From assembly GCA_012862575.1 (NCBI GenBank), contig BLSF01000005.1:682001-746000 (forward strand): 64,000 nt of DNA, in the 5' to 3' direction. A program made the translations under genes and the position numbers. The notes under the pieces were generated by a model. It was not told the origin of the DNA and searched no databases. It saw nothing but the letters and a program-made list of their open reading frames with translations. The stretch is from Parietichytrium sp. I65-24A (Eukaryota; Sar; Bigyra; Thraustochytrida; Thraustochytriidae). Each line of letters opens with the position of its first letter. Position 1 is the stretch's first letter. Below are positions 1 to 64,000 of this stretch, piece after piece.

Positions 1-1466
1 TTGCTACCATCTATATCGAGCTACTCTAGTCGAGGTGCACACACTACTAGTAACTAGCTACCACTTTAAATATCACTATCTACTAGAGTGCTAATACTAG
101 TAGTTAGCTAGCCGAGCTAGCCTCTAGAGAGAGTTAAAGGGGAGTAAAGTAGTTCGAGGTAGCTTTAGCTCTAGCTATGCTAGAGCAAGCGGTATGAATA
201 AAAATCTTACAGAACAAGACGGAACTAGCTAGCCCTATTGGGCATTCTGTGTTAGGTTAGCTAGAGACACGTTAGGTTTGGACAGCGCCGCGTAACGCTC
301 ACTCTGCTGAGGTCTCATCCCACAGGCGACTCGAACAGAACTAAGAGTCTTCCATAGTTTCAACGGGTCTTGACAAGCCACGTGGTAGCAAGTGAGGATT
401 TGGCTCTGAGACTACTGACACGCAAAATTGCTTTCTCTCCGCTTGCACGTCCTCGGGCCCTCGGGCCCACACATTTTAATGAGCCATTCGTACGCTAGTC
501 GAACATCATCCAAGAGTTACGTAAAAGTCTCATCCGGATGTGCATGAGTCAGTTCAACGATGGCTTCACAATCTCGCCAAACAGGTAATTCCTCGCTGAT
601 GGCGCCCAAATTGAGATGGAAATACAAGGCCGCCCGGAGAGATGTTTGAGGTCTGAAAGTCGTTCTGGCATCTGGCAAATCTTCTCAGGCTCATTAATTT
701 ACATGCTGATCGTTGGTCGCCCAAGAGTAAGTATTTTTAATTATTAAAAATACTATGAATTATTGAACAGTATTTGAGAATATTTGAGGGGATGGACATT
801 CGAATCGCAGAGCAAAGAACTACTCGCCAAACACACAGTGTTTTTCGAAAAAAGAAAAAAAAAAAACAATCCTCCGTCAGTACGTGTCGATAAAGAACGC
901 TGGCCCGATCAACTGCAAGGAAAGAGCCCATATTTTTGTAGTACGGAAACGGAACTCAAAAAAATAGCTTCTATAATCTGCAATCTGAGTTCTTGGAAAT
1001 GGTTCTAACTCGAGCGAATGAGAACCATCTCTCTCCTTCGTCCCAGCTCCATCATCTAAATAAAGCAACATTACTGTAATACATAGACACTCAATACAAC
1101 TTGGCACACCATTAGTAGCCTTCTTACTCAGTTTCACTATCATTCGTTATTAGCGTTTGAAAAAGGCTACCAGCAGAGGGTCAGAGTATTCAGTAGGTAA
1201 CGCTACACTGTTCAATTTCTCAGGCCTCCTCCTCACACAAGTTCAAACTTGAGAGTGCCTGCGTACTGAGCGCGCACGTACGCGGACGTATGTGGAGGAG
1301 CTTGCGTGGAACAACGGTCGAGTTCTTCAAGCTGGTGTCTCTCTCTCTCTCAGCCGCAACGCCACGTCCTCGCGTAGTTAGGTCCTTACGGCCTCACGGC
1401 CTCACGACTTGACAGGTGTGTGGGGATCCGACCGAATCTTGCGATTGTCCCGCTCCCTCTCGACAT
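1..1466. other. Gene-free upstream region, CTAG-rich at its left end
   Basis: No credible gene was found; open frames here are short, overlapping and without recognisable domains. The first 240 bases hold about a dozen CTAG tetranucleotides, roughly ten times the chance level. A short CT run lies near 1339-1352. Confidence 0.6.
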
Positions 1467-1740
1467 TCTGCGTGCGTTGTCACGTGCTTTCATCCGTTTG
1501 CGACAGTGACGGTTTTGAGACGCTCCCATCTTCCATAAGTTTGCAACAGATTTTGTCTGCGTGCGTTGTCACGTGCTTTCATCCGTTTGCTACAGTGACG
1601 GTTTTGAGACGCTCCCATCTTCCATAGGTTTGCAACAGATTTTGTCTGCGTGCGTTGTCACGTGCTTTTCATCCGTTTGCGACAGTGACAGTTTTGAGTC
1701 GCTTCCATCTTCCATCTTCCATAGGTTTGCAACAGATTTC
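1467..1740 (+). repeat. Three tandem 89-bp repeats, each with CACGTG
   Basis: Three near-identical copies begin at about 1467, 1556 and 1645 (period 89). The third carries a one-base insertion and diverges at its end. Each copy contains one CACGTG palindrome (1481-1486, 1570-1575, 1659-1664). The array lies 130-400 bases before the RAD18-like start codon, so it probably belongs to that promoter or 5' leader. CACGTG is the classic bHLH/bZIP (E-box/G-box) core; binding here is inference. A frame stays open through the array, but it begins with GTG and has no similarity to RAD18 N-termini, so I treat the array as non-coding. Confidence 0.85.
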
Positions 1741-1872
1741 GTCCGTTTGAATAGGTTTGCGGCAGCGTGGGCGGGTCCGACTTTTGGTGATTTGGTTGGT
1801 TTTTGGAGGTGCGAGAGTGTTGTATCATCACGCAGGCTCAGGTGGTCGAGGGTCCTCGCGAGAGCGCTCTCC

Positions 1873-3402
1873 ATGCGCGTGGCGCAGGCGGCGATGGAGC
1901 ATGCAGATCACGCAGATGAAGAGGCGGAAGCGTGGGCGAAGAGCACGGTGGCCAAGCACTTGAGCGCGGTGGATGGTGCCCTTCGGTGTCCCATCTGCCA
2001 GGAATTGTTTGACGGCGCTGCTTCTCTGGCGCAATGCGGCCACACATTCTGCGCCGAATGCGTACGAAGAGCGCTCGCAGCGAAGGCCGAATGCCCCAGC
2101 TGCCGCCAACCCACGTCCAGCGTGCACATCGCGCCGAATAGAGCCATCGCGGCGGTGGTGAGGGCGTTCCGCGCTTGCTCAGACGGCATGCGCAAGGATG
2201 CAGCCGTGAACCTCACCGATGGCAAGCTGACTTTTGGCCCCGCGGCCAAGCTGGAAGACGCAAACTCTGTGCGAGCGGACGCGGACGGTGATGCAGACTG
2301 CGCTCCTGATTCTGATGCGGACGGTGGGTCGAACGGTTCCGAAAATGACAAGGGGAGTGAGAATGGGAAGGTTGTCGCTGAGCTGAAGGAAGATGGGGGC
2401 AGAGACGGAGCTGGCGGTGAGGCATCTGGGCAGGACGGTGTGCGTAAACGGGTCACGCATGTCATATATCACATGACAAAGGAGAAAGCACTTAGAACGA
2501 TGCTCCGCGAGATCGGGCTGCCCACGACGGGGCCGAAGGACATGCTGGTGGAGCGGCACCGGGAGTATGCTTTACTGTTGAATGCGGCGCTGGACAAGAC
2601 CGGGGTGGTCTCTCCGAGGCAGCAGGCGAAGATTAGGGCGCAGGTGCTGGACAAGGAGCGAATGTTGTGCAAGAGTCGCAAGGTGCAAAGCTTGCTCGAG
2701 ATGAAGACCTTCGAGAAGCTCGTGGCTAAACCGTCGTTTTGGAAAGCGTACTGGCGCCTCGTTCGTGGCATTCTAGCGAGGGAGAAGGAGGCTGCAAAAC
2801 ACACCAAATTGAGGGAAAACATGGCCAAATTTCGACCCAAACGAGCGAAGGGCAAGAAGCGCAAACGACCGGCTGTTCAAGACAACACTAAATCCAAACG
2901 AATCAAGCGGCAAGAGAGCAGAGAGGGGCAATCAACAGCGCAGCCTGCCAATTTGGCGGAGAAGAGAGTCGTTGCCAGGAACGGGAAAACCCCTCTCGAT
3001 CGCGGGTGTTGGAGGAAGCTCTACTCTGCGCGTCACGATGTATTCATTCACTTCAATCCCGACTCCAACGAGGTTATTGTAGAGGGAAACGGACAGGACA
3101 TTGCAAAGTCCACAACTGAACCTTCAACCCCAATTGTTAGCTCAGACATGCAGACAGCGAGTCTTCCTGTCATCGAGCTTGTCGATGACGACGCGGATGA
3201 TAGCAGCGACACGGCACCGACGCCGGAGACGTCAAAGGATTGGAATTGCCCATGTTGTACTTATCTCAATCCCCGCTCCAAGTCGAAGTGCGAAATGTGC
3301 ACAACGCCACGCCCTGGAAAGTCAAAGGATAAGGCCAGCTCTGCGTTTGGAACGCGGAAGGCCACCTCGATGATAGAATTTCTGAAGAGATCCTCAGCTT
3401 AA
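1873..3402 (+). CDS. RAD18: RAD18-like E3 ubiquitin ligase (RING, SAP, RanBP2-type zinc finger)
   Basis: Probable E3 ligase of post-replication repair, which with RAD6 mono-ubiquitinates PCNA at stalled forks. The 509-residue product has a C3HC4 RING at about 39-77 (C39, C42, C55, H57, C60, C63, C74, C77) close to the N-terminus, as in RAD18. A SAP-type DNA-binding segment lies at about 195-240 (key words LREIGLP and RHREY), followed by a basic, NLS-rich stretch. A four-cysteine RanBP2-type finger lies at about 456-478. The C2HC UBZ finger expected between RING and SAP is not visible. The last residues (ATSMIEFL, about 497-504) resemble a degenerate PCNA-interacting box. The start at 1873 is the first ATG after the tandem repeats; ATG 1894 has a better context and would remove seven residues. 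Converges with the sterol desaturase gene. The RING/SAP order makes RAD18 the best fit; another RING-SAP ligase is possible. Confidence 0.75.
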   Translation: MRVAQAAMEHADHADEEAEAWAKSTVAKHLSAVDGALRCPICQELFDGAASLAQCGHTFCAECVRRALAAKAECPSCRQPTSSVHIAPNRAIAAVVRAFRACSDGMRKDAAVNLTDGKLTFGPAAKLEDANSVRADADGDADCAPDSDADGGSNGSENDKGSENGKVVAELKEDGGRDGAGGEASGQDGVRKRVTHVIYHMTKEKALRTMLREIGLPTTGPKDMLVERHREYALLLNAALDKTGVVSPRQQAKIRAQVLDKERMLCKSRKVQSLLEMKTFEKLVAKPSFWKAYWRLVRGILAREKEAAKHTKLRENMAKFRPKRAKGKKRKRPAVQDNTKSKRIKRQESREGQSTAQPANLAEKRVVARNGKTPLDRGCWRKLYSARHDVFIHFNPDSNEVIVEGNGQDIAKSTTEPSTPIVSSDMQTASLPVIELVDDDADDSSDTAPTPETSKDWNCPCCTYLNPRSKSKCEMCTTPRPGKSKDKASSAFGTRKATSMIEFLKRSSA

Positions 3403-3691
3403 AGCGGCATGATGCATACCGGTCCTGACTGTGTAAAATAGTCTTGGTTAGATTTTTTAAAATTTTTAAAATTTTTGAAAAAAGGATTCGTTCGGCTAGC
3501 TTGTTCATCAATCAATTGATCAGTCTCTGTCTTTTTTTCCTTTTAAAATTTTTAGATTGGGTACTCGTAATGAATTTGAGAGAGGAGGCTGAAGCCTATC
3601 GGCCAACACATCTTGCGCCGATGAATGCATTTTTTGAAAAGGTTGCGTTATCGAGGATACAAGGTTTCGAAATTTGATTGTATAGGCATTA

Positions 3692-4522
3692 TCACAGAGA
3701 CTTGGTTTTCGCGACCTCATCCAATGGACCTTTGCCGAGTTGAGAGCTGGGCTTTCGATATGTTCCCCCAATCCGATCCCAAAAGGTGAAGTACTGGCCG
3801 TGGTTGTAGTTGAAGTACAGGTGATGGTCAATGTGATGAGCATCGCCATTGACAATCTCAGAGAGAAAGGATGGCACCGCGAATTGGAAGAAATCGCCGC
3901 TATGAATCATGATTGTCCACATGTTGACGAATACAAAGAGGCCCAAATGCAGCCACTTGTTGATCGGCATCACGAAAACGAACAAGCTGTATGAAATGCC
4001 TTGCGCGAACCCGTCAAACGGGTTAAACGCGTGGCTTGCAAAGGGCGTGCAAACGAGCCATCGGTGGTGCTCCTTGTGAACGTGTTTGTAGATTCGCGGG
4101 TGATGAAGGCCGCGATGCACCCAATAGATGATGCAGTCGTTCCACATCATAAAGCAGAAAATGCTCCACAAGGTGTACTGCCATGATCGTTCGTAGATAG
4201 AGTCATACAGCTTGGTGAGGCCGCGGACTTCGCAAACAAAGAAGGGCAGATTCAAAAGACACATTATTGGGATGGACTTGGCTGCCACATCAATCTCTTT
4301 CCAGATCTGATCCTTCTGCATCTTGGGGTGTTGCAGCAGCCTCTTGTCGTACACCGTTTCATAGCACAGATACGCTCCTCCAAAGTACAGCAAGTATCCG
4401 CCAATGCAGGTGAGCACCAGCAAGCTCACACTCTGTCTCGTCCAGTCGTCCTCGGCCCAAGTCTTTGGGTACACATACGGCGTGAGCACATGCTCATCCA
4501 CCACGGCCAGAATCTCGTCCAT
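3692..4522 (-). CDS. SC5D: Sterol C5-desaturase (lathosterol oxidase, ERG3/SC5D)
   Basis: ER-membrane di-iron oxidase that introduces the C5(6) double bond into sterols late in sterol synthesis. The 276-residue protein matches animal SC5D along its whole length, including the N-terminal TPYVYP and TWAEDD words. The three histidine clusters that bind the iron pair are intact: H136-RGL-HH, H149-KE-HH and HH-ID-HH at 229-234. The family words ASHAFNP and GQYFTFWDRIGG are also present. Hydrophobic segments lie near 32-55, 83-97, 117-135 and 176-205. The start ATG at 4522 gives a length and N-terminus like those of family members. It is transcribed divergently from UPF1 about 1 kb away. Nothing is truncated. 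Confidence 0.95.
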   Translation of the reverse strand: MDEILAVVDEHVLTPYVYPKTWAEDDWTRQSVSLLVLTCIGGYLLYFGGAYLCYETVYDKRLLQHPKMQKDQIWKEIDVAAKSIPIMCLLNLPFFVCEVRGLTKLYDSIYERSWQYTLWSIFCFMMWNDCIIYWVHRGLHHPRIYKHVHKEHHRWLVCTPFASHAFNPFDGFAQGISYSLFVFVMPINKWLHLGLFVFVNMWTIMIHSGDFFQFAVPSFLSEIVNGDAHHIDHHLYFNYNHGQYFTFWDRIGGTYRKPSSQLGKGPLDEVAKTKSL

Positions 4523-5447
4523 CTCAGCGCACCTCCGCTCCTACACTTCCGCCAAAAGCACCCAAATGTCCAAAGCAAAACCGCCTGCACTTCGCCGTCG
4601 ATATGTCTTTGCTCCTGCCTCTTGCCTCTTGCCTATTGCCTCAAGCAGCACAGCACACAACTCCGACCGAACACGTGACAACACACAGACAGACAGACAA
4701 GCAGATAAGCGACTGACACTTGGAAAGAATGTAGCAATCACAGCGCACAGTGTGCTCTCTTGGCTTGCTTAAGCTTTGCTTGCAAGACCTTTCTTGGGTC
4801 GAAAGTTGTCGAAAGTTGTCGAAAGAAAGGACTGAAGGTCTTTTGCAAACCAACTAACAGCAAATGAATGCGCCATCGCTTGGCAGAGCGGAACTACTCT
4901 TTCAGCACATTCAGTTAGATAAGTATTATGAACTTGTATGTGCGGAACGAAAAGGCAGAGCCCGAGGTGCTAGTCTCGGTATAAGGTCCGTTATCACAGA
5001 AACTGCATCTCCGACGGATGTCTCGGTACGAATATCGGAGCTTTTTTAAATGAACGACCCCGGCGCGAAATCTATTCGCCCTACGAAAATCGCAACAAAC
5101 CACTCCCTCTCTCTCAACTCTCTCACCACCGAGCGCGACTCCTATCGATATCCTTATCCGACCCCTACTCCGCCACCGTGTGGCCTAGGACCTCCTACTC
5201 ACCGCACTACGCACTACTTGAGAGTCCCCGCGTACACCGAGCAGACCCGTTTCTAGTAACGTCCATCTAGAGCCAGCTAGCGCGTACCACTAACCAATCT
5301 CTGCCATCTGTCCTCCTGGCTACGGACAATAGCAGAGGAGCAGCCTAGCCGTGGGACTAGTAACCCACTCCGCAAGTGAAAGAAACAAACCTCAGTGTCA
5401 CTAAAGAAAGAAGAGAGAAAAGGAAAGAAAGAAAGAAAAGGAAAGGA

Positions 5448-5491
<44 letters not shown>

Positions 5492-5509
5492 AGAGAGAAA
5501 AGGAGAGAG
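4523..5509. other. Divergent promoter region between SC5D and UPF1
   Basis: No gene recognised. It holds a short tandem of TCGAAAGTTG at about 4799-4829 and a GAAA tract ending at the UPF1 start codon. CTAG words cluster at 5250-5360. Both flanking genes must be promoted from here. Confidence 0.6.
5400..5508 (+). repeat. GAAA microsatellite in the UPF1 5' leader
   Basis: An almost pure purine tract, mostly GAAA/AAAG units with a few GG and GAG interruptions, runs up to one base before the UPF1 ATG. Its position makes it part of the untranslated leader, or of the core promoter if transcription starts very close to the ATG. Confidence 0.9.
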
Positions 5510-8500
5510 ATGGAGTCGCAGTTGGTGTTCGAAGAGGACGAAGAAGGGCAGGACGAGGTTCTAGTGCTGCGTCCGGAAGGCGAAGACGGAGGAGAAGGGT
5601 TCCGCGGGTACAGTGGGTACAGCGGGTACAGCAGTGGGTATAATGGGTACGACGCGCGAGTGGAGAACGGGCAAGTTGTGGACGGTAGCAGCGACGTGTT
5701 GTTGGGCGCGGCGCAAAGCAAAGGATTTGAAAATGCGGAAGATGGCGAAGACGCCGACGAAGAAGAAGAGGCTGGGCCCGAGCATGCGTGCCGGTACTGC
5801 GGGATTGCCGAGCCGTCGAGCGTGGTCCGTTGCATTGAGTCCGGATATTGGTTTTGCAATGGCAGCGGCGAAACCAGCGCGTCGCACATTGTGCATCATC
5901 TGGTGAGGTCAAGGAATAAGGAGATATGCCTGCACCCAAGGAGTCCGCTGGGGGAGACCATCGTGGAGTGCTATCAGTGTTCAAATAGAAATGTGTTCAC
6001 TATGGGGTTCATTCCCGCCAAGGGCGAGGATGTTGTGGTGCTATTGTGCAGAGCGTGCTTGGGGATGTCTTCGCTCAAGGATCTGGGATGGAACATTGAA
6101 TCTTGGACGCCTCTTATTAGTGATCGGCAGTTGGTCTCCTGGCTGGTTAAGATTCCAGACAGTGAAGAGGACGTCGCGACTGCGAACGCCATCACCACGG
6201 CACAGATCAACAAGTTAGAAGATATGTGGAAGAACAACCCAGTCGCTGATCTCGCGGACTTGGGCCCGAATGCAGGGGAGGACGAAGCGGAGCCGGTTCG
6301 GGCAACTTACGAGAATGGATTCGAGTTTCAGCGCATTTTCGGTCCACTGGTCCAATTGGAAGCTGACTATGATCGCGAGATGAAGGGGCAGATGAAGGAG
6401 GACAATGTGTCGGTGCGCTGGAAGACTGGCGACATCTCTGGGCGTGTAAGCGCCGTATTGCACTTCAACGCTGCCATGTTCGAAGCTCTTCGTATCACGA
6501 TTGGCGATGAACTCATGCTGACACTGAGCAAGCATCTTATCTCTGACTCTGATCCAAAAGACCTGATCATGGCAAAGATCATTGAAGCGGAAAACAATAT
6601 CAAGGGGAAGCGCGGTGCGATGCAGGCTGCTGCGAACGCAAACAAGCGGAAGAAAGACTGGAGCGCAACTGGTACAGTAGTACACATTGACGATGATGGG
6701 GAAATCACGCTGGAGCTACGAACAAAGGACAATGTGCCTCTTCATATTGACAGCGGGTACTCTGTGCAGTTTGTTTGGAAGCCAATCACTTTTGATCGCA
6801 TGCAGTCCGCTCTGAAAAGATTCGCCACGGTCGACTCTTCCGTTAGTGGATATTTGTATCACAAGCTTCTCGGCCATGTTGTGGACGAGCAAACACTGAA
6901 CGTGGACATTCCCTCGCGGGTTAGCGTTAAAGGTCTCCCAGAACTGAACGAATCACAGGCCGAAGCCATTCGGCAAGTGATGTCCAAGCCACTTGCATTA
7001 ATTCAAGGCCCGCCGGGAACTGGCAAGACCGTCACATCCGCGTCGCTGATTTATCATATGGTGAAGCAAAGCAAGGGTGAACAGGTTCTGGTGTGTGCTC
7101 CTAGCAACGTCGCAGTGGACCAACTCACGGAGAAGCTGGATCGAGCAGGGCTGAAAGTCGTTAGGCTGGCAGCGAAATCACGGGAACACCTGGACAGCTC
7201 TATCGAGCACCTGACCTTGCACCATATTATTGTGAACCTTGGCGGCTCATTGTCTGCTCAACTGAAGAAGCTTCTTCAAAAGAAGGAGGAGTCTGGGAAC
7301 CAGCTCAGCAACCCTGACCGTAAAAAGCTCAATAAGCTCAGGCGGGCTCTCGAATCTCAAGTTCTCCGCGCTGCTGACGTGATTTGCTGCACTTGCTCTG
7401 GTGCTGGAGACCCTCGCCTCGCAGGTTGTACCTTCAAGCGAGTCCTGCTGGACGAAGCCACCCAAGCGACTGAGCCCGAGAGTCTGATTCCAATTGTGAT
7501 GGGCTGCAAGCACTTTGTGTTGGTCGGGGACCATTGTCAGCTTGGCCCTGTCGTAATGTGCAAAAAGGCAGCCAACGCTGGCTTGAACTCCTCTCTGTTT
7601 GAGCGCCTTGTCTGTCTCGGTCTGAGACCCATTCGACTGACCATCCAATATCGTATGCATCCGTGTTTGTCAGAGTTTCCTTCGAATACTTTCTACGAAG
7701 GATCTTTGCAAAATGGAGTGTCCGAGGCTGATCGAATCAAGGAGTCTGTAGACTTCCCTTGGCCAAACAAGTCCAAGCCGATGATGTTTCTTGCCTGTGT
7801 TGGAGCGGAAGAGCTTTCGAGCAGTGGAACATCCTTCTTGAACCGGACGGAAGCATCCAATTGTGAACGAATTGTAACCGCACTGCTTCGAGGAGGCGTA
7901 GTGCCGGATCAGATTGGAGTCATCACGCCTTACGAGGGTCAGAGGCAGTACATTATGCAGCATTTACAGAGGCACGGGCCATTGAAGTTGCACTTGTACA
8001 GAGACATTGAGGTCTCGTCTGTGGATGCGTTTCAGGGCCGCGAGAAAGACTACATCATTCTCAGTTGCGTGCGCTCGAACGAAAAGCAAGGAATTGGGTT
8101 CTTGAATGATCCTAGGCGACTGAATGTCGCCCTCACGCGCGCCAAGTATGGCCTCGTAGTTCTGGGAAACCCTCGGGTTCTCGCTAAGAGGCCACTTTGG
8201 AGCACTTTGCTCCAGCATTTTCAAGGACTCGACCTTCTATGCGAAGGCTCGCTTTCGAATCTTCAAGTCAGTCTTATGAAGTTCCAAAAGGGCAAGAGGT
8301 ATTACCGGGACAGAAGACAGAGAATGTTTGAGGAAAGGGCTTCGACAGCATTTTCCGGGGACGTGTCGAATCCTTTTGGAGAAGCCAAGGCAAAGTATCA
8401 AGAACCGACCTTCGACTCGCGCCACGATCCGAGATACGGCGGCGAATCTCATGTGCGCCAGGTACCAGCCCATCAGTTCTTACAGGGACCAACGATCCCC

Positions 8501-8890
8501 ATGCCACAGATCAATGTACCCCAAGGCAGCAATGAGTTCCAGTTCCCACCGTTGTACTCGCAAACGAACGACAACACTCAGCAGGCAACTCAAACCCAAG
8601 GACTACCGAGGTTCAAAGGTTATGGCGACTTTGACTATGCCATGCCTCCTTCACAAGCGCCTGCTTCCCAGTTTCCAAGCACTCAATATCCTCCAATGGA
8701 CGCGCACGAGCCTGCTTTCACTCAAAATATCCAGTTCACTCAGGAGTCCCAGATGCTGTCTCGTCAGCCCTTAACCCAGGCCGCGAGGAACTTTGCGTCT
8801 CAATCTCAGTACCCGCTCACTCAGCAGCAAACCCAATTGCATTCTCAATCCCAGTCGCAGTACCATTTTCAAGATGAAGATGATGAGTAG
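5510..8890 (+). CDS. UPF1: UPF1 RNA helicase, nonsense-mediated decay
   Basis: ATP-dependent 5'-3' RNA helicase at the centre of nonsense-mediated mRNA decay. The 1126-residue product is as long as human UPF1. After an acidic N-terminus with GYSGYS-type repeats comes the Cys/His-rich UPF2-binding domain (about 90-185, starting CRYCG). The SF1 helicase core follows: Walker A GPPGTGKT near 500-507, DEATQA near 648, GDHCQLGPVV, QYRMHP near 713, DAFQGREKDYIILSC and NVALTRAKYGLVVLGNP. The 120-residue tail is full of SQ and TQ pairs, the pattern phosphorylated by SMG1-type kinases in animals; that use here is inference. ATG 5510 follows a GAAA leader tract. No frameshift or lost motif was seen. Confidence 0.97.
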   Translation: MESQLVFEEDEEGQDEVLVLRPEGEDGGEGFRGYSGYSGYSSGYNGYDARVENGQVVDGSSDVLLGAAQSKGFENAEDGEDADEEEEAGPEHACRYCGIAEPSSVVRCIESGYWFCNGSGETSASHIVHHLVRSRNKEICLHPRSPLGETIVECYQCSNRNVFTMGFIPAKGEDVVVLLCRACLGMSSLKDLGWNIESWTPLISDRQLVSWLVKIPDSEEDVATANAITTAQINKLEDMWKNNPVADLADLGPNAGEDEAEPVRATYENGFEFQRIFGPLVQLEADYDREMKGQMKEDNVSVRWKTGDISGRVSAVLHFNAAMFEALRITIGDELMLTLSKHLISDSDPKDLIMAKIIEAENNIKGKRGAMQAAANANKRKKDWSATGTVVHIDDDGEITLELRTKDNVPLHIDSGYSVQFVWKPITFDRMQSALKRFATVDSSVSGYLYHKLLGHVVDEQTLNVDIPSRVSVKGLPELNESQAEAIRQVMSKPLALIQGPPGTGKTVTSASLIYHMVKQSKGEQVLVCAPSNVAVDQLTEKLDRAGLKVVRLAAKSREHLDSSIEHLTLHHIIVNLGGSLSAQLKKLLQKKEESGNQLSNPDRKKLNKLRRALESQVLRAADVICCTCSGAGDPRLAGCTFKRVLLDEATQATEPESLIPIVMGCKHFVLVGDHCQLGPVVMCKKAANAGLNSSLFERLVCLGLRPIRLTIQYRMHPCLSEFPSNTFYEGSLQNGVSEADRIKESVDFPWPNKSKPMMFLACVGAEELSSSGTSFLNRTEASNCERIVTALLRGGVVPDQIGVITPYEGQRQYIMQHLQRHGPLKLHLYRDIEVSSVDAFQGREKDYIILSCVRSNEKQGIGFLNDPRRLNVALTRAKYGLVVLGNPRVLAKRPLWSTLLQHFQGLDLLCEGSLSNLQVSLMKFQKGKRYYRDRRQRMFEERASTAFSGDVSNPFGEAKAKYQEPTFDSRHDPRYGGESHVRQVPAHQFLQGPTIPMPQINVPQGSNEFQFPPLYSQTNDNTQQATQTQGLPRFKGYGDFDYAMPPSQAPASQFPSTQYPPMDAHEPAFTQNIQFTQESQMLSRQPLTQAARNFASQSQYPLTQQQTQLHSQSQSQYHFQDEDDE

Positions 8891-9249
8891 GACCTGAGTT
8901 GTTATCCAATCAAATTTGCACCTTGACGCTATATTATTGTTTACTTTTCCCTTTCTGATAATCTCTGCATTCTGTCCATGACCTTTGATTGCAGATTTGT
9001 TCAGAATTCAGAACAATCCTGCATTCGGTTCACGAACTGATGATTGTAAAAAGTCGTTTTCCTTTAAAACAAAAAAAACCTTCGTTACGAACTGACACAT
9101 TCTGAAAAACTCATTGAAAATCTATCTATAGAGAGACTGATCAAACGAGCACAAGTGGCGCAGCCGACATGTGCAAGCCCGTATTCTGTGGCGAAACGAA
9201 TAAATATTTCAAGTTTATATAAGTCTTTTCCCTCCAAGGCATCAACCAA
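8891..9249. other. Intergenic, 3' of UPF1, upstream of tRNA
   Basis: AT-rich stretch with no open frame of note. It presumably contains the UPF1 3' UTR and the upstream promoter of the permuted tRNA. Confidence 0.5.
9214..9222 (+). promoter_or_regulatory. TATA-like box upstream of the permuted tRNA
   Basis: TTTATATAA lies about 28-36 bases before the leader helix (9250). That spacing would place transcription start just ahead of the predicted pre-tRNA. An upstream TATA could matter here because the internal A and B boxes are in reversed order. Position and sequence are seen; function is inferred. Confidence 0.45.
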
Positions 9250-9266
9250 GTAGTTCAGCGTGAGAA

Positions 9267-9348
9267 CGCGGGAGACCCGGGTTCAATTCCCGGTCGTGGA
9301 ATAGTTTCTAATCCGCGATAGTATAGTGGTAAGTATCCCCGCCTGTCA
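9267..9348 (+). tRNA. Circularly permuted tRNA-Asp(GUC) gene
   Basis: The 3' half (9267-9300: position 38 C, anticodon 3' stem GCGGG, variable AGAC, T arm CCGGG-TTCAATT-CCCGG, acceptor TCGTGGA) stands before the 5' half (9312-9348: acceptor TCCGCGA, TA, D arm GTAT-AGTGGTAA-GTAT, C, anticodon stem CCCGC, loop CTGTCA). An 11-base spacer separates them. Joined 5' half to 3' half they give a complete cloverleaf: the acceptor has 7 pairs with one G-U, the anticodon stem 5 pairs and the T stem 5 pairs. The anticodon is GTC (9345-9347), and the sequence is very close to standard eukaryotic tRNA-Asp. The junction falls between positions 37 and 38, where eukaryotic tRNA introns sit. The discriminator base would be A9301, although eukaryotic tRNA-Asp normally has G73. 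No matching half lies upstream or downstream to make an ordinary gene. Confidence 0.85.
9280..9329 (+). promoter_or_regulatory. Internal Pol III B box and A box in reversed order
   Basis: A B-box-like GGTTCAATTCC (9280-9290, one mismatch to consensus) precedes a full A-box match TAGTATAGTGG (9319-9329). In a normal tRNA gene the A box comes first. The swap is a direct consequence of the permutation. Confidence 0.7.
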
Positions 9349-9362
9349 ATAGCTGGATTACA

Positions 9363-9367
9363 TTTTT
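9363..9367 (+). terminator. Pol III T5 terminator after the permuted tRNA
   Basis: A run of five T begins two bases after the trailer helix, followed by a second T5 run near 9373. This is the expected stop signal for RNA polymerase III and marks the end of the precursor. Confidence 0.65.
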
Positions 9368-9608
9368 ATTTGTTTTTGTTCCTCCTCTATCTCCTAAAAT
9401 TACAAGTTCGTTGACAACTTGGCTCTTTGTTTGACGTAATTTCTCTCTTTGGGCGTGTGCATAGAGAGCAGGTCCGATCGCCATACGTTCGCCATCGTTC
9501 GCCGTGGCGACTGACGCAACCGGAGCGTTTTTAGCAGAGGCGAACGACAGTGAGCAGCTGTAATCCCTGCCATAGTGAGGTGCGTCTATTACATGAGCTG
9601 ACGAGTGT
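9368..9608. other. Intergenic, 3' flank of surface protein gene 1
   Basis: No gene seen. A run of CGTTCGCC words occurs at 9485-9515. It probably holds the 3' UTR of the minus-strand gene that ends at 9609. Confidence 0.5.
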
Positions 9609-11783
9609 CTAGGCTCGGCCCATCATCTTCTCAATGGCTTCCGCGTCCTTGCGTCGGCAAAGTGCGATGAAGAATACGATTCCAAAACAACAAAAGCCGA
9701 GCACGGAAATCACAACGATACTTATGATCAGCGACGGGAATGCATTGTCTTCCGTTGTAAGCGGTGGGTCTTGATTTAGCAACAATACGGTCGTCCCATT
9801 CACCACTTTGATCATATCTTCTTGGAGGGAGCGCTTGCCATTCTTGCTCCCACGAAGCACGCGACTGGTTTTGCTAGAGAAACCGCAAGTGTCCAGAGCG
9901 GCTTGCACCTCAATAACAAGCTCTACACTGGACTTGTCCACGAGTGACTTGAAGGCGGCCCAGTCATTGGGGCTAAATATGAACGTATCGACATTGCGTT
10001 GGTCAATCTTTTGACATTCCTCATATCCGTGCGCATCGGTCAAACTAAAGGAGCTTGTGCTCAGAGTGTATGCATTACTGTAGAGCGAATAAAATGGCTC
10101 GCAAACGTCAGACCCTGGCGCTTCGTGGCGGCAAAAGTGAGCATCTTTGTAATACGGTGATGCTTCAACGCCCATCAAGTTAATTTTATTGTCAACGGTA
10201 AACGTTCGGGACGCTCCGCCTGCTGTGACTTTGACGCTGTATATCTTGAAAGTTGTCGCGGAACTCTCATCCATCTCTGGCGACGAATACGTCATGATGA
10301 CCTTGATTTGCTCGTTCATTCCGCCGTTGTTCACTGCAGTCACCTCGACCGGGAACTCAGAATTCATTGTGACCAAATCCGCCTTAGTTGGGCAACTCGG
10401 TGCTTGAAAGACAGTGTCGGGGAATACTCCAGAAAGGTCATATGTCTCGGAGTTCTTGCCTCCGGTGCGCACGTACGACACCAATGTTTGAACCAGACCG
10501 AGATTCTCAACCGAGCAGTTCCCATCAACATCAACATCCATGAGGACACAGCCAGTGGACTTGTAGCTTACAATACACACGTTCACACCATTCTCCATTG
10601 TGCAATCGACTTTTCCGTACTTTTCAAAGGTAGCGTCTTCCAGATAAATGTGATTCTCTGGCTTCAGAATCTGAAAGTTATCGTCGGAAACTCGGACCGA
10701 GAGGTCGAATTTCAGAATAGCTTGCTCTGTATAAAGCCCGTCACATGTCTCAGCGATTTCGAAGCCGGTGATATCAAGTTTCATGTTGGAGATGTCTTCG
10801 ATAACTGTAGACCCCTCAGCGTCTACACTCACGAGCATGAAGAACTCGGTTCTACTCTCAGATACCATATTTTGATTGTCGCACTGTGGACCGACGAGCT
10901 GCGGCGCCATCTCGTCTGTTTTCATGACGAGCGGAACAGTGTAGAGAATATTTCTATCGCTAGTCTCCTCCCGGCTACTTGCGCACGCTTCAAGGTACGG
11001 AATTGAAGGGGTGTAGGTGTAGAGCGCACTGGTGCTCTTGGACCCCGACAGGTCGAGGGTGATTTGTGCGCAGTCGCCAACCTGCAGTAGAATAGTTGCG
11101 GGTAGCTCGCATTTGTTCTTGTCCGAGTCCTCAAAGTAACGAAGCTCCACCTGAATCTCCCAGGAGTTAGCATTGCCAGTGCCAGTATTCACTGGTGCAA
11201 AAAGATCAGTGACGAATAATGGGCGATTGAGGTCAAAGACAGTGACAATCTCGGTTCTATCCTTGTAAATAACCGCAGTGGAGTCTGTAGTTACCGCACC
11301 CCTAAATAAAAAGAACACCACAACGTCATCGTGCTCCGAGTAAGCAAAGGTGTCGGCAAACACGCCGTCCCAATTTACCACGCACTGCTTTGACCCAGAT
11401 CCGGCCCTCATCGCGACAGTCGCCGCGGACATGGATCGCGCTTCATTGGTCACGTAGGCACGGGACTGAGTGCAGTCAGCAACATCCTGGTCAAAGTTGA
11501 GCGAAAAATGAGTTAGTACACCTTTGATTGCCCATCCAGAAACTGAGTCATACACTGCTCCATCTCCAGATGAGCCTGACCATACCACCGCGTTTCCGGG
11601 GCTTGACTTGACGTCGATCGAATCGCTTGTGAAGAAGTCGAACTCTGTGACTGTGCAGCAGTCAGCGCACTCGCACAAGAGTTCAGAATAGGCTGGTGCG
11701 ACAGCTTTTGCCTCAAAGAACGGTGCCAGAAGGAATATAAATGTGGTGAAGAGCGTGGCTTGGAGCGCTCTATGCGGAAACAT
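9609..11783 (-). CDS. Type I membrane protein, tandem surface family member 1
   Basis: I do not recognise this 724-residue protein. It starts with a signal peptide (about 1-27) and has a large ectodomain of about 650 residues. One membrane helix lies near 680-708, rich in Ile/Val/Phe with a central CCFG, and a short cytoplasmic tail starts at RRK. The ectodomain opens with a cysteine cluster (LCECADCC). It has further blocks shared with the next two genes: NWDGVFADTFAYS, YKSTGCVLMD, NLMGVEASPYYKDAHFC and IKVVNGTT, the last a likely N-glycosylation site just before the membrane. Even cysteine spacing suggests a disulphide-bonded extracellular fold. Location at the plasma membrane or another secretory membrane is inferred from topology. 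It is the most divergent of the three and the most 3' in the array. Confidence 0.85.
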   Translation of the reverse strand: MFPHRALQATLFTTFIFLLAPFFEAKAVAPAYSELLCECADCCTVTEFDFFTSDSIDVKSSPGNAVVWSGSSGDGAVYDSVSGWAIKGVLTHFSLNFDQDVADCTQSRAYVTNEARSMSAATVAMRAGSGSKQCVVNWDGVFADTFAYSEHDDVVVFFLFRGAVTTDSTAVIYKDRTEIVTVFDLNRPLFVTDLFAPVNTGTGNANSWEIQVELRYFEDSDKNKCELPATILLQVGDCAQITLDLSGSKSTSALYTYTPSIPYLEACASSREETSDRNILYTVPLVMKTDEMAPQLVGPQCDNQNMVSESRTEFFMLVSVDAEGSTVIEDISNMKLDITGFEIAETCDGLYTEQAILKFDLSVRVSDDNFQILKPENHIYLEDATFEKYGKVDCTMENGVNVCIVSYKSTGCVLMDVDVDGNCSVENLGLVQTLVSYVRTGGKNSETYDLSGVFPDTVFQAPSCPTKADLVTMNSEFPVEVTAVNNGGMNEQIKVIMTYSSPEMDESSATTFKIYSVKVTAGGASRTFTVDNKINLMGVEASPYYKDAHFCRHEAPGSDVCEPFYSLYSNAYTLSTSSFSLTDAHGYEECQKIDQRNVDTFIFSPNDWAAFKSLVDKSSVELVIEVQAALDTCGFSSKTSRVLRGSKNGKRSLQEDMIKVVNGTTVLLLNQDPPLTTEDNAFPSLIISIVVISVLGFCCFGIVFFIALCRRKDAEAIEKMMGRA

Positions 11784-12733
11784 GATTGAGACGCTTTCTT
11801 GTGCGAGTGAGGTTGCGCGGGCTGTCAGGTTCTCCGTTCATTTGCCGGTTCTATTTCGAGTCTGCTCGGTCATGAAGCTTTCGTGTTGCGCAACCCTTTG
11901 TACCTGCCTAGATTCCCTTTGACAAGACTTGCCCACGGATCTAGGGATTCCAAACCTTTCAGCAAACCTTTCAGCGAAGCGTAAGAAGGAGTGTCTTTTC
12001 CCCCTGTACTCAGTTTTTCACGGGCCGCGCATTCAAGCGTGTGGCTATGGGGCTAACTGCGCGGAACTCACTGGCTTGATCAGTGCTCGAATTTCACCAA
12101 TTCCACCATGCGACAATGGTTACCTATGACAAACGTTGCTCAAAGGTCATTAGACTCGAGCTTTCGCTAACTTGATGTATGTGCATGTGTGCGCTGTTCA
12201 CAGGGCTTAAAGGCGTGGGCTTGGGTAGTAGTTTACCATGGTGAGAAGTCTCCAATGCGATTATGCGTGACACAGAGACCACCCACGTGCATCTAGTTGC
12301 CGTCCGTCCCCTCAAGGTGCAAGTTGGCTTCGAAGCAGCACTATTGAAAGTACTAACTAATTACTAACGTAACGGCACTGCTGAATTTTGCGAACACGCT
12401 GAAAGTTTTTAATGTTGTCTTTTGGCTTTTGCAAGCTGGTCTCTGCAGAATCTAAACAACGAATTACAACGCATCTATGTTAATCTTTGTGCTCGATTCG
12501 AAAGAAATGAAAACGAGGGAATCCTGGCTGTTTGAGGGATTAAACATAGATTGGGAGAAGCGGCGCTGGGACACTGGTTCCATTTTTGGGACATTCAAGC
12601 TGGATGATCTAAAGATCGTTGCAAAGCAACTGCTCATCAGGGTGGATGAATTCAGCTCAGAGAGAAATGTTCCTTTATCGTTGCTATTATACAGTCCGTT
12701 TTTCAAACCCCAATCTCGTTTTGCCCCTTCAGG
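11784..12733. other. Spacer between surface protein genes 1 and 2
   Basis: No supported gene. A plus-strand frame opens at ATG 12477 with about 75 protein-like residues (MKTRESWLFEG follows), but then runs antisense through the next gene, so I do not call it. The promoter of surface gene 1 must lie near 11790-12000. Confidence 0.5.
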
Positions 12734-14911
12734 TCAAGTCGCAGAATGTGGACCAAATCTTGAAGCTACAAGTTTATCCTCTATTTCCACTTCAGGCTCT
12801 CCCTGGCGTCTGCGGAAAACAAGAAACAGGAGAAGGCCAAAGCAGCACAATCCAACCGAGGAGCCAACGCTCAGCAAAACGACGAGGAGTGGGAAAGCTT
12901 GCGCAGACGCGGTGGAGGAGGGTTGGTTTAAGACGATGATTGTTGTACCATTCACCACTTTGATGGTCTCCTCTTCAAGGGCTCGTCCCTGGCTCGACAA
13001 CAGGCGGCTTGTTCGGTCTGAGGCACCGCAAGTGTCAAGTGCGGCTTGGACCTCAATGGAAAGTTCTACGCTGGAAGTCTCAACCATCGCCTGAAACGCA
13101 GACCAATCGTTTGGAGTAAACGTGAATCTATCCACATTGCGCACGTTAATGTCTTGGCAATCTTGATGACCAAGCGAATTCGTGGTGCTGAATGTGCTTG
13201 ATGCTAAAGTGTATGCATTGCTGTACACTGAGTAAAATGGCTCGCAGGTTGCAGATCCTGATGCTTCGTAACGGCAGAAATGAGCGTCCTTGTAGTATGG
13301 AGACGCCTCCACACCCATTAGATTGATCTTGCTTTCAACGGTGAATATACGCGACACGTCGCCAGCAGTTACCCGCACGCTGAAAATCTTGAATGTAGTC
13401 GCGGTGTTTGCGTCCATGTCTTGCGATGAAAACGTCATTTCTACGTTGATGGGATCGTTCATCCCGCCTTGGTTTTCAGCGGTGACTACGACCGGGAACT
13501 CCGCGTTGAAGGTGACTGTGTCTGCCTTCGTTGGGCATGTGTCAGCAGCAAACACGGTGTTTGGAAACGCTCCCGCAAAGTCGTATCCCTCAGATGCATC
13601 GCCGTCGGTGCGCACATAATACACGGAGGTCTTGGCAAGTCCAAGATTTTCCACGGTGCAAGTACCGTCACTACTTGCGTCCATCAACACACAACCTGTA
13701 GATTTGTAGCTCACCTCACAGGTATACACCCCACTCTCATGCTGACAGAGAGCATCTCCCTCACGCTGAAAAGTGGCATCTTCCAGATAGATAAATTCTT
13801 CTGTCTGGAGACTCTCAAAATCTTCGTCGGAGAGCTTGACTTGCAATGTGAAGCTCAGCAATGCTTGCTCTGTAAACAGTCCATCACAGGGCTCTGCGAT
13901 AGCAAAGTCTTGAATGCTAAACTTCATGTTGGATACATCGCTCACAGCAGTGGAACCATCCACGTTCACGTCCACGGTCATGTAAAACTCCGTACTCTCT
14001 TCGTAGACCATGTTCCTCGCAATACAAGCTGGGCCGATCAAAGAAGTCTTCTCATCGCTCGTAAGCGTCAGTGGCACAGTGTACAGTATTTTACCATCTG
14101 CGGTCTCTTCACGAGCGCTTGCGCAGCCTTCCAAATATGATATTGAAGGAGTATGTGTGAAAAGAGAGGAAGACGAGTCGGACTCTGAGGAGACAAGCTC
14201 CACGCTTTCGCATTCTCCGACCATTACATAAACTGATGGTGGGAGGGCGCACTCTTGTTGATCGGTGCTTTCAAAATAGCGAAGCTGAACCTGCAACTCC
14301 CAGTCTTGACCAGTTTTGACGGGCGCGAACACGTCAGTGACGAACAGAGGTCGACTCATATCGTAGATTGTGACGATCTCAGTCTTGTCTTTGTTGACTA
14401 CAACGCTACTGTCCGAAGCAATTACATTGCGAAACAAGAAGAAGACCACAACATCGTCATAGTCAGAGTACGCGAATGTGTCTTGAAATTCACCGTCCCA
14501 GTTTACGACGCATTGGCGGGATCCAGCTCCAGCGACCATGGAAACTTGAACAGGTGTCATTGTCTGCGCTCGATTCGTCACGTACGCATGAGACTGCGTG
14601 CAGTTCAAAACGTTCGTGTCAAGAAATGTGAGCGCATAGTGAGTAAGAAGTCCATCGAGCTCCCACGCAATTACCGAATCGTAGTCGACGTTGTCACCAT
14701 TTTTGCCAACCCAGGTGACCTTATCCCCAGGCCCGCTCTTCACGTCGAAGGCGTCGGTCGAGGCATAATCGAGTTCGGATATTGCGCAACAATCTGTACA
14801 CTCGCAAAGCAAATCAGAAAGAGTCTCCGAGCTGAGGCTGGCTCGAAGCAATGGCGCCCCCAACGCCAGGCCCGCGGAGAGCAAAGCAGCACCAACCACG
14901 TCGCGAAGCAT
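12734..14911 (-). CDS. Type I membrane protein, tandem surface family member 2
   Basis: Second copy of the family, 725 residues from ATG 14911. The frame extends 48 codons further upstream, but ATG 14911 reproduces the hydrophobic signal sequence of copy 3 (MLRDVVGAALLSAGLALGAP against MFRDIVGAALLTAGLSLAAP), so I chose it. The cysteine opening is LCECTDCC. Other landmarks are SYKSTGCVLMD, NLMGVEASPYYKDAHFCR, EPFYSVYSNAYT, IKVVNGTT, a membrane helix at about 671-699 with GLCCFG, and a basic-acidic tail beginning RRR. Copies 2 and 3 are visibly closer to each other than to copy 1, especially in signal peptide and membrane helix. Same strand and spacing of roughly 0.9 kb point to tandem duplication. 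Function unknown. Confidence 0.85.
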   Translation of the reverse strand: MLRDVVGAALLSAGLALGAPLLRASLSSETLSDLLCECTDCCAISELDYASTDAFDVKSGPGDKVTWVGKNGDNVDYDSVIAWELDGLLTHYALTFLDTNVLNCTQSHAYVTNRAQTMTPVQVSMVAGAGSRQCVVNWDGEFQDTFAYSDYDDVVVFFLFRNVIASDSSVVVNKDKTEIVTIYDMSRPLFVTDVFAPVKTGQDWELQVQLRYFESTDQQECALPPSVYVMVGECESVELVSSESDSSSSLFTHTPSISYLEGCASAREETADGKILYTVPLTLTSDEKTSLIGPACIARNMVYEESTEFYMTVDVNVDGSTAVSDVSNMKFSIQDFAIAEPCDGLFTEQALLSFTLQVKLSDEDFESLQTEEFIYLEDATFQREGDALCQHESGVYTCEVSYKSTGCVLMDASSDGTCTVENLGLAKTSVYYVRTDGDASEGYDFAGAFPNTVFAADTCPTKADTVTFNAEFPVVVTAENQGGMNDPINVEMTFSSQDMDANTATTFKIFSVRVTAGDVSRIFTVESKINLMGVEASPYYKDAHFCRYEASGSATCEPFYSVYSNAYTLASSTFSTTNSLGHQDCQDINVRNVDRFTFTPNDWSAFQAMVETSSVELSIEVQAALDTCGASDRTSRLLSSQGRALEEETIKVVNGTTIIVLNQPSSTASAQAFPLLVVLLSVGSSVGLCCFGLLLFLVFRRRQGEPEVEIEDKLVASRFGPHSAT

Positions 14912-15828
14912 TTCATCAAACGCCTCGCCCCCAAGCTCCTCAACTCCTCGTCCCGTGCTCCAGTCTCCTCGAGCGACCCAACTCTGTCGCCTTTCCGAGT
15001 TTCGGATCCTCCACAACTTGAAATCGGGTATTGAAAACCGCTTCGGCGAAGGCAATCGATGATGGCAATCATCACTTCAGCGCTTGTAAGGCAGCTTCGT
15101 TAAACCCATTCTCAGTGCCGCCACTTAAACTAATCGTAGATCATAAATTGTATTGACAATAGATCAGTTTTCGTTCTGGCCAAGTGAACGATATCCGGCA
15201 ATTGCAAGCTGAAGAGGAATCCTGAGATCTGTGGCTTTAGCTCCGCGGCACACAATCAGTTCAGATGTTCAAACTTCAACAATGGGACATCTTATTCTAT
15301 TCCTCCCTATCATTTTCACTATCAGTTCCGGTAGGTGATGATCATAAGTTTTAATTTATCCGGTAAATCGGATAAATGGATCCAATTCAACTATAGAAAT
15401 GTATCGCAGAATCAATGAGCAGCCCTAGTCTTTCGATGAGGGAGAGAAGACTTTGGGAGACACGAGATTTGGAAGACTCGAAGGATCGATGTTTGGCAAA
15501 TGCGCGTCGTACTTGACACCTTCGAGCAAAGAGTGCACAGACAGTCGTACATCGCAAAACCGTGTTTCCCTTTCGACTTCATGTCGTATACGTGTACATT
15601 GTATTTATGCAAGTTGACGCGGACTCAAAAGCAGAACAGCTATTACATCGCAGAATGCTTCCCTTTCTACGCTATCGTGCACATTGAAGACAGCCCAAAA
15701 TACTTTGCTTATCTAACTGTAGAAGATAACTTGTGTAAAGATCTACTCTATTCTATCTATTGGAACATTGCGACACATGGTTGCAAAGGAGAAAACTCCG
15801 ACTGACTGTGAGGAGCAAGAACGCAGCT
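14912..15828. other. Spacer between surface protein genes 2 and 3
   Basis: No supported gene. An ATG frame at 15500-15805 (101 codons) has no recognisable features and ends inside the 3' flank of copy 3. The promoter of copy 2 lies within this stretch. Confidence 0.5.
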
Positions 15829-18018
15829 TTAGTGGTAGTCGACTGGGTTGTGATGAGCAAGCTTGTCGGAGCGCTCGACCTCGCGGTCGTCCTTACGGCG
15901 GCGGACCACGAGGAAGACGAGGAGACCAAAGCAGCAAACACCGACCGAAGATCCTACACTGACAAGAACGATGAGGAGTGGGAACACAGCGTCATTGCTA
16001 ACTGTGGTTGGCGCGGTTGTGATAACAACGACAGTGGTGCCGTTTACAACCTTAATGGTTTCTTCAAGAGCGCGGTCACTGCTTGCTAGAAGGCGGGAGC
16101 CAGTCTTATCAGACGAACCGCAAGTATCGAGGGCCGCATTCACTTCAATAGTCAGCTCGACATTAGTGCTGTCCACCAGTGACTCGAACGCAGACCAGTC
16201 ATTTGGTGTGAAAGTGAACCTGTCGATGTTGCGGGTGTTAATTTCTTGGCAGCTCTCATGACCAACAGCATTGGTCGAAGAGAAGGAAGCGGAACTCGTT
16301 GTGTAATCATTGCTGTAGAGCGAGTAGAATGGCTCACAAGAGCTGGCACCATCAGCCTCGTAGCGGCAAAAGTGAGCGTCCTTGTAGTATGGCGAAGCTT
16401 CCACGCCCATCAAGTTGATCTTGCTGTCCACAGTAAAGACACGCGAAACATCCCCTGCGATTACCTTCACGCTGTAAATCTTGAACGTAGTGGCAACGTC
16501 CGCTCCCATCTCTGCGTCTTCAAACTTCATCTGAACGTGAATTGGCTCGTTCATGCCACCCTCGTTCTCCGCGCTTACGACGACAGGAAACTCTGTGTTG
16601 AAGGTGACTGTACCAGCCTTGGTTGGGCATGCATCTTCGGCGAACTGAGTATCTGGGAAAGCTCCAGAGAAGTCGTATGTCTCGGAGTTATCGCTGGTGC
16701 GCACATAGTAGACAGAGGTTTGGACCAGTCCCAGGTTCGACACGGCGCAAGTGCCATCATCATTCGCGTCCATGAGCACGCATCCGGTGGACTTGTAGAG
16801 AACATCACAAGTGTACACTCCGTCTGCTAGAGTGCAGTCCGGCTCCTCCTCTTGCTGGAATGTAGCATCCTCCAGGTAGATGAATTCGCTTGGCTCAAGA
16901 TCTTGGAAGTCGGCATCTGAAACCTTGACCTGCAAAACGAACTCGAGAACAGCCTGTTCGGTGAAGAGCCCATCACATTTCTCAGAGATGTCGAATTCCT
17001 GAATGTCGAACTTCATGTTCGAGATGCCGCTCACTGTAGTACTACCGTCGACATTGATGTCCACAGTCATGTAGAACTCTGTGGAATCCTCGTATACCAT
17101 GTCGCGGACGTCGCAATCAGGACCGGTCAACTGTGGAATCATAATTGCTGTGTCCATCGTAAGTGGCAAAGTGTAGAGGATCTGTCCGTTTGTCTCCTCA
17201 CGGCTGCTTGCACAACCCTCAAGGTATGGGATCGTGGGGGTGTGGGTGTACAGCGCAGACGTCGAACCGGTACTCACGGTGTTAGAGAGGTCCAATGTGA
17301 TTGGTTCGCAGTCGCCGACGTGTAGAATCAGAGATGAAGGGAGGGCACACTCCGCCGCGTCGGTCGACTCGAAGTAGCGAAGCTGAACCTGGAGTTGCCA
17401 CTCTTGGTCGCTGGCGGTGCCAACGTTGACTGGCGTGAACACATCAGTCACGAAGGATGGCCGGTTCTGGTCAAAGATAGTGACGATCTCTGTATCGTCT
17501 TCGTAGATAGTCACACTGCCGTCCGTGGACGCCACATTCTTGAGGAGAAAGAACACCACGATGTCGTCGTAGTTGGAGTATGCGAAGGTGTCCTCGAAGG
17601 CACCCTCCCACGTCACAATGCATTGCTTTGAACCTTGTCCAGCTTCCATCGCCACTTTCGTTGGCGTCATTGTCCCCGCCTCGTTGTTCACGAAAGCGAA
17701 GGACTCGTCACAGTTTATCACGTCATCGTCAAAGTTGAGGGTGAATTGAGTCAACACCCCTGAAACGTCCCATGCAATGACGGAATCGTAGTCGACGTTG
17801 TCACCATTGTTGCCAGCCCAGGTGACCTCATCCCCAGGCCCACTCTTCACGCCCAAGCTGTCGCTCGAGGCATGGTCGAGTTCTTCAACAGTACAGCAGT
17901 CATTGCAATCGCAAAGTAATTGCGAAAGGGTTGGGGCATCAAGAGTTGCTCGAAGGGAAGGGGCTGCAAGTGACAGACCTGCAGTGAGCAGCGCCGCACC
18001 AACAATGTCGCGAAACAT
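15829..18018 (-). CDS. Type I membrane protein, tandem surface family member 3
   Basis: Third copy, 729 residues from ATG 18018. It has a signal peptide at about 1-19 and the cysteine opening LCDCNDCC. The ectodomain carries the same ordered blocks as the other copies: a DDDV/I aspartate patch, DTFAYSNYDDIVVFFLL, YFESTDAAECALPSS, YKSTGCVLMDANDDG, NLMGVEASPYYKDAHFC and IKVVNGTT. The membrane helix is at about 677-705 with GVCCFG, and the tail starts RRRKDD. It is the 5'-most copy and lies 1.6 kb before the LSD1-like gene. Repeated acidic motifs could bind calcium, but no canonical EF-hand or cadherin motif is visible. A role in adhesion or sensing would be speculation. Confidence 0.85.
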   Translation of the reverse strand: MFRDIVGAALLTAGLSLAAPSLRATLDAPTLSQLLCDCNDCCTVEELDHASSDSLGVKSGPGDEVTWAGNNGDNVDYDSVIAWDVSGVLTQFTLNFDDDVINCDESFAFVNNEAGTMTPTKVAMEAGQGSKQCIVTWEGAFEDTFAYSNYDDIVVFFLLKNVASTDGSVTIYEDDTEIVTIFDQNRPSFVTDVFTPVNVGTASDQEWQLQVQLRYFESTDAAECALPSSLILHVGDCEPITLDLSNTVSTGSTSALYTHTPTIPYLEGCASSREETNGQILYTLPLTMDTAIMIPQLTGPDCDVRDMVYEDSTEFYMTVDINVDGSTTVSGISNMKFDIQEFDISEKCDGLFTEQAVLEFVLQVKVSDADFQDLEPSEFIYLEDATFQQEEEPDCTLADGVYTCDVLYKSTGCVLMDANDDGTCAVSNLGLVQTSVYYVRTSDNSETYDFSGAFPDTQFAEDACPTKAGTVTFNTEFPVVVSAENEGGMNEPIHVQMKFEDAEMGADVATTFKIYSVKVIAGDVSRVFTVDSKINLMGVEASPYYKDAHFCRYEADGASSCEPFYSLYSNDYTTSSASFSSTNAVGHESCQEINTRNIDRFTFTPNDWSAFESLVDSTNVELTIEVNAALDTCGSSDKTGSRLLASSDRALEETIKVVNGTTVVVITTAPTTVSNDAVFPLLIVLVSVGSSVGVCCFGLLVFLVVRRRKDDREVERSDKLAHHNPVDYH

Positions 18019-19658
18019 GGTGCGGTTGAGGAAGCTCGGAGGGCTTTTTCTCTGGAGGCGTTTGAGATGCTGTTCTTGTTTCTTTTCCTGCTTCTCTTTT
18101 CGGTTGGCTGTCGAGTTCGAGTTCGAGTTGGGGGTCTGCTTTCGATCGGGGTCCTGCTTCCGGTCGGGCTCGGGTTTGCTTCAAATGCAATTACAGCGCT
18201 GCACATTCCATATTAGATGCGTCTAGTGGGTCATCTAGGTTATCACTTACCTCAAAGAGCAGCGCGACACGAAAAAAGCGTCGCGTGCAAGTAGGTGTAC
18301 TGAAAATACCGTGCATCGATTCCCAGAGAAGCATAGAAATACATCAACACGAGGCGGTGTGCCCAAGCCAATTCTGACTCTTCCTTGCCGATGATAGTGA
18401 ATTCACGTAAAGGCGATATAGCCGACCGAGACAGCTTTCGTTGCTGTCACTCATTTGATCCGCCAGCGCGAGGGCCTCAAATAAGTTGAACGGAATTTAT
18501 GAGACTCAAAGCTGCGAAAGTTCGAATATCATTTGCCCTCAAAATCCAATTGCAGTAGGTGGCCTCTTATGGAAGCTGTTTGTTCAAGATCTTCACCACG
18601 CCTCTGGATCAGAGGTCAAATCAACCAAGTCCATGCCGCTTTTTGTCCGATGGCGCGGAGCCTTTTCATGTCCGAATGCCATCTCTCCGCTCCCACACAC
18701 AAAATCCAGATTACATTTTCTTTCCGTCATGCCGCACTGCTTGCCTTAGAATTTATTACGTGCATGCATAATGTTTGAGGGAGATCCGGTGACACGACTA
18801 TCGGCGGCCGCTCAGCTACCAGAACACATTTATTCTGTCACCTGTCTTGTAATAAAGGAAAGCTGCTCCCTTCCCAGACAACCACAGATTGGAGATAGAA
18901 ATAAATTTAGGGTATAGGCTTTATGATAGCCTCCAAGTGCTTTACCTGCTACACTTTTCAACACCGAGTCATTTGGAGGCGAGTCCGAAAAACCTTTTCA
19001 ATACAGGACTGTATATTGATTTTCAGTCTCAGCGTACCGGTAAGTTTATTTATGTATCCGCCACCACCTTTTAGATAAACTATAGCTTTCTCGCTTGGAC
19101 TACTTGGACTGGACCGTAAGGGTGTTGCGAGAGGCTGGAGGCATCAACATCATCGATACATGAGGAAAACACAATTGACTATGTTATGCTTGGGAGAGCG
19201 TTGGCGGAGAAAAAGCACTGACGCTTGGACCACAGGAAAAAGCATCTAAACAAAACCATCGGATCTCTTGCTATGGCCGCCAGATGCGTTTGCTGGCTTA
19301 CCTCTCTGCCAGTGAGTTACCTGGCGCCAACAATCAACAAAACAAACTTGTGTCCAGGAGCATACATCTGAAAAGATCCACGCCGAGTTTTCTTTGTCCA
19401 TCCGCGTTCTCGCGACTCAAGCTTGGCGCGGGAGGACTATGTACAAAAGTAAAATGCTCAAAATGCTTGAATGAGGTCCAGCCACTCATCGAATAGCTAT
19501 TAAGCAGAAGAATAGAAAAGTAAACCAAAAGTGGATTGATTCTATCGTCGTGTCGTCCGGCTATTTAGATCTATTTAGTTGTTGATTAGGGCTGGACTGT
19601 CAACACTAAAGAGCTTGAGGGACAAAAGTTGAGACGGGAGAGAGCAGTTGAGGTGCTT
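18019..19658. other. Gene-free spacer between surface array and LSD1-like gene
   Basis: About 1.6 kb with only short overlapping frames. It should contain the promoter of surface gene 3 and the 3' UTR of the amine oxidase. I saw no tRNA, repeat array or conserved RNA in it. Confidence 0.5.
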
Positions 19659-22600
19659 TTAAAGGCTCGCAGATATTGTTTCCAAAACTTTGACAGCCTG
19701 CTCTCTTCCAGTGATAACAGCTCCGTGCGCGGAAGCTAAATGAGTCGTTGTAGTAGCTTCTCCCGCAAAGAAGACGCGACCTTCCAATGGTTTGGCAAGC
19801 TCTTCAATGTCGGCCGGAGTACTACCCTTTCTGATGTAGGAGTAAGAACCAAGAGCAAGTGGATTGTTCCTCCAACGCGTCACGTGGTGCTCTGTCGGAG
19901 GCGGGACAGGGCGCTCTGGGTATATTCTTCGAAGGCAGCCCAAGCACCCCTCTAGCACACTCTTATCGTCATTGGACTCCATGGCCTCTGCGCTGCGCCC
20001 CGAGATGAGCGAGAGGAGCACAGGTTTTCCTGTCATCTGCTGAAGGTTCACGAACATGTAGTGTTCTCCCGGAGTTTCTGAAACGTGACCAATGACTGGC
20101 AACGGATCCCAAAAGCACTCTTCAAAGATCATGACAACCTTGTCCAGAACGCCGAACCCAAGACGCTCAATAGCCTCCTTTTTGGCCGATGGCAATTTAG
20201 GCTGAAAGAGGTCCTGTTCCCGTTTAAGAACGCCTAGAGGAATGGTACAGACACAATAGTCCCCTTCCACAGAAAACTCCGCGTCAGCTCCTGCGTTGTG
20301 GTTTTTCCCAGTAATTTGAACGCCGCTACTGGCTGAGTATTCAATGCCCTCGACCTGATGCTGCAACAGGAGACTGCCGCCTGCAAACATCACATTTTTG
20401 CTGATTATTTGAGTGAGTCCTCCGAACCCTTGCTTTAGCAAACAGTGCGCACCTTTGAACGTGTAAGGGTCGTCTTGGTTCCAGTGCTGGAGGCTCAACT
20501 CATCGAGGTTTGTGGCATTAGCATACTCCAAGTTAGAGCAATGCCAATTGAATAGCCTTCTATCGAGAGGATCAGCCCTCGGGACAGTCTGATTAAAGTA
20601 GTGCTGCACGGCCTCGCCGAGTGAGCCGAAGAGGAATGTGCCGTTTGTGACCACCAGTTCAACCGTCTCGCACACGGCTTCTAGAACGAGCGCTACTTCC
20701 ATCACATCATTGGTGGACACCTGAGCGTATTCCGCAACACTATTCATGAGCGGTTCTTCCAGCGAAAGAATTCGCCTCGAGCCATAGTTAGAGTAAGAAA
20801 ATACGTTCTCCCTATTCTTGGCAACCTCTCCTCCGTGGAACTGTGATGCTAACGATGGGGCATGTCTATTGTAAACACTTTCAAATACCCCTTCCGTGAT
20901 TCCGAGAATGACTGCATGCGAGAGAGCGTCATTAAATATCTTCTCCACCTCGTTGTCTTTATAGCGCTGAACAAGATTTCCAGTGCAATCGCGCATTGGA
21001 ATGAGCTGACCAGTTCCAGCAGCAAACAACTCCACTTGATTTTCAGTTGCTATTTTGGTCAAAGGATTCGCCTTGATGCCATGAATCCATCCTGCGCCAA
21101 GATCCACACGCACGTTGTCGCTGAACTCCTTCGTAAGACATCTTCCACCAACGCGATCAGCGGCCTCCACGACCGTCACCTTGAGGCCAAAGCCGAGAAG
21201 CTTCCGCGCGCAGCAGAGCCCAGATAGCCCTGCTCCCACAATAATAACATGCGGCTTTCTATTGGCGTTCTGAAGACGCTTTCGTAATTCAGTCTCGAAC
21301 TGGCCGAGCTCTCCGATACTGTTCACCCCGGCCGGAATCGCATCCACGAACCCAGTTCGTTGCTTCTTCCTAATTATTGTGGGAATCTTTACCGGCTTCA
21401 GTTCCCACCCTGGATCCCCAGTGGCGCTAAGGCGAAGAAGGTGAGCGCGAAGCACTTGCTCAAGGGTGGTCCCATCTCCCTCGATACCAAGGGAGGTAGT
21501 GTCAAACAAGACGCCTTTGTAATTTCTTTGACTTATCGATGCGGAGAGGTACACCGCGCCAGTTGAGTCAGCGGTGGGGCCTTCTTCGAAGGTCTTCTCC
21601 ACGCTACCTTCGTCTACTCGGGATCCGTACGTGACCAGATGCCGCTTACGCTTACTAATGCGCCGGGACCCGGGCGCGTCGTCCTCTGCTAGCATCGTTG
21701 CCTTGTCCATGCCAGTCGCGGCAGTGGCTGCAGCTACTAGCCTTTGGGTTGTCGAGATCCTACCCCGGCCTCTTCCCCGGCGGACCGGTGCGCTGTCCTC
21801 GATCTGGCGATCTGGCTTTATATCCACACGGGCTGATGCTGCTGCTGATACAACCGAGGCGGCCCCTCTTCCGCGACCGCGGCCGCCACGTCCCCTGCCA
21901 CGTCCTCTTCCGCGACCTCTACCCCTACCTCTGCCACGGCCCCTGCCGCGACCTCGCGCTGGCGCCGGGACAAAAGTGGCAGGATCAGGTTGGTCCGCTT
22001 TGTGCTGGCGCCTGAAGAGCTGCACGTCAGGCTGCGTGGCGGACATAGAGCAGAGAAACGGATTGGTGAGCTGCACTCTCTTAAAGACCCGCAGGCAGTG
22101 CTCCACGATCTCCTTGCCTTCTTCGTCGTCGCTGGACTCGGCAATGTCAGCCAGGATTTGCTGCTTATTCAGCGCAATGCTCTTCTCCAGGTCCTCGTTC
22201 GCGGCCTCTGACTGCTGGTCCTGCTGATCTTGCTCTTTCCCTTCGCCCAATGCCTCTGGACTTGTAGTCCCGTGCCGCGCAGGCGCAGTGCTCTCGGCCG
22301 CCGGCTCCTGCATTGCCTCGAACTTGTCCGAATCGTCGACCGCCACTTGCCCCTCCGCCTCGGATTGAGCCACCGAGTTCATCGCACCCGTCGAAATCAT
22401 TGATGCCGTGGGGTCCAAAGCAGCGACTCCCGCAACGGGATCCATCGGGCTGTATGCAGCAGCAATAGCTGTCATTTGCGGCCGTCTTTGCATCTGCATC
22501 TCCATCTGAGGTTGCATTTGCTGCTGCAAATGCATCGGCATTTGCACTTGCACTTGCATCTGTTGCTGCGGTGGCGGTGGCGGCGGTGGCGGCGGCGGGT

Positions 22601-22916
22601 GCGAGCTATTGTACATAAACGCATCCCCACTAGGCCCAGCAGACAGGTGGCCAAGAGCGTACGCGGCGAGTTGTCCCGGAACCTCGGCGTACGCACCAGG
22701 GGACGCAAACGCAGCCGTTGCCTGTTGAAAGTGCGGGGACTGCAACTGGTGCCGCTGATAGTGCTGATCTAGCTGCTGCTGTCCTTGCTGCTGATGCTGA
22801 TGTTGATGCTGATGCTGATGCTGGTGCTGCTGAAGGTGGTGTGGGTGGGTCATGCGGGGACGGGATTGCATAATTGGCGGCATCCACTGCCCATCGTCGT
22901 CCTCCTCGTTGTGCAT
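19659..22916 (-). CDS. LSD1/polyamine-oxidase-like FAD amine oxidase with low-complexity N-terminus
   Basis: FAD-dependent amine oxidase of the KDM1/polyamine-oxidase superfamily, 1085 residues. The Rossmann FAD site is near 555-595 (IIVGAGLSGL, VVEAADRVGGR), followed by LGAGWIHG. The lysine needed for catalysis in LSD1 is kept in GFGVLDKVVM near 925. RWRNNPLALGSYSYI and FFAGEATTTTHLASAHGA complete the FAD and substrate domains. The first 540 residues are low complexity: a His/Gln stretch (about 27-60), a poly-Pro run, a long Arg-Gly repeat near 317-345 and NLS-like RISKRKR. RG repeats and NLS suggest a nuclear, nucleic-acid-associated enzyme, favouring histone demethylase over cytosolic polyamine oxidase. 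No clear SWIRM domain or LSD1 tower insert is visible, so the substrate is open. Confidence 0.85.
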   Translation of the reverse strand: MHNEEDDDGQWMPPIMQSRPRMTHPHHLQQHQHQHQHQHQHQQQGQQQLDQHYQRHQLQSPHFQQATAAFASPGAYAEVPGQLAAYALGHLSAGPSGDAFMYNSSHPPPPPPPPPPQQQMQVQVQMPMHLQQQMQPQMEMQMQRRPQMTAIAAAYSPMDPVAGVAALDPTASMISTGAMNSVAQSEAEGQVAVDDSDKFEAMQEPAAESTAPARHGTTSPEALGEGKEQDQQDQQSEAANEDLEKSIALNKQQILADIAESSDDEEGKEIVEHCLRVFKRVQLTNPFLCSMSATQPDVQLFRRQHKADQPDPATFVPAPARGRGRGRGRGRGRGRGRGRGRGRGGRGRGRGAASVVSAAASARVDIKPDRQIEDSAPVRRGRGRGRISTTQRLVAAATAATGMDKATMLAEDDAPGSRRISKRKRHLVTYGSRVDEGSVEKTFEEGPTADSTGAVYLSASISQRNYKGVLFDTTSLGIEGDGTTLEQVLRAHLLRLSATGDPGWELKPVKIPTIIRKKQRTGFVDAIPAGVNSIGELGQFETELRKRLQNANRKPHVIIVGAGLSGLCCARKLLGFGLKVTVVEAADRVGGRCLTKEFSDNVRVDLGAGWIHGIKANPLTKIATENQVELFAAGTGQLIPMRDCTGNLVQRYKDNEVEKIFNDALSHAVILGITEGVFESVYNRHAPSLASQFHGGEVAKNRENVFSYSNYGSRRILSLEEPLMNSVAEYAQVSTNDVMEVALVLEAVCETVELVVTNGTFLFGSLGEAVQHYFNQTVPRADPLDRRLFNWHCSNLEYANATNLDELSLQHWNQDDPYTFKGAHCLLKQGFGGLTQIISKNVMFAGGSLLLQHQVEGIEYSASSGVQITGKNHNAGADAEFSVEGDYCVCTIPLGVLKREQDLFQPKLPSAKKEAIERLGFGVLDKVVMIFEECFWDPLPVIGHVSETPGEHYMFVNLQQMTGKPVLLSLISGRSAEAMESNDDKSVLEGCLGCLRRIYPERPVPPPTEHHVTRWRNNPLALGSYSYIRKGSTPADIEELAKPLEGRVFFAGEATTTTHLASAHGAVITGREQAVKVLETISASL

Positions 22917-24298
22917 CTCTCCGCAGGAACAAGACTGTGTCTGTCGCGGCTGTGCGCTACTGCTCGGGTAGCTCGCTTACTACCCTGCGATGGTAGGAGC
23001 CTTCGCCGCCCGACTGCTTTCACTTGCTCTCCTTCTTGTGTTCTTGTATGTTCTTGTGCGCGACAACGTTTGTTTTAACTCTCAATGTTTGTTGTCTTGA
23101 TCTTTTGCACTGACAGCACTGACTAATACTGACAATGATTGACCGTGACTGGGAGAGAGATAACGTAAATCTACTGGCATACTATGGTACACTACTGGTA
23201 CCGACCGACGAGGCTTGGGGCTGAGTTACGTATGTGGTCCCTCTGTTACGTGCCCGATGTTGGAAGGGAGGGCAAGGTGTTTTTCGTAGAGAGGGATAGA
23301 TGTGGATAGATGGAGCGAAGGTTTTGAATTGACTCGTTTTTTGTTTGTTTTTGAAATTTGAATTTTTTTTTCCCCTTTTTAGTTTTTACTCTCTCTTTTT
23401 TATTCTATGGTCTAATTTCACTGAACAGTGAATTTAGTGAAAATTTAGTGGAAATGAATGAGTCGTGGACAAAGGAAAGTGTCGGATGCGAGACAAACTT
23501 TGATTGACAGTGAATTGCAAGATGAGTGAGCTGATGGGCAGTCGTGTTATGTGTTTACCCAGATCATCGTGCGCACAAGCGTCTCCAAGTCTTTACAGAA
23601 GTGTCCAGGTGCCACTGCGTCTTTGCTTTTTCTTGGCTTGACACCCTCATGTCTCGTAGCATCCTCGAAGTGAACATTGCGGCGACGCGGCGCGGGCCAT
23701 CGGAGAGTGTTCGCTTCGACGATGCAGTCGTGGTGATATGAACGTGCCTTGTTCTGGAAGTTTCACTTGCCAGCCCTTCCGTTTGCTGTGCCACAGTCTT
23801 GACCGTGATTGGCTCCTCGTCACCCACGATGAGATCATCTCCGGAGCGCCACTCCCGGTTCAGACTTTGGAAGGGGCGCCGGTGTTGCGTTGCACTTTGC
23901 CAGGTTTTCGCTCGATGCCCATCGACTCCTAATACATGAATCTGACTATTCAGGCATGAGAACAGAATCGCATCAAGTTGGTGGGCCCAGAAACGAACGC
24001 TTTCGGGAGGACAGCGTTACATGCGTGAGAAAGGCGCGTTTGTTTTTGGTTTTTTGTTTGCGCGTTTCAGCATTTCAAACATGGAATCCCCGCACCCTTG
24101 AGCAAGGTGCCTTTTCTGTCGTGATATGGCTGCCGGATGCTTTAATTTTCTCACCCGGACGGGCAATCGCTTCTGACACTATCGCGTAACCGCTGTATAT
24201 AAAAAATATCATCAATTCTGAGACTTGGATGCTCACCGAGTCACAAAGTAAACAGTCACAAGGGAGTATATGGAAAAAGTAATAAGATTTCAGAGCAT
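22917..24298. other. Gene-free spacer upstream of LSD1-like gene
   Basis: Several T-rich and A-rich stretches (23340-23420) and no supported gene. Overlapping minus-strand frames near 23564-23838 are short, without recognisable domains. Holds the amine oxidase promoter and the 3' flank of the TRPC4AP-like gene. Confidence 0.5.
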
Positions 24299-27200
24299 TC
24301 ATTCAAGCAAGTCTAGCAGGGAAGGGACGGAGATGTGCTGGTTCTTACGAAGGAGCGAGGTGGGCGAGCCGTCGTCCGCACAAAGAGTGTCGGCAATCTG
24401 CACCCAATCCTGAAAAGGAATTCGTGAAGATGCTGCAAGGGACTCCCTATCCTGTTCGTTGAACTGCATATAGTATTGTCTCCAGAACCAGAGCAAACGA
24501 CGAAAATTAACGAGCGGAGGAGCGCCCTGCGCAGCGAATCCGCGAGTACTTGGCTCAGACGCATTGGCGTAGGACTCACTTTCGCCGTTTGGAGCAGGCG
24601 CCTCGCTATTTGCTGGCATGCCAAGCGAAGAACTGGCCTCCTCAGCAGTACTTTGTACATCGCTCCGCCACGAATCAAGCATCGAGTCAAAGCTCGCTGG
24701 ATTCAAGGCATCAACGGCATCTAGGTGCCATGGCAACGATCCATTGCGCTTTGCAAACATCAAAAATAGCAAGGCAGTGTTCAAGCAACAAATGTTCTCC
24801 TGAGAAATCGTCTCCAGGCTTACAACCGTCATCAAGCTACGCAAAATTCCAATTCGATGCTGAGACAACAACATTTCCAAAGGGTTGGTGCGCACAAAGT
24901 CAGGATCCGTCTCCCGGAAGAACTCCATGGAAACCACCAACGTTCGGATAAAGACATTCGAGTCCACCAAGTGCGTAATCGCGACACGCATTAGCCGTTG
25001 CAACTGGTCTTGGCTTAGCTTTTCGCACAGTAACTCAAACTGGGAACGATTGAATTTTATGAGCTCTCCTAGAAGGTCAAAGTTCGTCTGGAGCATCCCC
25101 GGGCTTCTAAAACCGTGTTCGATAAGCTGATTTGTGATGTGGTCCATCAAACCCCACGAAGAGAGGAGGACCTGCTCCTCCTCGCTGCCACCTCGCAAGA
25201 ATGCCTCGATCGTGCTAGCAATCCAAAACCTGTACTGTGAATTTCGGTCCTCCTCTTGGAGCTGAGTAACAAGCTTCCGCAGCAGTCCGTACCGATTGTT
25301 GGACGCTGTGTACACCTCTGTGGCGGTCTTGTAGCCAAGTTTTCTGTCGAGTTTGAGAAGACGGCACACGCGTAGATCCAAAGGAGAGAGTAAAAGTCGT
25401 TTGTTCACTCGGGAAGTCGCTTCACGATCACAAAAGTTGTGTATCACGCGCAAATACTGAATCATGAGCGCGCTGGACGGATTGCATTCGCAATTTGCTC
25501 CATGTATACCAACGTGGTCACTATGATGCTCGTCCTCTCCCCAATGTAGATACATGAAGAGTTCATCAAGCATATCAATCAGACCAAAGCTAGCCAGCAT
25601 ATCATTCACTTTTTCTTTGCATTTGCCACCAGCCATTACGGCAATGACAAAAAGAACCTCAACTTGTTTCGTGACCCAAACAAAAAGCTCTTCACGATGA
25701 TTTGTCGCAAAGGGCGTGGCGCGGCTCTGTGGGTTATCGACTGTAGAGGCAAAAAGGACAAGGTCTTCAACGACACCTGATAATTGTTCAGCAGATCGCT
25801 CGTCTTCTGAAATAGGCGCAAAATATTCGCCGATAATACCACGAGTCTCCGACTCAGTCATTGCTCTAGGCATGCCCGCCCATGGATCAGAACTGTTTGT
25901 GCGTGACGCACGATCGTTTTGAGCTAAAAGTCGAAGCACCTGGACGAACGCACGTCGACCAGGCATGTTCATTGCGTCTCGCATGATATTCATGATGTCG
26001 GTGGGCAAGTTGCCGCTCCGGAGAGCCTCTAGAAACTCCAAGCTCTCTGCTTCAGGCATTACGAGAAAGTCGCTTGGATCGTCCATTAATCCCATGTCCT
26101 CAATATACTCCAACTGTTCGTTAGTTGCCATATCAGCGCCCATGTCGTCACCAAAATCGGGATCATCAAAGTGATTCGCATCGTCAGTGTCAACGTCATC
26201 GTCATCGCCATGGAAGTGATTGTCATGCCTCGTGTCGTGACGCGGAGGAGCTGTCGCGGTGGCTTGCTGTTGCTGCAGGTTGTTGCCTCCTCGGTTGGCA
26301 TTCGCATTTGCTTGAAACCCTCTCGAGGCCGCCCTCCCACGCGGTCGGAGCGATGCCATTTGAGCAGGCATTTGCCGGAGAACATGAACAAGTCTTTGTA
26401 AAACTTGGGGATTCTCAGCGATGACTGCCTGGTTCCGATGCACAGCAGAATGGGGCCTCAAGCACTTTGCACGAAAGCGTATTAGCCCAAGGGAATAGGG
26501 CTGCTCCCCGTTCATAATCTCATCCCTCACATGCAAGAGAACTGAGAGAAGGCGACAACTTGCGGCAAGTCTGTCGGATGAAAGCTGCAGCAAAATATCA
26601 ATAAACCCATCCACCATGGACAACTCTAGGGTGTCCGCAAGCGGAGCACATAACAGCTCTTCCGCGAGTTGAAGAGAACACTTAAACATTGGCGGGACGC
26701 CAAGCAGCCGCATAACACAAACGAAGACCTCGCGACTCATAGCCAACTCGGAGGCAAATGCAGGCACACAGATGCAGGCCTCGCGAAGTATAACAAGCGA
26801 GGTCTGCCAGACTTGCAGCAATAGGTAATCCGTTGGGGGACGCAGCGGGCGGCGTTCTTCCCAACGACCGCGGCCATCGTCCGAGCCCCGGCCGCCAAGG
26901 CCTCTGGGAATGGTACACAGCAAAAACTCAGCTAGGAGAGCACCTCCACCAAAGACCACGAGTGCAAGCGGTTCGCGCGGAGTGAGCTCTTCACCGTCGG
27001 GCGGAAGTGAGCAGACTACCCGATGAACTTCCTCCATAGCAGTGAGAGTCAACCTCAGCCACGCCTCGTACTTTCTCGCGTCGGTAAAGTCAGTGACATC
27101 CCCATCGCGTACACCGCTGCCTCTTGCCAAATGTGCGAATGCCGCGGCACCATGGCTGTGAGAACTAGTTGCCGAGCGGGAACCACGATCGCCGTGTGAG

Positions 27201-28051
27201 CCCACGCACCGTTCGCCGTTCGCACAGAGGTGGGCCATCAGGGGTCGCAAGGCTGCGTCAAGCCGTGTGATCTGACTCGGAAGGTGGTGCTCCTGTCGAT
27301 CTACTTCGGAGAGGAGGTTTGATGGAAGCTGCGATGGCCTACGAAGGTCACGTGGAGTCTTTCCGACAAGCTCGCGCCGTCTGAGCCTACGAAAGAGGCT
27401 CTGTTGCTGCATGGAACGTGACTCCGAAGCGTGGTCACCATTGCCTGACGCAGCCCTCACCGGGGGGCTTACGGCGGAAGCGCTCATGGTCGCACCGTTG
27501 CTAGCAGACCGAGAAAAGCCTCGTATTAGACTCGCCAAATAAGCAAACCGCTGTCCGTGCACGCCGGCAGAGCTCTGCAGCCGTGAGCCCCGGTCGCTCC
27601 CCCAAATCGATGTTTGCGGTTCTTGCGGAGAGGCAAGAGCTTGTCTTGCCCTTTCCACTGCCGTGTCGTAAGCGTGCGTCTCCAACGCCCAGTCTACCAG
27701 CCGCTGCCAAGAGTTGTGGCTCGCAACACGCAGTGTGTCAATGATCGTCGGGTGCAACGTCCACGCGATGGGCAGAATCAGGATCCCACCGAGTAGAATT
27801 AAGCAGCCGAGCGTGGCGAGGACGAACACCGCCCAGAGTGCGATCGGTACAGCTACGAACGCAACCGCGGCACCCGCGCACACAAACAGCGCGCCCCGAC
27901 CCCACCGCCAAACGCGCTGCACGCACAAACGTGCCGTCGTGCTCACCTTGGCAGCCCACTGCGAGCCGACTCCCTCTGACTGGCCACACGTCCGCAACAC
28001 CAAACCGCAATATTTCGAAAGCCCCAAAGCCTTGCAATCTCCAATCTCCAA
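24299..28051 (-). CDS. TRPC4AP: TRPC4AP (TRUSS)-like protein with N-terminal membrane helices
   Basis: The C-terminal 460 residues match animal TRPC4-associated protein in order: FGLIDMLDELF, HGANCECNPS, IQYLRVIHNFCD, RFWIASTIEAFLRG, NFDLLGELIKFN, LVDSNVFIRTL, SQENICCLNTALLFLMFAKR and the final LLWFWRQYYM. In animals TRPC4AP is a DDB1/CUL4 substrate receptor that also binds TRPC4 and TNF receptor 1. Here about 790 residues precede this region, including an acidic Asp-rich insert (DDDDVDTDD) and, near the start, about 45 hydrophobic residues likely to form one or two membrane helices. The open frame begins at TTG 28051. A stop lies at 28070-28072 and no ATG comes before 27487, so the true start needs an upstream exon or a non-AUG codon. 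The minimum ATG model is 24299-27487 (1062 residues). Confidence 0.8.
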   Translation of the reverse strand: MEIGDCKALGLSKYCGLVLRTCGQSEGVGSQWAAKVSTTARLCVQRVWRWGRGALFVCAGAAVAFVAVPIALWAVFVLATLGCLILLGGILILPIAWTLHPTIIDTLRVASHNSWQRLVDWALETHAYDTAVERARQALASPQEPQTSIWGSDRGSRLQSSAGVHGQRFAYLASLIRGFSRSASNGATMSASAVSPPVRAASGNGDHASESRSMQQQSLFRRLRRRELVGKTPRDLRRPSQLPSNLLSEVDRQEHHLPSQITRLDAALRPLMAHLCANGERCVGSHGDRGSRSATSSHSHGAAAFAHLARGSGVRDGDVTDFTDARKYEAWLRLTLTAMEEVHRVVCSLPPDGEELTPREPLALVVFGGGALLAEFLLCTIPRGLGGRGSDDGRGRWEERRPLRPPTDYLLLQVWQTSLVILREACICVPAFASELAMSREVFVCVMRLLGVPPMFKCSLQLAEELLCAPLADTLELSMVDGFIDILLQLSSDRLAASCRLLSVLLHVRDEIMNGEQPYSLGLIRFRAKCLRPHSAVHRNQAVIAENPQVLQRLVHVLRQMPAQMASLRPRGRAASRGFQANANANRGGNNLQQQQATATAPPRHDTRHDNHFHGDDDDVDTDDANHFDDPDFGDDMGADMATNEQLEYIEDMGLMDDPSDFLVMPEAESLEFLEALRSGNLPTDIMNIMRDAMNMPGRRAFVQVLRLLAQNDRASRTNSSDPWAGMPRAMTESETRGIIGEYFAPISEDERSAEQLSGVVEDLVLFASTVDNPQSRATPFATNHREELFVWVTKQVEVLFVIAVMAGGKCKEKVNDMLASFGLIDMLDELFMYLHWGEDEHHSDHVGIHGANCECNPSSALMIQYLRVIHNFCDREATSRVNKRLLLSPLDLRVCRLLKLDRKLGYKTATEVYTASNNRYGLLRKLVTQLQEEDRNSQYRFWIASTIEAFLRGGSEEEQVLLSSWGLMDHITNQLIEHGFRSPGMLQTNFDLLGELIKFNRSQFELLCEKLSQDQLQRLMRVAITHLVDSNVFIRTLVVSMEFFRETDPDFVRTNPLEMLLSQHRIGILRSLMTVVSLETISQENICCLNTALLFLMFAKRNGSLPWHLDAVDALNPASFDSMLDSWRSDVQSTAEEASSSLGMPANSEAPAPNGESESYANASEPSTRGFAAQGAPPLVNFRRLLWFWRQYYMQFNEQDRESLAASSRIPFQDWVQIADTLCADDGSPTSLLRKNQHISVPSLLDLLE

Positions 28052-29226
28052 TCCCGCAAACTCGGTGCACTAACTGAGGAGCTGTGAGCTACGAGCTTGC
28101 ACCACACTTTGCGAAAGCGCTACTTTCGCCACGCTTTTGCTCCACGCTACGCGTAAATCAGCCACTTCTCCGGTTAACCCTCCAACGGAATTGGCATGTA
28201 CAATAAACCCGCTGGCCTCCTCAGGCTCGGTGACTTCACGGAGCGTTCACAAGCCCTTGATCTAAAATAGATGTCCCTTCCAATGTGCCAAACTATCGAT
28301 CGCGATGCTTTGCTGGCAGCTCTTTCTCTCTCTCTCTCTCTGTCTGTCTCTGTTCTTTTAACTCCTATCCTCCGAGCTTTTGGTCCGCGGGAGACAACGT
28401 ACCCGAGCGTCTAGGAGGTCACCGGCGGTATATCTACGTCCAGCACGCTTTCCTTGTCTTTGCGTGCGTCTCCGTAGTGTATCAGCGTATCAGCTGGGCT
28501 TTGATGCTAGATGCCAGTGCCGATATCGCGTACACCTTCGGGGACGGAAAGTGTCCTCGAGTGATACGCAATACACGATACACGATACACGATACACGAT
28601 ATACGCTGGAGAGGAACTGGGAGGGAGCTATTCCGACATACTCGGACTAGACAACTTGCTTGCCGTTGCATAGCGGAGGAAGTAGTCGAACTGCGCATGG
28701 GTTGGTTATTCACATATATTCACATATTCACATGATCATGGAAGACTAGTCCGGTGTGGCCATGCCGCTGGAGCCTCGGTGATGTGAAATCCAGTGGAAT
28801 GGCGGATATTTTGCGTCACATACGAGGCAGCGTGACGAGGAACGGAAGGAGGGTTGCAGGTGACGTAGGCCTTGTAGGCCAGCGGGGTATAGTGGGATAG
28901 TGGGCTATGGAAATCTGTGGAAACTGGGAATACAAGGGTTGCACAGCACGCAACAGAAAAAGATGGTGAAAGTGTCAATGAGGAAAATCACAGACTGGAC
29001 TATTTCGAGGGTTTCGGACAAGGACAGAAAGAGGGCACAAGTGGAAACTGCATTGTGAGAACTTGTTGAGAGGGGTCGTCTGAATTCTGCAATTCTGCAA
29101 TCCTGCTAGACTGTGGTGGACATCGACGAGGAGGGGAAGGAAAACAAAGTCAAAGTCAAAAAAGTAAATAGAGAACGAAGCACTAACGTTAAGACTCTTG
29201 CTCTTTAGATGCGCGAGGCGGACAAC
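28052..29226. other. Spacer between TRPC4AP-like and RPSA genes
   Basis: Holds a CT run at 28325-28342 (GA on the coding strand of the TRPC4AP-like gene) and a 7-bp GATACAC tandem at 28570-28604. It may also contain a missing first exon. ATG 28197 on the minus strand opens six codons, then a GT at 28178-28177 that could be a splice donor. No other gene seen. Confidence 0.5.
28570..28604 (+). repeat. GATACAC tandem repeat
   Basis: About five consecutive 7-bp units, the last changed to GATATAC. Intergenic, no evident function. Confidence 0.85.
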
Positions 29227-30081
29227 TTATTGCTGCATGCTCCACTCCTGTCCCTGAGGAGCAACTGGAGGCTGGCCCTCCCACTGCTGCTGCTGCTCGA
29301 ATCCGGTGGACTCGAATCCCTGCTGCTGCTCGAAGCCAGCTGGAGCCTCGTACTGGAAGTTGGACTCCATGGTGGTCTCGAACTCTGGCTGAGCCTCAGC
29401 CTGAGCAGCCTGCTGAGCGGCCTGGGCAGCAGCTGCTGCGGCGGCCTTCTCCTCAGTCATGCGCTCAATATCTTCAGGCTCCTTGTGGAAGAAGAGGTCC
29501 ACGGACACGGACCATGGCTCCACGCTGGAGATAGCGCCGCGGAGGCGGAGCACCTCGCGAGCGAGCATCCAGTACATGAGGCCAATAGAGTGCTTGCCCC
29601 TGTTGTTAGATGGGATTGCCACATCGACGAAGCGAAGTGGAGAGTCCGAGTTACAGAGAGCAATCACAGGGATGTTCACGAAGGAAGCCTCAGCAACCGG
29701 CTGGGAGTCCATGCGTGGGTCAGTGACGATCAAAAGACGTGGCTCCTTGAAGTTACGGGTGATCTGGTTAGTGAAGGTTCCAGGGGTGAAGCGGCTTGCA
29801 AGCGGCTGGCAGCCGGTGTAGTGGGCGAACTTGAGCACAGCGCGCTGTCCGTATGGGCGAGCGGACACTGCCACCACATCCTGTGGGTTCTCGATGGTCA
29901 CAATAATCCTTGCTGCGAGCTGGAGCTTCTCGAGGGTCTTGCCAATGTTCAAGATGTGCACGCCCTCGCTGTTGCGCCTCCAGATGTATGGTGCCATCTG
30001 GTGGTCCGAGTTGGTGGTACCAATGTGGACCTTGGCGGCCAGCATGCGCTGGATATCCTCCTCGCGTTGGGTGAGAGACAT
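29227..30081 (-). CDS. RPSA: 40S ribosomal protein SA (uS2)
   Basis: Structural protein of the small ribosomal subunit, at the back of the 40S head-body junction. The 284-residue product has the eukaryotic uS2 core: [75 protein letters not shown]. The C-terminal tail is Ala/Gln/Glu-rich with repeated FEQQQ words, longer in glutamine than the animal laminin-receptor tail. The start is ATG 30081 with an AAG before it; a seven-codon upstream extension would need a GTG. A long GA tract (on the coding strand) sits about 100 bases upstream. It is transcribed divergently from CWF19L1. Codon use is strongly C-ending, as expected for a highly expressed gene. Confidence 0.97.
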
Positions 30082-30177
30082 CTTTCTTCCTGCTTTTGTC
30101 ACTTGAAACCTGACACTTCCGACTCCTTCTCCTTGCGCGTTCGCACTGCTGCTTTGCTTCTGCTCTGCTGCTCTCCT

Positions 30178-30216
<39 letters not shown>

Positions 30217-31324
30217 CTTATTATTTATTATCTCTCCTTGTCTTTCTCCCTTTCTCCCTTTCCACTCATCTCTCTACTCCTCTCCCTATCCCGCCCTCCG
30301 TACCACTCCTTACCACTCTCTAACTGACTACCACCCGCTACGCGCCTCTCTACTCCCGCAGGGGCCTATCCACATTGGTAGATGTTTCTTACCCGGAGTG
30401 AGGTAGGGATTGGTACGAGGGCGTATGTGCTTGCTATAGAGGCCTAGGGGCGAGATGCAGGGGTATTGGTGTGGGCTAGAAGAAATGGTGAGGTGAGTAG
30501 GAGGTGAGTAGGAGTGGGTAGAGGGGCCATGTCTGGATGCCACACGATTCTCAGTGGAAATGAGTAGGAGTGGGTAGACGGGAAGGGGTTGATGATGTGG
30601 GTAGATGGGCGGGTAGGGTAGAGGTGAAGTAAGAGCTGGTCGTGTGGCTAGTCAGATGCGACGAAGGGACATCGCAAAGCAGGGTTTACCCTAACCCTGT
30701 ATTTGAAAAGTATGGAAAATGTATTTGAATGAGTAGTTGGATATCTGTGGTTCTTAGCTGTAGTTCCGGGGCCGGAATAATGCTTCACTCTTTCATTGGT
30801 TGATGTCATTGATTGATTGCGACAGTGTGAACAGAGTTTGTGTAAGATTTCATTCTCGCCCAGTCACTGCTGCTTTAACGATAGTTCTTCAGAGCTGTAA
30901 TTGCGGCGATATGAATTCTGTGCGCATTTTCATCGTCTCGCACTTGTGCCAGCTCAACCGAGTCTCTACTTCGCGCAAAAATCCACAAACTACCTCCCAG
31001 GACAACAGAAACAGTTCTGCAGGTCTAGTCGACTTGTGTACTCGAATACTGTACACACTCCTCCGTTCCATCGCAAAAAAAAATTGGCGCCCGCAAAATC
31101 GTCTACTCTATAAGAAAACCCTAAGTCCTGCCTACAACCCTCCTCAACTCCTACCCTCGACGGCTAAAGTCCGATAAGACCCTTCTTGCGGAGCTTGCGG
31201 GAAAAAAACCCACATACACATAGCGTAAACAGTAGGCCGTCGGTAGGTGGACGAAAACGCGGCCATTTCTCAAGTCCCTCAGGTGCGAAGTCGTGCCCGC
31301 AAGTGCAAGTGTGGGGGACGCAAA
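30082..31324. other. Divergent promoter region between RPSA and CWF19L1
   Basis: A pyrimidine-rich 5' leader region for RPSA (read on plus) with a pure TC run at 30181-30209. The region 30480-30620 has several GTGAGTAGGAG-like direct repeats. No gene is supported. Confidence 0.55.
30181..30209. repeat. TC/GA dinucleotide tract upstream of RPSA
   Basis: Fourteen TC units on plus, GA on the RPSA coding strand, about 100 bases before its ATG. Confidence 0.9.
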
Positions 31325-33208
31325 ATGGTGAAAATCCTAGTGGCTGGCGCCGTGCGCGGGAGGCTGGGGTGGCTGGCAGATCGCGTGGAAGCCCTGAACA
31401 AGTCCAAGCACGGGCCGTTTGATGTGGTTCTGTGCTGTGGCGAGTTCTTCCCGGGCGGAGCAAGTGTACGCGGCAAGGACAGAGGCGCGAAGGACGCGGG
31501 CACTGATGCTGACACTGACACTGACACTGTCAAGCAAGAGCAGAGTGCGGAGGTGTTGAGTGCGGGCGCTCAAGAGTCGAAAGAGGGCTCGAATGCTGCT
31601 GGTGAAAATGAGAGTGGAGGAGTACAACTTCAAGTTCAAGCGGAGGGTGCGGAGGATCTGGAGCTGTTCGTGAGCGGTGAGAGAAAGTTTCCGTTGCCGT
31701 TGTACTTTGTGGTTGGCGGGTTCGGAGACGAGCGGCTCTTGGCAGAAGGGTGCGAGCTAGGGCATAATTTGCACTTTCTGGGGTCCGCGGGGCTGCGGAC
31801 ACTAGAGAACGGCTTGCGCGTTGCGTTTTTGAGCGGTACAGGCCAGCGGATGGCACTTTTAGAAAGAGCTGCGGCTGGAAGCTGCCCTCCTTGGCAGTAT
31901 ATGAGAAGCGATGTGGAAGCTCTGGTGGAAACTGGCCGCGAGTGCCAGTTGGGGGGAAGTGGCACACATGTGGATATTCTTTTGACTTGTGAATGGCCGA
32001 GGGATGTGCTGAATTACTCGGAGTTTCAAGGTGTGCCTCCGCAGATGTTCTCAAACGAAGCGTCCGCGGTGAGCCTTCATCTTGCACCTCTGTACCACTT
32101 TGCGGGCTCGGAAGAAGTCTTCTTCCAACGAAGTCCCTTCGCGAACGGCCTTACGGAGCTGAAATCACCTGTATATACTCGCTTTATCGGCCTTGGCAAT
32201 GTCGCTTCAGACTCTTCGGATAAGCTGCGTAAGTGGTTGCATGCGCTAGCTTTGCAGCCAATGCAGACGCAGCAAACGGATGCGACGGCTCCACCTCCGG
32301 AGGGAAGCACTTTGAATCCATTCCTTGCACCGCGGCCAGAAGGCGCGGTGGGCGAGACTTCACGTAAAAGAAATATGGACAGAGATGGCCGCCGTGGCCA
32401 GCAGCATAATAAGATGCGAAAGAAAAGACGTTTCAATGTCGCTCCTCGACAAGATTGCTGGTATTGCTTGGCGAGTCCTTCTTGTGAGGTTCATCTCATT
32501 GTTAGCGTTTATGAGGATGTGTTTATCTCGTTACCGAAGGGTGCTCTCAGTGCACAACACTGTCAGATTATTCCTGTAAGTCATGAGCCATACATAGCGG
32601 GTCTCGAAAATGATGTGCTCGGACAAGTCATTGCATTCAAGAAGTCTCTCATAAAGTATTACGATTCTATGGGTTGCGTGGCGCTGTTTTTCGAACGAAA
32701 CCTTCGATTTCAGAAAGCTATGCAGCGCCATGCGTTCCTTGAGGCAATCCCAATACCCAAGAACCTGACACAAGATGTGGATAGAGTAGTCAAAGAGCAG
32801 GCAATCCGCTGTAGGATTTCATTTGATCAGAAACTAGAACCGCCAGCTTCAGGCTCCATGGAAGGACTTGCCTCGGAGCACGAGTCGGATGGATTAGCTG
32901 CCCTGAAGGCGTATATGGACGCACAGGGCGAGGACGAGTCTATGCAGAGAGAGTACATGTATCTTGAGATTTGCGGATTAGACAAAGTTGCCCACGCCCC
33001 TAGTGTTTTTCAGGTGCCAAAAGATATTGATGAGCACGCAAGGCGTCACCTCCCGCTCTTCTTTGGGCGAACAGTTGCCTGTGTTCTTCTCAATTGTCTT
33101 TCAAAGATCAATTGGAAAGGTTGCTTGGTTCCTAAAGAGATGGAGCAGCGTCTCGCCACGGACTTTAAAGCTGGATACGTCGCATTTGATCCTTTCTCAG
33201 ACCAGTAG
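31325..33208 (+). CDS. CWF19L1: CWF19-like protein 1 (CwfJ family, lariat/spliceosome associated)
   Basis: Member of the CwfJ/CWF19 family, related to the Drn1 lariat-debranching cofactor. The 627-residue protein begins with a metallophosphoesterase-like N-domain (MVKILVAGAVRG, FDVVLCCGEFF, PLYFVVGGFGDE, LRVAFLSGT, DILLTCEWP). An acidic insert with Thr-Asp repeats lies at about 60-110. From about 375 come the CwfJ C-terminal domains: CWYCLASPSCEVHLIVS and the HIT-like QHCQIIPVSHEP, FFERN, then LPLFFGRTVACVLLN and the closing FDPFSDQ. I chose ATG 31325 because it begins exactly at the family N-terminus; the frame above it has only a GTG. Converges with the membrane-protein gene 186 bases downstream. 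Whole-length match to animal CWF19L1 makes the identity secure. Confidence 0.92.
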   Translation: MVKILVAGAVRGRLGWLADRVEALNKSKHGPFDVVLCCGEFFPGGASVRGKDRGAKDAGTDADTDTDTVKQEQSAEVLSAGAQESKEGSNAAGENESGGVQLQVQAEGAEDLELFVSGERKFPLPLYFVVGGFGDERLLAEGCELGHNLHFLGSAGLRTLENGLRVAFLSGTGQRMALLERAAAGSCPPWQYMRSDVEALVETGRECQLGGSGTHVDILLTCEWPRDVLNYSEFQGVPPQMFSNEASAVSLHLAPLYHFAGSEEVFFQRSPFANGLTELKSPVYTRFIGLGNVASDSSDKLRKWLHALALQPMQTQQTDATAPPPEGSTLNPFLAPRPEGAVGETSRKRNMDRDGRRGQQHNKMRKKRRFNVAPRQDCWYCLASPSCEVHLIVSVYEDVFISLPKGALSAQHCQIIPVSHEPYIAGLENDVLGQVIAFKKSLIKYYDSMGCVALFFERNLRFQKAMQRHAFLEAIPIPKNLTQDVDRVVKEQAIRCRISFDQKLEPPASGSMEGLASEHESDGLAALKAYMDAQGEDESMQREYMYLEICGLDKVAHAPSVFQVPKDIDEHARRHLPLFFGRTVACVLLNCLSKINWKGCLVPKEMEQRLATDFKAGYVAFDPFSDQ

Positions 33209-33351
33209 GCGACTGTCGTGCGACTATTTATCGCTAAACCTGTCAATATCTCACCGTTTGCTGAACGTAGTTAAAGATTATGAACATTTCGGTCTTTTAA
33301 AAGTTCCAGGTATCAGAGTTCAGAAAAATTATTATACACCATCAGTTACTA

Positions 33352-33363
33352 GTACTCGAGTAC
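33352..33363. promoter_or_regulatory. GTACTCGAGTAC palindrome, copy 1
   Basis: Perfect 12-bp palindrome centred on CTCGAG, in the short gap between two convergent gene ends. The same 12-mer recurs at 48346-48357 and 51753-51764. Confidence 0.6.
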
Positions 33364-33394
33364 ACTACAATGCATGACTTGTCGGCTTTAATGA

Positions 33395-34381
33395 CTACGG
33401 GCCGTTCCGAAGAACGAGGTGAAGCGAGCAGGTGCAACACTTGTAGCAACACGTATCGTTCCTATCAGTGGGGTTTTGTGGCGCGTAAAACGGCGTGTCC
33501 TTTGGGACGTATCGATTGAACAGAGTGCCGCCAACGCACCCAAGCACCCAAACGGCTAGGATTGCGAATGTGAGACCGGCCATAACGTCGTAGAAGGTAC
33601 CTTCAACACCGTTCGAGTTCAGGTCGGTCGCGCACACTTTGTAGCTTTGCACGAGTACCAAGCTGTACACCAGGAAAAAGAGGACCAAAAAGTTGCACAG
33701 CCTGACGAGAATCGGACCATTCTTAGAAAGAAAGCCCATGATTATTTCACAACGCGATAATCGCCCATAGTCGTCCCCCCATTTGTCCGCAAAAACAAAG
33801 TAGCCGAACGCGACTACCAGAGCGCAGACACCCATGATCATATAGAAGACCGCAAACGCGTACAGCACGCTTACCACAGTGCCGCGCAGGGTTGCTGCTG
33901 GCTGCTGTAATATTTTGCATTCCGAGCTCAGCTCGCTCAGGCCAACTTGTTTGAACCCGTTCACCCCTTCCGTCGTGCACGATCCGTACGAAGAGCACAC
34001 CTGGTACACATTCGAGCTGGTCTGGTCCAAGCTGTTGCAAATATAGCACGTCGACATGTTAGACAGCCGGGTGAACCGCGATTGCGAAATCGCTTCTCGA
34101 GAGCTAGGATTTAAGTCAAACTCATTCATCTCCTCCTGCGACTCGAAGCCGAATGCCACATAATCTGTTGGAATCCCGCTCCCATACGTCAGATCACCGC
34201 ATGCACACCCGCCATAGTCCAGACTGGCGTCCTCCGACGAGCTATGAATCAACAGCGGACACATTTGCGTACACTGCGACGCTTGGCCCCCGATTTCCAC
34301 GAACGCCACGATGGAAATTACCACGTACAGCGTTGCGCAGGTCAGGTAGTACCACGCATAGTTTCGCGATCCGTCGCCCAT
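33395..34381 (-). CDS. Unrecognised four-helix membrane protein
   Basis: 328 residues, family not recognised. Membrane helices lie at about 10-30, 169-198, 224-246 and 265-287. A long loop of about 135 residues after the first helix has some eleven cysteines (CTQMCP, GGCACGD, CYIC, SYGSC) and fits an oxidising, extracellular or luminal side. The C-terminal tail ends in a cysteine cluster, CCYKCCTC at 311-318, which could be palmitoylated or bind metal. The helix 1 - large Cys loop - three helices layout differs from tetraspanins, where the large loop sits between helices 3 and 4. ATG 34381 is the only start before the first helix. Converges with CWF19L1. Confidence 0.75.
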   Translation of the reverse strand: MGDGSRNYAWYYLTCATLYVVISIVAFVEIGGQASQCTQMCPLLIHSSSEDASLDYGGCACGDLTYGSGIPTDYVAFGFESQEEMNEFDLNPSSREAISQSRFTRLSNMSTCYICNSLDQTSSNVYQVCSSYGSCTTEGVNGFKQVGLSELSSECKILQQPAATLRGTVVSVLYAFAVFYMIMGVCALVVAFGYFVFADKWGDDYGRLSRCEIIMGFLSKNGPILVRLCNFLVLFFLVYSLVLVQSYKVCATDLNSNGVEGTFYDVMAGLTFAILAVWVLGCVGGTLFNRYVPKDTPFYAPQNPTDRNDTCCYKCCTCSLHLVLRNGP

Positions 34382-35585
34382 TTTCGGAGCTCTTCCTGGT
34401 AGGCAAAAATTTAGATATACTTATCCGCTTCCCTTCTCTCGGCTCCTCGTCGCGGACAAAGCGCATACGAACGATCCCACAAACAGCCTTCCAAACATTC
34501 CAAACTTCCAAAGAGACACATAAACTTACTGACTTACTGAGTGTGGTATTGACAGTACTGACTGTGAGTAAGTTTACACATACAAAAAAGCCCATCGCTT
34601 CTATTGCTTCTATCGCTTCTGCCGTTATTGAAGAGATCCCTACGACTCCTTACCAGCACTCACAACTCCCGATAAGGCGAACAACGAGCTCTTCCTCTTT
34701 TCTGACCCTCAAGACTACTCAAGACTCATTTACTTTGCGATTCACAAGATCCACTTCTCCGAGTCCTATGTGCATGTACCCGACAGGTAAGCACCGAATA
34801 ATAATGCCTACCAGTGGTGGGGAGGGAGGGAGTAGTGTCAGATTACTGAGAGAGGGTAGTCCGGGTTGGACTGTTTATGGTAGCTGCGTGGTAGCTGACC
34901 GGATAGGTGTGCAAAGAGGGGCGAAAGTGCGGCGAAAGTGGGATGGTGGGGAGGGGCATGCAGACTATGCTGTGCTGTGAGAGAGAAAGACAGAAGACAG
35001 AGAGAGAGAGAGAGAGCACCAATTTGAATAAGAGGAAGTTGCAGAGAGAAAGAGAGAGAAGGAGAGAAGAATCCTTTCGTAACTTACTTTTTATTATCTA
35101 AAAAATTTGTCTTCGTGGCTGCGAGTTTATACTTCAATAATTGTGATTCACTCTCCTTTTTTTTTGTTCCACCCAACAGAGAGCAGCTCGCTCGCCTTTG
35201 AAGGTCTTTGAAGACGGCCAGCGCGCTCGCTCTTTGATCCGCAATGGAGCTCTTTCTTCTTTCTTGTTTCGCTCCTCATCCAACGCATTCAACTCATTCA
35301 ACACATGCAACGTTGATCATCGAACATCGAATGCCTGATTGTTTGCTTACTGTGACCACAGCCTCCCAGTCTCCCTCTCTCTATCTGTCTATCTTTCTGT
35401 CTCTCTGTCTCTCTGTGGTCCGGGGAAGAAGCAGACAAAGATGCAAACAAAGAAAGAAAGAAAGACTAGACAGCCTTTGGTCCAAATCGGTGGCCAGACA
35501 GAGTGGAAACCTTGGGGAAAAGAAGGCTTCCATTTCTCGCTGCAAACCAGGAAGACGCTTACCACCCGGCTGAGCTCGGCGCAAG
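34382..35585. other. Gene-poor region between membrane protein and small basic protein
   Basis: Contains a GA tract (34999-35016 and nearby GA-rich DNA to 35070) and a CT-rich patch at 35370-35415. An alternative frame with ATG 35441 encodes a basic peptide of about 98 residues overlapping the next gene; it is less convincing than the call at 35586. Confidence 0.45.
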
Positions 35586-36131
35586 ATGCAGCAAGAACGA
35601 CTGAGAGTGCGATGCACGCCGCGAAGGCCCGCGATGAGAAAGGCGGACCTTCAGACGAGGAGCCCCACGACAGAGACGCTGAGCCCAATGTCCAGACTAT
35701 TGATCGGAGCAGAGTCGACCAACAAGCAAAGGGCTAGCACGCTATTTCGCAATGTTCTGGAGAAAGAGGCCGCGAAAACGCAAAGCACGAGGACGCAGAG
35801 AGCGGTGGCCCGCAGAGCGATTGCAACTACGCGGGCGTTTGTACCGTACCGGTCCCCAAGCGATGCAGTCATGAGTCCAGCGACCAAGAAACTGCTCCGG
35901 AGGGCACGGTCGAATTCTGGAGCCCAGGACGTAGAGAACGTGGAGGTAAATCAGCCCGTGTTTGCGCTTGCAAACAGAACAGGGGGCAAGAATGCATCAT
36001 TACGTGCAGCAACTCTCAAGAAGGCCGCGAAACAGTTCGGAGTCGGGAAAGGACAAAACGGGAAAAAGAAAGAGACATCACCCAACGCACTGGCGCCTCG
36101 TTGTGTCAACGTCCATCTCGAGACATTTTGA
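35586..36131 (+). CDS. Small basic hypothetical protein
   Basis: 181 residues, rich in Arg, Lys, Ala and Thr, with no family I recognise. Features suggest a nuclear or chromatin-bound protein: several basic clusters (KKLLRRARS, GQNGKKKE), and possible proline-directed sites (SPTT, LSPM, MSPATKK). A helical RASTLFRNVLEKEAAKTQ segment is also present. It is predicted largely disordered. The start could instead be the in-frame ATG that begins MRKADLQ, 16 codons on. Two other frames overlap the first third, so the reading frame is not certain; the central and C-terminal parts are free of long competing frames. It converges with DNAAF4, 235 bases apart. Confidence 0.5.
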   Translation: MQQERLRVRCTPRRPAMRKADLQTRSPTTETLSPMSRLLIGAESTNKQRASTLFRNVLEKEAAKTQSTRTQRAVARRAIATTRAFVPYRSPSDAVMSPATKKLLRRARSNSGAQDVENVEVNQPVFALANRTGGKNASLRAATLKKAAKQFGVGKGQNGKKKETSPNALAPRCVNVHLETF

Positions 36132-36366
36132 GCCTATGTTATTTCGTTTGTACAGTGAATTCTTTCGGACTGCATCTTCGGCTTGCAGTTGACTTCCGTC
36201 TAGCCTAGAGATGCAAAATGTTTGACTATCTCGAAAGTAAATGCATTTTTTGATTATATGTATACATATACTGGTTTTTTGCTTTCGTGAAAAGCTTTCT
36301 TCTACGTTTACTCTACCGTGAAAGAAAAGTGCCAGCATGAGGAAAGTAATATTATGTTACAAAAAA

Positions 36367-38322
36367 TCAGCACCCGGCCAACTCGATGCGCTTAATCTGC
36401 TTTGCTATTTTCAGGTCAGTGGGGTCGAACTCCAACGCTCTCTGGAACGCGGCCAGTGCTTCGTCACGATTCTTGAGCTCTAGCTGTGCTTTCCCCAATC
36501 TTGCAAGCAACTTGCTCTGAAGGGATTTGAGCAAGTCCTTCTTCCCATCGGGCAGTCGCGGATCGGCAAGTTGAGTGTCAAGCAGCTCGAGCGCGGTTTG
36601 ACAGTCCTTCGCTAAGTTTTCATTTTGGCCCATTTTCAAGAAGCAAGCAGATCGATTTGACAAAGCCGCAACCGACTCCGGGTTGTATTCCAGCGCCTTT
36701 GTGTAATGCCCAAGGGAACCTTTGATATCGCCAGACCTAAACGCGCTGTCTCCAAGATCCTTTTGTGCAGAGCACTGCACCAGACAGGTCAATCGTAAGC
36801 AGTCAGCTTTCAACTCTTCGTTGCCAGGATCGATCTCAAGCGCCAACTGGTATTCTTGGAGGGCTTTTGTATATGACTCCTCACTATGCAACGCAGTGCC
36901 TTTTCGGACGTGAAGCTTCTTGCGCATGTCTTTCGTCCGCTTGAGCTCCTTTGGCATCTCCGCAAAGCCCTCCTGCTGTGCGAGGGCCAGCTCCGAATCT
37001 CGCTCCTCTTTTAGGACGCTCAGCGCTCCATCACAGTCCTCAATACATCGCTGGAAATTCCCCAGCTTGAGGAAGCAAGCCGCTCGGTTTGACATGCAAG
37101 ACACCATCTTTGTGTCAATTTCGAGAGCACAGGTGTATGCATTCAGAGCACCTTCAAAGTTGCCTGCTGCAAAGAAGTCATCACCCTTCCCTTTAAGCCA
37201 GAATGGGTCCCTCTCGCTAATATCGATTCCATCAAGCCGCTCGCGAGCTTTTCCCTTCAAATGTCGTCGGTTCCTCAGTAGCCAATCTTCTTCTTCTTCT
37301 CGCTTGGACTCCCGCATGGGCGTAGGAAATACTCTTGGCGTGAAGGAGACCTGCACTCTTGCGCCAGACCTTGGAGGAGGTAGCAGCCTCTCGAGGTCGT
37401 CATCCCCTGCAGCGGGCTGTTCCGCGGGTCTTTTCTCAACAATACCTGCTTCAACAGCCGGAGCTGCGCTGGTTTTCGCTTGCTGCACGTTCGGCGGTGG
37501 CGTCGGTGGGCGCTCGCTAAGCGGGCTGGCTGGGGTTCCTTGGGCAGGCAATACATCTTCTTCGGAGAATATGCTATCCGACGTGTCTGTTCCCTTCGCC
37601 GTGGCCTGATTGGATACGTGAGTCTGAGAGACAATTACAGGCTCTTCATCCTCAGGTGTAAGGACTTGCGGTCTCTCTTCGCTAAAAGAGACCCGGCGTT
37701 TTCCAGAGTCGTTGGAAGACCCGTTTTTCTTCAAGATCCCTTTCAATTCATTTGAGCTGTCCTCTTTGCTTTCAATATTGCATTCGCGCCTGTTCTCCTG
37801 CTGCTCGCGGCTTGATCGTTCGTTCAACTCCTTGAACGCTGCGTAGACACTTTCCTCCGCTTGTCGCTTCTCTTCGGCCTTGAGGTCTTCGAGCTCCTGG
37901 CGCTGGAGCTCGTCCACTTGCATCTGCATCCTGGTAGAGAGCTTTTCATCTTGGATCTTCCTTTCCCGCAACCGCTCCACCTCCTCCTTGGAGCGCAGCT
38001 GTTTCTCATCCATTGCGTCGCCGCGTCTCTTTCGCATGGCCGACTTGTCGTTTTTATTGGTACACTCCAAGTCCGGCCAATCTCCGGCCTCCATCTTCTC
38101 CAGTCGCAGCTTCAGGACACCATCTTCAATCACAGAGATCCCCGTCTGGTCATTCACGGCGCCGAACAAGTCGATGTTAAGGAGATACGGCCTGTAATTG
38201 ACCTTCACGTACAGTTTGCAAACATACACGTCCACGGAGCTGACCGAAGCTCCTTTCAAGGGCACCTGCACGATCACCTCATCGTGCGTCTGCGTCCACG
38301 TGCAACTTCCATTCAGCACCAT
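36367..38322 (-). CDS. DNAAF4: Dynein axonemal assembly factor 4 (DYX1C1-like), CS plus TPR
   Basis: Cytoplasmic co-chaperone that helps HSP90/HSP70 pre-assemble axonemal dynein arms. 651 residues from ATG 38322, which starts the CS/p23 domain exactly (SCTWTQTHDEVIVQVPLKG, LYVKVNYRPYLL, to about 80). A charged coiled-coil region follows (about 105-190), then a disordered, Pro- and acidic-rich linker. The DYX1C1 signature VSFTPRVFPTPMRES sits near 325-340. TPR repeats run from about 375 to the end (FWLKGKGDDFFAAGNFEGALNAYTCAL block, NRAACFLKLGN, then a second TPR set). It is longer than human DYX1C1 (420) because of the linker and the extra C-terminal TPR set. The frame extends above ATG 38322 only with a TTG. 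Divergent from the CFAP70-like gene. Confidence 0.9.
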   Translation of the reverse strand: MVLNGSCTWTQTHDEVIVQVPLKGASVSSVDVYVCKLYVKVNYRPYLLNIDLFGAVNDQTGISVIEDGVLKLRLEKMEAGDWPDLECTNKNDKSAMRKRRGDAMDEKQLRSKEEVERLRERKIQDEKLSTRMQMQVDELQRQELEDLKAEEKRQAEESVYAAFKELNERSSREQQENRRECNIESKEDSSNELKGILKKNGSSNDSGKRRVSFSEERPQVLTPEDEEPVIVSQTHVSNQATAKGTDTSDSIFSEEDVLPAQGTPASPLSERPPTPPPNVQQAKTSAAPAVEAGIVEKRPAEQPAAGDDDLERLLPPPRSGARVQVSFTPRVFPTPMRESKREEEEDWLLRNRRHLKGKARERLDGIDISERDPFWLKGKGDDFFAAGNFEGALNAYTCALEIDTKMVSCMSNRAACFLKLGNFQRCIEDCDGALSVLKEERDSELALAQQEGFAEMPKELKRTKDMRKKLHVRKGTALHSEESYTKALQEYQLALEIDPGNEELKADCLRLTCLVQCSAQKDLGDSAFRSGDIKGSLGHYTKALEYNPESVAALSNRSACFLKMGQNENLAKDCQTALELLDTQLADPRLPDGKKDLLKSLQSKLLARLGKAQLELKNRDEALAAFQRALEFDPTDLKIAKQIKRIELAGC

Positions 38323-39235
38323 CCCTCCTTTCCGAAAATCGCCGCGAGAACCACGCTCAATACCACTCAAGCTATACCTTGGACCTTGGACCTTGGAACT
38401 TGGACCTGTGCCCAAACTCTCTCACAAGATCTCTGCTTCTCCCGCAGAACTGCAGCTTACTCCAACGCTCTGCGCCTTGACTGTGGGCTTTCCGCGCTGC
38501 CTGAGCGAGGACAGATATATGTTTGTATGTATGTATGTATGTATGTATGTGTACGCACGTATGTATCGTTCAAAGTGGGTTTGCAAGTAGCTTTCTTTCT
38601 CTCTTTCCTTTCTTCAACTTCTTCTTTCTTCCCCGTCCCACGAGACCTCGCTACTGTTTGGCTACATTAGATGATAAGACTGCCACGCATAGTCGGCAAA
38701 TGTAGGGGTAAATGGTAAAGTGTATGGAGTCTAGAATTGCCGTTTGACTGCTACTGCTTATCTATACGAAAAGGTAGGCCGCCCCGCAATTTCCGTTCGG
38801 AGGGAATATTTGCTACTACGACTTTCTCGTATCCGCGTATTTCTATATTCTTGCGACCGTTCAAGTCCTAGCCCGAGCAGTGACCGCCGTCACTACGACC
38901 CGGTAGCCACATTGTATAGCACAAACAATAGAAAGTGCATGGCAGAACTTACACGAAACGGCTTTGTTGATTTTGTAAATTACACTAAGTGGTCAACCAA
39001 AACAGTCCGCGCGCGCGTGAGCCACGTGAGCCCGTGCCCGGAATCCAAAACCGAACAAATCGCGTTCCTTTTGTTCGCCACATCCGCTCGTCCTCAAGGA
39101 TCCCTGTAACGGCGAGCGTAACGGCAAGCGTAACGGCAGGGCAAGCTAGCGAGGACGCATCGGAGTGTGGTGGCGTACGGTATATCCAGCGCAGAGATCG
39201 GGCGAGGACACTTTTGGGAAATTTGGAAGAAGGCC
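38323..39235. other. Divergent promoter between DNAAF4 and CFAP70-like genes
   Basis: Shared 913-bp upstream region of two flagellar genes. It carries a CCTTGGA tandem (38377-38400), a GTAT run (38525-38550) and three 12-bp TAACGGC-type repeats (39108-39142), close to the CFAP70-like start. No gene in it. Confidence 0.55.
38525..38550. repeat. GTAT tetranucleotide repeat
   Basis: About six TATG/GTAT units in the DNAAF4 upstream region. Confidence 0.9.
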
Positions 39236-42079
39236 ATGAACGTGACGTTGGGCGTGCGCTCGGTGGTGGCGCGGTTGACTCGCGCGCCGGAGAATGGAGC
39301 AAGTTCTGGCGATGGCGTTAAGAAAAGCGACGCGAAGAAAGGCGCCAAGTCTGCGGCAGCGAGTGAGGAGCAGCCGTTCACGAGCGACCATGCTCTGCTC
39401 TCTGTGCGACTTGCATGGGAGACGCAAGTTCCCAACATGCCGCCGGAATGGACGTCGAAACCGTGGCGAAATGTGCACCCTCGAGCGACCTTTGAGGAGA
39501 ATGAGAATGAGAATGAGAATGTGAATGGGCAAGCAGAGTACAGGTCGCTTCCGCGAGGGTGCTTGGAGGAGAGCGTTGATTTGGAGGGAAGCGTGGACGA
39601 GGAGATGTTGAACGGACTGGCGAACTGCGGCGGTCTTCGGGTGGAAATCTTGCTCGGTCGCAAGCCGTCGGCAGAGAGTGTGGTGCTAGGGCAAGCGGTG
39701 GTTCCAGCTGAGCAAGCGCTGCTACGCGGTAACCGTTTCCATGAGATGCTCGAGTTTGGGCCGAATGAAGCACTTGGCATCTGCTATTTGGCGGCGGAAG
39801 TCAGCGCGTTTTGCTCGGACGACCTTGCGAGGCTCATGGAACGCTGCAAGCTGCTTGTGTTTTCCAGAGCGAAGATCAAGGCGGCCCTGCCTATTTTCTA
39901 CGAGCACTACATTGATGCTGCAAAAGAGGCAGCCCAAGCTGCACTAGCCAAGGCCTCGAAAGGAAAGGGCAAGGCAGAGGAGGTGTCTCAGGAAACGCCA
40001 GCTGAAGATGGTCAACTTAGCGAAGCTGAGATTGAACAATTGGCACCGCTAGTAGCGGCAAAGCCTCAAGAGCTAAAACTATCATTCGCCGTCAGATGCC
40101 CTCGAGCTAAACGATTAGAATCCGAGAAGAAAGGAGTGGAAGAGCCTGAAGGCCACGTCGACGAGATGAAAGCAGACGCTGATGCTACTCCAGATGTTGA
40201 GGAAGGCGAGAGCAAAAGTGAAGGCGTGGAAGATGAAGCAAGAAACCAAGTTGTTGATGACACGATTGCCTTAGCATTCGAAGCGCAGGGCTACTTTGTG
40301 ACATTCCAGAAGGAGACCAAGACGTGGGAAGTCGAATGCAGGACCGAAGAGGGTCAGAGACTGACGTATGTTCTCATGCCAGAAACAAGCCAAATGCTAT
40401 TGGAGAACCTTGAGGACCTGAAAAATGTACAAGTATACTTAACGGAGGTGCAAAGCGGTGAACAAGACAAGGAACCAAAGTCGTTAACAAGCGAAGTAGA
40501 CTTTCGGCCTGTCTTCTCAGCAAAATTGGAGAGCCAACCGTCGGGAGACCCGGTTGACAATGATGTTGTGGAGGTATTCATGCAATGCAGCCCAAAGCTG
40601 GACATGCCTTTGCCGGGAGTGTTTAAGGCAAGCTTGAGAAAATCCTTCACACCAAGCGATGGCATTCTTGACAACGAGCGGTCAAGCACGTTGACTGGCG
40701 CCGCGCAGGAGCGCCTCGACAAGGCAAAAGAGACTGGTGCGGCTAAGAAGTATCGAACGAAATTTGAGAAGCAAAGCGTCCGAAATTTAACTTGGCAGCT
40801 GTATGAAACCAGCTATGGACTACGTGAGAGGTTGCTTAAATGTCAGAGCCCAATCGAGTTTGCTGCACAACTGCGAGCAGATGCCTGCTCTGGACTTGCA
40901 AGCCAAGGCCTTTTCGCAGACGATCCCACCCCAGCGCTGTTGGCGTGTGCTGAAGAAGCAGAATTGGATGGTCTTGTGATGCGTGCTGACGAGCTTTGGA
41001 GGCAGCTCTTTCTTATTAAACCCATGGAGACCGGTGTCAGTTTTGCGTTATTCTGCATGCGTCAAGGCAAATATGTCCGTGCCATTGAGATCCTTAGCAG
41101 TCTCCCGTCTGTGCCAAAAGAGTATGGGCCAAGCATCTCGATTTCTGAGAAGCTTCTCTCTTGCGCGGGAATGAAATTCAACCTCGGAGAAGACGCCATT
41201 TTTCTGCGAGATCTCTGCAGATATGAGCTCGGCGAGAAAGAAAGACTTGACTTTAATGACTTGGAGAAGTCGGAGAGTCCAACAAAGTCCAGCGAGTTGG
41301 CCGAATCGCTTAGGGATTTCGCAAGACAAACTCTCGACCTGAACTTGAAGAATACGTCACGACAGGCGATTATCTACGCAAACGCTCGGGAAGAGACTCC
41401 ACTGCACGATGACAAATTCGTCTTTAGTGAATTGCTGCGCGCCAGGTTCAAGATACTCACAGGTCTGCCTGGAGCTGCTGCAAATATCCTTGTCTCGCTG
41501 ACCAAGGAAAGTGAGCACGTTTGCCAAAGTAATGTAGACTTGTTGTTGCGGGCCAATGTGCAGTACCACCTGGGTTGTGCCCAAAAGGCACTGGAATCTA
41601 CCGAGGCGACCACGAAGGCGAGAGCTGCATTTTCGGGATGCCTCTCGCTGCTTGGCGTTTTCAGGGACGAGACTTCTGGCGTAGAGGAGAACAGCGATTC
41701 ATGGAAGACGATGGAAAAACTTAATCTTAAGGCAGCTAAAAGGTTGACTGAAATAGCGGAGTCCACAAAGGACTTTCGCAAAGTTCGGCTACTGTGTAAA
41801 AATGCGACATCCCAATCTCCAGCACTTGGAAATCTTGCTTGGGCATGGACTGGGATGGGATATGCTTGTATGAGTCTCAACGATTTGAAAGGAGCTGAGG
41901 TTGCTTTAAGGCAAGCCTTGCAAGTGGATAGCTCCAACCCGAAGGCCTGGGCATACATGAAGCTTGTGCAAGACCAAGTTGGCAACAAAAAAGAGAGCAG
42001 AATCTGTGCTGAGCAAGCCTTCCGAAATGGTTGGGGAATCGCAACTAGCGTTCTAGGTGATGCGCGAACATTAGCATGA
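39236..42079 (+). CDS. CFAP70: CFAP70/TTC18-like axonemal TPR protein
   Basis: Probable cilia- and flagella-associated protein 70, a TPR protein of the outer dynein arm region. The 947-residue product opens with a C2-like N-domain (MNVTLGVRSVVARL; later VLGQAVVPAEQALL, matching the CFAP70 word ILGQAVVDLLPLL). It continues through a Glu/Lys-rich linker with an ENENENEN stretch and ends in TPR-type helices: RADELWRQLFLIKP near 580, and LAWAWTGMGYACMSLNDLKGAE and NPKAWAYMKLVQDQVG near the C-terminus. The C-terminal TPRs align best to CFAP70; the middle is weakly conserved. Start ATG 39236: the frame above it has only GTG. It converges with the kinesin gene, 138 bases apart. A generic TPR protein is the alternative. 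Confidence 0.7.
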   Translation: MNVTLGVRSVVARLTRAPENGASSGDGVKKSDAKKGAKSAAASEEQPFTSDHALLSVRLAWETQVPNMPPEWTSKPWRNVHPRATFEENENENENVNGQAEYRSLPRGCLEESVDLEGSVDEEMLNGLANCGGLRVEILLGRKPSAESVVLGQAVVPAEQALLRGNRFHEMLEFGPNEALGICYLAAEVSAFCSDDLARLMERCKLLVFSRAKIKAALPIFYEHYIDAAKEAAQAALAKASKGKGKAEEVSQETPAEDGQLSEAEIEQLAPLVAAKPQELKLSFAVRCPRAKRLESEKKGVEEPEGHVDEMKADADATPDVEEGESKSEGVEDEARNQVVDDTIALAFEAQGYFVTFQKETKTWEVECRTEEGQRLTYVLMPETSQMLLENLEDLKNVQVYLTEVQSGEQDKEPKSLTSEVDFRPVFSAKLESQPSGDPVDNDVVEVFMQCSPKLDMPLPGVFKASLRKSFTPSDGILDNERSSTLTGAAQERLDKAKETGAAKKYRTKFEKQSVRNLTWQLYETSYGLRERLLKCQSPIEFAAQLRADACSGLASQGLFADDPTPALLACAEEAELDGLVMRADELWRQLFLIKPMETGVSFALFCMRQGKYVRAIEILSSLPSVPKEYGPSISISEKLLSCAGMKFNLGEDAIFLRDLCRYELGEKERLDFNDLEKSESPTKSSELAESLRDFARQTLDLNLKNTSRQAIIYANAREETPLHDDKFVFSELLRARFKILTGLPGAAANILVSLTKESEHVCQSNVDLLLRANVQYHLGCAQKALESTEATTKARAAFSGCLSLLGVFRDETSGVEENSDSWKTMEKLNLKAAKRLTEIAESTKDFRKVRLLCKNATSQSPALGNLAWAWTGMGYACMSLNDLKGAEVALRQALQVDSSNPKAWAYMKLVQDQVGNKKESRICAEQAFRNGWGIATSVLGDARTLA

Positions 42080-42217
42080 TCGTACATTTCGAGCCCGAAA
42101 CTCACTGCAGCTTCGGACACGATCAACAGTATGTCTTTCCTCTCTGTAATAGTAAAAATATAAAAAAATGGCTGGTTTTACTTACAATCTTCATTCACTA
42201 ACGAAGAGCACGGTCCT

Positions 42218-44062
42218 CTACTTGGTCATTGGAAGCGGCGCTGCTTCAGCGCTCGTCATGTTCAAATCAATGCTCACGATGGGCTTTGGCGAATCGTCGT
42301 CGTCTACATCGTCAGTAGATTCATGCGGCCAAGCTTTTTTGAGTCCTCGAATCGCTCGTTTCAAGATGCGCACTGCAGAAAGCGTTTTCGGAGATGTGTG
42401 CGATGGTTTCTTTGCCTTTGGTGGTGAAGGCGGTATTGCGGATTCCGGGCCTTCAGACTTGGACTCCTCAGAAGCAGCTCGTTTAACAATATTCACCTTT
42501 GCCACAGGTTGACGCAAAGACTTCTCCTCCTGACCTGAAACGTTTACAAATTCTGACGGATTCACATTTTCAGATTTTGGTTCAAAAACATCCTCATAAG
42601 TCACATCCGGCCCTAGCCAGTGTTCAAAAGACTGGAGCCATGAGGCAAACTCGCCCGAAGCGTTATCGGTGAGGTACTCTAGACTCAGAAGACGTTCGCG
42701 AGTTGACTTTAGGAGACCTGAGTGCCCATGGCCAGACCCAGGGCTCGGGGTGCCGAACAGCCGAAAGAAAACCCTCCCTTCTTTGGTGTGAGCGCTTTCG
42801 ATCTCGGTAATTCTTGAGCGAGGGATTCGCACAGGAGACTCCTCCAGGCTGAAGACAACAATCACATCATCATCGACGTCAACACGTACTCTCTTGCCAT
42901 GCAGAAACTCAATCTCTTTGGAAATTTGTTGCAGAGCCTCCTGGTCCATGTTGTGAACCAAGGAAGTTAACATCTCACGTATCTTGTCATGCTCTCGCAG
43001 ACACTCCAGCGCCTTCCCAAGGTCTTTTTGAAGCTTTTCATTCTCCTTTTCGAGACGGCGTACCTTTTGTTCGAGTGATTCGTTCTCCGTGACAGTGGTG
43101 GTCAAAGCTCGACATCGTTGAGCAAAGCGGCAAGACGACAGAGTTTCGGAGCGATGGCCAGGACTTGGGTTCAATGTAATCAAAAAGATTGTTTGGGAGT
43201 TGCCATTGAGACTGTCGCGCAGCAAAGATGTCATTGTGGAGTTCCGGAAGGAGATATGGTCTCGTTTTAGCTGTAGGCCCATCACGACTTGCTCCAGAAA
43301 GTGAAGAGAGAGATTGATGTGCTTGGACGTGGCGTCATGAGTTCTCTCCGACCCTGCGAGGTCGACAAAGTGCAATCTGCTGGTGTGCAATCGAGTCTGA
43401 ATGTGCATTGTCAACAGGCAATGCGACCGCGAGGAAGTCATATTTAGAGCCGTCGAGCCGGTGGTCCTTTCCACATTTCCTTTGAAAAAGAGATCGAGCG
43501 CGTCCTCTTCTGATTCTGCGCTTAATACGCTGAGATTCTTCATGTGAATGTTTGATTCGCCTTTGGAGTCTCCGCCAAGCGCGAAGACGGGCACCTTTTT
43601 ACGTTCGTCGAGCAGGTCGTAGACCTCTTCTCTGTACACCTCAACGTAGGAAAACTTCAGGCCCACCAAATCAGGACACTCAAAAACTCGCGATATTGCT
43701 CTTGGTATTACGCCTCTGCTCTCGTACGATGCCCCGCCTGTGATAGAATATGTCTTTCCTGACCCGGTCTGCCCGTACGCAAAAACAGTCCCGTTCAGCC
43801 CGCATAGCCCGCCTTCCACGACCGTTGCGACGGATTTCTGGTACAGCTCTTCCTGGTCTGTGTCCCCGCTAAACACGCCGTCGAAAGTAAAAGAGTGGTC
43901 CTTGTTTTTTGATTTCACGGAGAGCACCTGAGAGTGCCGCTCGTGTTTTATGCAGCTCTCCAGAACCTTTGGCGAAGACGACACTTCCTCGTCATCAGAG
44001 AACACCGATGCGTTCACACGCCCGCCTCGAATCCTTGCGAAAGTCCGCACTTTGAAAGCCAT
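42218..44062 (-). CDS. Kinesin-9-like motor protein (KIF6/KIF9)
   Basis: Microtubule motor, 614 residues with an N-terminal motor head. P-loop GQTGSGKT at 97-104, switch I NMTSSRSH, switch II DLAGSE, then FLEQVVMGLQLKRDHISFRNSTMTSLLRDSL and LSSCRFAQRCRAL. The FLEQ.V.GL...RDHI.FR pattern is typical of kinesin-9 (KIF9 and KIF6), which act in motile flagella. A coiled coil follows at about 330-380, then an acidic tail without a recognised domain. Oddities: the segment after DLAGSE is about eight residues shorter than in other kinesins (loop 11), and the NKSL motif reads NLSL, so motor activity may be weakened. ATG 44062 gives a normal N-terminus (MAFKVRTFARIR). It lies beside two other flagellar genes. 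Confidence 0.88.
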   Translation of the reverse strand: MAFKVRTFARIRGGRVNASVFSDDEEVSSSPKVLESCIKHERHSQVLSVKSKNKDHSFTFDGVFSGDTDQEELYQKSVATVVEGGLCGLNGTVFAYGQTGSGKTYSITGGASYESRGVIPRAISRVFECPDLVGLKFSYVEVYREEVYDLLDERKKVPVFALGGDSKGESNIHMKNLSVLSAESEEDALDLFFKGNVERTTGSTALNMTSSRSHCLLTMHIQTRLHTSRLHFVDLAGSERTHDATSKHINLSLHFLEQVVMGLQLKRDHISFRNSTMTSLLRDSLNGNSQTIFLITLNPSPGHRSETLSSCRFAQRCRALTTTVTENESLEQKVRRLEKENEKLQKDLGKALECLREHDKIREMLTSLVHNMDQEALQQISKEIEFLHGKRVRVDVDDDVIVVFSLEESPVRIPRSRITEIESAHTKEGRVFFRLFGTPSPGSGHGHSGLLKSTRERLLSLEYLTDNASGEFASWLQSFEHWLGPDVTYEDVFEPKSENVNPSEFVNVSGQEEKSLRQPVAKVNIVKRAASEESKSEGPESAIPPSPPKAKKPSHTSPKTLSAVRILKRAIRGLKKAWPHESTDDVDDDDSPKPIVSIDLNMTSAEAAPLPMTK

Positions 44063-46346
44063 TTTGCGTACCAGCTCGCACGCTATCCGGCAATGTCAGG
44101 CGCCGATGGAGAGCGAGCGCTTAGCGATGGGTCGACTTCTTGTCTTCGGCGAGCTCGCGTGTCTCTGTGTTTCCAAAGGTAGCAATGCTTAAGAGTACCC
44201 AGTTTCATCTCCCCTGACCCAAGCGCATACTCTGCGAACGGCGAAGTCGGGACACGCATCGGGCCAAAGTCTCAAAAGAGTGTGAAAGGAAAAGGTCATG
44301 GGCACTAGATGGCGCCTTTCATTCGGGCGTAGAGCAACGCAATGGCATAGCGATCATGACGATCATGGTCTGACCGTGATAATCATACATATGATGGCCG
44401 TGATCCATCGATGAGAGAAACAAAAAAACTCAGACTCGAATCATGCTGATGTCACGGTCACCACGGTCACGGTGCAAAAAAAAAAAAAAAACGGCAACTC
44501 TTGAATGAGTACTGAAACTCAAGGGAGGGCGGAAGCATCGAAGTGGCTTGTCTACATTGCGTTTGCTGTCGCTCTGAACGACGCTATTCGTCCGGGCCCC
44601 TACGCCAGCGTCGGGCACAAATCTGCTCGAGAGCGAGAGGCGAAAACCAGAATTCAGGCATCCCCTTTGGAGTAGTTGTTGTAGTTGATGCAGTTGGTGT
44701 ATGCCAAAGCCTGACCAGCTCACAGTCAGGAAGGGTCGGTACTAGTATTGATTAGGGGTTAGTTAGCTGCGCACACCACCGCAACCGCAACTCAGAGTGG
44801 CACACACCGTGTCATGCCTGATCGCAGCAACTGCGATGTTTGCGAAGTCTCTCGCGTGCCAGCTCTTCAGGGGAGTAGAGTGTGATTCTGCTGCACCTTT
44901 GTTGCGCCCATAATTTTTTTAATTCAGCTTTCTTGTCTTCTGTCGGAGTGTTCATGCGCGTTCGTGTTCATGTTCATGGACAGCGACACAGCGACAATGT
45001 ATGTGAAGAAAGGAAAAAAAAGGAATGAATTATTGGCCTTTCGCATGCATTACGAGTTCCGGTAATAGTTCTGTTAGGAGTACGTCCGACTATCCTGAGA
45101 ATTCTCAGAAAGATTACAGCCCAGTACTAGCACTAGCTAGATAGAGTATCCGTAAATGTACTGTAGTCCTCGCATGCGAAGATAAGATGTATTAGTGTTT
45201 TTGGCTGTCTTTTCTCCAAGGGAGGTAGTGCTGAGCCAGATCGACGTGTCTACTGTATATGTTAATGCAGGCGAGTAGGAGTCGGACTCGCTCACGGCAA
45301 ACTGCTAAGCGGATTAAGTGTCTAAATAGAGTAGAGGTTAAGCCACTGTCAGGTAAAGCGCGATGTACTATATCGGAGTCTGCGGAGCTTGCGGAGTGTC
45401 CTATTCCCAGAAGTAACTATTTGTAACTTGCTGAATTCTGTCCAAGTTGACAACGCTGTGCCCAAGTCGAAGCATGTCAAAACAACATTCCCTTCATCAC
45501 TGCGCCAATTGTATCGCGGTATTCATTGAACAATTGAACAGAACTAAATTCACAACCTTCTCTCAGGCCCCAGTGCTGCGATGGTTGCGATTGTCTGCGA
45601 CGAATTCAAAGACGCTGGAACTTGGCTCAACAAACTTTGCACTCTCTCTCTCTGGGTGTCTCATGCTCTCTTAGGACTCCACACAGTACTCTCATCCAAT
45701 ACTAGTATTCGAAGTATTCGCTGTCAATGAACGAATGTAATGCGCTCATTCTAGCATTCACTCACTGTCAGAGCATGTCAGAGCAGAGTTTTGCCTTGTG
45801 AGCCACCTAAGACAGATGTAATGAGTCATTGCGCATTATATATATAAATGATCGAGTGAGTGAGCGAGTGAGGTGGTAGTAGAGGTATCAATAGTACTTC
45901 AGTCTCAGTCCTCTCGGGACCTTTACTCCAAACCTTAATAGTCGCAGTAGTCCCTCGGTGTTGTTGTTGTTGTTGTTGTTGTTGACTGTTGGCTGTCGTT
46001 GCGGAGTGCACTGCGACACTGTGCGACTCTGCTTGTGATTGCTTGTGATTGTCGGCTGAGAGTGCGAGTGAGGCTGCGAGTCTTTGGACTTAACGCTTGA
46101 ACGAGTGTTTCTTTCTCGCGTGCGGGTCTGGTGAGTTGATCGGGAGGAGTCGGAAGTTGGAAGTTGGAAAGTAGGCGGGGTGGCAGGTGGATGTCTCGGG
46201 TTTTGGGCTGCCGCTGCGGTAGCAGAGTGGTGAGATTGATGTGCGCGCGAAGAGTGGTTGCTCGGATGGGGTCGCTAGGGGGATGCGGAGGCTGACTGAG
46301 GAGCGTTGATGTAGTGTGCAGGAAAGCGTTTTCGGGCAGCGGGAAG
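44063..46346. other. Long gene-free region upstream of kinesin and opine dehydrogenase
   Basis: About 2.3 kb with no supported gene. It holds a poly-A run (44476-44491), a TATATATATA word near 45838 and a TTG repeat (45959-45984). CTAG words are scattered at 45120-45160. Promoters of two divergent genes must lie at its ends. I see no tRNA or rRNA. Confidence 0.5.
45959..45984. repeat. TTG trinucleotide repeat
   Basis: About eight TTG units, intergenic. Confidence 0.9.
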
Positions 46347-47819
46347 ATGAAGTCCAACTTTCCAGTGGTGCTCTGCGGAGGCAGCAATGGTACGAGCTAC
46401 TTTTCTGGTCTGTGGTCCTCGGGTAAATTGCCAACGGGGTCGCACCCAGTCAGAGTCGTCACTCGCCGCCCTGAGAGGTTTGCTGAGCCGCTCACAGTCC
46501 GCGAGTCGTACCAGCCTGGCAAAGGCACGGTTCTTGGAGATTCCATCTTTGCACCGATTTCCTGGAGAGAGTACAAGTCCGGCAAGGTGGACGCTTTCGA
46601 TTACAGCCAGCTGGACCAAGCTTTCAAGGATGCAGAGTGCATCTGGATCTGCGCGCCGGTAAATGCTTACGACGAGATGCTGGAGAAGATTATGCCAGCT
46701 GCTGCTGCCGAGGCAGAGCGTGCGGGGCGGACCGAGGCAAACCCTCTGCTCATCTGTGTGATGTACGCTCAGGGCGGTGTCGATTGGATGGCCATTTCTA
46801 AAGTTGGCGGCCGTCTTCCGAAAGGTCTAGGTCTCTGCTTGCTGAAAAATTTCCCGGCGCTTATCAGCCGAACCTCAGAGAAGGTTGTGGAAAATTTCGG
46901 ATACCATCCAAACTGTGCATGGTACGCACCATACCCAAGAACCGCTGCGCCATCTGCTAAACGTGTGTGCAAGGCTTTGTTTGCAAACAACGGTCATTCT
47001 TGGGCAGTGCAGGAGCTGAAGACCCCTCTCTTGTGCACTCTTGGAGGAAGCAATCAGCTTTTACATCCCACTATTATCGGTGGGCTTCTTGGAAACGCCC
47101 CTGGGGTTTCATTTGACGATCAGCCCAAGGTGTACCGCGGGCTTCCATTCCGAAGCTTCCAGCTCATGGCCTCCATTTGGAAGGAAACCATGGCGCTTGC
47201 AGAGACGCTAGAGACGGTCTTCAAAGTGCCAATCATGGACAAGATCGGCTTTGCTGGCCCTGTGCGCAACGTCATGAAGCTTTACGCACACAAGTGGCCG
47301 GAGACGTTGGTGGCCATAATGGTATGGGTGAGCATCAATGCCACTTCGCGTCTCCGAGCGGCAAAGATGCCGGTCATCCCAAATCCACACAAAGGCGACA
47401 AGGTTGCTCAAGCAACCAACACCGACGGACCCCTGGTCTTTAATGCCAGTCACAGATTCATCGTGGACGATGTTCCATATGGGCTTTGCGTTTTGTATGG
47501 CATCGCCGAGATCGTGGAAGTGCCGATGCCAGCCACCGGGAAGCTCATTGCGGACCTCCAATTGTACCTAAAGAAGGAGTATGTTGTCGTCGAGGGTGCT
47601 CGCTTTGCTTTGAAGGGCCGCGATGCTCCTTTCACCGGAGCTCCACAAGCTTACGGTGTCACTACTTTGGCTCAACTCCGCCAGCTGATTTTGGACGGTC
47701 AGCTTCCGCTGTTGTCCAAGTCCCCTTCCTATGCAGGGGCCGATGGCCAGGCTGCAAACGGCCAAGACCCATCTAGCAACGTGTCCGCGCCAACTTCAAA
47801 CGTGTTTTCCCGTTTGTAA
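46347..47819 (+). CDS. Opine (octopine/nopaline) dehydrogenase family oxidoreductase
   Basis: NAD(P)-dependent enzyme of the octopine dehydrogenase superfamily, which reductively condenses an amino acid with a 2-oxo acid such as pyruvate. 490 residues from ATG 46347; the frame above has only GTG. The N-terminus is a Rossmann fold with a VVLCGGSNGTSYFSG nucleotide loop. In the C-terminal domain HPTIIGGLLGNAPG and DDVPYGLCVLYGIAEIVEVPMP resemble the catalytic domain of opine dehydrogenases (His near the substrate site). TDGPLVFN and LKKEYVV follow. No signal peptide, so cytosolic. In marine invertebrates these enzymes regenerate NAD+ under low oxygen; that role here is inference. The amino-acid partner cannot be predicted. 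Confidence 0.75.
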   Translation: MKSNFPVVLCGGSNGTSYFSGLWSSGKLPTGSHPVRVVTRRPERFAEPLTVRESYQPGKGTVLGDSIFAPISWREYKSGKVDAFDYSQLDQAFKDAECIWICAPVNAYDEMLEKIMPAAAAEAERAGRTEANPLLICVMYAQGGVDWMAISKVGGRLPKGLGLCLLKNFPALISRTSEKVVENFGYHPNCAWYAPYPRTAAPSAKRVCKALFANNGHSWAVQELKTPLLCTLGGSNQLLHPTIIGGLLGNAPGVSFDDQPKVYRGLPFRSFQLMASIWKETMALAETLETVFKVPIMDKIGFAGPVRNVMKLYAHKWPETLVAIMVWVSINATSRLRAAKMPVIPNPHKGDKVAQATNTDGPLVFNASHRFIVDDVPYGLCVLYGIAEIVEVPMPATGKLIADLQLYLKKEYVVVEGARFALKGRDAPFTGAPQAYGVTTLAQLRQLILDGQLPLLSKSPSYAGADGQAANGQDPSSNVSAPTSNVFSRL

Positions 47820-48425
47820 AGTGCCCTGCCCATACCCCTTCTCCATTTTCTCTGCTTTTGTTTTTCAAGGTGGTGATGAAGTCGTCCGCATACTTCTTCA
47901 CATACAAAAGCCAAGTTGAAGTTCGCAACTAATGAACCATCACCACCCCTCATCGCGACGTTTTTCGTACAACAACTCTTCGTCACAAGAATAGTCTGCC
48001 TTTCAATCTTCAGTTTTACAAATGTCTTATCTGCAATCTATGGGCGCAGCGATCCATTGCCCTCCAGAAAAAATCAGCCCGCTATCCTCACGATCTCCAT
48101 GGCATGCGTGAGTGGGAGGGCCTCGAGCCTCACCACTTATCCCAATCCTCCACTTCCTTCACCGTCCAATTTGCCTGAATGCAATTTCGCAATCTTGACT
48201 CGCAACCTCAGCTTCTGGCGGACCCTATTCTAAACACTAACGACATCATAAGACACCATAAGACCATGAGACAGTCTTACAAGTCTTACAGACCAAATTG
48301 CAAACTTGCTCGCACAAAAGGCAGTTCACCTTGCTGGTGGCGTTGGTACTCGAGTACCGGTACTCGGCAGGCTGCTGAACGCAGTACGCGCAATTTCGCG
48401 AGCCGTCTATGATCTTTGACCCGAT
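47820..48425. other. Spacer between opine dehydrogenase and RCC1-TBC genes
   Basis: No gene. It contains the second CTCGAG-centred palindrome about 70 bases before the RCC1-TBC start. Confidence 0.55.
48345..48358. promoter_or_regulatory. GGTACTCGAGTACC palindrome, copy 2
   Basis: Perfect 14-bp palindrome about 70 bases before the RCC1-TBC start codon, followed at once by an overlapping ACCGGT palindrome. Candidate site for a dimeric transcription factor. Confidence 0.65.
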
Positions 48426-51107
48426 ATGGAGTACGGCGCGGAAGGCACCGTCCTGTACGCAGTGGCGGCTACTACAGCTGCGACAGTTGCTTCCGTGTCT
48501 TGGTTTCTGCGTTCGAAAGGGATACAAAAGCAACTTCCGAGCGAGGCGCGAGGGGAGAACGATTGCGATTCGGGCGTTGAATGTACCCGCGCTGTCAAGG
48601 TTGTGGCTGTAGCGGAGACCGTCGCTTTGAAAGAGCTCAAGGGCCGCCAAGGGGCGCGAAATGTGTTGGCGAGCCTCGGCCTAGCGTCGTACAAGCTGGA
48701 CGGAAATGGTGCGAATGGAAGACCATACGCTCTGGAGCAGGCAGCGGCTCTTAACAAGCAGCAGGTGTGTATGATTGCGTGCAATGAGTCTCAAGTGATG
48801 GTGCTGTCAGAACTTGGAGATATTTACATTGCGAGTTCGAGCGGAATCGAGGTTTTCCAGCCTCTGGCATGCTTACGAGCTCTCGATAAGGTTGCTATCA
48901 AATACGTCTCGGCTGGAGCTCATCACTTTGCGGCAATCAGCTCTTCCGGTGACCTGTATACTTGGGGTGAAAATGACTCTGGCCAGCTTGGACATGGTCA
49001 TTGTCTCACAGTTGTAAATCCTCGCAGAGTTAGCAAGCTCTTGGGTGTTCTGGTGCAATCTGTGGAATGCGGTGGCGAGCATACGGTATGTGTCACTAAA
49101 GAAGGTCACCTCTACTCCTGGGGGGAAGGCCGGGACGGCCGCCTTGGCCACCGATTGGGTGACTGCATTTGGGAGCCAAAAAGAGTTCTCACATTTCCGC
49201 CACAGAAAGATGTGCGGAGCAAAGCCGATCGCGAAATTGTGAGCGCAGCATGCGGATCGTTCCACACGGTCGTGGTCGATCAATTCGGTGAGGTATTTTG
49301 CTTTGGTGCCGCAGACCGCGGCCAGTGCGGGCTCCCTCAAATGCACAAGCGCAAGGATAATAAAATTTTGCCTTTCCCGCACATCACTGGAAAAGACCCT
49401 GCCGAGCTATTGGCCACCGCGATGCCGATCATGTGCCCGCACCCTGTACAGAGCCTCCTTGATTGCAAGATGAGCCCAAGCGAAAAGTTTGTCGCAGTGC
49501 ACGCTCGGAGTTGTTATTCCATGGTATTGTCTGATTCTGGATATTTATATAGCTGGGGTTTCGGGCCCTCCGGCGAGCTTGGAAGAAACAGACTTGAACC
49601 TTCTCCCCTTCCTGGCAGAATAAGCTTCACGAATTCCAAGGCACTTGACGACACCGCAATTGCTAAGGTTGCATGTGGGTCCAACCATGCCGCGGCTGTC
49701 GCAAGAAATGGTGACGTATTTGGATGGGGTAGCAACGTGCATTGTCAGCTTGGCGTGGCACAGCAAGAAGGCGTGTCCGATGAAGCGTGTTTTAAGCCTC
49801 GGCTCCTTCGCGTAAAGCGGCTTTGCAAATCAACAATAGATCATCGTTGCGACCATTGGAGTAGCGAGCCAGATGTAAGCCCTTCGGACGTGTGCATAGG
49901 ATGTGGGGACGGATTTACTCTGTACTCACGTTGTTTGAACAGTGGCATTGCTCGATCAAACGATCAGATCAAGCACGATGTGGATGGCCCAGCGAGCAAA
50001 AGCCCCCGACACCCGAATGATGTGCAGAGTGTGGCGGACGCCGACCTGGCCCTCATAGCGTCTCATGAAAAGTGGGAGAAGAAGATAATTCCACGGTGGA
50101 ATGAAAAGATGCAAAGTAGCTCGGGGAGAACAACCTACTTGAAGGGCGTGCCAATTTTTCTGCGCTCAGAGGTATGGCCGCTGGCCATCGGCAATCACTT
50201 GCGAATCACGAAGGCAATGTATTACGCATTTAGAGTGCGCAGCCGCCAGCGAGCTCGATCACTGAGCACTAGCAGCGACTCTTACGGCCAGGATGAGGAT
50301 GCCTACACAGATTCAGAGCTTGATTCCGGCGAGGATGAAGAGATTGGCCGAACGAAAGACAAGGACCATTTGATGAGCCAAAGGTTCAATGCCATGAATA
50401 CTGAACGCGAGAGCGCCACAATCCTCATCGAGAGCGACTTGCCACGAACATTCCCTACCCTAGGATTTTTTACTTCGGGCGGCCCATTAAACAACCGCCT
50501 TCGAAATGTCTTGAACGCCTTTGCGAGCTACAGACCAGACTTGGGGTATGTGCAAGGTATGTCATATCTCGCGGCAGTAATGTGTCTGAACACGGCAAAC
50601 GAATACGCGGCGTTTCAATGCCTGTCGAATCTCATGTTGAGGGAGCATCTGTTTGCGTTCTTCAGGCTCGACCGTGGTCTCATCTATGAATATTATGATA
50701 TTTTCGAGGCTGCGCTACTGGAAAACTCTTCGACCAAGAGCGTCATTGAGCACCTGAAGAAGATCGGGGTGCATTCTCACCTCTACGCATTCAATTGGTT
50801 CCAGACCTTGTTTCTAAAAGTTTTGCCCTTGAAGCTCGCTTTGAGGATCATAGAAGGGTTTATTTTGGATGGGACTTGTTTCATCATGAAGGTTGCGGTT
50901 GCGCTGGTGCACATTTTCAAGTCGCTGCTACTTCATGCACCCTTCGAGGACTGCATCAAGCTTTTGAGCTGCTCTCCAGGGGAAGAAGCATGTTGGGAAA
51001 CCGAGGTTACCGAGGATGCTTTGTTCAGAGCCGTTCAAAACGCCAAACTCTCGCCAAGTCTCCAAGATGCCCTCCACAGCTTGGCCAATCGTCTCACCTA
51101 TGATTGA
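48426..51107 (+). CDS. RCC1-repeat plus TBC (Rab GAP) fusion protein, membrane anchored
   Basis: 893 residues joining two regulators of small GTPases. A hydrophobic helix lies at about 9-29. RCC1-type beta-propeller repeats follow from about 150 to 480 (GDLYTWGENDSGQLGHG, GHLYSWGEGRDGRLGH, GYLYSWGFGPSGELG, GDVFGWGSNVHCQLG). A TBC domain follows at about 560-860. The two catalytic fingers of TBC GAPs are present: Arg in IESDLPRTFP and Gln in YVQGMSYLAAVM. GVPIFLRSEVW is the typical TBC start. So it should accelerate GTP hydrolysis on a Rab, while the propeller may bind a partner or act on another GTPase. The RCC1-plus-TBC order is seen directly; the Rab target is unknown. An acidic Ser-rich loop inside the TBC (about 620-650) is an insertion. 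Confidence 0.9.
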   Translation: MEYGAEGTVLYAVAATTAATVASVSWFLRSKGIQKQLPSEARGENDCDSGVECTRAVKVVAVAETVALKELKGRQGARNVLASLGLASYKLDGNGANGRPYALEQAAALNKQQVCMIACNESQVMVLSELGDIYIASSSGIEVFQPLACLRALDKVAIKYVSAGAHHFAAISSSGDLYTWGENDSGQLGHGHCLTVVNPRRVSKLLGVLVQSVECGGEHTVCVTKEGHLYSWGEGRDGRLGHRLGDCIWEPKRVLTFPPQKDVRSKADREIVSAACGSFHTVVVDQFGEVFCFGAADRGQCGLPQMHKRKDNKILPFPHITGKDPAELLATAMPIMCPHPVQSLLDCKMSPSEKFVAVHARSCYSMVLSDSGYLYSWGFGPSGELGRNRLEPSPLPGRISFTNSKALDDTAIAKVACGSNHAAAVARNGDVFGWGSNVHCQLGVAQQEGVSDEACFKPRLLRVKRLCKSTIDHRCDHWSSEPDVSPSDVCIGCGDGFTLYSRCLNSGIARSNDQIKHDVDGPASKSPRHPNDVQSVADADLALIASHEKWEKKIIPRWNEKMQSSSGRTTYLKGVPIFLRSEVWPLAIGNHLRITKAMYYAFRVRSRQRARSLSTSSDSYGQDEDAYTDSELDSGEDEEIGRTKDKDHLMSQRFNAMNTERESATILIESDLPRTFPTLGFFTSGGPLNNRLRNVLNAFASYRPDLGYVQGMSYLAAVMCLNTANEYAAFQCLSNLMLREHLFAFFRLDRGLIYEYYDIFEAALLENSSTKSVIEHLKKIGVHSHLYAFNWFQTLFLKVLPLKLALRIIEGFILDGTCFIMKVAVALVHIFKSLLLHAPFEDCIKLLSCSPGEEACWETEVTEDALFRAVQNAKLSPSLQDALHSLANRLTYD

Positions 51108-51752
51108 CCCGATTAGGACATTTCAGGATAATTGCTGCTGATGATCGAGTAGTGTGACATGCCGCTCTTCCCGCACTGTGCAAAAACCTGCAGCGAGTGC
51201 TATTGCTGCCGTGATACACGAGGAAAAGAAGGTGAAGCAGCGGCTGAGAACCTCGCAGCTAGTGTTTGAGCACATCGTACAAACTCGTTACACGCTGAGC
51301 AGTCATGATACTCTTCAAGTGTCCGCTGCAATGTCTTTTCAAGTGTTGCTCAAAGGAATTTTTGAGCATTCTCTTACCTATTTATCGCAAAGATCGATCA
51401 CGGCCAACGCGAGAAATTACAAAATCTTTCGTCGCCACCCCACCTTCCGATAGGGTTTGTTTACGCTATCACTTCGTGGCTTCACTTGTTTCGTCGCGCG
51501 GCAACTCACCTGGGGAACCCAGCCTGGTTCTTTGGTTCCTTGGTTCTTGGAGTTGAACCTAACAATCACCTAACCTTCAGCTATCCGGCTAGCTATTTAG
51601 TAGGTAACGCCACCTGCGATCCTCTGCGATCATTTCAGCCGTAGAATTTCTATTACTGTGAATCGTATAAATCGCTCAAGAACTCACCATAGGCAATTTC
51701 GAAAAGTTACTCGAGCTCTGGCTAGATGCTTAAACGGTGCTACCGGTTACTT

Positions 51753-51764
51753 GTACTCGAGTAC
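51753..51764. promoter_or_regulatory. GTACTCGAGTAC palindrome, copy 3
   Basis: Same perfect palindrome as at 33352 and 48346, 216 bases before the UNG start. As at copy 2, an ACCGGT lies alongside (51742-51747). Confidence 0.6.
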
Positions 51765-51866
51765 CACACTCGTTTGAGTTTGAACGAAATACATCAATGA
51801 ACATCTGGATTGACATGTGACATGTGAGAGAGAGACTTGGACAACTGGACAGACTCCAAACGCGCA

Positions 51867-51912
51867 ACTCACTCACTCACTCACTCACTCACTCACTCAC
51901 TCACTCACTCAC
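51867..51912. repeat. ACTC tetranucleotide repeat
   Basis: About eleven ACTC units in the UNG upstream region. Confidence 0.95.
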
Positions 51913-51980
51913 AGACTCACTCACACACGTACTCGAGCATCCTCGCGCGCACCATAACGCTTTGAGCAATCAGGGGTCCC

Positions 51981-52940
51981 ATGGCGCCGAGTAAGAAGAT
52001 CACTCAGTTCTTCCAGTCGCCTGGCGCGCAGCAGGCTGCCAAGAGTATGGCCGCCAGGACCACTCGCAGCTCCACCCGTGTCACCGCGGACAGTGGCAAA
52101 GTGTCCGCGGACTCATCCGAGGAGACAGGTCTCAAGAGAGCTGCTGCCGACGCTATCGTCGACGAGGATGCTGCAAAGGTGCCCAAGAAGCAGAAGCAGG
52201 AGCAATCTGCAGAGGAGAGTAAACCTGTCGAAGGTGTTAAAACGTCTGCGCCAGGAATGGAGCTCAAAATGGAGCCCGGGTGGAAGGAAAAGCTGCAACC
52301 GGAGGCGGAAAAGCCTTATTTTCAAAAGCTGCAAAAGTTCCTTGCGGCCGAGGAGAAGGCAGGGCAGAAAATATTCCCTCCGAGCCGAGATGTTTTCTCT
52401 GCGTTTGACCTGTGCCCGTTTGACCAGACGAAGGTTGTCATCCTCGGGCAGGATCCTTACCATGGACAGGGCCAGGCGCACGGACTCGCGTTTTCTGTGT
52501 TGGAAGGCGTTAGGGTCCCGCCGAGCTTACGCAACATGTACAAAGAGATTGAGCAGGACTTGGGTTTTAAAATGCCCAAGGACAACGGCAACCTCTCAGG
52601 ATGGGCCAAGCAAGGCGTTTTCCTTCTCAATACAGTGCTGACCGTCCGTGAAAAGTCCCCTAACTCGCATCAAAAGAAAGGCTGGGAGGATTTCACAAAC
52701 CAAGTGATTCGGATCTTGAACAAGGAGAAGTCTGGTCTCGTGTTTCTGCTGTGGGGCAAACCGGCACAGGAGAAGAAGAGCCTCATCAACGCAAGTAAGC
52801 ACCACATCATCACATCAAATCACCCCTCGCCGCTTTCTGCGACAAAGCCACCGGTCCCTTTCATCGGATCCAAGTGCTTTTCGAGAACCAACAAGTATCT
52901 CGAGGACCAAGGCCAGGCACCAATCAACTGGGCCCTGTGA
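51981..52940 (+). CDS. UNG: Uracil-DNA glycosylase (nuclear family 1 UNG)
   Basis: Base-excision repair enzyme that removes uracil from DNA. 319 residues. The catalytic water-activating motif GQDPYHG has Asp158, and the second active-site motif HPSPLS begins at His281. The central NLSGWAKQGVFLLNTVLTV and GLVFLLWGKPAQ blocks are normal. The first 95 residues are a disordered, Lys/Ser-rich extension like that of nuclear UNG2. It begins with KKITQFF, close to the PCNA-binding box at the same place in human UNG2 (QKTLYSFF). NLS-like KKQKQ words support a nuclear form. ATG 51981 sits right before the PCNA-type box. No mitochondrial targeting peptide is seen in this start. Confidence 0.97.
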   Translation: MAPSKKITQFFQSPGAQQAAKSMAARTTRSSTRVTADSGKVSADSSEETGLKRAAADAIVDEDAAKVPKKQKQEQSAEESKPVEGVKTSAPGMELKMEPGWKEKLQPEAEKPYFQKLQKFLAAEEKAGQKIFPPSRDVFSAFDLCPFDQTKVVILGQDPYHGQGQAHGLAFSVLEGVRVPPSLRNMYKEIEQDLGFKMPKDNGNLSGWAKQGVFLLNTVLTVREKSPNSHQKKGWEDFTNQVIRILNKEKSGLVFLLWGKPAQEKKSLINASKHHIITSNHPSPLSATKPPVPFIGSKCFSRTNKYLEDQGQAPINWAL

Positions 52941-53360
52941 GGCAGCTTCCATTCCATCGAAATAAGACTCTGTTGTTTGCTCTGTTTGCATGCACCACAA
53001 ACCATCGTGTGGCTGCATTGTTTGCTTTTTTCTGACCTGCCTGCCTCAGCCTTTCTCCGATGGTGAGTGATCTATACACCTGCACAACCCTAACTTCACA
53101 AGACATTCAGTAACTCTACGTTCATCCTTGCTCATGATTCGCAGAGTATCATTCACGCTCTCACACGAAAAGTAATCGTGCGACTCTTATCGAATTACCT
53201 GCTTCTTTTTTTTTTTCATTTTTCATTAAAAATTCACAACTTGAATCAACGCGTGTCATCGCACAGCTTATCCCCACTGGCAAACATCTCCGACAACTAT
53301 CACTGCCACACGAAGACGATTTCAAACTCATCACAACTCGCTACGCGCTACTTCAGCGCT

Positions 53361-53382
53361 ACTAGCTAGCTAGCTAGCTAGC
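53361..53382. repeat. CTAG tandem
   Basis: Five consecutive CTAG units, each a self-complementary tetranucleotide, in a locally CTAG-rich area. Confidence 0.9.
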
Positions 53383-53500
53383 ATGCGCTAGCAGCCATGA
53401 CAGGCTCTAGCTACAGTTAACCATAGCACCAGCATCTCCGTAGGCAGGCTCTAGCCAGTCCTCTAGCACGAGGCTATGGTCGTGCGGTGTGGCGAGTGAG

Positions 53501-53558
53501 GAGGTTGTTGAGGTTGTTGAGGTTGTTGAGGTTGTTGAGGTTGTTGAGGTTGTTGAGG
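53501..53558. repeat. GAGGTTGTT 9-bp minisatellite
   Basis: About six and a half uninterrupted 9-bp units. Confidence 0.95.
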
Positions 53559-53673
53559 TGCGCGAGAGACCACCAACAACAGCGTGCTTCCTTCTCTCTC
53601 CGATTCTCTTTGTCTCAGTTCTGTCTCATTTCTCTTAATCAGTCAATCAGTCGATCTGTCAATCAGTCAATCG

Positions 53674-53703
53674 GTCAATCGCGCGGGAAAGAGGCAGACA
53701 GAT

Positions 53704-53739
<36 letters not shown>

Positions 53740-53797
53740 TAGAGAGACGGAACGGAACTAACGTCCGTNGTCAATCGCGCGGGAAAGAGGCAGATAG

Positions 53798-53830
<33 letters not shown>
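53674..53830. repeat. Duplicated segment with GA tracts and one unknown base
   Basis: Two copies of a segment opening GTCAATCGCGCGGGAAAG start at 53674 and 53770, each followed by a GA run (about 53707-53734 and 53800-53828). A single n at 53769 sits exactly at the boundary. Confidence 0.85.
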
Positions 53831-53831
<1 letters not shown>

Positions 53832-53969
53832 AGATAGCAAGGGCCAAATCGCTCGCCTCCTCGCCCTGCGGTGCGTGTTTGGAGTACTTGAGGTGTTTGG
53901 GGTGGCTGGGCTGGTGCGTGAGGTGCGTTAGGTTCGTAGACGGGTAAAGGGTAAAGGGGAAAGGGGAAA

Positions 53970-55550
53970 ATGTCCAAGCGGAGAGCCCACGACGCGGGCA
54001 TCGAGATCCACGTGAGGAGAGAGGACTACAGGGACGACAGCGACGGAGATGACGAGGGGTCGTTTCAGAGGCAGGCGGGATCGGAGCGCAAGACGCTCAC
54101 GGCCAAGCGCAGGAAGCCCAAGACTGAGGAAGCTGCAAGTAGTGGTGCGGCGTCGTCCAATCCGTTCGCGGGGATCAATTTGATGTCCAGCGCGCCTGCG
54201 ACCTCCAGCACGATAAGCTTCTCGTCGTCAGTTACGGCGACATCAAAACCGTCGGCGTCACTGCCCTCTAACGGATCGTTCACTTCAACCACGGCGCTCG
54301 CGGGGAATAAGGCTGGGACATCGGCTACCTCGCTAGGGCTCGCGCCATCTCTGGGGCCGAATGTCACGAGCAACCTTGCGACAAGCATTTTTGGGCACTC
54401 CGCCGGCGCGGCGAACAGTGGCAGCAGCAACAGCGGGTTTGTCTCCAAGGTAACTAGTAGCGAGACTTCATCATCGATGTTTTCACCAAGCACGGCTGCG
54501 GCCGGTGGAAATAGCGAGGAACACTACAAAAACGTCGCTGCCCTCAATGCAGGCTTCTGCGACTGGGTGAACAGCCAGCTCAGCAAGGATGACTCCATTT
54601 CCCTAGTAAAAGGCGTTCGAAACTATATCAAATACGCCTCAGCATTGAATGACACTGCCGCAGAGTCCGGAACGGCCACTTCTGAGAGTACTACGAAAGT
54701 AGAAAAGACTGTAGTGTCCACGCCCAACACTTCGCAGACATCGACGCAAAAGGAATCGACCAACTTGTTCGGATCCTCAAACGGAACTGGCGGTAATCTC
54801 TTTGGCTCCTCATCAACGTCGAGCAGTTCGTCTCTTTTCCCTCCCTCCTCAACGTCGGACCCTGCAAAGCCGGCAGCGACCTCGTCTTTGTTCGGCTCCT
54901 CTTCTTCTGGGTCGATGTTTCCTCCGAGCGGCTCAGGAACCAGCTCATCCCTGTTTGGTGGCCCAGGCTCAAGTTCCAGCGGTAGCCTGTTCGGATCAAG
55001 CCCCGCTTCCGGATCTAGCCTTTTTGGTGGCCCAAGTGGCGCTGCCCAAAAGGGGAATGCGCCTTTCTCGTTCGGAGCCCCTGCGCTATCCGCTCCGTCG
55101 GCTGGCGCAGAAAACGCAGCAGGTGATGATGAGAACGGGGAAGAGTTGCCCCCAGAACCTGCAACTGTTGTGCTTGACGAGGTCAAGGACGATGAGGACC
55201 TTGTGCACAAAGTTAAAGCCAAGATCATGTTTCTCAAGGACAATGCATGGGCTTCCAAGGGTACCGGGGAGCTCTACATTCTACGAGAAAAGTCTTCCAA
55301 GAGATCGTTTATGGTGCTCCGCGCTTCTTCGGGCCGGGCGACCTGCAACATTCCAGTACCTTCAAACATCGACCCAACTGTGGACACCAAAGCAAAAGCA
55401 GTAAAGTTCGTCGCGGTTAGTTACAAGGAGAACGATAATGGTGAACCAGAAGCAGAGAACGACGGAAAGCCTTGCCCATTCGTCATCAGAGTGAAGGACG
55501 CTCAAGCGGCGGAGCTTTTGAAGACAAAATTAGCGAGCACGCGTGAATAG
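53970..55550 (+). CDS. NUP50: Nucleoporin NUP50/NUP2-like, FG repeats plus Ran-binding domain
   Basis: Mobile nuclear-pore protein that assists importin-alpha recycling with RanGTP. 526 residues. The basic N-terminus (MSKRRAHD, later AKRRKPK) is like that of NUP50, whose N-terminus binds importin-alpha. A short conserved NUP50 helix block lies near 185-220 (HYKNVAALNAGFCDWVNSQL). A Ser/Gly-rich region with about seven FG dipeptides in LFGSS, LFGGP and FSFGAP contexts runs from about 265 to 375. A Ran-binding domain follows (about 405-526; KIMFLKDNAWASKGTGELYIL, with a C-terminal FVIRVKDAQAAELL). The order and the N-terminal block distinguish it from RanBP1. ATG 53970 is preceded by AAA. It converges with CTNNBL1. 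Confidence 0.92.
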   Translation: MSKRRAHDAGIEIHVRREDYRDDSDGDDEGSFQRQAGSERKTLTAKRRKPKTEEAASSGAASSNPFAGINLMSSAPATSSTISFSSSVTATSKPSASLPSNGSFTSTTALAGNKAGTSATSLGLAPSLGPNVTSNLATSIFGHSAGAANSGSSNSGFVSKVTSSETSSSMFSPSTAAAGGNSEEHYKNVAALNAGFCDWVNSQLSKDDSISLVKGVRNYIKYASALNDTAAESGTATSESTTKVEKTVVSTPNTSQTSTQKESTNLFGSSNGTGGNLFGSSSTSSSSSLFPPSSTSDPAKPAATSSLFGSSSSGSMFPPSGSGTSSSLFGGPGSSSSGSLFGSSPASGSSLFGGPSGAAQKGNAPFSFGAPALSAPSAGAENAAGDDENGEELPPEPATVVLDEVKDDEDLVHKVKAKIMFLKDNAWASKGTGELYILREKSSKRSFMVLRASSGRATCNIPVPSNIDPTVDTKAKAVKFVAVSYKENDNGEPEAENDGKPCPFVIRVKDAQAAELLKTKLASTRE

Positions 55551-56267
55551 GATCATTATTTTCATTTAATTTGTCACGTGAAAGCAATCATTTGAGCGTT
55601 GGACGATGCAATAAGCCTTCGTTTTTCTCTGTTTTTGAAACAGGTCACGCTGCCCTCCGAGAAACCCATAAATTATTAAAGTGATGATGGGCATTTTTCA
55701 ATATTCAAAATTTCGTGCACTTCACAAATTTGACAAGCACCGAGATATCCATCTCAGGTGAGTATTTTTCGTGAAGCATTTTTGAAGTCGATTCACGATG
55801 TGCGTGACTATTTTCAACTCGCGCAATGTACAAATTCATCCTGTGCTTTGTTTGTGACCTCTCGAACAGCAACGTTGCTTGAAGGGAGTGGGTTTTTTCT
55901 GGAATGAGGACTTGCAAAGCTATCCCACGTGCGATTGCTTTCGGCAGCTTTGATCCCCCGTCACAAATTCAACGAACAAGCGTTGAAGGGCGATTGAGAA
56001 TTAATTATCGCCCATTCCACCGACACATCTCTTTCAGAAACTGAAAAAAAAAACTCACCGAGTGGATAACTTCTCGGCATAAAATCCATTGTCGCATCCA
56101 TTGCAGAGGAGCGAGGAGCACTTGACGCACAAAACTGTGTTCTTGAACGCAGGCAACGAGGATATATACAATCTTCCCCGCTGAAAGACGTCTCAGTCAA
56201 ATGTCAAGACCTCGTCTAGGTTGTAATGCGGAACACTTTCAATACCAAGAACATTCAAGTTTTTTTT
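55551..56267. other. Intergenic region with 5.8S rRNA-like words
   Basis: No protein gene. At 56052-56165 three short words typical of 5.8S rRNA occur in the right order on plus: CCGAGTGGATAACT..CTCGGC, ATTGCAGA and CTTGAACGCA. The spacing is wrong and the highly conserved GATGAAGAACGCAG is absent. At best this is a decayed or unrelated fragment. Confidence 0.3.
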
Positions 56268-57998
56268 TTAAGACAAATCCATGTTTGCAGCTTCTTTAAC
56301 CCTTGCAGCGAGCTCTGGGTTTTCCTGTGCGTCTAACTCTGCCGCGAAATCTTTGACCTGGTTGACCACTGCTCCCAGAGACACTTTGTTTTCCTTCAGC
56401 CTTTTTCTGATTCTCAATATTGAGTTCGGAGGTGCTTCCTGAAGAAGGATCAACACGATGGTGTCTAGGTATCGCAAATCCTCAAGGCCCGCTTCTATTC
56501 GGGCCAAATAGTATTCGTCATCTTCTAAAGCTCCTTGCTCTACCACTTCAACCTTGTTTTCTAGTTCCATGTGCAGCTCAACGAGGCGATCGCATTTCTC
56601 AATATCGTCTGCCGCAAATTTCCAAATTAAGCGTCGATAGTGAACACTCGATTTAGAAAGCTGAGACAACATCTGAAAGATTAGCTGAATCGCCGAGCTG
56701 CTTACAGTCTGTTCTGTCTCCCCGCGCCCCTTTTTGTACTTCTTCATCAAAATCACTCGCGCCTCTTCAGACGTAGGAGCAGACTGACCAGTAGCGCACT
56801 TTATACCCAGCGCTTTCTTCATGAAAAGCGAGAACGTTGCTGAAAGGCCGCCAGCACCGATGAAATCGATAGAGCACTCCTCTGATCCTTCAATTGCCCG
56901 GACGCAAGTCTTCAGGGCGAGCGGGTAAGCGTATTTCCTTGAGCGAATAATTTTAATCATCAAGTGAAACCCTTCCAGCTCGACGAAACGCTTCTTACCA
57001 ATCGGCTGGTCCAACACGCTTGACAAGGCACTAAATAAATTTGCGATGCACTCCTCCTCCTCCAAGCTTGTCGGGACCGTCTTGCTCGCGGAGGCTATGG
57101 CAATCAGCAAGCCCTCTAATTTGCTATTCTCCTCTTCGCCATCTCCAGCGAAGAACGCTCGACGGTTTGCGGCCCGAGAGAGCAAAATAGACAGCATTTC
57201 TGAGCAGTAGAGCTTATTTGGTGTATGCGATTTCCAACGAACGCGCTTCAGTAAAAAGTCCAACAAACTTGTCTCGTTTACAACTTTTTCGCCGAGGCTC
57301 TCGTCTGCAGTTACAAGGTTTTCGATGGCGTCCATCGTATGGTACACCGCAAGTGCGCCGTTTTCTTCCTCCTCATTGAACCTCCCCAGGTTGTCAACCA
57401 GCAGCTTCAGTACACCAAGCGATACCATCGCCTTCACTAACTCGAGAGTCGTCTCCGACCGTTCTGCAATGGTCTCGCTGTCCACCAGCTCGGCAATGAC
57501 CTCCACTGCATCCTTCGAGATGTCAGTATTGCGATGAGCAATGATGTCCAGCAGCGTCGTGGCCAGCAGAGCCTTCGTGGCCACGTGGTAAAGACCCGGC
57601 GCGCTCGCCAGCGACTTGACACCCAACAGCGATTCATGCAGCGCGAGCTCCGAGTCAAGAAACTTTTCCGGCTCCTTCTCGTGCTTGGTCCTCTCCTCGA
57701 GATTTCTGCTCAGTTTCTTCGCCAGCGACTTGCACATGGCCTCCACACTCGCCTCATTCAGCGCAGCGCCATCCAGCTCCTGCTTCTCCGGCAGCAAGAC
57801 CACGCCCCGTTTCCCTGCCGACGTTTCTCCCGACTTTGGCTCTGCGCTCGCACTCTCGCTCTCGCTGCGCGGCCGCTTGTTCCCGCTCAGCCCCGCCCCT
57901 CCGTCTTCGTAGTACCCAACTCCTCTGCTCCCGCGCTTGAACACGAAACCTGGTCTGGCTCCGCGGAAGGTGGCGGAGGCCTCGAAGCCCTCCTCCAT
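56268..57998 (-). CDS. CTNNBL1: Beta-catenin-like protein 1 (CTNNBL1), spliceosome associated
   Basis: Armadillo-type protein of the PRP19/CDC5L spliceosome complex. 576 residues, against 563 in humans. The N-terminus is disordered with NLS-like NKRPRSES. The CTNNBL1 alpha-solenoid runs from about 90 to the end: SELALHESLLGVKSLASAPGLY, DIIAHRNTDISKDAVEVIAEL, AVYHTMDAIENL, YCSEMLSILL, RFVELEGFHLMIKIIRSRKY, DDEYYLARIEAGLEDLRYLDTIV. Start at ATG 57998; codons above it can only use TTG. Divergent from the TM9SF gene. Identity is secure from the whole-length match. Confidence 0.95.
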   Translation of the reverse strand: MEEGFEASATFRGARPGFVFKRGSRGVGYYEDGGAGLSGNKRPRSESESASAEPKSGETSAGKRGVVLLPEKQELDGAALNEASVEAMCKSLAKKLSRNLEERTKHEKEPEKFLDSELALHESLLGVKSLASAPGLYHVATKALLATTLLDIIAHRNTDISKDAVEVIAELVDSETIAERSETTLELVKAMVSLGVLKLLVDNLGRFNEEEENGALAVYHTMDAIENLVTADESLGEKVVNETSLLDFLLKRVRWKSHTPNKLYCSEMLSILLSRAANRRAFFAGDGEEENSKLEGLLIAIASASKTVPTSLEEEECIANLFSALSSVLDQPIGKKRFVELEGFHLMIKIIRSRKYAYPLALKTCVRAIEGSEECSIDFIGAGGLSATFSLFMKKALGIKCATGQSAPTSEEARVILMKKYKKGRGETEQTVSSSAIQLIFQMLSQLSKSSVHYRRLIWKFAADDIEKCDRLVELHMELENKVEVVEQGALEDDEYYLARIEAGLEDLRYLDTIVLILLQEAPPNSILRIRKRLKENKVSLGAVVNQVKDFAAELDAQENPELAARVKEAANMDLS

Positions 57999-58108
57999 CT
58001 CTCTGCGACGCAAGCACTGCAGCAACAGCAACAGCAACAGCTACAGCTACAACTTTGACCTTAACTTTAACTTCAACTAGTGCAACTGCAAGTGTGTCGC
58101 GAACAAGG

Positions 58109-58164
58109 TGTACTCACAGTCAGTACACTCAGTACTCAGTACTCAGTACTCACAGTCAGTACTC
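58109..58164. repeat. AGTACTC / CACAGTCAGTACTC array
   Basis: Four overlapping CAGTACTC-type units flanked on both sides by CACAGTCAGTAC. Related words recur at 58551-58568 and, inverted, at 63902-63935. Confidence 0.8.
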
Positions 58165-59149
58165 GCAACTCAAACTCCACCGCGAGGACAGAAAAGTGGC
58201 TGTGCAGTGGCACTTTCGATCGACGTCAGTGACTTTTAGAATTAAGGTTCCCTGCCGAGCTTCTATTTTGTTCTCCGAAGAAATTCAGCCTCGCATGACC
58301 TGGCTATGTGGGCTATGGACCCTACGTCTTGTACAGCGCTACGGTTTATCTAGCTGTCTTGTGGCAGGATCGCCCAGCCCAAGAGAAAGGGCGGAGTTAG
58401 AATGTACAGTCACAGTCGATCTCTTCCACTGCTCCACGGCAACTCTGCACCATTCTGCACCCCACTAAGCAGGAATTTACAGCTGCTCACTGTCGTGTTC
58501 GCATGTGTTCGCCTCCGCTGGCAACTCAGTGGCAATTCAGTGGCAAGAATGTACTCACTGTCAGTACTGATAGAGAGGCATGTGCAAGCCCGTAGGCAAA
58601 TTGTGGAGGGCAGTACATGGCAGTACAGACATCCATGTCGTGTGCATACATACCATGGTGTACCCATCAAGGGGCGTGAGTAGCCCACAGGGAGCCAGCC
58701 ATTTATTTAAAAAATTGCAACCTTTTGGCTCCTTGAATTCCTTGAATGCCACATCCTTGGGCGCATGCAACTGTTTGTCTCAGAACATGTATGAGAAAAG
58801 GATTTACTCGCAAGCAGAGTGTGAAATTCGATGTGCGTCTAGCTAGCTAGAGATAGATATTGGTAGCAGGGTTAGTCCGGAATCCTGATGACGTCATTAT
58901 CACCCACTGTGGCAGTGATTTAATCTTCTCACTATCCTTCGCCTCCGCTGGCGTCATCGCAGCAATCCCCTGGGCCGGTAGATGTCGATAGCGCTCAAGC
59001 GTACTGAGTGGCTAGTGGATAATGTCATTGGAAGAGAGGGCGCCAAGACATGCCATGACGAAGACATAGAGAGAGACACAAGCTGAGCTAGCTGAGCAAG
59101 CTGAGCAAGAAGGCAAGCAAGAAGAAACCGTGACAGAGCAGTGGCGAAG

Positions 59150-59226
59150 TGGCGAAGTGGCGAATTGGAGAAGGGGAGAAGAAGGCGGAGGAAGGAGGAA
59201 GGAGGAAGGAGCAAGGAGGAAGAAGG
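59150..59226 (+). repeat. GGAGGAA purine tract in TM9SF leader
   Basis: Imperfect 7-bp GGAGGAA and GGCGAAGT direct repeats 80-150 bases before the TM9SF ATG. Confidence 0.8.
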
Positions 59227-59306
59227 TGCTATTAGTTGTATATTCTGCATAGAGTCTCGGTCGACTGGGAGAGGCGACCAGGACTCTTCGGCGTTGGAGG
59301 GAGACG

Positions 59307-61109
59307 ATGTTTCGGGCGGCGCGGGTGCTAGCGCGCTTGTGCGCTCTGGCGGTGGTAGCCAGCGTCGCGCTCGCTGGAGGCGGTGAATATGCCGACCGCG
59401 ACCAGATTCCGGTGGTGGCCGTGAAGATTGGGCCGTACTTCAACCCGTCAGAGACATACCCGTATTACAAGCTTGGGTTTTGCGTGCCTGACACGATGGA
59501 GCACAAAAGCCACAATCTGGGAGAGATTCTCTCAGGCGACCGCAAGGTAGTGACGAAACTCGAACTGCTCTTCAAGGTTCCCTTTAACCATCGGCGGCTG
59601 TGCAAGAAGGTGCTGAGCGTCGACGAAGTGAAAGCTTTTCAGGAGGCTGTGGACGCAGACTACTACTACGAGATGGAGATTGATGGTCTGCCAGTGTGGG
59701 GATACGTGGGCGGCGTTCAGACCCCATCCGCAGATGCAATCTTGAAAAGCCAAAGCTCCCTCGAGGCCCTGGAAAAGTTCGACATTTCTGCACGAAGATT
59801 CTTGTACACTCACCAAATCTTCTCCATCGCTTACAAAGGAAGTCAAATCATCGCTGTGACCGTAACCTCATCTGCTGAACACCGTGTGGATATCACTGAC
59901 GTGCATGAAGTCATTGTGGACTTTACCTACGAGGTGTCTTGGTCAGAAACAGACGATTCTGTGCGCGTGGAGAATTTACAGAAGGCAGAAATCCTACACG
60001 CCACTTCTGAAATTCACTGGCTATCCATCATCAACAGCTTTGTCCTCGTGGTGCTCCTCACCATCTTCCTCGGAGTCATCCTCTTGCGGATTCTGAAAAA
60101 CGATATCTTTAGGTATGTGCCGAGCGAGGAAACCGAGGTTGTAGAAGATGATGGCTGGAAGCTCATCCACGGGGATGTCTTCCGGTACCCGCCGTACAAG
60201 ATGATTTTGAGCGCAATCATTGGAGCCGGAACGCACTTGCTTTTCACTTCGGTGCTTCTCTTGTTGTTGGCCATGTTCTCCATCATTTCACCCGCCAAGA
60301 AGGGGGCAGTTAGCACTGTCCTTATCATCCTGTACGCTCTGACCGCGAGTGTCTCCGGTTATGTTTCCAGCTCCCTCTATCACAAGCTGAACGGCAAGGA
60401 CTGGGTATGGTGCACAATTCTCACAGCGAACCTGTTCCCTGTGCCCTTGTTCTTGGTATTTATTACCCTCAATTCGATTGCAGTATGGCATGGCTCTTCG
60501 GCTGCTCTGCCTTTTGGAACGATCGTGGCCATGTTTGCTATCTACTTGCTGGTTACTCTTCCGTTGACAATTGCTGGTGCCATTTTAGGAAAGAGGCGCG
60601 CGGAGCCGTTTAATGCACCCTGCCGAACCAATAAAGTCAGGCGGGAGATCCCGGCGGTGCCGTCCTTTCGCTCTCCTATTTTGCAGACTCTCGTGGCGGG
60701 GTTTTTGCCCTTCTCCAGCATCTACATTGAGCTGCATTTCGTTTTCAGTTCAATTTGGGGTCATCGTGTGTACACTTTGTTTGGGATCCTATCTTTGGCA
60801 TTTCTGCTGTTGCTCACTGTCACGTGCGCCATCACAGTTACGCTCATCTACTTTCAGCTCTCCATCGAGGACTACCGTTGGTGGTGGCGTTCGATCTTCT
60901 ATGGTGGCTCGTCAAGCTTATTCGTCTATGCTTATGGCGTTTTCTACTTTTATCAGCGGAGCGCGATGAGCGGCACTTTGCAAACGTCTTTCTTCTTTGG
61001 TCAAATGCTCATGATAGCCTGGGCATTTTTTCTCATCCTCGGAACGGTCGGGTTCTTTGCCTCGTTGATGTTCGTGAAGAAGATGTACAGTTATCTGAAG
61101 CTGGATTAG
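59307..61109 (+). CDS. Transmembrane 9 superfamily protein (nonaspanin, EMP70)
   Basis: Endosome/Golgi membrane protein of the TM9SF family, involved in sorting of other membrane proteins and in adhesion and phagocytosis in animals and Dictyostelium. 600 residues. Signal peptide about 1-23. The luminal domain to about 225 carries family words PVVAVKIGPYFNPSETYPYYKL (shortened here), LGEILSGDR and the CKK segment. Nine membrane helices lie between about 235 and 590, including FYSYGGSS-like FYGGSSSLFVYAYGVFYF near 530. The extreme C-terminus YLKLD contains the KxD/E Golgi-retention signal of the family. Its closest match in length and sequence is TM9SF1. ATG 59307 gives the signal peptide. Divergent from CTNNBL1. 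Confidence 0.95.
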   Translation: MFRAARVLARLCALAVVASVALAGGGEYADRDQIPVVAVKIGPYFNPSETYPYYKLGFCVPDTMEHKSHNLGEILSGDRKVVTKLELLFKVPFNHRRLCKKVLSVDEVKAFQEAVDADYYYEMEIDGLPVWGYVGGVQTPSADAILKSQSSLEALEKFDISARRFLYTHQIFSIAYKGSQIIAVTVTSSAEHRVDITDVHEVIVDFTYEVSWSETDDSVRVENLQKAEILHATSEIHWLSIINSFVLVVLLTIFLGVILLRILKNDIFRYVPSEETEVVEDDGWKLIHGDVFRYPPYKMILSAIIGAGTHLLFTSVLLLLLAMFSIISPAKKGAVSTVLIILYALTASVSGYVSSSLYHKLNGKDWVWCTILTANLFPVPLFLVFITLNSIAVWHGSSAALPFGTIVAMFAIYLLVTLPLTIAGAILGKRRAEPFNAPCRTNKVRREIPAVPSFRSPILQTLVAGFLPFSSIYIELHFVFSSIWGHRVYTLFGILSLAFLLLLTVTCAITVTLIYFQLSIEDYRWWWRSIFYGGSSSLFVYAYGVFYFYQRSAMSGTLQTSFFFGQMLMIAWAFFLILGTVGFFASLMFVKKMYSYLKLD

Positions 61110-62163
61110 TAATGCTCTTTATCTCCTTTTTTTTTTTTCCCAATCGTGTGCCAGCAGAGCCCGAGTGTCTCGCCTTCTGACACGTTTGCCAGTTTTACTT
61201 TTACTTTTAATCCGCATGGATCCAGTCGTCTCAAAGTAAGAAGTAAACAGGTTTTGACTCGCGAATTTTCTTTGCGCAACAAAAATACGAAAGTCAGATT
61301 GTCACCGATGCCAGACCCCTTTGCGCCACTAAAGAGATCACAAATCACCATTTTTCACCTCGTAAAACAAATTTGACGTCCGCCTTCGCAGACGGCGGTT
61401 GTCTGCCTGGATCGCGGAGATCTTGTAAAAACTGCAAACCTTCTCACTTTTGCAGACCCTAGTCATCTCTAATCGCAATATGCAAAGCGGTCGTGTGGAA
61501 CATCCCAGGTTGCAAAGAAGATTAACTCCGGACAACGTTGGCATGACTTTCGCTTGCCGCAAGACCAGGTATCAATCAATCGGCTTGGCCCTAGTAGTCG
61601 CGTGCTGTGTTGGTTTGAAAACTGTTCTCTGACAGGCCGAGCCTCTGTCCACAGCGTAGTGCGCAAGCTCTTCTTTTGCCGTGTCTCACTGAGGCTGCAA
61701 GTACGAAACGCACACACCAAGATTGGCGGTGTGTTCGTGAAGTGCACACACTTGGATGTTGTTTCCTCTTTGGAATTTGGATTCACTGTCCAATGCAACA
61801 CTTCTCAAGTCTGGCCACAAATGCATGATTTTTTTCCAAGTTCCAATCAATCAATTGCGTTTGGCAGTGTGCACCTGGTGCCAACCCACCTTGATCTTTC
61901 AGAATTCATTTTCAGATGATGGGATGGCTCCTTCACAGTCAGTTTGTAAAAGGGAGAGTGTCCAAATCCTTGCATCTATTCGCTACGCAACTGTTCAGCG
62001 TTCCTGCGCCACGATGAGGTCCCGACTTGTGCACTTGAGAGGAGTTTAGTTTTGCCAGCTTCACTTGGCCGGCAAATTAATGGAACCCTCTGTTCAGAGC
62101 ACGAATACAAATCCGTCATTTGGCGGCGCACGCCACTTTGTGTCTTGTATGAGGATTTGGAAA

Positions 62164-62203
62164 TCTGAAATCTGAATTCTGAACTCTGAATTCTGAATTC
62201 TAC
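62164..62203. repeat. TCTGAATTC/TCTGAAC tandem
   Basis: About five degenerate 7-9-bp units, intergenic. Confidence 0.8.
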
Positions 62204-63901
62204 AGATCGAGAGTGCGTGCGAGCGGGCAAATTTGTGCACTGTACTGGCGTGACTGTGAGGTGAGCCTGTTTCCTTCCTGCGGCACTTGTGCACACTGAT
62301 CGTTTGCTGTGAATCGAACCCCAAGTTCGCATCGCTTTGCTCAAGTGGCGTGATGACTCTAGCACAGTGGAACACTGGCCCGTGCCGCCCGTGTTTGACG
62401 AGCGGTCGGAGCAAAAAGGAACACAGCGATTCGTCCCAACGATTGCTAGACTATTATGTTAGATGATGTTGGGCTGCGAGAAGTGCCGAGAAAGGCCTAT
62501 GCTTTCCTAGAAATGGAGGAAGCGCAACCATTTCGTGTCAGCGCAACAACTCTCCAGGGTGTGCGCTTGCAGCATCTTGATTGACGATTGGGTCTCACCG
62601 CCCTACGGTACAAGCTAGCATGGCTAGGTAGAGGTTAGTATAAGTCGTGCTATCCCAGGTCAACACCTGGTACGAGTACTAGTACTGAGTACTGGTGCCT
62701 ACAGAAGCGCACAAAAAGAAATGTTATCTGGTTGGTTTGTCTGGTGTGTCTGCTGTCCGAAACAGCCATGCGTTTCACAGTTAAGCAGCTCAGAACTCCG
62801 CCTTGACTTTTTTTACATCGAAATTCAATTATTTCGTCATTCCATGGCTCGCCTCATAACTTACCAACTTTTTTCTTCGTCGTCGTTGGGTTTTCTGTGC
62901 GAAAGCGAGAAAGAGAACGTTCAGTTGCCAATCGCTCAGAGTTTGTAACTTGCGTGCCAACGGACGATGGATGTGATGAATGCGGTGAAGTACTCCTAGT
63001 GTTAGAATGCGTATCGAACCTTGGCAAATCTTCTTGCCTTCACAACCTTCGCAGTCAATTCTTGTTTTTTTAAAAGATGAAAACCTTTCTGAAACTGCTC
63101 CTTTCTCCGAGGATCTTCAAGGCGAGGTCTGCCTCACAGATCTCACGGACCTCACAGTTTCACTGCTTGTGGCGGTCCGAATTGTCTGGGATGGGATGTT
63201 TTGAAGTGATCCTGGGGCAGCTTGAACTCGAGTAGCGGGTGTCCGACCGACCTGAAGACCTGAAGCGTCTGCCACTCACTGACTATGAGCTACTCAGTAC
63301 CGAGTAAGTCTACGCAAGATTGGTGACTTGACAAAAGGATCGGGAAGATCGGGAGACCGTACATTTCGAAAGCCGTCAGAGCTAGCCTCGCGGTTTATGA
63401 AAGCTTGACAAAAATGCCCGCGGACAGAGTTTAACTTTCTTTATATTTATCTTTTACAAATTTGAGAATTGAGCAGATTTGACACGCTCCTTCCACATAT
63501 CTTAGGCAACGGTGATAGTTAGTTCTGGAGGTCGAGATGCCATGCCTGTCGCTCACATCTCTAACAGCCTCGAAGGCGCCCCTTTTCTTTCTGAGTTCTC
63601 AACTCTGAACTTTCAATTTGCCATCTCGGCGCCTCGGCGCCTCGGCGTGGGTGCCGTGAACCCAAACGTTCGCTCTCTTGAATCTCTCACAACTCGAAAG
63701 CGAAAGGACATTAGTAAACTTTCGCTTGGAAACAAAAGAGCAACCTATCTGCCTAAACTGAGCATCGACAACAGAACGAGTCCAATAAGTCCAATGGCCG
63801 CTGCAGAACATCAGTTCAGAACAAACCAAAATTCAACTATTTTTTCAGAACTCAGAACTTACAGAATATCAGCGGAGAAAGGGGAAGGAAGATGTTGTTT
63901 T

Positions 63902-63935
63902 GACAGTGAGTACTGACAGTGAGTACTGAGTACTA
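63902..63935. repeat. Inverted AGTACT/GACAGTGAGTAC array
   Basis: Shares an exact 18-mer, in inverse orientation, with 58551-58568. Confidence 0.75.
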
Positions 63936-64000
63936 GTACACAAGTGGTTTGATCAAGATAAATGGCAAGAGAAAAGAGAGATGGCCTCTGACCATTCTCG

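Follow-up and report, generated by a model that had tools for sequence, protein, structure and literature searches.

The window analysed here, a continuous stretch of 64,000 nucleotides (C5:682001-746000) from a genome assembly of 42.5 Mb in 172 contigs, contains at 9267-9348 of the forward strand a circularly permuted tRNA-Asp(GUC) gene of type II (junction 37/38). It is one of at least nine such units in the assembly which, to judge from their sequences, are very probably nuclear genes that are functional and encode the cytosolic tRNA-Asp(GUC), all circularly permuted at 37/38. The arrangement can be read directly from the DNA: the 3' half of the tRNA (positions 38-72), at 9267-9300 (+), comes before the 5' half (positions 1-37, with the anticodon GUC), at 9312-9348 (+), and between the two lies a spacer of 11 bases, 9301-9311 (+), the first of which, A9301, would act as the discriminator position 73, the remainder being predicted to form a mini-hairpin of 3 bp on the acceptor stem. 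When the halves are rejoined as 1-37 + 38-73, inspection shows an acceptor stem of 7 pairs (one of them G-U), an anticodon stem of 5 and a T stem of 5. The initial annotation of this DNA, which had placed the 3' half of a tRNA-Asp 11 bases upstream of its 5' half and had held that swapping them gives a full cloverleaf of 7, 5 and 5 pairs close to standard tRNA-Asp, stands in both respects, with the stems and the anticodon GUC confirmed. The outer limits that it gave for the permuted gene, 9250-9367, fall exactly where the leader arm of a predicted splice-junction helix begins (leader arm 9250-9259, trailer arm 9352-9361, both +) and where a T-run at 9363-9367 (+), the likely RNA polymerase III terminator, ends. 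A candidate upstream element (CAACCAAGTAGT here), found with a leave-one-out motif and agreeing with a stricter pattern with one mismatch, occupies 9243-9254 (+), and a TATA-like stretch, a feature present in the leaders of only two of the nine copies, lies upstream at 9216-9221 (+).

This reading is supported by a covariance model, R2, which was built from 14 ordinary tRNAs of the genome, with Asp excluded, that had been artificially permuted at 37/38 and given invented spacers. The structure of this blind model comprises the acceptor, T and D stems only; the anticodon stem was left out and therefore provides an independent check. Exactly one match at E<=10 was obtained in the 64-kb window, at 9266-9348, with 55.9 bits and an E-value of 2.9e-17 (rough, the calibration being short), and the anticodon stem, absent from the structure of the model, fits too. 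Each tRNA-Asp half is present once in the window, where ARAGORN reports no tRNA genes and Rfam yields no matches at the gathering cut-off. Over 34 sequences of the genome (172,460 bases), R2 produced 118 matches at E<=1, nine of which, at 48.4-55.9 bits, are Asp units. The Asp units are outscored by the six top matches, at 58.6-67.1 bits, which are junctions of adjacent ordinary tRNAs, and the remaining 103 matches do not exceed 43.6 bits, many of them lying, by eye, at ordinary or mitochondrial tRNA genes. Viral contigs yielded nothing in an exact-pattern scan.

DNA searches of the assembly recovered at least nine permuted units, one on C5 (in the window), three on C14 (L009) and five on C16 (L010). 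In every one of the nine, the 3' half precedes the 5' half on the same strand, and neither the 3' half (34 bases) nor the 5' half (37 bases) varies among the copies. The mean pairwise identity of the leaders (20 bases before the 3' half, compared ungapped, position by position) is 0.31, with a range of 5-75%, and that of the trailers (12 bases after the 5' half, also ungapped) is 0.34, with a range of 8-75%; the corresponding mean for the spacers is 0.75. All but one of the nine spacers are 11 bases long, the exception having 12; none contains a run of four T, and seven of the nine are predicted to form the mini-hairpin, 3 bp on the acceptor stem. In each copy, the first T-run (at least four) begins 12-22 bases downstream of the 5' half. 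The case of a scrambled one-off remnant, to which the initial annotation had drawn attention, was looked for, and what was found instead is nine copies with identical halves; the permuted reading is thus borne out by a family of at least nine members that combine identical halves, cognate leader-trailer pairing, T-runs and upstream elements.

The cognate pairing was assessed by computing duplex energies for every leader (32 bases) with every trailer (cut at the T-run). The mean energy is -14.6 kcal/mol for cognate versus -8.2 kcal/mol for non-cognate combinations, and the true assignment of leaders to trailers ranks first of 362,880, with a sum of -131.5 against -130.4 for the next best (1.1 kcal/mol worse), although, the copies being related, this permutation test is not equivalent to nine independent cases. 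The own trailer is the best partner for six of the nine leaders (rows) and the own leader for seven of the nine trailers (columns); C16:3126 and C16:4045 rank second by both row and column, and C14:3379 second by row. Shuffled leaders and trailers equal the cognate energy in 0-4.2% of 500 trials, the maximum being reached at C16:3126. In the window, the predicted helix between 9250-9259 and 9352-9361 consists of 10 pairs, two of them G-U, with an energy of -14.7 kcal/mol, and many of the junction helices of the nine copies differ greatly in sequence. The predicted folds present a 37/38 junction with a leader-trailer helix of the bulge-helix-bulge type, a class that is read here from the helix and not from a strict hBHBh' score. 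Eukaryotic splicing endonucleases use a pair between the pyrimidine at position 32 and a purine at -3; a G is found at -3 in seven of the nine leaders, which fits this rule, and some of the predicted folds pair that G with the anticodon.

The leaders share a further feature. A motif resembling CAACCAAGTGGT is present in all nine permuted leaders, its first base lying 22-31 bases ahead of the 3' half; it was first aligned by hand, the best site under leave-one-out coincides with the hand-chosen one in all nine cases, and between 0 and 2.3% of random 60-mers match the score of the leader motif in the leave-one-out profiles. With the leader motif profile, 19 of 50 upstream stretches of ordinary tRNAs score below 0.02. 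Of the 49 ordinary nuclear tRNA genes, 19, representing 13 of 15 isoacceptors, have a match to A[AC]CANNTGG[TC] (fifth base not T) in the 60 bases that precede them, whereas the frequency of this pattern in the window predicts ~0.003 per gene; in the permuted leaders the pattern is exact in three, has one mismatch in five and two mismatches in one. In these 19 of the 49 ordinary tRNA genes (for example, L051, L059, L061 and L045), the distance from the start of the palindrome-like ACCANNTGGT to the gene is 11-29 bases, and ACCANNTGGT is likely to be a lineage-specific tRNA promoter element; the ACCANNTGGT-like element that is common to the permuted leaders and the ordinary tRNA genes is read as a putative general upstream element of the tRNA genes in this genome. 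That the leaders harbor a displaced A box was considered and rejected: the profile is weak (below p 0.05 in three of nine), and because the same motif precedes ordinary tRNA genes, it does not appear to be a displaced A box. By inspection of the predicted folds, part of the upstream element in several copies also supplies the leader strand of the helix at the junction. The genome encodes a Tau95 (TFIIIC) domain. In the available text of PMC3978253, the reversed A and B boxes of permuted genes are called unsuitable for TFIIIC binding, and upstream promoters are suggested.

So where does the cytosolic tRNA-Asp come from? An ordinary tRNA-Asp(GUC), the counterpart that the initial annotation had asked to look for, was sought across the genome with the joined 72-base sequence, and this query returned nine 5' halves and nine 3' halves, all separate, with zero contiguous matches, that is, no full-length copy of this sequence. 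Given that the copies of other multi-copy nuclear tRNAs are identical or nearly so (seven copies for Asn, eight for Glu), one would expect any ordinary gene for Asp to be similar to the permuted sequence. The sole tRNA-Asp in ordinary order that was seen is mitochondrial (L042). An RF00005 scan, in which 63 of 1347 candidates were scored, is without a nuclear Asp but is also without Phe, Ser, Pro and Lys, and plant tRNA-Asp queries recovered none of the nine known copies. With yeast tRNA queries, the Phe, Ser and Pro matches run unbroken across 37/38, the Lys match comes in two pieces in normal order, and the initiator Met, His, Gly and Tyr queries give no matches; the genome's own Gly tRNA, when used as a query, matches only itself. 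Taken at the level of sequence, these observations suggest that cytosolic Asp tRNA comes mainly or entirely from the nine permuted genes, and that they are the sole supply is likely; it is possible that a diverged ordinary tRNA-Asp gene exists besides them.

Could the permuted look be deceptive? When long introns are allowed, ARAGORN makes two calls on C14 and four on C16, one of them as Ser, in which the arrays would be ordinary tRNA-Asp genes with long introns (~100-325 bases) and the permutation an artefact of tandem repetition, and the fact that adjacent pairs of ordinary tRNAs match the permuted model as well, furnishing the six matches at 58.6-67.1 bits, points in the same direction. However, the window copy is solitary, with no other half found on C5 and a single model match in the window; the T-runs at +12 to +22 after the 5' halves should halt RNA polymerase III before the next 3' half is reached; and in all six neighbour pairs the permuted reading gives a stronger duplex than the intron reading does. 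We regard this reading as very improbable, and the candidate of a tandem intron-containing tRNA gene was rejected on the strength of the lone window copy and of the poorer pairing of the intron ends in six of six.

It is about equally hard to believe that the units are non-functional tRNA debris, such as insertions copied from a circular tRNA precursor, even if, in the accessible part of PMC3978253, such genes are proposed to have arisen when permuted or circular precursors were reverse-transcribed: the halves are 100% identical in nine copies whereas the flanks have diverged, cognate pairing has been maintained through sequence change, the T-runs and the upstream element are retained, and no ordinary gene that could take over was found with the joined 72-base query. 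The better overall match of leader and trailer within units than between them, along with a spacer that is short and fairly conserved (0.75), as folding in cis predicts, speaks against a scheme in which the halves are processed separately and joined in trans between transcripts, like split tRNAs, without a circle in cis; such joining would be chemically feasible inasmuch as each transcript should carry both halves, but its probability appears to be minute.

For genes that are genuinely permuted, a pathway can be proposed that accommodates these features. RNA polymerase III would initiate near the upstream element and transcribe the 3' half, the spacer and the 5' half before terminating at the T-run. 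Base pairing between leader and trailer would create, with the anticodon stem, a junction like that of an intron (a relaxed bulge-helix-bulge). There the tRNA splicing endonuclease would cleave on the 3' side of 37 and on the 5' side of 38, and a ligase would seal 37 to 38, which would produce a circle whose acceptor stem is closed by the spacer; RNase P and tRNase Z would then excise the spacer, to be followed by addition of CCA. The transcription, the RNA circle, the acting enzymes and the sole supply are what we infer. As for the machinery, PF01974 (tRNA splicing endonuclease domain) gives three matches at two places, one over the cut-off at each, and the two tRNA-Lys(CUU) genes L084 and L085 (C30) are read as interrupted at 37/38 by introns of 25 and 26 bases, so that this genome seems to make use of splicing there. 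The RtcB ligase has no match in the genome (control positive), and the search for PF09511 (T4-type ligase domain) returned no matches, its control being likewise empty. All things considered, there is a fair likelihood that all cytosolic Asp tRNA of this probable heterotrophic stramenopile derives from the nine permuted genes, with every aspartate codon dependent on an RNA circle, and that the leader element acts as a promoter and, in several copies, as a helix arm as well.

Comparison with the known permuted tRNA genes, as far as these are covered by the published excerpts available, reveals both common and distinct features. The 34 permuted genes in Table 1 of PMC3978253 come from six algae and one archaeon; there is none for Asp and none from a stramenopile, and the initial annotation, too, knew of no such gene in an organism of this kind. 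The spacers of the known genes span 1-74 bases (PMC3978253). The closest resemblance is to the genes of the prasinophytes (Ostreococcus, Micromonas) and of the Bigelowiella nucleomorph, which according to the same excerpts share with the present ones the 37/38 junction (in all but one listed gene) and a short spacer, and the type II members of which mostly lack an added intron and have a relaxed (hBH) junction in the anticodon loop, as here (PMC3978253). In contrast to the nine clustered copies with identical halves described here, however, those genes include none for Asp and number at most two per anticodon per species (PMC3978253), and their hosts are algal whereas the present host is probably not an alga. 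A photosystem reaction-centre gene (PF00124) was not found in the genome (control positive). With Cyanidioschyzon merolae, six of whose eleven genes are type II, the shared traits are the gene order and the downstream T-stretch, and a circular intermediate has been reported for the permuted tRNAs of that alga; its junctions, however, fall at four positions, compared to 37/38 in nine of nine here, and it is described as lacking TFC1 and TFC3 homologs whereas the Tau95 (TFIIIC) domain is present here (all from the available portion of PMC3978253). The green alga Auxenochlorella likewise has the permuted order, which came to light once the set from an ordinary tRNA scan had proved incomplete (PMC12633428, in part), and so does Thermofilum pendens, which differs, by the excerpted account in PMC3978253, in being an archaeon with the junction at 59/60, encoded CCA and extra introns. 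The nucleomorph of Amorphochlora amoebiformis is said in the accessible text of PMC4494063 to have permuted genes and those of two Lotharella to have none, and a Cyanidiophyceae paper of 2026 (PMC13353863) mentions permuted tRNA, in the part available, among its references only. The open-licence literature searched, as represented by its accessible text, yielded no report of permuted tRNA in thraustochytrids, labyrinthulomycetes or stramenopiles, and two thraustochytrid genome papers that used tRNAscan-SE present, in their available text, neither a permuted tRNA nor a table by amino acid (PMC6923395, PMC7073664). Thus, the kind of gene is already known, and it is the lineage, the amino acid, the nine copies and the shared upstream element that appear to be new within the literature searched.

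Several other observations on this genome deserve mention. Position 73 would be A in the tRNA-Asp of the window (9301) and in the other eight copies; G73 is the usual Asp identity base in eukaryotes, and the nuclear Asn, Glu and Gln tRNA genes of this genome likewise end in A. A nuclear tRNA-Val(GAC) is present in at least four copies (L052 452-621, L053 498-943); eukaryotes usually read such Val codons with AAC. Further tRNA-Lys copies on C30, detected with the yeast query, are split in the same way as L084 and L085. In the window itself, three tandem paralogous genes encoding 724-773 aa are located at 9609-11783, 12734-15055 and 15829-18018 (-); by eye, their products (9609-18018, -) are likely to have a signal peptide and a C-terminal membrane segment, and a Pfam scan of the first paralog alone (9609-11783, -) gave no match.

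Contig C141 (39,303 bases, of which 36,000 were analysed, 5,123 of those being N) is mitochondrial. According to ARAGORN, its tRNAs cover 18 amino acids and include Leu(CAA) and Leu(UAG) without Leu(UAA), and by eye its ORFs resemble rpl2, tatC, nad5 and others. Among seven genes of C141 in which TTA codons were counted, five have none and two have one each. Of 25 long open frames, 15 (one of them cox1-like) are free of TTA, four of these lying on the strand opposite recognisable genes, and ten contain one to four TTA, many of which are near the ends of the frames, the gene ends being approximate. The mitogenome of Schizochytrium TIO1101 is listed with tatC and with TAA, TGA or TTA as stops in the excerpt available (PMC7799850); this use of TTA is familiar from thraustochytrid mitochondria, and C141 largely avoids TTA, which suggests a thraustochytrid. 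With no PF00124 match in the genome, the host is probably a labyrinthulomycete that does not photosynthesize, most likely from among the thraustochytrids. At L042 2777-5074 and 5917-7175 (C141), stretches of frames that by eye resemble nad5 and rpl5 are repeated, and the contig contains runs of N, possibly an assembly error. A tRNA-Ala(UGC) at L058 307-378 on C67, a 220-kb contig, is identical to the mitochondrial copy at L042 c7946-8017; the C67 copy probably reflects either an insertion of mitochondrial DNA into the nuclear genome or a chimeric assembly.

What would the existence of these genes imply? An immediate practical consequence is that standard tRNA searches can overlook tRNA-Asp, or read it wrongly, in genomes of this kind. 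Furthermore, transcription in spite of reversed A and B boxes becomes testable, the permuted genes being preceded by an element of the sort found in front of ordinary tRNA genes, and the nine diverged helices offer natural covariation data on what maintains the junction helix. Permuted tRNA genes have so far been known, in the literature accessible here, from red and green algae, from chlorarachniophyte nucleomorphs, which are remnants of green algae, and from one archaeon. If the present reading is true, a family of nine copies that seems to provide an essential tRNA in a heterotroph outside these lineages would mean that the permuted arrangement can bear a main housekeeping load and that it arose again.
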